This document shows, piece after piece, positions 1 to 34,786 of a DNA stretch of 34,786 nucleotides. Each line of letters starts with the position of its first letter. Within the stretch, counting starts at the first letter, position 1. A program made the position numbers and the translations under genes. Origin of the DNA: Bacteroidales bacterium (GTDB lineage Bacteria > Bacteroidota > Bacteroidia > Bacteroidales > P3). The DNA is taken from assembly GCA_024400545.1 (NCBI GenBank), contig JAKSMO010000025.1, positions 1 through 34,786 of the forward strand, given 5' to 3'. Below the pieces are notes generated by a model that saw nothing but the letters and a program-made list of their open reading frames with translations, searched no databases and had not been told where the DNA came from.

Positions 1-46
1 CTTGCTTTCGTTTCAACTTCTGTCGTTGTTTCCTTGAAAGCGAGTG

Positions 47-77
47 CAAAGATACGGACTTTTTTCAAACTACCAAA
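47..77 (-). promoter_or_regulatory. Bacteroidota-type promoter, leftward
   Basis: On the minus strand TTTG (77-74) is followed after exactly 19 bases by TATCTTTG (54-47). This is the -33/-7 arrangement known for the primary sigma factor of Bacteroides. No start codon follows before the window edge, so the gene it drives lies to the left and the 46 terminal bases would be its 5' leader. It is the best-spaced promoter in the window. Confidence 0.7.
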
Positions 78-586
78 TTATTTTTTCATTTTTTTTCGAA
101 TAACAAGTTTAAGTAATTAATTTTCACGAATAAAAAATTTTCATTTTTTTTCGATACATTGCCGAAAAATGGTAAAAAAGTGCTGAAAATAATCCGAAAA
201 TTTCATTTTTTTGGTATAAAACGTAAAATCATTTATACACAACATTTGTATTTAATTGTATTTCAGTAGATTATGCCACTTTTATAATTAGCGATAATTA
301 TCCAATTAATTGTTTTTCAATGAATAAAAAATATCTAATTTCTCAATATTCTTATAGTTTCCTTTCTGAAATCAATGTATTTTGGGTGATTTTTGTGCAC
401 TCCAAGATATATTTCGACATCCCAAAGTGCGTTTTTTGCCAAATTGAACTTAAATTTTGCTAAAAAAGGTAATATACTATAGTGTATTGTGCAGGCGTGG
501 TTGAAATATTATATATTGAAAGATTAATCCACATTATGTATGCGGCACTTTTTGATCAATCACTATATAATATATATAGTATATAC
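78..586. other. AT-rich intergenic region without recognisable gene
   Basis: About 500 bases between the leftward promoter and the end of the small membrane protein gene. It is very AT-rich with long T and A runs. I see no ORF of credible length, no RNA gene, and no clear terminator for the leftward gene ending at 587. The only structures noted are the 17-bp direct repeats at 83-154. Confidence 0.6.
83..154. repeat. 17-bp direct repeat pair in AT-rich spacer
   Basis: TTTTCATTTTTTTTCGA occurs at 83-99 and again at 138-154, exactly 55 bp apart. A shortened relative (ATTTCATTTTTTT) lies near 202-214. The segment is extremely T-rich on the plus strand, so chance similarity is possible, but the shared CGA end is not explained by base composition alone. 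It sits just upstream of the leftward promoter at 47-77 and might be an upstream element or a low-complexity relic. Confidence 0.45.
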
Positions 587-1003
587 TTATTGATTTTCCA
601 AATGGAATTTGAAATAGTGGTTGCGAATACGCCACTCATAGATCAACCATAAGACAAAGTATGCATTGGTGAAGATCTCATAAATCCACGTCCAAGGTGA
701 AGCCAAATGGAGAAAACGTTTAACTATCCAAAGAATAATATCGAGAATAAAGAGTGCGTCCCACAATTGTTCACGATCGGAAAATGAAAGTGAGATATTA
801 GAATTATATTGTAAGTCAACAGTTTGTGTGGAAGAAATAAAAGGTACCATACTTTGGATTGTGATATTGTACTGACCCATGGGCATCTCAATAGTCACCT
901 GCTTATCTTTCATAATACCGACAAACTGGCCATCAATTAGGATCTTATGCGGAATAGTGATTGAGAATTTGCCTCTTTGCTGAATGATTGTTAGTCGTGC
1001 CAT
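587..1003 (-). CDS. hypothetical membrane protein (138 aa)
   Basis: I do not recognise a named family. The N-terminal half (about residues 5-75) is soluble and predicted beta-rich, with the pattern ILIDGQFVGIM followed by MPMGQYNITIQS, which resembles PEGA/carrier-like small beta domains. The C-terminal half holds one or two aromatic-rich hydrophobic stretches (about 80-100 and 105-122), so the protein is probably membrane anchored. It is a single leftward gene with no close partner. The start chosen is the first ATG; no TAnnTTTG box could be identified upstream. Coding status is supported by length, amphipathic composition and the absence of a better overlapping ORF. Function is unknown. Confidence 0.6.
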   Translation of the reverse strand: MARLTIIQQRGKFSITIPHKILIDGQFVGIMKDKQVTIEMPMGQYNITIQSMVPFISSTQTVDLQYNSNISLSFSDREQLWDALFILDIILWIVKRFLHLASPWTWIYEIFTNAYFVLWLIYEWRIRNHYFKFHLENQ

Positions 1004-1692
1004 AAGTATAGTATTTAACTAAAAAACTCAATGCTTTATGTCTGGAAAATTGACAACTTGCACTTAATTAAAGAAACGTAAAAATGTTTTTTTTATTGCT
1101 CAGTTCAAGAAACAAATGCAACATGTGCCGAAATGGGAGGCGAAGCACATTGTAAAGCTATAGAATTATGACAAAAGAACAAACATTCTGTTGCAAAAAG
1201 GCATCATATCCCCCCTCCCTCACCCTTCCAAGTAGCATCAGAGTAGCATCACATCAAATCCCTTATCCATCCCATATGTTTCCTTTTATTACTCTATTAC
1301 TAATACCTCGAGCAAGCATTTTTCATCCGCTATGGAGCGGAAATGAAGCGATTCTACTTTGGTGGTGCGATGATGTATCAACGACTGTGCGCCGGTATTC
1401 GGGCGGCTATGGGTAGGAGGAAATAGCTCGCCTCACTGCAGGAAGGTGGCCTCTTTGAGAAGAACAGACTGAAAAGAATGCCAAAGTAGGTCCAGACGAG
1501 ATAAAGGGGGACGACCTTCATGCAACATTGGATAAGGGAATAATCGAACTCGGGATTTAGCCAAGCTTTAAAAGCACGGAACATGCGACTACACGGAAAA
1601 GACTTTAAGAAAAAAAGTACAATATCGTGATGTGTGAGATATTTTTTGTAATTTTGCAACACATTACACAACTCAAACAAACGCAAAAAATA
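1004..1692. other. intergenic region with no convincing gene
   Basis: About 690 bases upstream of the CPBP gene. Two short overlapping ORFs on opposite strands (1168-1416 plus; 1378-1686 minus) have low-complexity or unusual composition and no promoter or recognisable protein feature, so I do not call them. A small perfect hairpin, TCCGCT/AGCGGA with an ATGG loop, lies at 1326-1341 but is not followed by a T-run on either strand. The right end holds the promoter box of the CPBP gene. Confidence 0.5.
1649..1656 (+). promoter_or_regulatory. -7 box TAATTTTG for CPBP gene
   Basis: TAATTTTG matches the Bacteroidota TAnnTTTG -7 element and lies 36 bases before the ATG at 1693. No good TTTG box sits 19 bases upstream, so it is a half-match. 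Its position argues that the in-frame GTG at 1627 is not the start and supports the ATG at 1693. Confidence 0.5.
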
Positions 1693-2337
1693 ATGGAAAA
1701 TACTTGTACTTGCAGACTTAGCACGATTGCAACCACAATTGTAGTGGCTGCTCTTTTGTGGTTCTTCATGTTTTCGCCCTGGACCAAGGAGCTGAGCAAT
1801 TTTTGGATTACGATGACTGGAGCGGGGCTTTGCCTCACTGCCCTTGCGCTGATCCTTCAGCGCGATAGCCTGCGAACCATTGCAAAGGATTTTGACTGGC
1901 GGCAGATAGTGCTGGGACTTGCACTTGCTGCAGTGCTGTGGGGCGTATTTTGGGTGGGCGACAAGCTGTCGAGCATGATGTTCGGATTTGCCCGCGGACA
2001 GGTAGATAATATTTACGGCATGAAGGTTGGACTGCCTTCGTGGCTGATAGCCATACTGTTGCTGCTCATCATTGGTCCGGCCGAGGAAATCTTTTGGCGC
2101 GGATTTGTGCAGCGGCAGTTATCGGAACGCTGGGGAGCAAACTGTGGCTTTATTGTTGCCACATTGATATATACACTGATCCACATCTGGTCGTTTAACT
2201 TTATGCTGGTGATGGCCGCGCTGGTGTGCGGTGTGATTTGGGGCGGTCTTTACCGACTGAAGCCCAACTGGCTGCCGGCACTGATCATCTCGCATGCCAT
2301 CTGGGACGCCTGTGTGTTTGTGGTGTTTCCGATATAA
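1693..2337 (+). CDS. CPBP family intramembrane glutamic endopeptidase
   Basis: A 214-residue multi-pass membrane protein of the CPBP (CAAX protease and bacteriocin-processing, Abi) family. The family signatures are visible: motif 1 as EEIFWRGF following GPA, a helix with a conserved His (LIHIWSFNF), and a C-terminal SHAIWD. These supply the Glu-Glu-x-x-x-Arg and two His of the intramembrane active site. Several hydrophobic segments flank them. Substrate is unknown; relatives process prenylated proteins or peptides, or confer bacteriocin self-immunity. I start at ATG 1693 because a promoter box (1649-1656) lies inside the longer version beginning at GTG 1627. It stands alone, upstream of the leader RNA of the next operon. 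Confidence 0.9.
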   Translation: MENTCTCRLSTIATTIVVAALLWFFMFSPWTKELSNFWITMTGAGLCLTALALILQRDSLRTIAKDFDWRQIVLGLALAAVLWGVFWVGDKLSSMMFGFARGQVDNIYGMKVGLPSWLIAILLLLIIGPAEEIFWRGFVQRQLSERWGANCGFIVATLIYTLIHIWSFNFMLVMAALVCGVIWGGLYRLKPNWLPALIISHAIWDACVFVVFPI

Positions 2338-2376
2338 ATCACCTTAGAGAAGACACCCCAAATCAAGAAAAATGCG

Positions 2377-2384
2377 TATATTTG
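2377..2384 (+). promoter_or_regulatory. -7 box TATATTTG ahead of structured leader
   Basis: TATATTTG fits the TAnnTTTG consensus. It lies 40 bases after the CPBP stop and about 270 bases ahead of the first gene of the unknown operon, giving a long 5' leader that includes the foldable segment at 2493-2645. No matching -33 TTTG at 19-bp spacing is seen, so this is a moderate call. Confidence 0.45.
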
Positions 2385-2492
2385 CAGTCAGAACAATTAA
2401 AACAAATAAACATTAAAATATTAATAATAAACAGATTACCAATGTAAAGAGAAATAGAAAATAGAAATATTATAGCGATTCGTTGCTATTCT

Positions 2493-2645
2493 TGACACCA
2501 AAATTTCCACAACATGCCCCCCAAAAGGGGCAACTCTTCAAGAATAGGTTACGAAACGCCGTGTGTTACGGCGTGGGATAACTTGTCGGAAGAGAGGGCG
2601 TGGAAACCCTGGTGTCAGACAGAAAGTTAATTCCACGTCTTTTTT
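2493..2645 (+). ncRNA. candidate structured leader RNA / transcription attenuator
   Basis: Hand pairing shows a nested fold. P1: 2493-2500 TGACACCA with 2610-2617 TGGTGTCA. P2: 2504-2510 TTTCCAC with 2600-2606 GTGGAAA. Hairpin P3: 2515-2520 TGCCCC with 2527-2532 GGGGCA. Then an arm of P4 (2534-2539 CTCTTC with 2589-2594), P5 (2546-2551 with 2579-2584, one G-U) and P6 (2556-2562 ACGCCGT with 2568-2574 ACGGCGT, loop GTGTT). A second pairing competes with P2: 2599-2605 CGTGGAA with 2631-2637 TTCCACG, directly followed by a T-rich run (2638-2645) typical of an intrinsic terminator. The ATG of the first operon gene is only 11 bases further. This is the layout of a riboswitch or attenuator, but it matches no class I know. 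The terminator loop is long (25 nt), so strength is uncertain. Confidence 0.55.
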
Positions 2646-2656
2646 ATGCACACACA

Positions 2657-3259
2657 ATGGCTGACAATGATTATCTGATTTTTCACGAAATGAAAGTGCC
2701 TCAGAGTGAGGACAAATATTACAATTCGCTATTCGAAGAACTAAAAGAGAAATGTAACCCAAGCAATTTCTTGGCATCATTCGACAAAGATAAGATGCTA
2801 ATTGCAAATGAGTTATTTGACAAGATTCTTAGCACAACTAGCCGAGAAGATACTGACTTGATTAGCCTGAGAAGTGAGGCCATAGAGAAACTCGGCATCC
2901 ATTTTTCTACACGCCGAAAGATGGAAGAACTCATGGGTTACCTCAATCCAAAACTATATACAGACAGAAAGCCGTATGACAAAAATTTGGTGGAGAACTC
3001 AATATATTTCTACGACAAAATCATTCAGAATCAAGATGATATCGTTCGGCTTGAAGAGATTGAAACAGAGGCGAAACCGTATTTTCTAAATGAAATAGTA
3101 AAAAGAGACCGAATCAAAGAATATGAAAGACAAAGAGAAAAGGAACTAGCTGAATACAAAGAGACTATGATGTTAGGCTATAAAACATGTTTCGGCGCAC
3201 TGCTAGTAATAGGTCTGATTGCTAGTATAGTAGTAGCCATAGTAGCTATCTGCTCTTAA
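2657..3259 (+). CDS. J-domain-like membrane protein, degenerate HPD (NPS), paralogue A
   Basis: A 200-residue protein and first gene of a six-gene operon. Residues 5-84 form a J-like helical segment: helix YYNSLFEELKEKC, then N34-P35-S36 where a J-domain would have HPD, then an AN-x-L-F helix and a final helix ending LGIHFS. A second shared motif (about 96-141, NPKLYT..RKPYD, FYDKI..NQDDI..LEEIE, AKP) is found again in the next protein. A charged coiled-coil-like stretch (145-170) leads to a C-terminal membrane helix (177-198), giving a tail-anchored topology with the J-like part cytoplasmic. Loss of HPD suggests it no longer stimulates Hsp70 ATPase. I start at ATG 2657, just after the leader terminator-like structure; upstream codons of the frame lie inside that RNA fold. 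Function unknown. Confidence 0.75.
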   Translation: MADNDYLIFHEMKVPQSEDKYYNSLFEELKEKCNPSNFLASFDKDKMLIANELFDKILSTTSREDTDLISLRSEAIEKLGIHFSTRRKMEELMGYLNPKLYTDRKPYDKNLVENSIYFYDKIIQNQDDIVRLEEIETEAKPYFLNEIVKRDRIKEYERQREKELAEYKETMMLGYKTCFGALLVIGLIASIVVAIVAICS

Positions 3260-3269
3260 CATTAATAAT

Positions 3270-3902
3270 ATGGACAACAAAGACTATCTTATTTTTCACA
3301 ATATGACTCCTCAAAGAAGTGAGGAGAAACAATACGAAACTCTTTATCAAGAGCTTTTGGAGAAATGTCATCCAAACAACTTCATGCAGCCATACGACAA
3401 AGAGAAAGTTGACACAGCAAATACGATATTTGCTAAGTTGCAAAGCAATCCTTACGCAACTGACTTTGAACTAAAGGAATTGCGGTTATTGGCAGTGCAA
3501 GGGCTTCGAATCCACATTTCCACACAAAAATTGTATGAATATTTAATGCAATATTGTGATCCACAATTATACACATCACGAGTACCCTATGATGCAGAAT
3601 TAGTAAACCAGGCTAATGCTTTTTACTCACAAATTCTTGATAACAAAGATGACATCTTTGAGCTAGAAAAGATTGAACTCATAGCGAAGCCATTGATTGA
3701 TAGAGAGAATGAAAGGAAACAACAAATTGAAAGAGAGAGAGAAGAGAGTGAAAGGCAAAAAAAACTTAAAGAAGAAGAAGAATATAAAAAGATTCAAATT
3801 CAGGCAGATTTAGAGTATAAGGCAGACATAAAAAGATTCTATATTGCATTAGCAATAACAATAATAACATTAACAATAATAGTTATAATAACAGAATTAT
3901 AA
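3270..3902 (+). CDS. J-domain-like membrane protein, degenerate HPD (HPN), paralogue B
   Basis: 210 residues, 10 bases downstream of paralogue A and clearly homologous to it from end to end. Both begin with DYLIFH, and the HPD position (34-36) reads H-P-N, so only the Asp is lost. The AN-x-I-F helix, the LRIHIS end of the J-like unit, and the second motif (DPQLYT.R.PYD, FYSQI..NKDDI..LEKIE..AKP) are all retained. The coiled-coil stretch is longer and almost purely Glu/Lys/Arg (about 146-182), followed by a C-terminal isoleucine/threonine-rich membrane helix (about 189-208). A tail-anchored cytoplasmic protein is predicted. The pair probably arose by tandem duplication and may form a hetero-oligomer through the coiled coils. 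No known function. Confidence 0.75.
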   Translation: MDNKDYLIFHNMTPQRSEEKQYETLYQELLEKCHPNNFMQPYDKEKVDTANTIFAKLQSNPYATDFELKELRLLAVQGLRIHISTQKLYEYLMQYCDPQLYTSRVPYDAELVNQANAFYSQILDNKDDIFELEKIELIAKPLIDRENERKQQIEREREESERQKKLKEEEEYKKIQIQADLEYKADIKRFYIALAITIITLTIIVIITEL

Positions 3903-3912
3903 ATACAGAACT

Positions 3913-4305
3913 ATGCCTATATCAAATTGGTGGAACCGAGTAATTAGTTGGTTCCAAGACAGAAATTCAAGAAATGAATTAATCCGCGACTTCAACAAAG
4001 CCGCTAGAGAATCTTTTGTAATGGGGCTTTCGCCCGTGATTATGGAAGCTAGCATCTCAAAAGGAGAGCCTACCTACCGACATGCTTTCTCAAAGACAAT
4101 TGGCGGTACTGGATTTAGAATCAAGGCCATGACAGGGATGCAACTTTCAAAAGATGAGATAGTTTCCTTAGGTACTACCATTTTGAGCAACGACACTTTG
4201 GTGAGAAGATTGGTCGTATTGGGTTGGGATACCTTGGAAATTCACTGCGACACAGGAATATACGGATGTCGTTGGCAATTGAGAGATTATATGTTGTTGA
4301 ACTAA
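3913..4305 (+). CDS. hypothetical protein (130 aa) in J-like operon
   Basis: I do not recognise this protein. It is soluble with an amphipathic, tryptophan-rich N-terminus (PISNWWNRVISWF) and a mixed alpha/beta body. A central conserved-looking part, RHAFSKTIGGTGFRIKAMTG, is followed by SKDEIVSLGTTIL and ends in a segment with two cysteines (IHCDTGIYGCRWQLRDYML). There is no signal peptide or membrane span. It lies 10 bases after paralogue B and 14 before the next gene, so it is co-transcribed. Composition suggests a cytoplasmic partner of the flanking membrane-anchored J-like proteins, which is inference only. Confidence 0.65.
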   Translation: MPISNWWNRVISWFQDRNSRNELIRDFNKAARESFVMGLSPVIMEASISKGEPTYRHAFSKTIGGTGFRIKAMTGMQLSKDEIVSLGTTILSNDTLVRRLVVLGWDTLEIHCDTGIYGCRWQLRDYMLLN

Positions 4306-4319
4306 AACATTGATTAACC

Positions 4320-4733
4320 ATGAATGATACCTTATTGCGAAGTGCTACAGACACTTGTACATCGGCCACAACAGTCGCAAATTCCATAAATTGGTGGATG
4401 GTTATTGCCATTATAGAACTAGCGCTAATCATTGCTTTGCTAATATTTCGTGGCAAGAAAAAACAAGTTGACCGAAAAGACGAAATCAAACACAAAGTAA
4501 TGAATGAAGGTGAGATTGACTTCGGTAATGTAATCAATAGCGCATTTGCATCGGATGAGCTATATAAGAAACTGATTCGCAGTTGTCATCCCGACCGCTT
4601 CCCGGGAGACGACGCTAAGATAGCCATCGCCAATGACTTGTCGAGCAGAATCACAAAGAGTCAAAGAGACCAAAAAGCGTTAAAAGCATTAAAAGAGGAA
4701 GCTGAACAAAAACTGAATATTCACATAAATTAA
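4320..4733 (+). CDS. membrane-anchored J-domain-like protein with intact HPD
   Basis: 137 residues. An N-terminal membrane helix (about 25-44) is followed by a Lys-rich linker and a C-terminal J-like unit: LYKKLIRSC, then H90-P91-D92, RF, then IANDLSSRITKSQRDQKALKALKEEAEQKLNIHIN. The HPD loop between two helices is the hallmark of J-domains, where it contacts Hsp70/DnaK. The unit is truncated compared with classic DnaJ (helix I is weak). The AN helix and the LxIHI(N/S) end are shared with the two upstream proteins, but the topology is reversed, with the anchor at the N-terminus. It is the only one of the three that could plausibly activate DnaK. Fourth gene of the operon. Substrate unknown. 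Confidence 0.75.
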   Translation: MNDTLLRSATDTCTSATTVANSINWWMVIAIIELALIIALLIFRGKKKQVDRKDEIKHKVMNEGEIDFGNVINSAFASDELYKKLIRSCHPDRFPGDDAKIAIANDLSSRITKSQRDQKALKALKEEAEQKLNIHIN

Positions 4734-4739
4734 AAAATT

Positions 4740-4940
4740 ATGGAAGCCGGATTTTTTCTTATCATTCGTATCATTGCCTCGGCAATTTTTGCCAATATCG
4801 GCAGCAAAAGAGACATCGGCGGCCTATGGGCATTCATCTTATGCTTCTTGCTTGGATTCATTGGCTGGATTATTGTGCTTTGTAGCAAAAAGAAAGACAC
4901 CCCCACTTTTACAGATATGACGAAAGGGGGTATTGCATGA
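4740..4940 (+). CDS. small two-helix membrane protein (66 aa)
   Basis: A 66-residue hydrophobic protein starting 6 bases after the previous stop. It contains two membrane segments (about 3-20 and 28-46) separated by a short glycine-rich loop (GSKRDIGG), and a polar tail with KKKD. The GLLGFIGWIIVL-type second helix resembles small membrane proteins of the superinfection-immunity or phage-shock-like classes, but I cannot assign a family. It overlaps the next gene by four bases (ATGA), indicating translational coupling. Start supported by position and by an AT-rich upstream region typical of this operon. Confidence 0.6.
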   Translation: MEAGFFLIIRIIASAIFANIGSKRDIGGLWAFILCFLLGFIGWIIVLCSKKKDTPTFTDMTKGGIA

Positions 4941-5140
4941 AAGTTCTGGGATGGATTTTTGCAGTATTTGGTGTTCTAAACCTTATTGTTGGATTCATTG
5001 CTGCAGCAAAAGCACCTGAGGTTGCGGGAGAAAGAATAATTTTCGGCATAACAATCGGAGCTCTCGGAATTTTCATGATTAGCCGCGCAAAAAAGAAAGA
5101 ACAAGAAAAGGAAGAACAGAACAGATGGAATAACCAATAA
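4937..5140 (+). CDS. small two-helix membrane protein (67 aa)
   Basis: 67 residues, last gene of the operon, start codon overlapping the preceding stop (ATGA). Two membrane segments (about 3-22 and 34-49) are followed by a highly charged C-terminal tail rich in Lys and Glu that ends in NRWNNQ. The layout mirrors the previous small protein, and the two may form a complex in the inner membrane. No family recognised. A strong terminator follows 17 bases after the stop. Confidence 0.6.
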   Translation: MKVLGWIFAVFGVLNLIVGFIAAAKAPEVAGERIIFGITIGALGIFMISRAKKKEQEKEEQNRWNNQ

Positions 5141-5157
5141 GCTTGATCAACAAAAGC

Positions 5158-5186
5158 AAAGGCCTGCAACTTAGTTGCAGGCCTTT
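5158..5186. terminator. bidirectional intrinsic terminator
   Basis: A perfect 12-bp stem, AAAGGCCTGCAA (5158-5169) with TTGCAGGCCTTT (5175-5186), with a further C-G pair closing the small loop. It sits between the convergent ends of the J-like operon (stop at 5140) and the ECF sigma operon (stop at 5202). On the minus strand the stem is followed by a T-rich stretch, and on the plus strand by TTTGGTTT, so it can serve both directions. Confidence 0.85.
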
Positions 5187-5201
5187 GGTTTATCTGACTC
5201 T

Positions 5202-5780
5202 TCAATCTTCAATCTGGGAGATGATCTCGTCGATGGTTGAGAGGGTCTTTTTCTGCATTTTGAGGCCGATGACGACTCCGGCGATACCGCCTACAAGAAG
5301 GCCGGAAAGCAGGCTCATGGCCATGGTGCGGTTGACGGCACTGGTGAGGACTATCTCGGCAGAGAACCATACAGACCATATTGCTGCCATAGGATAGCCG
5401 ATATATTTCCAGTTTTTGTAGTCGTTCTTAAGTTTGCGCATACGCTTGGCCACTTGCAGCAGGTTGCCGTTCATCATGTCGGGGGATACGCCACGGTGAT
5501 AGAAGATGGTAGCACCCATGCTGAAGAGCATCATGACCGCGGTAAAGATGACGAGCCAGATGGAGAGACCGAATTCCTGGCTAAGGCCGGGCATCATGAG
5601 GATGACTGCCACACAGGCGGCACCGCTCACCCAGGCTTGGGAGTTGATGAAACGTACATGGCCCTTCATGGTTTGGCGAAGGAGTCGCTCGGAAACGATT
5701 TCTTCGCGGCTGAGTTTATCTTTGAGCACTGCCATTTGGGAGCGCAGTTCTTCGAGTTCGGTAAAGTTGTTATTTTCCAT
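5202..5780 (-). CDS. membrane protein, putative partner of the ECF sigma factor
   Basis: 192 residues. The N-terminal 40 residues are helical and charged (LEELRSQMAVLKDKLSREEIVSERLLRQTM). Four hydrophobic segments follow at about 50-67, 72-93, 127-146 and 153-173, with an Arg/Lys-rich loop between the second and third, and a short cytoplasmic tail. The gene overlaps the 3' end of the sigma factor gene by 11 bases, so the two are translationally coupled. In Bacteroidota such a membrane protein directly after an ECF sigma gene usually acts as a regulator or anti-sigma factor. It lacks the zinc-binding HxxxCxxC motif of classical anti-sigma factors, so that role is inference. Confidence 0.7.
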   Translation of the reverse strand: MENNNFTELEELRSQMAVLKDKLSREEIVSERLLRQTMKGHVRFINSQAWVSGAACVAVILMMPGLSQEFGLSIWLVIFTAVMMLFSMGATIFYHRGVSPDMMNGNLLQVAKRMRKLKNDYKNWKYIGYPMAAIWSVWFSAEIVLTSAVNRTMAMSLLSGLLVGGIAGVVIGLKMQKKTLSTIDEIISQIED

Positions 5781-6264
5781 TTCTTGAAAGTTCGATTAAT
5801 TGTTGTTTTACACGTACCAGTTTTACTGAGATGTTTTTTGGCGAGACGCCCAAGATGGCGCCCATGTCGTCGTAGCTCATATTCTCGATCCAGAGAAGGA
5901 TTAGCGCACGATCCATCAAATCAAGCTTGTTGATGCATTTGTAGAGCTGCTGGACTTGCTTGCTTTCGGCATCGGTATCGGAGAAGAGGTCGCCGGCCAT
6001 AGCAAGGGGCACCCTTTCGCCGCGGCGCTTTTTCTTGCGCTCGGCCGAGACGCAGGTGTTGAGAGCCACACGCCAAATCCATGTTTCCACTTTGGCCTCA
6101 CCGCGGAAGTTGTCGAAACCCTGCCAGAGATTGATGAGGGAGTCCTGGAAGAGGTCCTGCACCTCGTCGCGGTCCTTGGAGAACATGTAGCACACGGTGT
6201 AGATGGTGCTTTTGTGCTCGCGCACCATGCGCTCAAAATCGCGTTCCTTTAATTTGTCGGTCAT
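5770..6264 (-). CDS. RNA polymerase ECF sigma factor
   Basis: 164 residues, typical ECF (group 4 sigma-70) length. Region 2 covers about residues 10-78 and includes DLFQDSLINLWQGFDNF and the WIWRVALN end used in -10 recognition. A lysine/arginine linker (KKKRRGER) leads to region 4 (about 105-160) with the helix-turn-helix YDDMGAILGVSPKNISVKLVRVKQQL that contacts the -35 element. It would direct polymerase to an alternative promoter set; the target is unknown. It is preceded by a 23-codon membrane ORF (12 bases away) and overlaps the downstream membrane protein gene. The ATG at 6264 is supported by that spacing. Confidence 0.93.
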   Translation of the reverse strand: MTDKLKERDFERMVREHKSTIYTVCYMFSKDRDEVQDLFQDSLINLWQGFDNFRGEAKVETWIWRVALNTCVSAERKKKRRGERVPLAMAGDLFSDTDAESKQVQQLYKCINKLDLMDRALILLWIENMSYDDMGAILGVSPKNISVKLVRVKQQLIELSRNGK

Positions 6265-6276
6265 GTTGCCTAAGAT

Positions 6277-6348
6277 TTATGCCTCAATAAAAGAGAGAAT
6301 AAAACTAACGATTGCTGCGAGTGCTCCTAATAAGATAAATGCGTTCAT
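6277..6348 (-). CDS. 23-aa predicted membrane microprotein upstream of ECF sigma gene
   Basis: Reading minus-strand from 6348: ATG, then 22 codons and TAA, encoding MNAFILLGALAAIVSFILSFIEA. The peptide is almost entirely one hydrophobic helix with a Glu near its end. An unusually good Shine-Dalgarno, AAGGAAA, lies 5 bases before the ATG, which is notable because most genes here lack one. It ends 12 bases before the sigma factor ATG, so it is probably co-transcribed and may be translationally coupled. A role in sensing or in sigma/anti-sigma control is possible but unproven. Too short for standard gene callers. Confidence 0.55.
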   Translation of the reverse strand: MNAFILLGALAAIVSFILSFIEA

Positions 6349-6387
6349 AATGTTTTCCTTTCTTGTTTTTTAATTTGTTTTTGCCTA

Positions 6388-6395
6388 GTTAGACG
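6388..6395 (-). promoter_or_regulatory. possible ECF-type -10 element (CGTCTAAC)
   Basis: The minus strand reads TTGCTGCGTCTAACTAGG about 40 bases before the 23-codon ORF. CGTC/CGTCTA-like -10 boxes are common for autoregulated ECF sigma genes, including those of Bacteroidota. A clear matching -35 box was not identified, and a T-rich segment lies upstream instead. Autoregulation of the sigma operon is therefore a suggestion only. Confidence 0.3.
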
Positions 6396-6473
6396 CAGCA
6401 ACCCACAAAAAACTACAAAAAAACTATATTTTTGTGGAACAAGAAAATCTAACGCATTAATATCCAATCGTTA

Positions 6474-6776
6474 TCAATCTATCGTTTCAAGCAGAAAACT
6501 GACTGGGCGAAACCCATCATTGCAACTAATCATGGCAGAAAACGGATTCTTCATCCAACCGTCATAGAAATTGCCACCACCTTGGGCCAGCTGTTCAACA
6601 AATTCGCGCATGGTTTTCCAAGCTTCATCGCAGAGACCCTCGGGCTTTTGGCCAGCAAGGCTGACCCAAGTCATGCCTTCACACACATCACAAGTATGGA
6701 GGATAGGATTTTCATACTGCGACTGCAAATCTTTGTAATCGGCCTTTCTGATAGCGGTTATTTTCACATTTTTCAT
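6474..6776 (-). CDS. TIGR04076 family protein
   Basis: A 100-residue protein beginning MKNVKITAIRK, the usual opening of the TIGR04076 family (small proteins of unknown role in anaerobes). It contains CDVCEGMTW, CDEAWKTM, GGGNFYDGWM and a C-terminal ISCNDGFRPVSFLLE, with four cysteines that could bind a metal or cofactor. No signal peptide or membrane span. The frame can be extended upstream to GTG 6791, but those codons overlap the promoter box (6781-6788), so ATG 6776 is preferred. Divergent from the FKBP gene. Biochemical function is not established for the family. Confidence 0.75.
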   Translation of the reverse strand: MKNVKITAIRKADYKDLQSQYENPILHTCDVCEGMTWVSLAGQKPEGLCDEAWKTMREFVEQLAQGGGNFYDGWMKNPFSAMISCNDGFRPVSFLLETID

Positions 6777-6780
6777 TTTG

Positions 6781-6788
6781 CAAAGATA
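6781..6788 (-). promoter_or_regulatory. -7 box TATCTTTG for TIGR04076 gene
   Basis: TATCTTTG on the minus strand ends only 4 bases before the ATG at 6776, so the transcript should start at or inside the start codon and be nearly leaderless. No good -33 box at 19 bp. It faces a second TATCTTTG at 6819-6826 in divergent orientation. Confidence 0.6.
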
Positions 6789-6818
6789 CACATTTTATTT
6801 TATATAAGATTTTTTTCG

Positions 6819-6826
6819 TATCTTTG
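6819..6826 (+). promoter_or_regulatory. -7 box TATCTTTG for FKBP gene
   Basis: Perfect TATCTTTG, 65 bases before the FKBP ATG at 6892, leaving a leader of about 55-60 bases. The -33 region is only T-rich. The two divergent -7 boxes form an inverted pair separated by 30 bases, so the two promoter regions must overlap and probably compete. Confidence 0.65.
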
Positions 6827-6891
6827 CATCGGAAAAAAGCGGGCTTGAAGTCCGCCAGATAATGAATAACAATTAAGAAAGAATACACAAA

Positions 6892-7497
6892 ATGGACAAA
6901 CTTAGCTATGCACTTGGCCTGAACATTGGCCAACAATTGAGAGGAATGGGTATGCAGGGCAAACTGGTGGCCAGTGATTTTGCCGCTGCAGTAGAAGATA
7001 TGGTAGAGGGTAAACCCATGCAGATTTCCGAAACCGAAGCCAACCAGCTGTTGAACGAATTTTTCACCCAACTGGAGAAAGAGCAGCAGGCCAAGGCAGC
7101 TGAAGCCGGCAAAGCAGCAAAAGAAGCTGGTGAGAAATTCTTGGCAGAGAATGCCAAACGTGAAGGCGTGGTGGTGACCAAGAGCGGTTTGCAGTACGAG
7201 GTATTGACCGAGGGTAGCGGCCGCAGCCCGAAGGCAACCGACACCGTGAGATGCCACTACCATGGCACCTTAATTGATGGTACCGTGTTTGACAGCTCAG
7301 TGCAGCGCAACCAACCTGCCGACTTTGGCTTGAATCAAGTGATTTCGGGTTGGACTGAAGGCGTACAGCTGATGAAAGAGGGTGCAAAGTACCGCTTTTA
7401 CCTGCCCTACAACCTGGCTTATGGCGAGCGTGGCGTTGGCGACATTCCCCCTTATGCCGCACTAATCTTTGATGTGGAGCTGATTGCCGTTTTGTAA
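6892..7497 (+). CDS. FKBP-type peptidyl-prolyl cis-trans isomerase (FklB/Mip-like)
   Basis: 201 residues. The N-terminal half (about 1-95) is the helical dimerisation domain typical of Mip/FklB/FkpA proteins (LSYALGLNIGQQL, then a long Glu/Ala/Lys helix). The C-terminal half (about 100-201) is the FKBP fold: SGLQYEVLTEGSG, TVRCHYHGTLIDGTVFDSS, the ISGWTEGVQLM binding segment, and the FYLPYNLAYGERG and IPPYAALIFDVELI strands. It catalyses proline isomerisation during protein folding. No signal peptide or lipobox is present, so a cytoplasmic location is likely, as for FklB. A strong terminator follows. Confidence 0.93.
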   Translation: MDKLSYALGLNIGQQLRGMGMQGKLVASDFAAAVEDMVEGKPMQISETEANQLLNEFFTQLEKEQQAKAAEAGKAAKEAGEKFLAENAKREGVVVTKSGLQYEVLTEGSGRSPKATDTVRCHYHGTLIDGTVFDSSVQRNQPADFGLNQVISGWTEGVQLMKEGAKYRFYLPYNLAYGERGVGDIPPYAALIFDVELIAVL

Positions 7498-7520
7498 ACC
7501 AGCCAAAGCATCATTCAATA

Positions 7521-7556
7521 AAAAGAAGGAGGCATCACGTGATGCCTCCTTCTTTT
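7521..7556. terminator. bidirectional intrinsic terminator
   Basis: Perfect inverted repeat centred between 7538 and 7539 (AAAAGAAGGAGGCATCAC with its complement), with A-run before and T-run after, so it functions in both directions. It separates the convergent FKBP and MFS transporter genes, ending 9 bases before the MFS stop codon. Confidence 0.9.
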
Positions 7557-7565
7557 TATTGATAT

Positions 7566-8738
7566 CTACCGCAATTTGTTGCGGGTGAAATGACCTTTGA
7601 CATAGAGCCAAAAACCTAAGAAACCTATGAGATTCAGTACCCATGCCCACCAAAATGCGACAGAGTAGCCATACTTCTCGGTAAGCACGCCTCCAAGAAG
7701 TATGCCAAGGCCGACACCCACATCCCAGGCCACAAGAATAGAGCTATTGGCTGTGCCTCGCTGGCTATGCGGAGCCAGATCGATAAACATATTCTGATAG
7801 GCCGGATACATGTGGCCATTGCCCAGTCCAATAACCAACGCCGCACCATAATAACCTATTGCATTGGGGACGGCGGCAAAAAGCAGATAGCCGCCCAAAG
7901 AGATACAGACACCTATGGCAGCATTGTAGGCAATGCGACCTTGGCGCAACGCCTTGCTACCTTGCAATCGGGAAATAATCAGACCTACGGCAAAAAGGAA
8001 GAAGAACGTGCCAGAGCCTCCCTGAATGTCGAGTTTTTCCTGACCATAAATGGCCACATAGGTAGAAACCACACCATAAGAAAAGGCAAAGCACATCATG
8101 GTGAGGGCCTCGCTCCAACCTTTGACCAAAAAGAAGCGATCAAGCGAGATGGGCTGCTTGCCTTGGACACGATCGCGAGGACGGAGTTTGACAGTACTAT
8201 CAATAATCAGCCCACCTAAAGCCACTACCATGGCCAGCCAAAAGATAATGTTGAAATTGTGGGTTGACACATAAATCCAAATGGCTACCGACGGACTAAT
8301 GGCAGAGGCGAGATTATTACTAAGACCATACAGCCCTATACCCTCTGTGCGCCGCGAAGAAGGCAGCACATCAATGGCCACAGTGCTATTGGCCACAGTG
8401 GTGAACCCAAACGGGACACCATGAACAGTGCGCACCAAAGCAAAAAGCATGAGCGTGCCCGCAGCCACATAGCCCACAAAAAATAAGGTAAACAGGGTGA
8501 AACTGATAAGGAGCACCATCTTACGCGGGAAACTATCCACAATATAACCACTAAAGAGACGGGCAATGAGTGCCATTATCGCATATCCGAAAAGGACAAG
8601 GCCAATGGTGTCTTTGCTGGCCCCGAATTGCTCACTTAAATAAATGGGCAAGAGCGGCGTAAGCAACATGAATGAAAAAAAGATCATGAAGTTGGCCAGC
8701 CATACCTTGATATAATTAGCATTCCAAAGTTTTTCCAT
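7566..8738 (-). CDS. MFS transporter
   Basis: 390 residues with twelve predicted membrane helices, the usual major facilitator size. The first-half signature after helix 2 appears as GYIVDSFPRKMVLL (loop 2-3), preceded by LFGYAIMALIARLFSG. A charged central loop (KLRPRDRVQGKQP, about 185-200) separates the halves. The second half has GNGHMYPAYQNMFIDLAP and GTANSSILVAWDVGVGLGILLGG. The substrate cannot be told from sequence; it resembles drug/arabinose-efflux-type exporters. It is last in a tight leftward operon, 6 bases after the LuxR-type regulator, which hints that the regulator or hemerythrin gene acts in the same stress response. Confidence 0.9.
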   Translation of the reverse strand: MEKLWNANYIKVWLANFMIFFSFMLLTPLLPIYLSEQFGASKDTIGLVLFGYAIMALIARLFSGYIVDSFPRKMVLLISFTLFTLFFVGYVAAGTLMLFALVRTVHGVPFGFTTVANSTVAIDVLPSSRRTEGIGLYGLSNNLASAISPSVAIWIYVSTHNFNIIFWLAMVVALGGLIIDSTVKLRPRDRVQGKQPISLDRFFLVKGWSEALTMMCFAFSYGVVSTYVAIYGQEKLDIQGGSGTFFFLFAVGLIISRLQGSKALRQGRIAYNAAIGVCISLGGYLLFAAVPNAIGYYGAALVIGLGNGHMYPAYQNMFIDLAPHSQRGTANSSILVAWDVGVGLGILLGGVLTEKYGYSVAFWWAWVLNLIGFLGFWLYVKGHFTRNKLR

Positions 8739-8744
8739 AATTAC

Positions 8745-9320
8745 CTATACAAGATTGTGAAGCATAGCATATACTGCGAGGCCTGCTACGGATTTGATGC
8801 CCGTTTTATGGGTGATATTTTTGCGGTGGGTGTTGACAGTGTGGATAGAAATACAAAGTTTGTCGGCAATCTCTTTGCTGCTACAGCCTTGCGCCACTAG
8901 CACAAGCACTTCCGACTCACGATCGGAGAGTTCGTAGCTGTCGTCGGTCATTTCGACATCCGGCTGGCAGCAATCGCGAAGTAGCTGAGCCACATGACTG
9001 CCCTGCTCACGAATATCAAGGATATTTTTGAACGACTGAAGCAGTTGGGGATCTACATATTGATAGACCAACCCAACAACAGCCATCTGGGGGCGGGCCT
9101 GCTGGATGGCAGCCAACTGCAATTTGGCAGACGAGGGCAGCAGTGTGGGGTTGACAATCATGATATCGGGCTGGATAGCCGACAATCGGAGTGGCAGATC
9201 GGCAGGCAACTCTCGCATGGGGGCGAGGAGACTGAACTCTTCATCGCTTAAAAACGACACAATACCTTCGCGGACAATGTCGGAAGGTTCAACAATCAGT
9301 AGGTTGATCTTGTGCTTCAT
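8745..9320 (-). CDS. LuxR-type response regulator with degenerate receiver
   Basis: 191 residues. Residues 1-120 have a receiver-like fold (INLLIVEPSDIVREGIVSFL, then PDIMIVNP), but the phospho-acceptor Asp is Asn57 and the acidic pocket is reduced to one Glu (E11), so classical phosphorylation is unlikely. Residues 128-191 are a complete LuxR/FixJ DNA-binding domain: LSDRESEVLVLVAQG, SSKEIADKLCISIHTVNTHRKNI, KTGIKSVAGLAVYA. Its start overlaps the hemerythrin stop by four bases (ATGA). It is probably a transcription factor controlled by partner binding or redox state rather than by a kinase; no kinase gene is adjacent. Confidence 0.88.
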   Translation of the reverse strand: MKHKINLLIVEPSDIVREGIVSFLSDEEFSLLAPMRELPADLPLRLSAIQPDIMIVNPTLLPSSAKLQLAAIQQARPQMAVVGLVYQYVDPQLLQSFKNILDIREQGSHVAQLLRDCCQPDVEMTDDSYELSDRESEVLVLVAQGCSSKEIADKLCISIHTVNTHRKNITHKTGIKSVAGLAVYAMLHNLV

Positions 9321-10009
9321 TCAATACTCCTTTCCAATTGTAATATATATGGCAGAAGTATTTTCTCTTCGAGCAAAGCATGTTTCTGCAAATCGGATGA
9401 AAGCTGGAGGATAAAGAAAACCAGTTCGTTAAGTTCTTCGGTGAGAGCATCACCCGGAAGGTATTTGTAAACGATCTGGGTGAGATCGGTAAGTCGATCG
9501 ACCATATCGGTGTGATTGTCAGCAAAATGTTCGGCCACGGGACGATCTGTCTTATTGCCAGCCAGAAGTGCCTGGATGTAGGGGAACACCTCTTGTTCCT
9601 CACAGGCAAAATGGTCGATAACCTCTTTCTTATAGTCGGCAAAAAATTGATTGAGAATCTGGCCATAACGATCACCGGCATGGGAGGCAACTTTGACAAG
9701 ATGACGTTCGATATGAGGTAAGCGCTCGCGTAAATAGTACTGATGGGACACCAACAAATAGGGAACCAACTGGCTCATGGCCGGCGAATGTAGGAAATTG
9801 GCAGAAGGCAAATAATCATCGAAAGAATACACATTGCAGACTAATAGTACGAAATCAACATCGAGATTGTGCTGCAAACAAACCTCTGCCACACTTCGTT
9901 CACCAAAACCTAGTGTGACACCCAAACGAGGCATGACGAGAATCAAATTATGATTGGCGGCTATGACATCCGCCATCTTCATCTTGGAAGTAAAATATTT
10001 AGTATTCAT
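9317..10009 (-). CDS. hemerythrin domain protein (RIC/ScdA/YtfE-like)
   Basis: 230 residues. An N-terminal ScdA_N/DUF542-like segment (about 12-58; MADVIAANHNLILVMPRLG, SVAEVCLQHNLDVDFVLLV) precedes a hemerythrin HHE domain (about 80-228). The di-iron ligand pattern is visible: SHQYYLRERLPHI, DHFACEEQEVFPY (HxxxE), NHTDMVDRL and KHALLEEKILLPY (HxxxE). Related RIC proteins repair iron-sulphur clusters damaged by nitric oxide or oxidants. The CC motif that often ends the ScdA_N domain is absent. The ATG directly follows the murF-alr stop (TAAATG), and the 3' end overlaps the regulator gene. Confidence 0.85.
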   Translation of the reverse strand: MNTKYFTSKMKMADVIAANHNLILVMPRLGVTLGFGERSVAEVCLQHNLDVDFVLLVCNVYSFDDYLPSANFLHSPAMSQLVPYLLVSHQYYLRERLPHIERHLVKVASHAGDRYGQILNQFFADYKKEVIDHFACEEQEVFPYIQALLAGNKTDRPVAEHFADNHTDMVDRLTDLTQIVYKYLPGDALTEELNELVFFILQLSSDLQKHALLEEKILLPYILQLERSIE

Positions 10010-12508
10010 TTATTCTTGATAATATACTCTTTTTACACGAGGAGAAACCGAAGTGAGAATTTCATAAGGAATAGTACCCGCAGCTGCCGAAATTTGCTTA
10101 AGCAGATCAGCATCGCCAAAGATGACCACTTCGTCACCTTCGATGCACGTCACATCAGTCACATCCAAAAAACACATATCCATGCAGATGGATCCAATAA
10201 TAGGAACTTGATGCCCATTTACCAACACACGGCCATTCTCATAGCCCAGATGCCGGTTGAGACCATCGGCATAACCAATAGAAATGATGGCAATACGAGA
10301 ATCTCGTTGTGCCACCCATCGGCGATTATACCCAACTGTATCACCACGGGGAATATCTTTCAGTTGAGAAATACGCGTTTTAAGCGCCGAAACTGGCTTC
10401 AGGTATTTCTGCACCTCAGGCTCTGGCGCTATACCATAAAGACCAATGCCCAAACGCACCATATCGAACTGTGCCTGGGGGAAGCGGGCTATGCCTGAGG
10501 AATTGAGGATATGGCGGAGAATACCTTCGTCGGCAAGCGCCTGCTTGAGCTGAGTGCTCCACTGATCAAAACGACTGATTTGCAAATGCGTATATTCGTC
10601 TTGGCTCGGATCGTCGGCACAAGCAAAATGAGAGAAGATAGACTGAACACGGAGTACGCAATCGGGAGCTTTGAATCGACGGATTAATTCATCCAAGTCA
10701 TTGGCAGAAAAGCCCAAGCGATGCATTCCGGTATCGAGCTCTATATGCACGGGCATTTTTCCAGAAATGCCACTCAAACGAACAGCATCGGAATAAGCTT
10801 CAAAGATGCGGAACGAGTAAATGTCTGGTTCTAACTGATAACGAATAATATCTGGAAAACTTTCTTCCTCTGGATTCATCACCATAATGGGCAGGGTGAT
10901 GCCTTTGCGCCGGAGATCGACACCCTCATCGGAATATGCGACAGTAAGGTAATCGACATGATTGTACTGCAAAGCACTTGCAACCTCTTCCTTGCCTGCA
11001 CCATAGCTAGCAGCCTTCACCATAGCCATGAGCTTGGTGGTGGGACTAATCAGCGACCGATAATGATTTAGATTTGAGATGAGATTATCAAGATTCACCT
11101 CCATGATCGTCTGATGACTTTTACGCTGGAGAAGACACGCAATATCTTCAAAATGGAACAGTCGCGCACCTTTCAACAGTATGGTCTGATTGGCAAAGGA
11201 ATCGGAATCAAGTTGACGAATAAAGTCTTCAGTAGTAGGATAAAACGTTGCAAAAATATTAGCAAACAAAGCATTATTGCGACATAGAGCCTCGCCAATA
11301 CCAATGAATCTGGTAATGCCATGCTGGCTAATAAGCGTGGCAACTTGCTGATATAAATCACATTCAGCCACACCTGCCTGAAGGATATCACTCATGATGA
11401 GCGTTTTGCCTTGGTGTTGGCGCTCGTGCATGACAAAATCAAGCGCAATAGTGAGGGAGTTGAGATCGAGACTATAGCTGTCGTTGACCAGCAGACTATT
11501 ATTAAGTGCCTCTTTCATCTCTAAGCGCATAGCCACCGGCGCGAGCTGGGAACAACGCTGGGCAATCCATTGGCCAGTATAGCCCAAATAGAAAAGCAGC
11601 GTGATGCAATGCATAGCATTTTCGGCTGACGCACGATCGATAAAAGGAATTGTTATCTGAGTATCAACCTCTTGATATCGAACTGTCAATACGGTATGAT
11701 TGCGCTCTACTTGGGTGCCAACCAATCTGACAGTATCATCATCGGAGCTTCCCCAGGTAAAACGCTGGATATTACGGAATGCTTCTTGCTGGAGGATTGC
11801 CGACTGGATTTCTTTATAGTCGGAACAATAAATAAGTGTTTGGCAATGCAGAAACAGATTGAGTTTTTCGGCAATTTTCTGACTTCGGGTAAGGAAGTTC
11901 TCATCGTGGGCAGAGCCAATATTGGAGAAAATACCAATAGTAGGATTGATTACCCGACGCAACTTATCCATCTCCCCTACCTCAGATATACCAGCTTCGA
12001 ACACACCTATTTGAGTATTGTGACCAAGCTGCCAAACAGATAGTGGCACACCTATTTGAGAGTTGTAGCTTCGCGGACTGGCAACAATCTTTCTGTCGTC
12101 GCCCAACATTTGCACAATCCAGTCCTTTATAATGGTCTTTCCGTTACTACCAGTAATTCCAACAACAGGGATGTCAAACAATGTACGACGATAGGCCGCC
12201 AACTGCTGAAGGGACAATACGACGTCTTTGACATACCAAAAATTAGCTTTTTCACACTGTGCAAATTGAGACAGACACGTATCCGGCACATCGCTGCTCG
12301 GCACTACAAAATTGCGGACACCTCGCTGATAAAGGTCGTAAACGTAACGGCAACCGGTATTTCGATTGGTAGGAATGGCGAAAAAGATAAAATGCGACAA
12401 ATCGCCACTATGACGACTGTCGGTAAGAAGTTGTTCGACTTCGCAATTAGGATCCTGCACTTCGGCAGTGGACCCTTTGAGAATGTTGGTAATTTCTATC
12501 GGTTTCAA
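10010..12508 (-). CDS. murF-alr: bifunctional MurF ligase / alanine racemase
   Basis: 832 residues, a fusion characteristic of Bacteroidota. The N-terminal part (about 1-455) is MurF, UDP-MurNAc-tripeptide:D-Ala-D-Ala ligase, with the ATP loop GITGSNGKT (117-125) and the NIGSAHDENF segment. The C-terminal part (about 463-832) is a PLP-dependent alanine racemase: MAMVKAASYGAG supplies the PLP lysine, ELDTGMHRLGF and RLGIGLYG are family motifs, and GYADGLNR lies near the catalytic tyrosine region. One polypeptide thus makes D-alanine and attaches D-Ala-D-Ala to the peptidoglycan precursor in the cytoplasm. It overlaps the DUF2851 gene by four bases and abuts the hemerythrin gene. Confidence 0.95.
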   Translation of the reverse strand: MKPIEITNILKGSTAEVQDPNCEVEQLLTDSRHSGDLSHFIFFAIPTNRNTGCRYVYDLYQRGVRNFVVPSSDVPDTCLSQFAQCEKANFWYVKDVVLSLQQLAAYRRTLFDIPVVGITGSNGKTIIKDWIVQMLGDDRKIVASPRSYNSQIGVPLSVWQLGHNTQIGVFEAGISEVGEMDKLRRVINPTIGIFSNIGSAHDENFLTRSQKIAEKLNLFLHCQTLIYCSDYKEIQSAILQQEAFRNIQRFTWGSSDDDTVRLVGTQVERNHTVLTVRYQEVDTQITIPFIDRASAENAMHCITLLFYLGYTGQWIAQRCSQLAPVAMRLEMKEALNNSLLVNDSYSLDLNSLTIALDFVMHERQHQGKTLIMSDILQAGVAECDLYQQVATLISQHGITRFIGIGEALCRNNALFANIFATFYPTTEDFIRQLDSDSFANQTILLKGARLFHFEDIACLLQRKSHQTIMEVNLDNLISNLNHYRSLISPTTKLMAMVKAASYGAGKEEVASALQYNHVDYLTVAYSDEGVDLRRKGITLPIMVMNPEEESFPDIIRYQLEPDIYSFRIFEAYSDAVRLSGISGKMPVHIELDTGMHRLGFSANDLDELIRRFKAPDCVLRVQSIFSHFACADDPSQDEYTHLQISRFDQWSTQLKQALADEGILRHILNSSGIARFPQAQFDMVRLGIGLYGIAPEPEVQKYLKPVSALKTRISQLKDIPRGDTVGYNRRWVAQRDSRIAIISIGYADGLNRHLGYENGRVLVNGHQVPIIGSICMDMCFLDVTDVTCIEGDEVVIFGDADLLKQISAAAGTIPYEILTSVSPRVKRVYYQE

Positions 12509-13788
12509 TGTACAAGTATTTTATACCCTATCTGACAATTAAGACAACGATGCTGTGAACAATAGTTATTGAATAACTGGATGAGGGCCTGACTTTGTGC
12601 TGCATTTTGAGCATTAATGTCAACGGATGCCCATTGACTTATTATATTATTCTTCTCCGGTTTGAGCTGTTGCAAGATGTCTATTGCCTGATCTTTATAT
12701 TCTTGCTGACCATGCTGGTTGCCGTATTCGAACAACAACGGGACCCAGGCATTGATAATGAGTAAGTCTATAAAACTTTTGCCCAATTTCTTTGGAGAGC
12801 CCTGCGACGGTTGATCAAATTGGTAGTGACAGGTCCAGTAATCTGAGGCACGGACATCAAATAGTTTTTGAATCTCAGCAGCAGAAGTGGTTTCCAACAG
12901 CTTGCTGAAAAGATTTCGAGAACCACATATCAGCTGTGCGAACTGACTGATTCTCAAGGTGGGAAATCCATTAGGGCGCAGGCGGAAGAATTTCCATAAA
13001 TAACCTGCAATAGGAGTTAGGTGAGCCCCTTGACGGATAGCCTCATAATCAGACTGCAAAAGCCTGGGATACTCATCTTCAAAATAACCATCCAACAAGC
13101 CAGCCTGACCCATAAGGATTGCTTCTACCCGTTGCGGCTTATCGCGCCACCTAGCTAAGAGATTCTGATCGGTGGCTCGGGCCAAAAGTTCAAAGGGGAA
13201 ACTGTTAGCTTTTCCGCCAAAATAATGAGCCAGCAGCCAATAACATGTCTGCTCCCAATTGCCATGGCTGTCGGTAAGAAGCCGACGCACATTATCACAC
13301 TTGGACTCAACTCGCTCCATGGCTAGTCGCTCCAAAGTTGATGACAGATAAAACGAGGGCAAATCCTTCAGGTGATTCATGCACGGAATCGGCATCGGAT
13401 CGGGAGGATTGATCAGGGCATCATAATTTACCCACAAAGCTTCAGGTATATGCTTTGATATATCGAGGGTTGGCAAAGAATGACAATTATGCAGAGTGAT
13501 GGAGGTATCATGCTCAAAAACAACATGCAGCACTACATTGTCGTAAGCTCGATTGTTGCTGTGCTTATGCACATTCCAATCGGACGCCTTCACATGAACT
13601 TCTACATTCCCCACCCACAAGGTATCACCAATTCTTACACGAGCATCAAAAAAATCTGGTCCAGCGTCTTTATTGAGAAATCCAGCTCGCTCAACAACGA
13701 CCAAGGACCCATCGTCAGTGCGAAGTTCGCCCTCTAGCAGTTGGTGCTGCCATATATATTGCAAAAATGACTCGGAAGGGCGAAACAT
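12505..13788 (-). CDS. DUF2851 family protein
   Basis: 427 residues from the ATG at 13788 (a TTG three codons upstream is less likely). Family signatures near the N-terminus: FLQYIWQHQLL, VERAGFLNKDAGPDFFDARVRIG, WVGNVEVHVKASDW and DNVVLHVVFEHD. That block resembles a nuclease-like core of the PD-(D/E)XK type (GPDF, then NVEVHVK), although activity is unproven for this family. The C-terminus carries a cysteine cluster (CSQHRCLNC). It is soluble. The stop overlaps the murF-alr start (ATGA), as often seen for DUF2851 genes in Bacteroidota. Start of the tight five-gene leftward run. Confidence 0.85.
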   Translation of the reverse strand: MFRPSESFLQYIWQHQLLEGELRTDDGSLVVVERAGFLNKDAGPDFFDARVRIGDTLWVGNVEVHVKASDWNVHKHSNNRAYDNVVLHVVFEHDTSITLHNCHSLPTLDISKHIPEALWVNYDALINPPDPMPIPCMNHLKDLPSFYLSSTLERLAMERVESKCDNVRRLLTDSHGNWEQTCYWLLAHYFGGKANSFPFELLARATDQNLLARWRDKPQRVEAILMGQAGLLDGYFEDEYPRLLQSDYEAIRQGAHLTPIAGYLWKFFRLRPNGFPTLRISQFAQLICGSRNLFSKLLETTSAAEIQKLFDVRASDYWTCHYQFDQPSQGSPKKLGKSFIDLLIINAWVPLLFEYGNQHGQQEYKDQAIDILQQLKPEKNNIISQWASVDINAQNAAQSQALIQLFNNYCSQHRCLNCQIGYKILVH

Positions 13789-13804
13789 AATATTCAATAT
13801 TAAA

Positions 13805-13834
13805 TGGGGAGTTTGAAATCAATCACACTCCCCA
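13805..13834 (-). terminator. hairpin between dnaJ and DUF2851 gene
   Basis: TGGGGAGT (13805-13812) pairs with ACTCCCCA (13827-13834), an 8-bp stem with a 14-base loop, just after the dnaJ stop. No T-run follows on the minus strand, so it may be only a weak terminator, a processing site, or an mRNA stability hairpin separating the chaperone genes from the downstream operon. Confidence 0.4.
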
Positions 13835-13843
13835 ATTATCTTT

Positions 13844-15010
13844 TTAATTAAACAATCCTTTTACTTTGTCGAGAAAACTACGATCCTGTTTGGACGGATT
13901 GGGTTGGAAATTAGGCGACTGATCCAACTTTGTGAGCAGTTCTTTCTCTTCACGAGTCAGACTCTTAGGCACCCACACGTTGAGGCTCACCAGCAAATCT
14001 CCTCGTCCATAGCCATTCACTTCCGGGAGACCTTTACCTTTGAGGCGCAACACCTTACCTGATGGTGTACCCGACTCAATCTTAACCTTTCCCTTGCCAG
14101 AGAGCGTAGGAATCTCGATAGAAGCTCCCATTGCGGCCTGACCATAGGTTATAAAGGCTTTGTAATAAAGATTGGTATCTTGTCGCTCAAAAAGTTCGTG
14201 CGGTTGCTCTTCAATCAATACAATCAAGTCGCCAGGGATGCCACCATGAGGAGCAGCATTACCCTTACCCGACATAGACAGCTGCATACCATTGGCCACA
14301 CCTGCAGGAATATTGATATTGATGATTTCTTCAGCACGAACGATGCCCTCGCCATTGCAGCTACGGCATTTATCTTTGATAATCTGACCTTGGCCTCCAC
14401 AATGAGGGCAAACACTCTGCGTTTGCATTTGACCGAGGATGGTGCGACGGATTTCGGTAACCACGCCAGAGCCGCCACAATGTGAACAGGTTTCGAAGCT
14501 ATTGTTACGAGCGCCAGAACCGCCACAATCTTTGCATGCCACATATTTAGCCACCTTAATCTTTTTCTCGCAACCGCTATCAATTTCCTCCAAGGTCATT
14601 TTCACCTTGATACGCAAATTGGAGCCACGAGAAGCGGTGCGGGCACGACGACCAGAAGCACTTCCGCCACCAAAACCGCCAAAGCCTCCAAAGCCTCCGC
14701 CACCAAAAATATCGCCTAAGATATCGCCAAAGTGAGAGAAGATGTCGTTCATATCCATTCCGCCACCATAGCCACCAGCACCTCCTTCGAAAGCAGCATG
14801 ACCAAACTGGTCATATTTAGCCTTCTTGTCAGGATTACTCAGCACATCATAAGCTTCAGCTGCTTCTTTGAATTTCTCTTCAGCTTCTTTGTCGCCAGGG
14901 TTTCTATCGGGATGGTATTTGAGCGCCATTTTGCGATAAGCTTTTTTCAGCTCATCAGCAGAAGCGTCACGACCAACGCCTAATACTTCATAGTAATCTC
15001 TCTTTGCCAT
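13844..15010 (-). CDS. dnaJ: molecular chaperone DnaJ (Hsp40)
   Basis: 388 residues, full-length type I DnaJ. Residues 1-70 are the J-domain with intact HPD (YHPDRNPGD). A Gly/Phe region (about 74-118, [12 protein letters not shown]) follows. The zinc-binding domain has four CxxCxGxG repeats ([32 protein letters not shown]). The C-terminal substrate-binding domains contain [19 protein letters not shown]. It delivers unfolded proteins to DnaK and stimulates its ATPase. 22 bases downstream of grpE, same strand. dnaK is not in this window. Confidence 0.97.
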
Positions 15011-15032
15011 TTTCTAAGTATTATCACATTAA

Positions 15033-15623
15033 TTAGATAGCCACAACAACCTTAGCATAGCGCAACACTTTGTCGTTGAGGAAATAGCCCTTTTCAACTA
15101 CATCTACAACCATGCCCTTTTGTGAATCGTCTTGAGCAGGGAACTGGGTGATAGCCTCATGCAAATTCTCATCAAATTTCTGACCTTTAGCCTCAATGGG
15201 TTTCAAACCTTTTTGAGTAAGGATGTTTATGAGCTTGTTGTAAATCAGCTGAACACCCTCTTTCGACTTGTCGTCATCGGACAATGCAGAAAGAGCTCTC
15301 TCCATATCATCAACAACGGGAAGGATAGCCTTAATAGTATCCTTGGCACCATTAATCAACAAATCGGCCTTCTCCAAATTGGTACGTTTACGATAATTCT
15401 CATACTCCGAATAAATACGGACATACTTGTCGTTAGCAGCTGCCAATTTCTCGCCCAATTCCTGTAATTTTTCTTCATTCTCGTCATTTTTGCCATGACG
15501 TCTTTTTTTCTCCTTCTTAGAAGTGAGCTCTTCTACGGGTTGTTCTGCAGTTTGATTTTCAACAGCATTCTCAACTTCTTGATCTTTTTTTATTTCTTCG
15601 GACATATCAGTATTATTATTCAT
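15033..15623 (-). CDS. grpE: nucleotide exchange factor GrpE
   Basis: 196 residues. An acidic/Gln-rich, probably disordered N-terminus (about 1-45) leads to the long dimerisation helix (EEKLQELGEKLAAANDKYVRIYSEYENYRKRTNLEKADLL; RIYSEYENYRKRT is the GrpE signature). A four-helix part and the C-terminal beta domain follow, ending with FDENLHEAI, GMVVDVVEKGYFLNDKVLRYAKVVVA. It exchanges ADP for ATP on DnaK. First of the grpE-dnaJ pair. No CIRCE element or clear TAnnTTTG box was found upstream. Confidence 0.97.
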   Translation of the reverse strand: MNNNTDMSEEIKKDQEVENAVENQTAEQPVEELTSKKEKKRRHGKNDENEEKLQELGEKLAAANDKYVRIYSEYENYRKRTNLEKADLLINGAKDTIKAILPVVDDMERALSALSDDDKSKEGVQLIYNKLINILTQKGLKPIEAKGQKFDENLHEAITQFPAQDDSQKGMVVDVVEKGYFLNDKVLRYAKVVVAI

Positions 15624-15682
15624 TATTTAACATATACACAAATCGTCATATTCTATGCCATATTAGAGAAAATGACAATTTG

Positions 15683-17221
15683 TCACCATAAAAAGACATC
15701 CATCGGACTCTTAGGCCGTTCGCTATCAAACCAATGGAAATTTTGCAATTGTCGCTTATCTTTGTCTAATTGACCAATTGGATAAGTATCCATATCCGGA
15801 TTGCCAATTGTTACAACTCTGTCGGGTGCGCGATCCACAAAATAGATTCGCATATCGGAACCTTTACCGACATTCACACCAATCAAATAAAGCTGACCAT
15901 TGGCACCTTCGTCGGTGATATGATATATCATTTCGGCATTTCCCAAAATATCAGAATAATCGGGTTCACCTTCTTTAAAATACACAATAGATTTTCTACC
16001 TTTTACCTGATTAAACTTCTCCGGATCCAATTTCTCGACAAAGAAACATCCATTATTGAAGAAAGCCTGCTTTGCTCCAGACGTGTCATGAATGACTATA
16101 ATTGTATCGGCTGTGGCTTGATAATCTTGGTACCAAATAACAGGGCTATAGAACATACGCATCACCGAGTCGATGGCCGAATAGAAGATGGAATCGCTCA
16201 TGGCTTGCGCATCTTTGCGGAACACCTTAACGTGACGGAACGCATTCACCGACTCAAGGTGGCGCGTTGAATCATTGGTGACAAAGATAGTATCAGCATG
16301 AAGATACAGCGTATCAGGAGCATCCGTAGAATCATACTTAGGATGATGAATAAAACGAACTAATGCACTATCAGTTACAAATGAAGTACGGGTCTCTTGG
16401 TTGGTTTCGGCATAACGGCTAGTCGAAATCACATCATTTATCGTATCGTAAATAACCACGTTACCTCTGGCCTGGCCAAATTCAGTCTCTTCATAATAGA
16501 GCAGCGTGTCGCAAGTGATATTTTTCTCACCATGGTGGACTTCCGAAGCCTTTACCGAATGGGCATAACGAAGGTCGGTATTATATGAACCTTTTTCGCT
16601 ATACATTGTAGTAGAATCCATAAAGATATGTGTCGGACTCCAAAAATCAGCCACATGGGTCTTCATGCTGTACAGTAATGTATCCGTTTCTATCCGCATA
16701 TTCGAATCAGAAAGGACCACATTATCATAAATATCAAAAGATTTGAATTCAGAATTATAATAGCCAATGTTGCTCGTCAGACGCTTGTCTTTATTGGTGG
16801 TTATTCCCCATGAATCATAAGAGGCAATAGAAGCAAAACGGTCGTAAACCAAATGATCAGACTTCAGGACAGTCTTACCGTCAACCAAACGGACTGTATC
16901 ATCCCAGATATCAAGCACACGACTCTCGCCATCATAATACAATTGATCACCAAAGATTGTAGTAGTATCCGAAACAACAATCTTGATATGGCCAAATGCA
17001 GTCAAATCATTACGCACCTGATTCAGCAAGGCAGAGTCGGCATAGAAAATCATGCCATCATGCTCGGCCCTGACACGCTGATACAATACCCAAGTATCAG
17101 CATCATTGGCATCACGTGTACCCATGCCGGCCTCGTAAGTAATCAACTTTTGACAAAAGCCCGGCAAGCTCGTCAAAAGAAGAAAAACAAAACACACATA
17201 TTTTAAGCAACTTAACTTCAT
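15683..17221 (-). CDS. OstA/LptA-like envelope protein
   Basis: 512 residues from ATG 17221, with a signal peptide (KLSCLKYVCFVFLLLTSLPGFC). The mature part is built of repeated beta-turn units (for example FYADSALLNQVRNDLTAFGHIKIV, LYYDGESRVLDIWDDTVRL, KVFRKDAQAMSDSIFYS). This is the OstA/LptA-type beta-jellyroll that carries lipopolysaccharide across the periplasm. The length is greater than E. coli LptA, as in Bacteroidota OstA-like proteins. An upstream in-frame TTG (17230) is not needed. A TATCTTTG box precedes it at 17244-17251. Likely role: LPS transport in the periplasm. grpE lies 59 bases downstream in the same direction. Confidence 0.8.
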   Translation of the reverse strand: MKLSCLKYVCFVFLLLTSLPGFCQKLITYEAGMGTRDANDADTWVLYQRVRAEHDGMIFYADSALLNQVRNDLTAFGHIKIVVSDTTTIFGDQLYYDGESRVLDIWDDTVRLVDGKTVLKSDHLVYDRFASIASYDSWGITTNKDKRLTSNIGYYNSEFKSFDIYDNVVLSDSNMRIETDTLLYSMKTHVADFWSPTHIFMDSTTMYSEKGSYNTDLRYAHSVKASEVHHGEKNITCDTLLYYEETEFGQARGNVVIYDTINDVISTSRYAETNQETRTSFVTDSALVRFIHHPKYDSTDAPDTLYLHADTIFVTNDSTRHLESVNAFRHVKVFRKDAQAMSDSIFYSAIDSVMRMFYSPVIWYQDYQATADTIIVIHDTSGAKQAFFNNGCFFVEKLDPEKFNQVKGRKSIVYFKEGEPDYSDILGNAEMIYHITDEGANGQLYLIGVNVGKGSDMRIYFVDRAPDRVVTIGNPDMDTYPIGQLDKDKRQLQNFHWFDSERPKSPMDVFLW

Positions 17222-17243
17222 TTCTATCAATCAAGATAAAATG

Positions 17244-17251
17244 CAAAGATA
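17244..17251 (-). promoter_or_regulatory. -7 box TATCTTTG for OstA-like gene
   Basis: TATCTTTG on the minus strand, 22 bases before the ATG at 17221. A TTTG lies upstream but at about 14-bp spacing, so the -33 match is imperfect. Together with the terminator at 17369-17401 it separates this gene transcriptionally from gldJ. Confidence 0.6.
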
Positions 17252-17368
17252 CGAAAAAAAGTGGACAAAATAGAATTATTAATATTATTATTTGAATAAA
17301 AACAAAGAATCCAAAAATTAAAGAATCTTGCAAATCATCAAAACATGAGACAATAGCATCCAAAGATA

Positions 17369-17401
17369 AAAAAGGATGCTGACAGAGCCAACATCCTTTT
17401 T
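17369..17401 (-). terminator. intrinsic terminator after gldJ
   Basis: AAAAAGGATG (17369-17378) pairs with CATCCTTTTT (17392-17401), a 10-bp stem whose minus-strand copy is followed by a T-run (complement of the A-run at 17367-17373). It lies 22 bases beyond the gldJ stop codon and ends the porP-gldJ transcript. Confidence 0.85.
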
Positions 17402-17422
17402 ATATTTAAAATAATCAAGAGA

Positions 17423-18982
17423 TTATTTCTTTTCGGTACGGGAACCCATGCGGTCCATAGCGCAGCGGAAACCAATCCAAGAAGTGCTACGATCCTGATC
17501 ATAGTAACGGCGAGTGCCGCACTGCATCCAGTAAGCACGATCTCTCCAGCTACCACCCTTCACAACTCGCACACGGTTGTTGATCATAGAAGTGATATTC
17601 TTCTTATCATTGCTATCTGCACGGTGATACATCTGGTTGGTCTGGTCCTCGTTGGAACGGCTCATAGTTTCGTCAGCCTCATCTTCCTCGTCAACTTCGC
17701 GCAGCCAACCAGAAGCAGAAGTAGCTTCTTTGCTCTCAAAGTCGTAGATGCTGGAATTCCAGTCACCATCGAGGTAGTTGATGTTATCAGCCTGACGATA
17801 GTTGCGACGATTCATATCATCGGGAACATTCTGGTAAATAAGGTTACCGGTAGCTTCGTCGATTGCGGCTTCTTCGCCATCCTCGCTCATAGCAACATAC
17901 TGATAAACGTTACCACGGAAGGGGTTCTGGTCGTCACCACCAATGGGGTTAGCATCTTTACGATAAACATCACCACACCACTCAGCAACGTTACCAGCCA
18001 TGTGATACAGACCGTAGTCATTGGGGAAGTACCATTTAACGGGGGCGGTATATTCCCAACCATCGTTGAGGTTACCTGCCACACCCATTGCATCACCACG
18101 GGAACGTTTGAAGTTAGCCAAGAACTGACCATAGTATTTCTTGTTGGCAGAACGCACGCTCTGACCAGCCCAAGGATAGCTCTTGTGTTCAACAACGCGC
18201 TCGTCATAAGTGTTACCAATCATACCCAGAGCTGCAAATTCCCACTCAGCCTCGGTCGGGAGACGATAGTTGGGCAGCAAGATACCATCGGAACGACGAA
18301 CGTTACGGTTTTCACCACCGCTTGCAGGATCGAGATCGGGCACACCTTTACCTTCACCTTTATAGAGACCGGCGAGATAGACATCGGTCTGGAAAGCTTC
18401 GGAACCGGTAAGTTCACTCTGTGCAAGGTCGATGATACCAGCATCAACAAGAATCTTCTCGTTTACGCGGTCGGTACGCCATTTGCAGAACTGAGAAGCC
18501 TGTTCCCAAGTAACGCCAACAACGGGATAATCGTTGAACATTGCGCACTGGAAATAGTTCTCAACGAAGTTCTCAACCCAAGACAGACGAGAACGCCAAA
18601 CAGTGGTATCGGGATAAATCTGTTTTACCAGTTCGGGATACTCCTCACCATAAGCGCGGTTCATCCAATAAACAAACTCACGATAGGAGAGATTGGAAAC
18701 CTCGGTCTCATCAATATAGAAAGAAGAGACGGTGACAGTGTGAACGAGGTTATTCCAGCTAAAACGAGACTCGTCAGCAACGCGACCCATCTGGAAAGAA
18801 CCACCTTCGATAAACACAAGGCCAGGACCGGTAATCTGCTCAGAATACTCAGAGCGGTCAAAACCACCCCATTCGGTATCATTCAGATTCCAACCAGTAG
18901 TAGAAGACTGCTCTTTGCTGCCGCAAGCAACTGCCAAAAGAGCCGTGGCCATCATAAGGAACGTGAACTTAAAAATCTTCAT
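17423..18982 (-). CDS. gldJ: gliding motility / T9SS-associated lipoprotein GldJ
   Basis: 519 residues with a lipoprotein signal (LLAVAC, lipobox Cys about 20), then the GldJ opening TGWNLNDTEWGGF and GPGLVFIEGGSFQMGR. The remainder is a SUMF1/formylglycine-generating-enzyme-like fold: SSFYIDETEVSNLSYREFVYW, DTTVWRSRL, YPVVGVTWEQASQFCKWRTDRVNE, YRLPTEAEWEFAALG, GLYHMAGNVAEWCGDVYR, and the end RVVKGGSWRDRAYWMQ with GFRCAMDRMGS. The TGW opening and this C-terminus fit GldJ better than the related GldK/PorK. In Flavobacterium GldJ stabilises other Gld proteins and is needed for type IX secretion. Outer-membrane-anchored in the periplasm. Lies 69 bases after porP/sprF in one operon. Confidence 0.85.
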   Translation of the reverse strand: MKIFKFTFLMMATALLAVACGSKEQSSTTGWNLNDTEWGGFDRSEYSEQITGPGLVFIEGGSFQMGRVADESRFSWNNLVHTVTVSSFYIDETEVSNLSYREFVYWMNRAYGEEYPELVKQIYPDTTVWRSRLSWVENFVENYFQCAMFNDYPVVGVTWEQASQFCKWRTDRVNEKILVDAGIIDLAQSELTGSEAFQTDVYLAGLYKGEGKGVPDLDPASGGENRNVRRSDGILLPNYRLPTEAEWEFAALGMIGNTYDERVVEHKSYPWAGQSVRSANKKYYGQFLANFKRSRGDAMGVAGNLNDGWEYTAPVKWYFPNDYGLYHMAGNVAEWCGDVYRKDANPIGGDDQNPFRGNVYQYVAMSEDGEEAAIDEATGNLIYQNVPDDMNRRNYRQADNINYLDGDWNSSIYDFESKEATSASGWLREVDEEDEADETMSRSNEDQTNQMYHRADSNDKKNITSMINNRVRVVKGGSWRDRAYWMQCGTRRYYDQDRSTSWIGFRCAMDRMGSRTEKK

Positions 18983-19051
18983 AATGTATATTATTTTTTC
19001 TTTTATCTAAACGATGAAAAATAGTTTTTGTTTCGCTTTTAAGACTTTTTA

Positions 19052-20059
19052 TTAGAAGGACGGGCAGCGAATAGCCTTAACCTTATGTTTCTGCTCAGGA
19101 GTGGGCAGAAGGATACCCAAGGTAATCTCATGGGAGCCTGCAGAGCTATTTGCCAACTGAGAAACAGTAGCATCATAGCTATAACCAATCTTGAAATAAT
19201 CCTGCTGCACGCCTACCATAAAGATGAAAGCATCGGAATTGATGGTACCGTTACGATACCACAGACCCACCAAGAAAGGCATCCAGTCAAGATAAAGACC
19301 ATAGTTGAAGTAATGGAATCCACCCTGATACTGATAGATAAAGTTGGGGGAGATTACAGGCTGGCCTAAACCAAGAGAGGACTGACGGCGACGCTCCTCA
19401 GAGAGGTTGATCAATCCACCGGCATTAGCGGAGAACTTCATGGGAACGGGGTCTTCACTATAGAAACCCTGGCTGGGCTGGCTGAGGTGGTGAGCTGCAA
19501 AACCTGCATACCAAGCAGGGCCATAGACCATCATACCAGCAGCAAAGTCTGGATAGAAGATGCTGGTTTGGTCGGGAGCAGTGGCGGCAGTATGATTTAC
19601 AAAGCCATTCTGCGCATCAATCATATCGCCGAAACGGAGATTGTTGAGGTCCCAGTCAAGATTTGTATTCACCAAAGAAGCCTGCAAAGCCAAATTAATA
19701 TGAATATCGTCATATACGCGGAAACGGAAAGAATACATAGCGCCAACCGAAGTTGTTCCCAATACGCCATGATCACCCTGACGGTCGGAAAGAACGATTG
19801 CACCAATACCACCATGCAGATCGGGTATATATTGGTCATAAGAAGCACTAACCGTTGTGAAAGCGCTAACGAGGCCTGGCCATTGAGCGCGATAAGTCAA
19901 AGAAATGCGAGGTGCCACCTTTGAACCAGCAAAAGCAGGGTTAAGGTACAGCGGATTTGCATAGAACTGCGAGAATCCTACATCTTGAGCTTTTACACCC
20001 TGCATGCCCAGCACTAAGAGCAGCAGTATAAGTGTTATTTTATTGTACTTTTTCATCAT
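19052..20059 (-). CDS. PorP/SprF family type IX secretion membrane protein
   Basis: 335 residues with a signal peptide ending near GVKAQ, then DVGFSQFYANPLYLNPAFAGS, the standard PorP/SprF start. Alternating beta strands throughout (RISLTYRAQWPG, ASYDQYIPDLHGGIGAIVLSDRQGD, FKIGYSYDATVSQL, SSAGSHEITLGI) indicate an outer-membrane beta-barrel. The ending KAIRCPSF is also typical. Proteins of this family bind the T9SS or specific exported adhesins such as SprB. Either of two adjacent ATG codons can start it. First gene of a two-gene transcript with gldJ; porK-L-M-N homologues do not follow. Confidence 0.9.
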   Translation of the reverse strand: MMKKYNKITLILLLLVLGMQGVKAQDVGFSQFYANPLYLNPAFAGSKVAPRISLTYRAQWPGLVSAFTTVSASYDQYIPDLHGGIGAIVLSDRQGDHGVLGTTSVGAMYSFRFRVYDDIHINLALQASLVNTNLDWDLNNLRFGDMIDAQNGFVNHTAATAPDQTSIFYPDFAAGMMVYGPAWYAGFAAHHLSQPSQGFYSEDPVPMKFSANAGGLINLSEERRRQSSLGLGQPVISPNFIYQYQGGFHYFNYGLYLDWMPFLVGLWYRNGTINSDAFIFMVGVQQDYFKIGYSYDATVSQLANSSAGSHEITLGILLPTPEQKHKVKAIRCPSF

Positions 20060-20398
20060 GCAAATTACAGTGTATAATTAGCCTTAAATTGATTGGCAAT
20101 ATTACGATTTTTTTAGCAAATAATCATCTTTCTGAGAAAAAAAAATTTCATTTCAATGATTTTCACCTCGTTTAATTTTCAGCAATGATAACAAATTTCG
20201 TGAATTTTACTCATTTTTTGGTGCCATTTTCACAAATTTTGGACTTTTCGACTCTATTTATTCTGCTCTTCCGCACCATGTTTTTGGGGGCATCTAGGTA
20301 GCATTTCACCTAACTCAGAAAAGCCGCCATTCCCATCTTCAATGGAGCCCACCATTACTCCTGTCGTCACCCTATTTTTCGATCCCCAAACAAGCACT
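20060..20398. other. intergenic region upstream of porP/sprF
   Basis: About 340 bases between the porP/sprF start and the DUF456 stop (both leftward). It is AT-rich with A and T runs and holds no credible ORF. An imperfect -7 box (TAATATTG, minus, 20104-20097) lies 38 bases before porP but lacks a -33 partner. No terminator for the DUF456 gene was found by eye. Confidence 0.5.
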
Positions 20399-20890
20399 TT
20401 ACAACCATGTTTTGAAAAGTACTATTACAACAAATATGCCGTATGCCAATTTGATTCCTGTGCCGCACAAAAAGCCCACAAAAGCCCCCCAGGCAGCACG
20501 CAGGGCCTCCTTGGTGGGTTTGTGATTCAGCGTTTCGCCAACAAAAGCTCCCACAAAAGGCCACACTATAACGCCCAGTAAGCCTTGAGGGCCAAAAGGA
20601 AGACCGATAATCGAGATAATCAATCCGACATTGCACCCCCAAACACCGGCTTTGCTTCCGCCAAACTTCTTGGTGCTCAAAGAAGGTATAACATAATCAA
20701 GCACAGTGATTATCGCTGCGACAACAGCCGTTACGACAAGTACTTGTACCGACGGTTCGGCCAATGCCGTAAAATGCAACACCAGCAAAGCGGCCCAGCT
20801 AATCGGTGGTCCGGGAAGTCCAGGCACAACGGATCCAACAATACCTATGATAGCCAACAAAATGGCCAATGTTATCAGAAATACGTTCAT
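20399..20890 (-). CDS. DUF456 domain membrane protein
   Basis: 163 residues, four or five membrane helices. DUF456 features: the first helix ends VGSVVPGLPGPPISWAALL, a loop DYVIPSLSTKKFGGSKAGVWG, and then IIGLPFGPQGLLGVIVWPFVGAFVGE. The Gly/Pro-rich turns are strongly conserved in the family, whose function is unknown. It begins 3 bases after the stop of the GNAT-HD gene, so the two are co-transcribed. Located in the inner membrane. Confidence 0.9.
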   Translation of the reverse strand: MNVFLITLAILLAIIGIVGSVVPGLPGPPISWAALLVLHFTALAEPSVQVLVVTAVVAAIITVLDYVIPSLSTKKFGGSKAGVWGCNVGLIISIIGLPFGPQGLLGVIVWPFVGAFVGETLNHKPTKEALRAAWGAFVGFLCGTGIKLAYGIFVVIVLFKTWL

Positions 20891-20893
20891 ATA

Positions 20894-22027
20894 TTATTGG
20901 TTTAATTCTTGTTCGAAAATTGTATCAAAATGCTCACGGAGCTTTGCCTTATCTTCAATCAAGCCCCACAACAGCTCCAATTGTTTTTTGTTTCGCGATT
21001 CGGGGATTAACAGTTTGAGATAACCTCCTGGGGCATATTTTTCATCCAGATGCTGCAATGTTCGTTTCCAATGCCCTTCCTTATCGAGTTCTGGATAATG
21101 TGCTAGCCCATACTGGATTGTTCGTCTCAATATAGTAATCGGTTGAATATCACGATCGGCCTCTGCCACAATTGCGCCATACAACGACCTCGGCGCACAT
21201 TGTGCCGATGCACGATGATCCTCAACAGCCTGCGCCATAGTCTCAATCTGTTCGCTCGAAAACCATTTCGTCAGGTTATCATCCTGCCTTACAATTCTGC
21301 CCGAGACGAGATGATGCGTATCCCTCCCCTCCGACAATCCCAAATCGTGATATGCCGCAATAGCATACACCATATTTTTATCCATTTGAGGATAATGGGA
21401 ACACAACGACATGCTTTGCGCCATCACTGTTTGCACATGTGGCAATTGGTGAGCCGTATCAAAATGAGTGTACTGGGGCAATATGCGCGATTCTATATAT
21501 TCTTTTAACGAAGGATCCACCATTGGATACGTAAGCAGCTGAAAGGCTAGTCGAGGCGTTCCATCTGAGATAATGATCGTTCCGCAATGTGTAAATCCCT
21601 GACTCGAAATAATGTGCCGCATAATCAAATTCACCTCATGTGTGTCGGACCGCAAGCTTGCCGCCTGTGTTTTGCACCACTCAAAACAAGTGCGCCCAAC
21701 ACCGTGATACCCAGGCAAACTGCACAGCCGATGGATGGTGGCATACGGAGTAGTATCGTCCATCCACTGACCATCGTAAATCACATGATAGGTTGGTTCT
21801 TCGCCGCGAACCAGGGCAAAATAAGCTATTGGGCTCCCCAATTCATCTATCATGTAGCCACATCCCGATTCAATATCCTGGCGGAACGACTCACACGACG
21901 GATAGCCCACCGGCCATTGCACATTATTGCCATTAGCCCGCATCACGCCACGCGAGTAATCACTCATCTGCAGTATGAGCGGAATTTCAGCCAGTTGGGC
22001 GGGTCTTATGATTCTATTTGTGTCCAT
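20894..22027 (-). CDS. GNAT acetyltransferase-like / HD-domain fusion protein
   Basis: 377 residues from ATG 22027 (an in-frame TTG two codons upstream is less likely). The N-terminal part (about 1-165) resembles a GNAT acetyltransferase: IIRPAQLAEIPLILQM, a YMIDELGSPIAYFALVRG strand pair, and HRLCSLPGYHGVGRTCFEWC where the acetyl-CoA loop is expected. The C-terminal part (about 180-377) is an HD phosphohydrolase: AHQLPHVQTVMAQ, YAIAAYHDLGLSEG (the HD pair), VEDHRAS, and VAEADRD as the metal-ligand Asp. Such cytoplasmic HD proteins act on nucleotides or phosphate esters. I know of no characterised protein with this exact fusion. Promoter box close upstream; DUF456 gene follows. Confidence 0.75.
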   Translation of the reverse strand: MDTNRIIRPAQLAEIPLILQMSDYSRGVMRANGNNVQWPVGYPSCESFRQDIESGCGYMIDELGSPIAYFALVRGEEPTYHVIYDGQWMDDTTPYATIHRLCSLPGYHGVGRTCFEWCKTQAASLRSDTHEVNLIMRHIISSQGFTHCGTIIISDGTPRLAFQLLTYPMVDPSLKEYIESRILPQYTHFDTAHQLPHVQTVMAQSMSLCSHYPQMDKNMVYAIAAYHDLGLSEGRDTHHLVSGRIVRQDDNLTKWFSSEQIETMAQAVEDHRASAQCAPRSLYGAIVAEADRDIQPITILRRTIQYGLAHYPELDKEGHWKRTLQHLDEKYAPGGYLKLLIPESRNKKQLELLWGLIEDKAKLREHFDTIFEQELNQ

Positions 22028-22037
22028 TTCCAAAATG

Positions 22038-22045
22038 CAAAGTTA
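22038..22045 (-). promoter_or_regulatory. -7 box TAACTTTG for GNAT-HD gene
   Basis: TAACTTTG on the minus strand, 10 bases before the ATG at 22027, implying a very short leader. It is divergent from the permease promoter at 22110-22117 within a 111-bp intergenic region. Confidence 0.55.
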
Positions 22046-22109
22046 CATTTTTTTTTGTGAAATGAAAGGAAATACCATTATTTTGAAAGTCTGATTGCCG
22101 AAAAAATAG

Positions 22110-22117
22110 TACTTTTG
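22110..22117 (+). promoter_or_regulatory. -7 box TACTTTTG for metal permease operon
   Basis: TACTTTTG fits TAnnTTTG and lies 21 bases before the ATG at 22139. The nearest TTTG upstream is at the wrong spacing (about 24), so expression may depend on an activator such as the AraC-type protein encoded downstream. Confidence 0.5.
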
Positions 22118-22138
22118 CAAAACAAAACCAACAAAGAA

Positions 22139-23368
22139 ATGAACGATATATTACACATTATCAACCAAATGTCGCCCTACCTCCTGCTTGGATTCTTTTT
22201 GGCCGGAGTCGTACATGCCTTTATACCCAACAACTTCTACAAACGACATTTCTCCTCCCCTACTATGGGTTCGGTAGTAAAGGCGGCGTTATTTGGTATC
22301 CCACTGCCCTTGTGCTCCTGCGGGGTGATTCCTACCGCCATGTCGCTGCGCAAAGAAGGGGCATCGAAAGGTGCCACCACTTCGTTTCTTATTGCAACAC
22401 CTCAAACGGGCATCGACTCCATCATTGCTACCTACGGACTTCTGGGCCTACCTTTTGCCATCGTGCGTCCTTTGGCCGCATTATGCACTGCCATGTTGGG
22501 AGGTGGCTTATCCAATCTTTTCGATAAAACGACTAATGTTTCTCCCTCTGGCCAAGCCCCTAGTGCCTCCGACACCAACACTTCGTTCGTACAAAAAATC
22601 ACAACTGCATTCAGATACGCATTTTACGATATGATTCAAAACATCGGCAAATGGCTCATTATCGGACTCTTGATAGCTGGAATGATCACGATGTTTGTCC
22701 CCGACGAATGGTTCACCTTGCTCAAAGGCAACACGTTGGCCTCCATGGCTCTCGTCATCGTTATATCCATTCCTATGTATCTTTGTGCAACGGGCTCCAT
22801 CCCCATTGCTGTGGCTTTGATGATGAAGGGGCTGACCCCTGGTGCCGCCTTAGTCTTGCTCATGGCCGGTCCAGCCTGCAACATGGCCAGCATATTGGTT
22901 GTCAAATCGGTCATGGGTGCCCAGTCGGTATTCATCTACCTCATCTCTCTTATCATCGGTGCCGTGGCCTTTGGTTGCCTCATCGATTTCTTGCAATTCC
23001 ACCAGATCATCAACTTTTTATCACAAGTTAGCGGCGGACGTTGTGGCCATTGCTGCCACCCTTCCGACGGCTGGTTTTCCTGGGTCTGTTCCTCGGCCCT
23101 GCTTCTATTGCTCGCCAATGCATTCCTTTCACCTAAGTTGAAACAGAAACATCACAATACCAATACTATGAATAGTTCAGTATATCACATTGAAGGCATG
23201 AACTGCACCCATTGCCGTGCCGCAGCCGAAAAAGCCCTCCAAAATGTTGAAGGTGTAACCAGTGCTCATGTTGTTCTCGAAACCAAAGAGGCCATTGTGG
23301 AAGGCACAGCTTCCGAAGAATCGCTCCGCAAAGCCATCGAAGATGTCGGATTCAAACTGACGAAGTAA
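22139..23368 (+). CDS. metal efflux permease with C-terminal HMA domain (SO_0444 family)
   Basis: 409 residues from ATG 22139. About eight membrane helices in two halves, each with the family repeat: IPLPLCSCGVIPTAMSLRKEGASKGATTSFLIATPQTG and IPMYLCATGSIPIAVALMMKGLTPGAALVLLMAGPACN. The paired CxCG and CATGS motifs mark the SO_0444/ArsP-like (DUF318) permeases, here a proposed Cu/Zn efflux pump. A Cys/His-rich loop (GRCGHCCHP) precedes the last helix. Residues 344-409 form a heavy-metal-associated domain with G-M-N-C356-T-H-C359. It sits in the inner membrane with HMA in the cytoplasm or at the membrane face. The stop overlaps the regulator start by one base. Confidence 0.9.
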   Translation: MNDILHIINQMSPYLLLGFFLAGVVHAFIPNNFYKRHFSSPTMGSVVKAALFGIPLPLCSCGVIPTAMSLRKEGASKGATTSFLIATPQTGIDSIIATYGLLGLPFAIVRPLAALCTAMLGGGLSNLFDKTTNVSPSGQAPSASDTNTSFVQKITTAFRYAFYDMIQNIGKWLIIGLLIAGMITMFVPDEWFTLLKGNTLASMALVIVISIPMYLCATGSIPIAVALMMKGLTPGAALVLLMAGPACNMASILVVKSVMGAQSVFIYLISLIIGAVAFGCLIDFLQFHQIINFLSQVSGGRCGHCCHPSDGWFSWVCSSALLLLLANAFLSPKLKQKHHNTNTMNSSVYHIEGMNCTHCRAAAEKALQNVEGVTSAHVVLETKEAIVEGTASEESLRKAIEDVGFKLTK

Positions 23369-23937
23369 TGACCGAACTCTATATCAAAAATATGGTTTGC
23401 CCACGATGTGTGATGGCCGTCAAGGATTTGATTGCCCGTCATGGGCTAACCATAGTTGATGTGGTGCTGGGGCTGGCACAAGTGGCCGAAGACCTAACGC
23501 CGACTCAGACTACCACGCTGCGCAACGAGCTACAATCCTTGGGGTTCGACCTTCTCGACAATCCTCAGCAGCAATTAGTTGAGCAGATACGCACTTCGGT
23601 AATCGAATGGGTGCGACAAATCTGCGAACGAGAAAAGCTTTCTTCCTATATTCAAAACAAGATTGCCAAAGACTACAGCCTGCTGAGCAAACTTTTCAGT
23701 GAAACAACTGGCATTACCATCGAGCGATACTGTATTCTTCAACGAGTTGAATATGCCAAGGAGCTGCTCTGCTACAGCGAGCTGACCAATGCCGAGATAG
23801 CCTTTCGGTCCGGATATGCCAGTCCGGCACATTTCAGTTCGCAATTCCGCCAAGAAACCGGCATGACCCCCACAACGTTCCGCCAACAAAGCGGACACCA
23901 ATCATTGAATTCCCGACGCTATATTAATGAAATCTAG
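23368..23937 (+). CDS. AraC-family regulator with N-terminal HMA-like CxxC
   Basis: 189 residues. The N-terminus (about 1-70) is HMA-like: LYIKNMVCPRC (C11, C14), then VVDVVLGLAQV and NELQSLGFDLLDN, as in metal-binding ferredoxin-like folds. The C-terminal 100 residues are an AraC helix-turn-helix pair: DYSLLSKLFSETTGITIERYCILQRVEYAKELL, then TNAEIAFRSGYASPAHFSSQFRQETGMTPTTFRQQ. It is therefore a probable one-component metal sensor controlling this operon. Its start lies within the permease stop (TAATG), so it is translationally coupled. The metal cannot be told; Cu or Zn is likely from context. Confidence 0.88.
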   Translation: MTELYIKNMVCPRCVMAVKDLIARHGLTIVDVVLGLAQVAEDLTPTQTTTLRNELQSLGFDLLDNPQQQLVEQIRTSVIEWVRQICEREKLSSYIQNKIAKDYSLLSKLFSETTGITIERYCILQRVEYAKELLCYSELTNAEIAFRSGYASPAHFSSQFRQETGMTPTTFRQQSGHQSLNSRRYINEI

Positions 23938-24005
23938 CCGCAACCTCTCTTCGTTTTCACAATAAACACCTAATTATTCAGTCACCATAAAATAATTCAA
24001 ATATT

Positions 24006-24015
24006 TTAACGTTAA
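24006..24015. promoter_or_regulatory. palindrome TTAACGTTAA before TonB receptor gene
   Basis: A perfect 10-bp palindrome 7 bases before the ATG at 24023, within an AT-rich 85-bp spacer that also has two copies of an AATTATTCA/AATAATTCA-like sequence. It could be an operator overlapping the start region, or chance in AT-rich DNA. No -7 box was found here. Confidence 0.25.
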
Positions 24016-24022
24016 GTTAATA

Positions 24023-26050
24023 ATGAGAAAGATTATTCTGACATTTCTGATGCTCCTTTTCATCGAGGGCCTGCCTCTGATGACCCGAGCCCAAGATACC
24101 GCCCGAACAGCCAAAACGCTCCCATCCATCAAGATCCGGAGTCGTCACGAGCGTAGCTTCCAAAAACTATCCTCAGTGCAACAAAGCGAGGTAATTACAG
24201 CCGACGGACTCAAGGGTCTTGCCTGCTGCAATTTGGGCGAAAGCTTCGAAAATTCGGCCAGCGTGGATGTGGGCTATTCCGATGCTGTTTCGGGCAGCAA
24301 ACAAATCCAACTGCTGGGCCTCACCGGCATTTATTCCCAGATGATGCTCGAAAACATACCTTTCCTCCGAGGCATTGCCGCGCCTTACGGCCTGGGCTTT
24401 GTTCCCGGCCAATGGATGGAGAGCATCTCGGTCAGCAAGGGTGCCGGCACTGTCAAAAATGGCTACGAGAGCATCACCGGCTGCATTAATCTGGAATACG
24501 AAAAGCCCCAACGTGGCAACCGCCTCACGCTCAACCTCTATGGCAACAGCGACCTAAAAGGCGAGCTCACCGCAAAAACCAACTGGCAGATTAACGACCA
24601 CCTTTCAACGGGTCTTTATCTCTTTGGCACATACAACACTATGGCTATCGATCACCTGGGCCACGACGGCTACATGGACTTTCCCCAACAGTCGCAAATC
24701 AACATCGTCAACCGCTGGCTCTACCAGGCCGACAATGGCTACCACTCTATCTCGCTCATCAACTACACTCACGAAGACCGCCTCGGGGGCAACATGAACT
24801 TCACCCGACAGATGCGGGGTTCCGACACCATTTATGGCTTCGGTGGCATCACCAACCGCTTGCATTTCTTCACCAAAAACGGCCTCCCGCTCTCCGACAA
24901 GACAAGCCTCGGAACTCAGATTTCGGCTTCCTATACCGACCAGGATGCCTTTTACGGACAATCCGACTATAAAGCCAGCGAGACCGACCTCTATGCCAAC
25001 GTGCTGCTCGATGCCATCACGGGTGCCTTTTCCTCCGTCACCGGAGGGATCTCTATGCGTTTCAGCAATATAAACGAAACCTTGATTTCCAATCCCTTTA
25101 TCGGTGCTGCCACTTTCTGCAACGACACCCTCGGCTGGGGAGCCCTGCAGGAAATCGTTCCCGGTGTTTTTGGCGAATACACCCTCAAGCTCGGCACCAT
25201 GTTCACCACAACCCTCGGACTCCGTTACGACTACAACTCATTCTTCCACAAAAACCTCGTCACCCCGCGTTTCCACCTCCGATGGGAACCCTTGGAAGGC
25301 TACATACTTCGTGCTTCGGCCGGACGTGGTTTCCGCGCCCCCAACATCATTGCCGACAACATCGGGGTGCTGGCCTCCAGCCGCAATATTCATGTAAACG
25401 GTCCCATTGATATGGAGGAGTCGTGGAATAGCGGAGTCAACCTCACCAAGAGCTTCAAGCTTGGCAAAGACGGAAAGATACGTTTCACCGCCGACTATTA
25501 CCACACCGAGTTTGTCAACCAACTAGTGGCCGACTACGACCTTACCGCCACCGACGCCTATTTCTACAACCTGGAGGGCCGCAGCTATTCCGATGTCGTT
25601 CAACTCGACATCAACATCGAGCCTATCCAAAATTTTGAAATCACGCTGGCCGGCAAATACAACGACGTAAAATGCACCTATCACGGCCAACTCCTCGACA
25701 AGCCCTACACCTCCAAATGGCGTGGCCTCCTGGTGCTCACCTACCATACTCCTTTCGAGAAATGGCGCTTCGACCTCACCACCCAGCTCAATGGCCCTCA
25801 ACGCCTGCCCCTCAACGTCAGCAGCCACAACGGATACACCCAGCCTTACATATATATGCTCGGCCAAATCACTCGCAAATTCAAGCACTGCGAGGTATAT
25901 GGCGGAGTTGAAAACCTCACCAACCACGTTCAGCACCATCCCATTGCCGGCTACGACCAGCCATTCACCCAGGTCTTCGACGCCTCGGTGGTGTATGCGC
26001 CGTTGATGGGCCGCTTGTTTTATCTAGGATTCCGTTATAATTTACGCTAA
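24023..26050 (+). CDS. TonB-dependent outer membrane receptor, metal-associated
   Basis: 675 residues with a signal peptide ending near MTRAQ. The plug domain (about 35-165) has the subfamily motif GLKGLACCNLGESFENSASVDVGYSDAVSGSKQIQLLGL, the GIAAPYGLGFVPGQW turn, and ISVSKGAGTVKNGYESITGCINLEY. The remaining roughly 500 residues form the beta-barrel with RASAGRGFRAPNI and an aromatic end, FRYNLR. The carboxypeptidase-like N-terminal domain common in Bacteroidota receptors is absent. It imports a substrate across the outer membrane using TonB energy; co-localisation with HMA proteins suggests a metal complex. A 1-base gap separates it from the next gene. Confidence 0.92.
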   Translation: MRKIILTFLMLLFIEGLPLMTRAQDTARTAKTLPSIKIRSRHERSFQKLSSVQQSEVITADGLKGLACCNLGESFENSASVDVGYSDAVSGSKQIQLLGLTGIYSQMMLENIPFLRGIAAPYGLGFVPGQWMESISVSKGAGTVKNGYESITGCINLEYEKPQRGNRLTLNLYGNSDLKGELTAKTNWQINDHLSTGLYLFGTYNTMAIDHLGHDGYMDFPQQSQINIVNRWLYQADNGYHSISLINYTHEDRLGGNMNFTRQMRGSDTIYGFGGITNRLHFFTKNGLPLSDKTSLGTQISASYTDQDAFYGQSDYKASETDLYANVLLDAITGAFSSVTGGISMRFSNINETLISNPFIGAATFCNDTLGWGALQEIVPGVFGEYTLKLGTMFTTTLGLRYDYNSFFHKNLVTPRFHLRWEPLEGYILRASAGRGFRAPNIIADNIGVLASSRNIHVNGPIDMEESWNSGVNLTKSFKLGKDGKIRFTADYYHTEFVNQLVADYDLTATDAYFYNLEGRSYSDVVQLDINIEPIQNFEITLAGKYNDVKCTYHGQLLDKPYTSKWRGLLVLTYHTPFEKWRFDLTTQLNGPQRLPLNVSSHNGYTQPYIYMLGQITRKFKHCEVYGGVENLTNHVQHHPIAGYDQPFTQVFDASVVYAPLMGRLFYLGFRYNLR

Positions 26051-26051
26051 T

Positions 26052-26429
26052 ATGAAGAAATTTGCATTCATCCTGATGATTTTTGCCACCCTGTGTGGCA
26101 CAGCCATGGCGCAACAGAAAAAGTTGCCTGCCGATGCCAAAACTGCCGAAATCAGCCTCCCCGGCTGGTGCTGCAAGAGTCTGATCCCCACCATCGAGAA
26201 CACACTTGCCTACGAACGGGGCGTAGTGAGCTGGACTCTCGACAAAGACCACAAAAAGGTCACCGTAGTGTATCGCAGCAAGAAAACCAACCCCGACAAG
26301 ATCGAAAAAGCCTTGTCCAAAAACGGTGTACGCACCCAACACTACGCTGCCGACCCTCGTGCCGTCAACGACCTGCCCAAATGCTGCCAACCGTCCAATC
26401 GTGGCGAACAATCGAGCTGCAACCACTAA
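26052..26429 (+). CDS. small secreted HMA-like metal-binding protein
   Basis: 125 residues. Signal peptide 1-20 (KFAFILMIFATLCGTAMA). The mature part has an HMA-like fold: AEISLPGWCCKSLIPTIENTLAYERGVVSWTLD, then KVTVVYRSKKTNPDKIEKALSKNGV. The usual CxxC is replaced by adjacent C40-C41. The tail adds Cys and His (LPKCCQPS, SSCNH) that could extend a metal site. Likely a periplasmic metal chaperone for the receptor or for the permease. Starts 1 base after the receptor stop; hydF follows after 30 bases. Confidence 0.8.
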   Translation: MKKFAFILMIFATLCGTAMAQQKKLPADAKTAEISLPGWCCKSLIPTIENTLAYERGVVSWTLDKDHKKVTVVYRSKKTNPDKIEKALSKNGVRTQHYAADPRAVNDLPKCCQPSNRGEQSSCNH

Positions 26430-26459
26430 TCAACTGGCCAACCACCTTCACCAACAATC

Positions 26460-27668
26460 ATGAGAGGCAACGAATTAAAACCACATATCGGCATCTTTGG
26501 CCGTAGAAACTACGGCAAAAGTTCGCTCATCAATTTCATTACCGGACAAGACATTGCCATCGTTTCCAATCTGGCCGGCACCACTACCGACCCCGTTAAG
26601 AAAACCATGGAAATCGGCGGCGTGGGTCCCGTGGTATGGATCGACACGGCAGGCATCGACGACGAAGGTGCTGTGGGCGAGCTGCGCATCCAAAAGAGCC
26701 TTGACATACTCAGCCAGTCCGACCTTGCCCTCATTCTTTTCACCAACAACCAGTTTGATTCCGAAGAGATTGCCCTAGTGCAGCACTGCCGCCAGCGCCA
26801 GATACCCTATGTGCTTATCTACTCGCAGAGCGACCGCAGCGAGCCCAACCCCGATCTGATATCCCGCATAGAGCAGGATTACGACACCCAGGTATTTGTA
26901 ATGACCACCCTCAATCCGGACCTACGCGAACCGCTCACCTCGCTCATCCGCAACAGTCTGCCCGAATCTGCCTACATCCACAAATCACTGCTCGACGACG
27001 TTATCTCTGCCGGCCACACCATCGTCCTCGTCACCCCCATCGACTCCTCTGCTCCCGAAGGGCGCATGATACTTCCCCAAGTGCAGGTGCTGCGCGACAT
27101 TATGGACCACCACGCCACAGCCTATTTCTGCCAGCCCGCCGAGCTTGCCGATCTCTTGGCCGGACTCAAAAATCCGCCACACCTTGTCATCACCGACAGC
27201 CAGGCCTATGCCCAAGTGGCGCAGATAGTGCCACCCCACATCTTTCTCACCAGCTTCAGCGTGGTGCTGGCTCGCGCCAAAGGCCTCTTTTCAAACTATG
27301 TGGCCGGCACCCCCACCATCGACAAGCTTCAGGATGGCGACCGAGTGCTCATGCTCGAAAGTTGCACACACAACGTCACCTGCGAGGACATTGGCCGCGT
27401 AAAACTGCCCAAACTGCTAGCCCGCCACACCGGCAAGCAACTCCTGTGCGATACCGTGTCAGGCTTTTCCAATCTCCCGCATCCTATACACCATTATGCT
27501 CTCGTCATCCAATGCGGAGGGTGTGTACTCACCGCCAAGCAGATAGCCTCGCGCCTTGCCCCGGCCATCGATGCCGGCATACCCGTTAGCAACTACGGCT
27601 TGGCCATCGCCTACATGAATGGCATATTCCAACGATCCATGCAAATATTCTCAAACCCACAAAAATAG
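26460..27668 (+). CDS. hydF: [FeFe]-hydrogenase maturation GTPase HydF
   Basis: 402 residues. The N-terminal GTPase domain has the P-loop GRRNYGKSS (14-22), a GTTTDPV switch and DTAGIDDEG. The central part handles dimerisation. The C-terminal iron-sulphur site matches C302-x-H304 followed 47 residues later by C352-x-x-C355, i.e. the known HydF CxHx(46-53)CxxC motif. HydF is the scaffold on which HydE and HydG build the 2Fe subcluster of the H-cluster; a cytoplasmic role in hydrogen metabolism is implied. hydE and hydG are not in this window. The gene is 5 bases ahead of folA and may be co-transcribed with the metal module. Confidence 0.95.
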   Translation: MRGNELKPHIGIFGRRNYGKSSLINFITGQDIAIVSNLAGTTTDPVKKTMEIGGVGPVVWIDTAGIDDEGAVGELRIQKSLDILSQSDLALILFTNNQFDSEEIALVQHCRQRQIPYVLIYSQSDRSEPNPDLISRIEQDYDTQVFVMTTLNPDLREPLTSLIRNSLPESAYIHKSLLDDVISAGHTIVLVTPIDSSAPEGRMILPQVQVLRDIMDHHATAYFCQPAELADLLAGLKNPPHLVITDSQAYAQVAQIVPPHIFLTSFSVVLARAKGLFSNYVAGTPTIDKLQDGDRVLMLESCTHNVTCEDIGRVKLPKLLARHTGKQLLCDTVSGFSNLPHPIHHYALVIQCGGCVLTAKQIASRLAPAIDAGIPVSNYGLAIAYMNGIFQRSMQIFSNPQK

Positions 27669-27673
27669 CAACC

Positions 27674-28228
27674 ATGGTAGATATACATCCCAAACCCAAT
27701 ATCTCAATGATAGTGGCCTGCGCCCAAAACATGGCCATTGGCAAAGACAACGACCTCCTATGGCATATCAGCGACGATCTTAAGCGCTTCAAGGCACTCA
27801 CTAGTGGCCATGCTGTCGTTATGGGCCGCAAAACATTCCAATCGCTGCCCAAAAAACCGTTGCCCAAACGGCGCAACATCGTGCTCACCCACGACACTGA
27901 CTTCCATTTCGACGTTCCTGCCACAGCCACCGGCACTCTCGAAATTGCCCACAGCCTGACACAAGTAGAAAAGATGATCGCCAACGAGGAAGAGACCTTC
28001 ATAATCGGAGGTGCCGCCATCTACAAGGCTTTCCTGCCCATGGTCAAAAACCTCTATGTCACCTGGGTCTATCAAGACTTCGACGCCGATGTCTATTTCC
28101 CCGTCATCGACCGCTCCGTCTTTCAGCAGGTCAAAATCACCGACAAACAGCTAGATCCCGAAACCGGACTCTATTTTGCCTACGCCGACTACATCCGCAA
28201 GCACGACATCCTCGATTTTATAATCTAG
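27674..28228 (+). CDS. folA: dihydrofolate reductase
   Basis: 184 residues. DHFR features in order: ISMIVACAQNMAIGKDNDLLWHISDDLKRFKALT (nucleotide/folate site with catalytic acid), HAVVMGRKTFQSLP, KRRNIVLTHD, EETFIIGGAAIYKAFLP and LYVTWVYQDFDADVYFP. It reduces dihydrofolate to tetrahydrofolate with NADPH in the cytoplasm. It is slightly longer than the E. coli enzyme at the N-terminus and C-terminus. Start 5 bases after hydF, so it shares its transcript. No regulatory site is seen. Confidence 0.95.
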   Translation: MVDIHPKPNISMIVACAQNMAIGKDNDLLWHISDDLKRFKALTSGHAVVMGRKTFQSLPKKPLPKRRNIVLTHDTDFHFDVPATATGTLEIAHSLTQVEKMIANEEETFIIGGAAIYKAFLPMVKNLYVTWVYQDFDADVYFPVIDRSVFQQVKITDKQLDPETGLYFAYADYIRKHDILDFII

Positions 28229-28297
28229 CAACTGTTTCAACCGGCATTTACAATCTTTTCATTACAAAAACCTTAACAAAACCAATTCATCCATTTT

Positions 28298-29158
28298 ATG
28301 AAATCTTACCGTACCTATCTGATCCTAGCCTCTGCCATGGTGGCATTTGTGTTTGCCTCCTGCCAAAAGGAGCCCGAAATCACCCCCATCTATCCCGATA
28401 CCTCCGATAATACCACCGACACCATCCCCGATACCCCCAACGTACCAGAGGAGGCTCTCTCCGGACTCTTCTCCGTTGCCGACAACCACCAGGTGCGCTT
28501 TGCACAGGGCAACCTCCAGTACGCCGACGGCTCCTGGCGCATTGCCGAGCAGCAATACGACTTCCTCCGTGCTTTTGACGACAATATCTGGGATCATTTT
28601 GGTTGGAGCACTGCCAACACCAACTACGGTCTCCTGACTTCCAGCTCCGACAACAGCTATTCCGGCGAATATGTCGAGTGGGGCACGGTATTTGGTGCTA
28701 ACTCCCCCTGGCGCACCCTCACTGCCGACGAGTGGATTTATCTGCGATTCAACCGCGCCGATGCTTATTCGCTGTGCGCCACCGGCTCCATTCAGCTGGC
28801 CGACGGCTCTACCGTGAAGGGTTGTTTCTTCCTGCCCGACAACTGGGTGCTCCCCGAGGGCTGCACCTTCAATGCCGGACTGGGACAAATCCATACCGAC
28901 TACAGCCGCAACACCTACAGCGTTGTAGATGGCACCTGGGCCGCCATGCAAGCCGCTGGTGCCGTGTTTCTGCCCGCTGCCGGCACCCGTCATGGCTATA
29001 GCTTCAATTCCGTCAGCTCCCATGGACGCTATTGGACAGCCCCCAGCGATAGCTACTACCTCTACTACCTCTATTTCACTGGCCGCAGCATCGATTGCAC
29101 CAACACCTACGGCCCCAGCTACGGCAACTGCGTCCGCCTTGTTATCGACAAGGACTGA
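28298..29158 (+). CDS. putative lipoprotein with Gly/Tyr-rich C-terminal domain
   Basis: 286 residues. Lipoprotein signal with lipobox VFASC (Cys about 21), then an acidic Thr/Pro/Asp linker (about 25-52). The body begins FSVADNHQVRFAQGNLQY, followed by YDFLRAFDDNIWDHFGWST and WGTVFGANSPWRTLTADEWIYL. It ends with AGAVFLPAAGTRHGYSFNSVSSHGRYWTAPS and NCVRLVIDKD, which recalls the surface-exposed domains repeated in many Bacteroidota lipoproteins (fibrobacter-type paralogous domain). Outer-membrane location likely. Function unknown. Stands alone, with 69 bases after folA and a long gap behind. Confidence 0.8.
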   Translation: MKSYRTYLILASAMVAFVFASCQKEPEITPIYPDTSDNTTDTIPDTPNVPEEALSGLFSVADNHQVRFAQGNLQYADGSWRIAEQQYDFLRAFDDNIWDHFGWSTANTNYGLLTSSSDNSYSGEYVEWGTVFGANSPWRTLTADEWIYLRFNRADAYSLCATGSIQLADGSTVKGCFFLPDNWVLPEGCTFNAGLGQIHTDYSRNTYSVVDGTWAAMQAAGAVFLPAAGTRHGYSFNSVSSHGRYWTAPSDSYYLYYLYFTGRSIDCTNTYGPSYGNCVRLVIDKD

Positions 29159-29349
29159 CACCCTTAATTATTTAAGATTTAAGACTTAAGCTTGTAGAGT
29201 GGGGCGGCAGCCGTTCACGTCCTCTCCCTCTCTACAATATGCATACTACATTCTAGACGGGTAGCACTGCGACAACAATGCCCATTATCGCCCGCTCTAT
29301 CCATTCAGTTTGCCAAGGTGGTGGAAATATACTAGCTCCGCTAAAGCCG

Positions 29350-29385
29350 ACGGAGCTTCTTCGGAGCTTCTTCGGAGCTTCTTCG
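29350..29385. repeat. 11-bp tandem repeat (CGGAGCTTCTT) x3
   Basis: Three head-to-tail copies of CGGAGCTTCTT followed by CG, with a TT-CG variation at the end. Unit length (not a multiple of 3) and location in a non-coding gap argue against a coding repeat. Such arrays can vary in copy number by slippage; a regulatory role is not evident. Confidence 0.6.
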
Positions 29386-29684
29386 AGACAACACCAGTAC
29401 GGAAATATAAGAAATGCCAAACACCGAATCACCTCCCCAGAAGCATCAATTCAACTTCGCTCCCCAGCCGCATCCCAACGTCTATTGATCCCGTGCGTAA
29501 TACAACGAGAAAAGAGAGCATATGGGATGGATAAGGGACTTGATGTGGAGCCTCTATGGAGTCACAACAAATCTGCTGGCACAGTCCATGTTGGCATCGA
29601 CAGATGAGGGGATAGAGAAGGTTTGACGTTCAGGAATAATAAAATAGTTAGCAACATTTTTTTTATTATTTCGCTCACTTTTCG

Positions 29685-29692
29685 TATCTTTG
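29685..29692 (+). promoter_or_regulatory. -7 box TATCTTTG for apt
   Basis: Perfect TATCTTTG, 23 bases before the apt ATG at 29716; the -33 region is only T-rich. It supports the ATG at 29716 over the longer upstream extension of the same frame. Confidence 0.65.
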
Positions 29693-29715
29693 CAATTCCA
29701 AAAAAGGCGAAATTA

Positions 29716-30291
29716 ATGAACTATTTAGACGTAATTAATCATTACCCCGACTTCCCAAAACCGGGAATTGACTTCATAGACATCCTGCCCTTCTTATCGA
29801 ACAAGGAGGCTTTTAATGAGATAGTTAGAGACATTGACGCTCATACGCACTGCCCCAACGTGGTGACGGTGGAGGCTCGCGGTTTCTTGTTTGCCGCACC
29901 ACTGCTCACGCAGTCGAAATTGGTGCAGAACATTGTGCCAATTCGCAAAAAAGGCAAGCTCCCGTTCAGCAAGGGCGACCTGCATGATGTGGAAATCATG
30001 AAGGAATATGGTGCCGACCATGTGTATTACCGCCTTTCCGATATCGCCGCAGGCAAGCCCAACGGCGACACTTTTGAGCTGACTTTCTTTGACGATATTC
30101 TGGCCACAGGCGGCACCGCCATTGGCATTGCCGAGGCACTGAACAAGGAAACCGTGGTGCTGGACGGCAAGGAGTATAAGGTGAAGGTGAAGGAATTCCT
30201 CTTCTTGGTGGAGTTTCCCGACCTTTATGACCACGACCGCATCAACGCCATTGCCCCCGTGCACTCGTTTGCCCAGGTGGCTGGCGAATAG
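29716..30291 (+). CDS. apt: adenine phosphoribosyltransferase
   Basis: 191 residues from ATG 29716. Type I phosphoribosyltransferase motifs: YPDFPKPGIDFIDILPFL, VTVEARGFLFAAPL and the PRPP-binding loop FFDDILATGGTAIGIAEAL. The C-terminal helix-strand contains EFLFLVEFPDL. It salvages adenine to AMP using PRPP in the cytoplasm. The frame extends upstream to 29623, but that would place the promoter box inside the gene. A second rightward gene group follows 43 bases later. Confidence 0.93.
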   Translation: MNYLDVINHYPDFPKPGIDFIDILPFLSNKEAFNEIVRDIDAHTHCPNVVTVEARGFLFAAPLLTQSKLVQNIVPIRKKGKLPFSKGDLHDVEIMKEYGADHVYYRLSDIAAGKPNGDTFELTFFDDILATGGTAIGIAEALNKETVVLDGKEYKVKVKEFLFLVEFPDLYDHDRINAIAPVHSFAQVAGE

Positions 30292-30334
30292 TGATATGTT
30301 GCATTTTTTATTTTTTTGAAAAAAAAGAAAGACT

Positions 30335-30733
30335 ATGAAAAAATTGTTTGTGGCCATAGTGGCCTTGTTGAGCTTGACTTGGGTATCGTGCGTGAGAGAA
30401 TCGACCTACACGATTCATTATACCGACGATGTGGCCGAGTTTGCTAATATTACAGTGTTTGAGTATGACTATAACGGCGATTTGCTGGTGCGTCGAGAGA
30501 TAAAGGATGCTAAGAACGAGGTGTATGAATATACCTCGTGGGACGGCACTTACGACCTGGTGATTGGCGTGGAAGGCATAGTGAACGGAAGAATCATGGA
30601 ATGGTATTCGGCAGATATTTTCCGTGTGGAGCCCGAACACAACACCGATATCGAGGTGAACTTTAGAACAATGAACACCCAGGATTACAATCCGATGAAT
30701 GCTAACGACAGGGTGTCGCGTTATTTATATTGA
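30335..30733 (+). CDS. putative lipoprotein (132 aa)
   Basis: 132 residues with a lipoprotein signal (LTWVSC, Cys about 19). The mature part is beta-rich: YTIHYTDDVAEFANITVFEYDYNGDLLVRREI, TSWDGTYDLVIGVEG and NTDIEVNFRTMNTQDYNP. No recognised family; the size and pattern resemble small Bacteroidota lipoproteins of fimbrial or FimB/Mfa-type beta-sandwich fold, which is a weak suggestion. 24 bases ahead of the DUF4254 gene, same transcript likely. Confidence 0.7.
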   Translation: MKKLFVAIVALLSLTWVSCVRESTYTIHYTDDVAEFANITVFEYDYNGDLLVRREIKDAKNEVYEYTSWDGTYDLVIGVEGIVNGRIMEWYSADIFRVEPEHNTDIEVNFRTMNTQDYNPMNANDRVSRYLY

Positions 30734-30757
30734 TGATTACCCGAAAAGTGGAAGATA

Positions 30758-31372
30758 ATGAAAGCTTGCGATCTTTTTGATATTTTTACCCGTCAGATTG
30801 TTGACTACCACCAGACCGACTCGGTGGACGCCTCAACGGTGAATCCTTTTGCTGAAGGTACGTTTGAACATCTGCTTTGGGAAAAGAGTTTTATTGATAC
30901 GGTGCAGTGGCACTTGGAAGATTTGATACGCCCCGACGATGTGGATCCGGTGGAAGCCCTGCGGCTGAAACGTTGGATAGACAAATCGAACCAAAACCGC
31001 ACCGATATGGTGGAGCGGATTGACGACCACTACATGCAGGCCTTTGCACAAGTGACCCCGCTACCCAACGCAAGAATCAACACCGAAACCCCAGCCTGGG
31101 CTATTGACCGACTGTCGATTTTGGCGCTGAAGATCTACCATTTTGGCATTGAGGTGAACAGGACCGATGCCGACGAGGCCCACCACGCTAAATGTAGCGC
31201 CAAATACGAGACACTGCTGGTGCAGAAACAGGACTTGATGATGGCTATTGACTATTTGCTGGAAGAGCTGGCCGAAGGTAAGAAGGTGATGAAGTTGTAC
31301 AGACAGATGAAGATGTATAACGACCCATCGCTGAATCCAATGCTGTATGGAAAGGTGAAAGGCGAAAAGTGA
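30758..31372 (+). CDS. DUF4254 domain protein
   Basis: 204 residues, all-helical and soluble. DUF4254 hallmarks: NPFAEGTFEHLLWEKSFIDTVQWHLEDLIRPDDVDP near residues 28-65, then LKRWIDKSNQNRTDMVERIDD, ETPAWAIDRLSILALKIYHF, and a C-terminal KVMKLYRQMKMYNDPSLNPMLYG. The family has no established activity but commonly precedes glycosyltransferase family 9 genes in Bacteroidota, as here. Its stop overlaps the GT9 start by four bases (GTGA), so the two proteins are translated together and probably act together in surface polysaccharide assembly. Confidence 0.85.
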   Translation: MKACDLFDIFTRQIVDYHQTDSVDASTVNPFAEGTFEHLLWEKSFIDTVQWHLEDLIRPDDVDPVEALRLKRWIDKSNQNRTDMVERIDDHYMQAFAQVTPLPNARINTETPAWAIDRLSILALKIYHFGIEVNRTDADEAHHAKCSAKYETLLVQKQDLMMAIDYLLEELAEGKKVMKLYRQMKMYNDPSLNPMLYGKVKGEK

Positions 31373-32331
31373 AGTTTAGTAGGCGGATATTGGTGGTCAG
31401 GCTCTCGGCATTGGGCGATGTAGCCATTTTAGAACCTGTGCTGAAAACGAGGGCGAAGGCCTGCAAAGACTGCTTGTTTGTGGTGGCCGCGCCACCATTG
31501 CTTGCCCCTTTATTTGAGGGGATGGACAATGTGCAGTTTGTGGGCACAAAAAAGATGTCGTCGCTTAAACTATACCAACTTCTTGCCCAATGGGAACCCG
31601 ACACCGTGGCCGATATGCACCATGTGAACCGAACGATAGTCATGGATCTACTGTTTCGGATGCATGGAGTGCGGGTGCATAGCATACACAAACGAGGCCG
31701 CCGGGGGACGCCCGCGTGGCAACGATACGACGAGGTACTGGACCGGTGCGGACTGGACAAAGGCGAGGACCTGACGAAGCAGCAAGGCGTGTATTGGAGA
31801 AAGAATGCCGACCAGAACAAAAAGGTTGTGGTGGGCGTGGCCCCTTTTGCCCAACACCCAGGCAAGGTGTGGGACGAGGAGCAGATGCTCAGACTGCTAC
31901 AAATGCTGAACGACGACGGCCGATTTGCAGTGAAATTGTTTGGCGGCAAGGACGATGCAGAGAAATTGGAAGCTTGGGCCACCCCCTTGGTGCAAGTGGA
32001 GTCGTTGGCAGGCAAGATGACTTTTGCCGAAGAATTGGAAAGGATTGCCGCACTGGATGTGATGGTGAGCATGGATTCGGCCAATATGCACTTTGCCTCG
32101 TGCCTGGAAGTGCCCGTGGTGAGTGTGTGGGGCGCCACCCATCCCAAACGAGGCTTTTATGGCTGGCGACAGGATCCGGACTGGGCGGTGCAAGCCAAGA
32201 TGAAATGCCGGCCCTGCTCCAAATACGGCAAGAAACAATGCAAATATGGCGATTACCGATGCATGAAGGCGGTGAAGGCCGAGGACGTGATGGCCAAGAT
32301 ATGCGAAGTGGCGCTAGTCGAGGGGAAGTAG
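31369..32331 (+). CDS. glycosyltransferase family 9 (heptosyltransferase-like)
   Basis: 320 residues. GT9 signatures: ILVVRLSALGDVAILEPVLK at the N-terminus, VADMHHVNRT, VVVGVAPFAQHPGKVWDEEQMLRLL and the donor-binding end VMVSMDSANMHFASCLEVPVVSVWGATHPKRGFYGW. GT9 enzymes transfer heptose-type sugars to the LPS core. A cysteine group (CRPCSKYGKKQCKYGDYRC) near the C-terminus is typical of Bacteroidota members. The start is GTG, overlapping the DUF4254 stop. Its last 18 bases overlap the convergent histidine kinase gene. Cytoplasmic, membrane-associated. Confidence 0.9.
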   Translation: MKFSRRILVVRLSALGDVAILEPVLKTRAKACKDCLFVVAAPPLLAPLFEGMDNVQFVGTKKMSSLKLYQLLAQWEPDTVADMHHVNRTIVMDLLFRMHGVRVHSIHKRGRRGTPAWQRYDEVLDRCGLDKGEDLTKQQGVYWRKNADQNKKVVVGVAPFAQHPGKVWDEEQMLRLLQMLNDDGRFAVKLFGGKDDAEKLEAWATPLVQVESLAGKMTFAEELERIAALDVMVSMDSANMHFASCLEVPVVSVWGATHPKRGFYGWRQDPDWAVQAKMKCRPCSKYGKKQCKYGDYRCMKAVKAEDVMAKICEVALVEGK

Positions 32332-33834
32332 GATGGTAAAGGTGCTGCCCTGACCCAATTCGCTCTCAAGGCTGATTTTGCCCTGATGGATGGCCACCAC
32401 CTGATAGACATAGTTGAGGCCGATGCCAAAACCTTTGACATTGTGCACATCGCCAGTAGATACACGATAGAATTTTTCGAAAATATGCTTTTGGTCATCC
32501 TTGGAAATACCGATGCCGTGGTCTTGGATTTTTAATACAACATGGTGGTCTTGCTCGTAGGTGGAGATCTTGATATAGAGATTGTCGGACGAGTATTTGA
32601 TGGCGTTGTCGATGAGGTTGTGTATGGTGTTGGAGATATGCAGTTCGTCGGCATACAAGGTGCCGCTGATGGGGTTGAGATCTGTTTCGAGATAGCCGTT
32701 GCGGTTTTTGATTGCCAGCTGGAAGCTCTCGACCGAGGACTCGATAATGTCGTTGATTTGTATCTCTTTGGGCGAAATGGTGAACTTTTTGCTGGACATC
32801 TTGGCACTTTGGAGCAATGTTTCGATAAGCACACGCATACGCCGATTCTCGTTGGAGATGATATCCACAAAGTTGTGGAGGGAGGCGGGGTCGTTGGATA
32901 TGGATTCGTCGTTGAGCATTTCGCAAGCCAGACCGATGGTGGCGATAGGCGTTTTAATCTCGTGGGTCATGTTGTTGACAAAGTCGGTCTTCATCTCGTC
33001 GAGCTTTCGCTGGTTGTAGTTGGTGCGGATAGAGAACACGAAAAGGAAAGTGATGAGCAGGATCATGAAGATGGAGATAAGCGTGTAGGGCGTGATGTCG
33101 GCACTGAGCAACAGCGGAGAATGAGGGAAGTGAAGGATGACAAGCGTTTCTTGGCTTGTGGTAAAATGGTTGTTGTGGAAACTATATTTGAATGTGGAGT
33201 TGAGCAGCTCAACCGAATCGGCTTTTTCGGAACAAAAGAGAAGGGTGTCGTCGTCGGCACGCATGATTCCGATATCGGGTTTGATATCAACGCCATTGAG
33301 CACCAGTTCCTCGCGGATGAGAGAATCCAAGAAGGCGAAGTTGAGTTTGGTGGGATCGATGGAATTGGGGGCACGACCATTATCGTCGTGTTCGCTGGAA
33401 CTGACCTGGGTGAGTAGTCGGTTGCGGGCATTGAGCAGGGTGTTGTATTGAGAGAGTACGGATACCTCGGCCTCGCTGACAGAGGCATTGGGCTGTACAA
33501 GTGCGCTATCCTGAGTGGAGATGCCGAGATTGACGCGCTGCTCGTCGTAGAAAAGGCCGGAGTTTTGGCGAATGAGATCCTGCATTTTCTCGTTCATTTC
33601 ATCAATGCGGCGGAAAAGCAAAATGCGGTAACGTTCTTTTTGCGTGAGGTAGTCCTCGACCTCCATTTGGTCGATTTGGTCGAAGACATGGTCCATAGAA
33701 TTATTGACACTGATGTTGAACAGATTGTCGCTCATTTGGGCAGAGCGTTGGGTTTGTGTGATTTGGAGTATAATCAGCCCTATGGCGGCTATAGAGAAAA
33801 GGGTTGAGAGTTGAACAATGAGGTGTCGTTTCAT
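32314..33834 (-). CDS. sensor histidine kinase
   Basis: 506 residues from ATG 33834 (a TTG upstream is less likely). A membrane helix near residues 8-25 and a second at about 248-270 flank a periplasmic sensor of about 220 residues without a recognised domain. Then HisKA with H291 in NNMTHEIKTPIATIG, and an HATPase_c domain: N-box HNLIDNAIKYS, G1 DHGIGISKDD, F-box FEKFYR, G2 GFGIGLNYVY and the end GSTFTILLPLD. It resembles RprX-type kinases of Bacteroides in architecture. No response regulator gene is adjacent, so it appears orphaned here. Converges with and overlaps the GT9 gene; divergent from the nucleosidase gene. Confidence 0.92.
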   Translation of the reverse strand: MKRHLIVQLSTLFSIAAIGLIILQITQTQRSAQMSDNLFNISVNNSMDHVFDQIDQMEVEDYLTQKERYRILLFRRIDEMNEKMQDLIRQNSGLFYDEQRVNLGISTQDSALVQPNASVSEAEVSVLSQYNTLLNARNRLLTQVSSSEHDDNGRAPNSIDPTKLNFAFLDSLIREELVLNGVDIKPDIGIMRADDDTLLFCSEKADSVELLNSTFKYSFHNNHFTTSQETLVILHFPHSPLLLSADITPYTLISIFMILLITFLFVFSIRTNYNQRKLDEMKTDFVNNMTHEIKTPIATIGLACEMLNDESISNDPASLHNFVDIISNENRRMRVLIETLLQSAKMSSKKFTISPKEIQINDIIESSVESFQLAIKNRNGYLETDLNPISGTLYADELHISNTIHNLIDNAIKYSSDNLYIKISTYEQDHHVVLKIQDHGIGISKDDQKHIFEKFYRVSTGDVHNVKGFGIGLNYVYQVVAIHQGKISLESELGQGSTFTILLPLD

Positions 33835-33912
33835 GTGGCAAAAAAATAATATGCACAATAACGCAGATTGAGAAAAAAAATTTTGTATTCGTTATTATTT
33901 AAGAAAAAATCG

Positions 33913-33920
33913 TAATTTTG
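33913..33920 (+). promoter_or_regulatory. -7 box TAATTTTG for nucleosidase gene
   Basis: TAATTTTG lies 23 bases before the ATG at 33944 in the AT-rich 109-bp divergent spacer shared with the histidine kinase gene. The nearest TTTG is about 27 bases upstream, too far for a perfect promoter. Confidence 0.55.
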
Positions 33921-33943
33921 CAATCGAAAAAAGAGATAAAAAT

Positions 33944-34618
33944 ATGAAGATAGGTATTATCATCGCTATGGATATCGAGTATCGCAAGATGCTGGATGTT
34001 TTGGGAGGAAAACCCGAAGGGCGCATTGGCCAGAATGATGTGGTGCTGTGGCAGTGCGGCATTGGCAAAGTAAACGCTGCCATAGGCACTATGAATTTAA
34101 TACAGCAACACCATCCCGACTGTATTATCAGCACCGGTTTGGCCGGAGGTATTGACGAATGCCTGCATGTGATGGATGTGGTGGTGGGCGCCCAGACCTG
34201 CTACCACGATGTGTGGTGTGGCGAGGGTAATGAAAAAGGGCAGGTGCAGGGACTGCCGGTGCGATTTGACGGCGATGGCACCCTGCTCCACATAGCTAAG
34301 AATGTGGGAGCCACTACCGATATGAATGTGCTTGCCGGCCTGATATGCACGGGCGACCAGTTTATCACCGACAAAGTACAGCAACAGCATATCAAAGCAA
34401 CGTTTACCGACGCACTAGCCTGCGAGATGGAATCGGCAGCCATTGCACACACTTGCCATTTGCAGCGCGTTCCTTTCCTGAGCATCCGCATTATCAGCGA
34501 CACCCCTGGCAATACCGATAATCATCAGATGCAGTGGAGCGAATTTTTGGCTTCGATGAGCAATCACTCGTTCCGCTTTGTGCATGAATTTCTAGACAAT
34601 CTGCCTAATTCATTATAA
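33944..34618 (+). CDS. mtnN: 5'-methylthioadenosine/S-adenosylhomocysteine nucleosidase
   Basis: 224 residues, MTAN length. Features: IGIIIAMDIEY (catalytic Glu12), CGIGKVNAAIGTMNLI, ISTGLAGGID, LICTGDQFITD, the nucleoside-binding ACEMESAAIAHTC, and IRIISDTPGN with the catalytic Asp. It cleaves MTA and SAH to release adenine, thus recycling the products of methylation and polyamine or quorum-signal synthesis; adenine can feed the apt enzyme encoded nearby. Cytoplasmic. Promoter box 23 bases upstream. No LuxS gene is adjacent. Confidence 0.92.
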   Translation: MKIGIIIAMDIEYRKMLDVLGGKPEGRIGQNDVVLWQCGIGKVNAAIGTMNLIQQHHPDCIISTGLAGGIDECLHVMDVVVGAQTCYHDVWCGEGNEKGQVQGLPVRFDGDGTLLHIAKNVGATTDMNVLAGLICTGDQFITDKVQQQHIKATFTDALACEMESAAIAHTCHLQRVPFLSIRIISDTPGNTDNHQMQWSEFLASMSNHSFRFVHEFLDNLPNSL

Positions 34619-34731
34619 GGGTACATAGGCGTTAGGCGACCATCCGTCTTTGTGCCAAATGAAAAAAAAAGTTGAGATTGCACAATAAATAATGCAAATC
34701 CGAGTTATAGATATTGATTTTTTTAAACCAA

Positions 34732-34786
34732 GGCCCCGTAGTTCAGCTGAATAGAACGTCGGATTCCGGTTCCGAAAGTCGTGGGT
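34732..34786 (+). tRNA. tRNA-Arg (anticodon CCG), 3' end cut by window
   Basis: Starts GGCCCCG (acceptor) then TA. The D-arm is GTTC/GAAC. The anticodon stem TCGGA/TCCGA encloses the loop TTCCGGT, so the anticodon is CCG, reading CGG (Arg). The variable loop follows; the T-arm and the 3' acceptor lie beyond the window. Position 19 of the D-loop is A rather than the usual G. No TAnnTTTG box is evident; a T-run and AAACCA precede it. Confidence 0.85.

Follow-up and report, generated by a model that had tools for sequence, protein, structure and literature searches.

A candidate attenuator RNA with two covarying, mutually exclusive folds precedes diverse genes in Bacteroidia

Leader attenuators of the trp, his and leu type are built on the pairings 1:2, 2:3 and 3:4. 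In terminating riboswitches a complex conserved fold of the 5′ leader competes with a terminator-like hairpin, and the genes downstream of most metabolite riboswitches share a pathway. Within Bacteroides, the tetQ leader combines a short leader peptide with attenuation and exerts translational control over one resistance operon. Comparative genomics has added several RNAs from Bacteroidetes, among them Bacteroidales-1, Bacteroides-1, Bacteroid-trp and Flavo-1 (Weinberg 2010, PMC2864571), and the HMP2 candidate RNAs include some in Bacteroidetes, one of which is often found near radical SAM genes (Fremin and Bhatt 2021, PMC8040213). A Flavobacterium psychrophilum transcriptome paper reports 64 structured 5′ regions, none of which, in the portion of the paper compared here, is recognisable as the leader RNA described below. 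No published description of this RNA was found among the literature records listed, and six Bacteroidota names are absent from the main text of two ncRNA-discovery papers.

The leader RNA lies in a 34,786-nucleotide stretch of a Bacteroidales genome (contig JAKSMO010000025.1 of assembly GCA_024400545.1), the whole of which is referred to here as the window; its features are collected in Table 1. On comparative sequence data, we consider it quite likely that the leader is a cis-acting transcription attenuator belonging to an RNA family outside Rfam, in which four strands would change partners. Fold A would join strands 2 and 3 in the P5/P6 arm, locked by P1, P2 and P4, leaving the tail free so that transcription continues. 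In fold B, strand 1 would take up strand 2, and the pairing of strand 3 with the tail would give a long hairpin that, together with the U-run, would terminate transcription before the gene. Since each fold needs both strand 2 and strand 3, the two cannot coexist.

Table 1. Positions of the leader RNA features and neighbouring genes in the window
Feature	Position	Strand	Remark
Presumed Bacteroidota −7 promoter motif TATATTTG	2377–2384	+	match to TAnnTTTG
Start-stop mini-ORF ATGTAA	2442–2447	+	30 nt ahead of the element
Element copy in the window	2472–2645	+	one member of the RNA family
Strand 1	2472–2495	+	hairpin H0 (2472–2489) in fold A; helix B1 with strand 2 in fold B
P1	2492–2500/2610–2618	+	predicted fold
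Junction AAA	between P1 5′ strand (2492–2500) and P2 5′ strand (2504–2510)	+	
P2	2504–2510/2600–2606	+	predicted fold
P3 hairpin	2515–2520/2527–2532 (span 2515–2532)	+	predicted fold
P4	2534–2539/2589–2594	+	predicted fold; covariation 112/114
Strand 2 (P5/P6 5′ side)	2538–2563	+	partner is strand 3 (fold A) or strand 1 (fold B)
P5	2545–2551/2579–2585	+	predicted fold
P6	2556–2563/2567–2574	+	predicted fold
Strand 3 (P6/P5 3′ side)	2567–2587	+	partner is strand 2 (fold A) or tail, as helix B2 (fold B)
GGG, P2 3′ strand (2600–2606), CCC	2596–2609	+	small hairpin within the B2 loop in fold B
Strand 4 (tail 2618–2639 and U-run 2640–2645)	2618–2645	+	3′ arm of the terminator-like hairpin
First operon gene, 200 aa	2657–3259	+	no family above curated cut-off
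Following genes (210, 130 and 137 aa proteins)	3270–4733	+	no family above curated cut-off

The first-pass annotation of the window had described a leader of six nested helices, and fold prediction finds the helices where it placed them; a second prediction gave the same helices to within a base pair or two. The fold of 2480–2665 has a predicted energy of −62.8 kcal/mol, compared with −46.6 (sd 4.0) for shuffled sequences (z −4.1), and 1 of 200 shuffles was equally good. A sequence check bears out the annotation's remark that TTTCCAC at 2504 and TTCCAC at 2631 are each complementary to GTGGAA at 2600, but GTGGAA is not, as it had supposed, the single partner: the tail also pairs with 2570–2578 (GGCGTGGGA), with one G-U pair. 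Its description of a U-rich run followed by the ATG of the first gene is right for the run, six T at 2640–2645, but the frame that begins with the ATG at 2646 is short, and the first gene most likely starts at the ATG at 2657. The annotation had named no matching riboswitch class, and comparison with Rfam agrees. No Rfam 15 family reached the gathering threshold at the element, whether in the window or in the 40 other loci scanned, and a permissive search of the window leader (E up to 5) returned two chance-like hits only, on the other strand. Flavo-1 (RF01705) does not match at the element; its sole match, at 1048–1123 of locus L073, is separated by 378 nt from the element copy that follows it.

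The leader does not belong to this operon alone. Its relatives precede different genes, so the conserved unit is the leader itself, which stands ahead of many unrelated genes. Searching by blastn with the 181-nt leader identified ten loci, including that of the window, in 7 of 61 genomes. A covariance model built from ten copies (R1) found the RNA in 35 of the 120 genomes searched from the window's genus and in 47 of 190 genomes of the family, spread over 9 of 12 genera, and exposed a further subclass that has diverged more. The model made for this subclass (R2), whose training set includes Eco57I-type loci, identified 503 copies within the genus, where 112 of 119 genomes have the RNA and single genomes up to 11 copies. 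Across the class R2 matched 80 of 395 genomes in 49 of 197 genera, and in a sample of the phylum it matched 18 of 296 genomes, namely the window's genome and others of the same order or class. In searches over 40 genomes, 7–25 candidates were scored per genome, so copy and genome counts are lower bounds. An exact strong-class pattern occurs in 13 named records, all from uncultured Bacteroidales or Bacteroidetes and several from rumen or other forestomach samples. P3 forms a hairpin in all 34 strong-class copies, and the weak class has a loop of median length 7 nt there. The window's own genome holds four copies at E < 0.001 and a fifth at 0.0025. Two copies in this genome (L121 on contig C11 and L122 on contig C62) are longer variants of 207 and 214 nt with additional sequence in the P5/P6 arm, and adjoin downstream proteins with an exported look.

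Whether the predicted helices are conserved as helices was judged in two ways, one of which, an own-versus-cross test, started from 195 copies, of which 114 are non-redundant after those at ≥ 0.80 similarity were dropped. The 195 leave out an off-register hit (L072:1435–1588), L105, which is the window again, four A6 rows, and the weak-class A4 rows counted elsewhere. In 80 copies aligned with R2, standard pairs fill 91.2% of cells compared with 63.2% after shuffling, 885 cells are changed on both sides compared with 272 in shuffles, and both-side changes occur in 36 of 40 fold A pairs; the covariation score of fold A is 0.739, that of shuffled alignments 0.217 and that of slid partners at most 0.088, all in an alignment that was fitted to the model structure and favours it. 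In the own-versus-cross test, duplex energies were computed for each of the 114 copies, once with both segments taken from that copy and once with one of them replaced by a segment of another copy. Own pairings were better than the cross median in 114/114 copies for both P1 and P2, in 112/114 for P4 and, for the P5/P6 arm that joins strands 2 and 3, in 104/114 (t −12.2). The covariance models and tests thus answer the first-pass suggestion that paired positions be examined in homologues: the fold A helices covary, far beyond chance, across the relatives.

The same test supports the helices of fold B, which is encoded in no model; its segments were cut by way of alignments fitted to fold A. For B2, the pairing of strand 3 (2570–2587) with the tail, own segments were better in 109/114 copies (t −15.3; own mean −18.7, cross mean −13.5 kcal/mol) and, with a new random draw, in 108/114 (t −15.1). 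For B1, formed by strands 1 and 2 (2475–2495 with 2538–2559), the count was 93/114 (t −9.7), and the 3′ part of strand 1 paired alone with strand 2 gave 94/114 (t −8.1). Covariation with strand 2 was absent for the 5′ part of strand 1 (H0) taken alone (51/114 and 54/114); that B1 extends through H0 is therefore read from the sequence of single copies, the window's among them. There, B1 consists of GCG/CGC, TTCGT/ACGAA and CTATTCTTGA/TCAAGAATAG, and B2 pairs GGCGTGGGATAACTTGTC with GACAGAAAGTTAATTCCACGTC (2618–2639) around a loop of about 30 nt and is followed by six U. Seven control pairings gave t values between −1.0 and 0.8; in broader controls, strand 1 with the tail gave 66/114 and the 5′ side of P1-P2 with the tail 65/114, the pair having t values of −1.6 and −1.7. 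Two incompatible folds are both backed by covariation in the 114 non-redundant copies.

This outcome modifies the exclusive-pairing switch proposed in the first-pass annotation. A terminator-like alternative exists and both folds covary, but the specific exchange it had put forward, between the tail (2631) and the 3′ strand of P2 (2600–2605), shows no covariation (46/114, t −0.3); the conserved partner of the tail is 2570–2587. A run of at least five T follows the tail in 95/114 copies, compared with 13/114 upstream control windows. The test also hints that in a subset the tail pairs with sequence beyond the U-run (67/114, t −4.0). For example, in four loci (L083, L064, L068 and L106) the tail (AATGTCCC) is complementary to sequence just past the U-run, such as GGGACATT, and the sequence after the U-run is a possible third partner of the tail, upstream of the start codon, in these copies.

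Both states were folded, as had been recommended. In the window (2390–2645) fold A has a predicted energy of −67.7 and a forced fold B −60.8 kcal/mol. Over the 114 copies the means are −53.1 and −46.1 kcal/mol, with an average advantage of 7 for fold A, which has the lower energy in 104 of them. This weighs against fold B at equilibrium, so fold B would need a kinetic advantage or an inducer; the energies suggest that one of these lies behind it. In 57 copies, the terminator half compared with shuffles has a mean z of −3.4 and the transcript before the tail a mean z of −6.9. When minimum-energy folds were predicted for transcripts of increasing length, B1 was present at all 3′ ends tested from 2552 to 2588. 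With the 3′ end at 2594 B1 was lost and H0 had returned; P2 had formed by 2606 and P1 by 2618. This order would place the choice of fold at the time when polymerase is at about 2588–2618, before the tail. We infer that an input, which might be a small molecule, a protein or a ribosome at the mini-ORF, would act on the step between strand 1 and strand 2 in this interval and would thereby set whether transcription terminates. Three points speak against an attenuator: the greater stability of fold A, the lack of covariation of H0 on its own, and the length of the B2 loop, since terminator loops are usually shorter than about 30 nt.

In its pairing logic the leader resembles the trp-type attenuators. 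It has four strands, the exclusive pairings 1:2, 2:3 and 3:4 are all found, an antiterminator 2:3 opposes 1:2 plus a terminator 3:4, a U-run lies between the last hairpin and the first gene, and some copies carry a short upstream ORF. It differs in the additional covarying helices P1, P2 and P4 that bracket the 2:3 arm, in an ORF that is start-stop or very short and present in a minority of copies, and in downstream genes that are not biosynthetic. No leader peptide was found whose regulatory codons overlap strand 1, the mini-ORFs being upstream of that strand, and for this reason we do not file the leader as trp-type despite the pairings and the U-run; by analogy, it may work like such an attenuator with three long-range helices locking the antiterminator. 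With terminating riboswitches it shares exclusive terminator and antiterminator folds, but it has a 5′ competitor strand besides the 3′ one, no shared downstream pathway and no Rfam match, and as direct ligand binding would define a riboswitch, we do not class the leader as one. By description, the tetQ leader is likewise a Bacteroidota leader with a very short ORF, but that system is translational and serves a single resistance operon. The RNAs of Weinberg 2010 (PMC2864571) are also families from the same phylum identified by comparative genomics, but those that are in Rfam give no match here; GUCCY-hairpin, which has no Rfam entry in Table 1 of that paper, falls outside the comparison. The HMP2 candidates (PMC8040213) were compared by their main-text description only, and some may overlap with the present family.

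Upstream of the element, most copies carry TAnnTTTG, which we take to be the Bacteroidota −7 promoter motif. In a redundant set of 116 copies, the upstream 160 nt contain it 115 times, compared with 12.5 expected from mononucleotide shuffling, and it lies within 100 nt of 82/114 non-redundant copies. In some copies a minimal reading frame precedes the element. Start-stop or one-codon mini-ORFs, at about −24 to −45, are seen in different families (ATGTAA, ATGAAATAA, ATGGCATAA, ATGGTATAA and ATGACATAA). These frames bear on one alternative to a ligand, namely that a ribosome on the start-stop mini-ORF picks the fold. The ribosome would decide as it does in trp or his leaders, but there is no codon to read, so such an attenuator would report translation initiation or termination. 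In its favour, 34 of 36 ATGs at −24 to −36 meet a stop codon no more than two codons later, compared with 20 of 83 elsewhere in the leader (Fisher p 2e-13), and the sequences themselves differ between copies (ATGTAA, ATGAAATAA, ATGACATAA, ATGGCGTAA and others). However, an ATG followed by zero to two codons and a stop at −24 to −36 occurs in just 33/114 non-redundant copies, these position windows were chosen post hoc, and with a promoter motif less than 45 nt away the mini-ORF is no commoner than chance predicts (3/17 compared with 2.9 expected). Sixty further loci of the genus gave 26/29 compared with 14/54, but these represent only 6 non-redundant elements and so add little independent support. 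Moreover, the stop codon lies roughly 15–30 nt upstream of strand 1, and a ribosome there, given its footprint, would scarcely reach over that strand. On balance we regard a ribosome-coupled mechanism as rather unlikely. More speculative still, and in our opinion a long shot, is a Bacteroidia-wide switch in which the mini-ORF senses whether ribosomes initiate or terminate at all, rather than the shortage of a particular amino acid. Restriction-modification and envelope genes would in this way respond to the state of translation, for example under phage attack or inhibitor stress.

Alternatively, the attenuator could be a riboswitch, with an aptamer formed in fold A at the junctions of P1, P2 and P4 (AAA, GGN, NCC and a U-rich strand) and stabilised by ligand binding. 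Outside the fold A helices, conserved positions include AAA before P2 (77, 97 and 93% A), CC after P2 (96 and 89% C) and the U-rich strand after P2; the absence of an Rfam match would also suit a new class. However, the GG and CC that flank the 3′ strand of P2, present in 108/114 copies, could be explained by the small hairpin of fold B, for which covariation of GG with CC is weak (51/114, t −2.4), and the downstream genes have no shared pathway among the families listed, in contrast to most metabolite riboswitches. We considered gene function as a clue to a ligand and set it aside for the same reason. A ligand-binding riboswitch is a possibility that we take seriously but do not favour. The promoter motif and terminator-like end would also suit an independent small RNA that adjoins genes by chance. 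This seems very unlikely given two covarying exclusive folds and the strand bias of the next frame; moreover, P1 and P2 differ in sequence between copies within one genome (G165, L123–L128), which argues against a shared trans target. Many copies per genome ahead of unrelated genes might also be expected of a DNA-level or mobile repeat (REP-like or attC-like) with no RNA function, but the orientation bias, the upstream promoter motif, the downstream U-run and the covariation of the long-range helices of two alternative folds make this hardly credible. In addition, viral contigs contain no match to two exact patterns, which would miss variants. A mobile or phage origin was likewise rejected: besides the result for viral contigs, only one plasmid record is involved, Rhizosphaericola mali pB3-10, matched by blastn with the related copy L096. 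The same copy has no blastn match in phage records, and the window leader has no match in plasmids.

A cis-acting attenuator, the reading we prefer, would act on the gene that follows, and the orientation of downstream frames is consistent with this. Over 600 nt downstream of the element, the longest open frame shares its strand in 100 of 112 copies; over 600 nt upstream it does so in 21 of 49. When the strand of the element was searched for ATG frames of at least 55 aa, one began within 80 nt in 128 of 185 copies, and a further 13 copies had none. Among the Pfam families listed (25 of 75) for the 114 class-wide downstream proteins, the commonest are N6_N4_Mtase (6) and MmeI (5), followed by response regulators and N6_Mtase (3 each) and by Eco57I, TonB plug and others (2 each). 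Many other downstream proteins are lipoproteins or exported, judged by their N-termini. Restriction-modification is the commonest recognisable enzyme group in these annotations, and the genes are very diverse overall. PADLOC methyltransferase and type IIG models match 8 of 10 proteins hand-picked as likely restriction-modification, and with L118, which has a weak MmeI hit just under cut-off, nine such proteins were confirmed singly in the class-wide set. In the genus set, 27 of 59 proteins were judged from their annotations to be methyltransferases or to act in restriction or as helicase-nucleases, a count that includes two truncated frames assigned by N-terminus; this share is biased upward, since the loci are redundant high-scoring R2 hits representing 6 non-redundant elements and R2 was trained partly on Eco57I-type loci. 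For comparison, 88 upstream frames from the same sets include ResIII once and YhcG nuclease four times among the families listed (25 of 89).

If the attenuator reading is true, a sizeable share of Bacteroidia uses one RNA family outside Rfam to control many unrelated genes, including restriction-modification enzymes, whose dosage matters. The family would then allow the control of defence genes by RNA to be tested, and would offer a switch of four strands in which both folds can be read from covariation, as well as a start-stop ORF at a locked position ahead of the element.

The genes behind individual copies give some further indications. In the window, protein family searches gave sub-cut-off hits only, and the first protein has no Pfam family listed. 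By eye, the proteins encoded at 2657–3259 and 3270–3902 look like paralogues and have a C-terminal membrane segment. The fourth protein (4320–4733) has no Pfam match above cut-off and carries an HPDRF motif, which we take to be reminiscent of J domains. A tRNA at 34732–34786 is cut off by the end of the window. In another genome with eleven copies (G209, L046–L055), seven precede similar secreted proteins that share a CPIPQWCP start.
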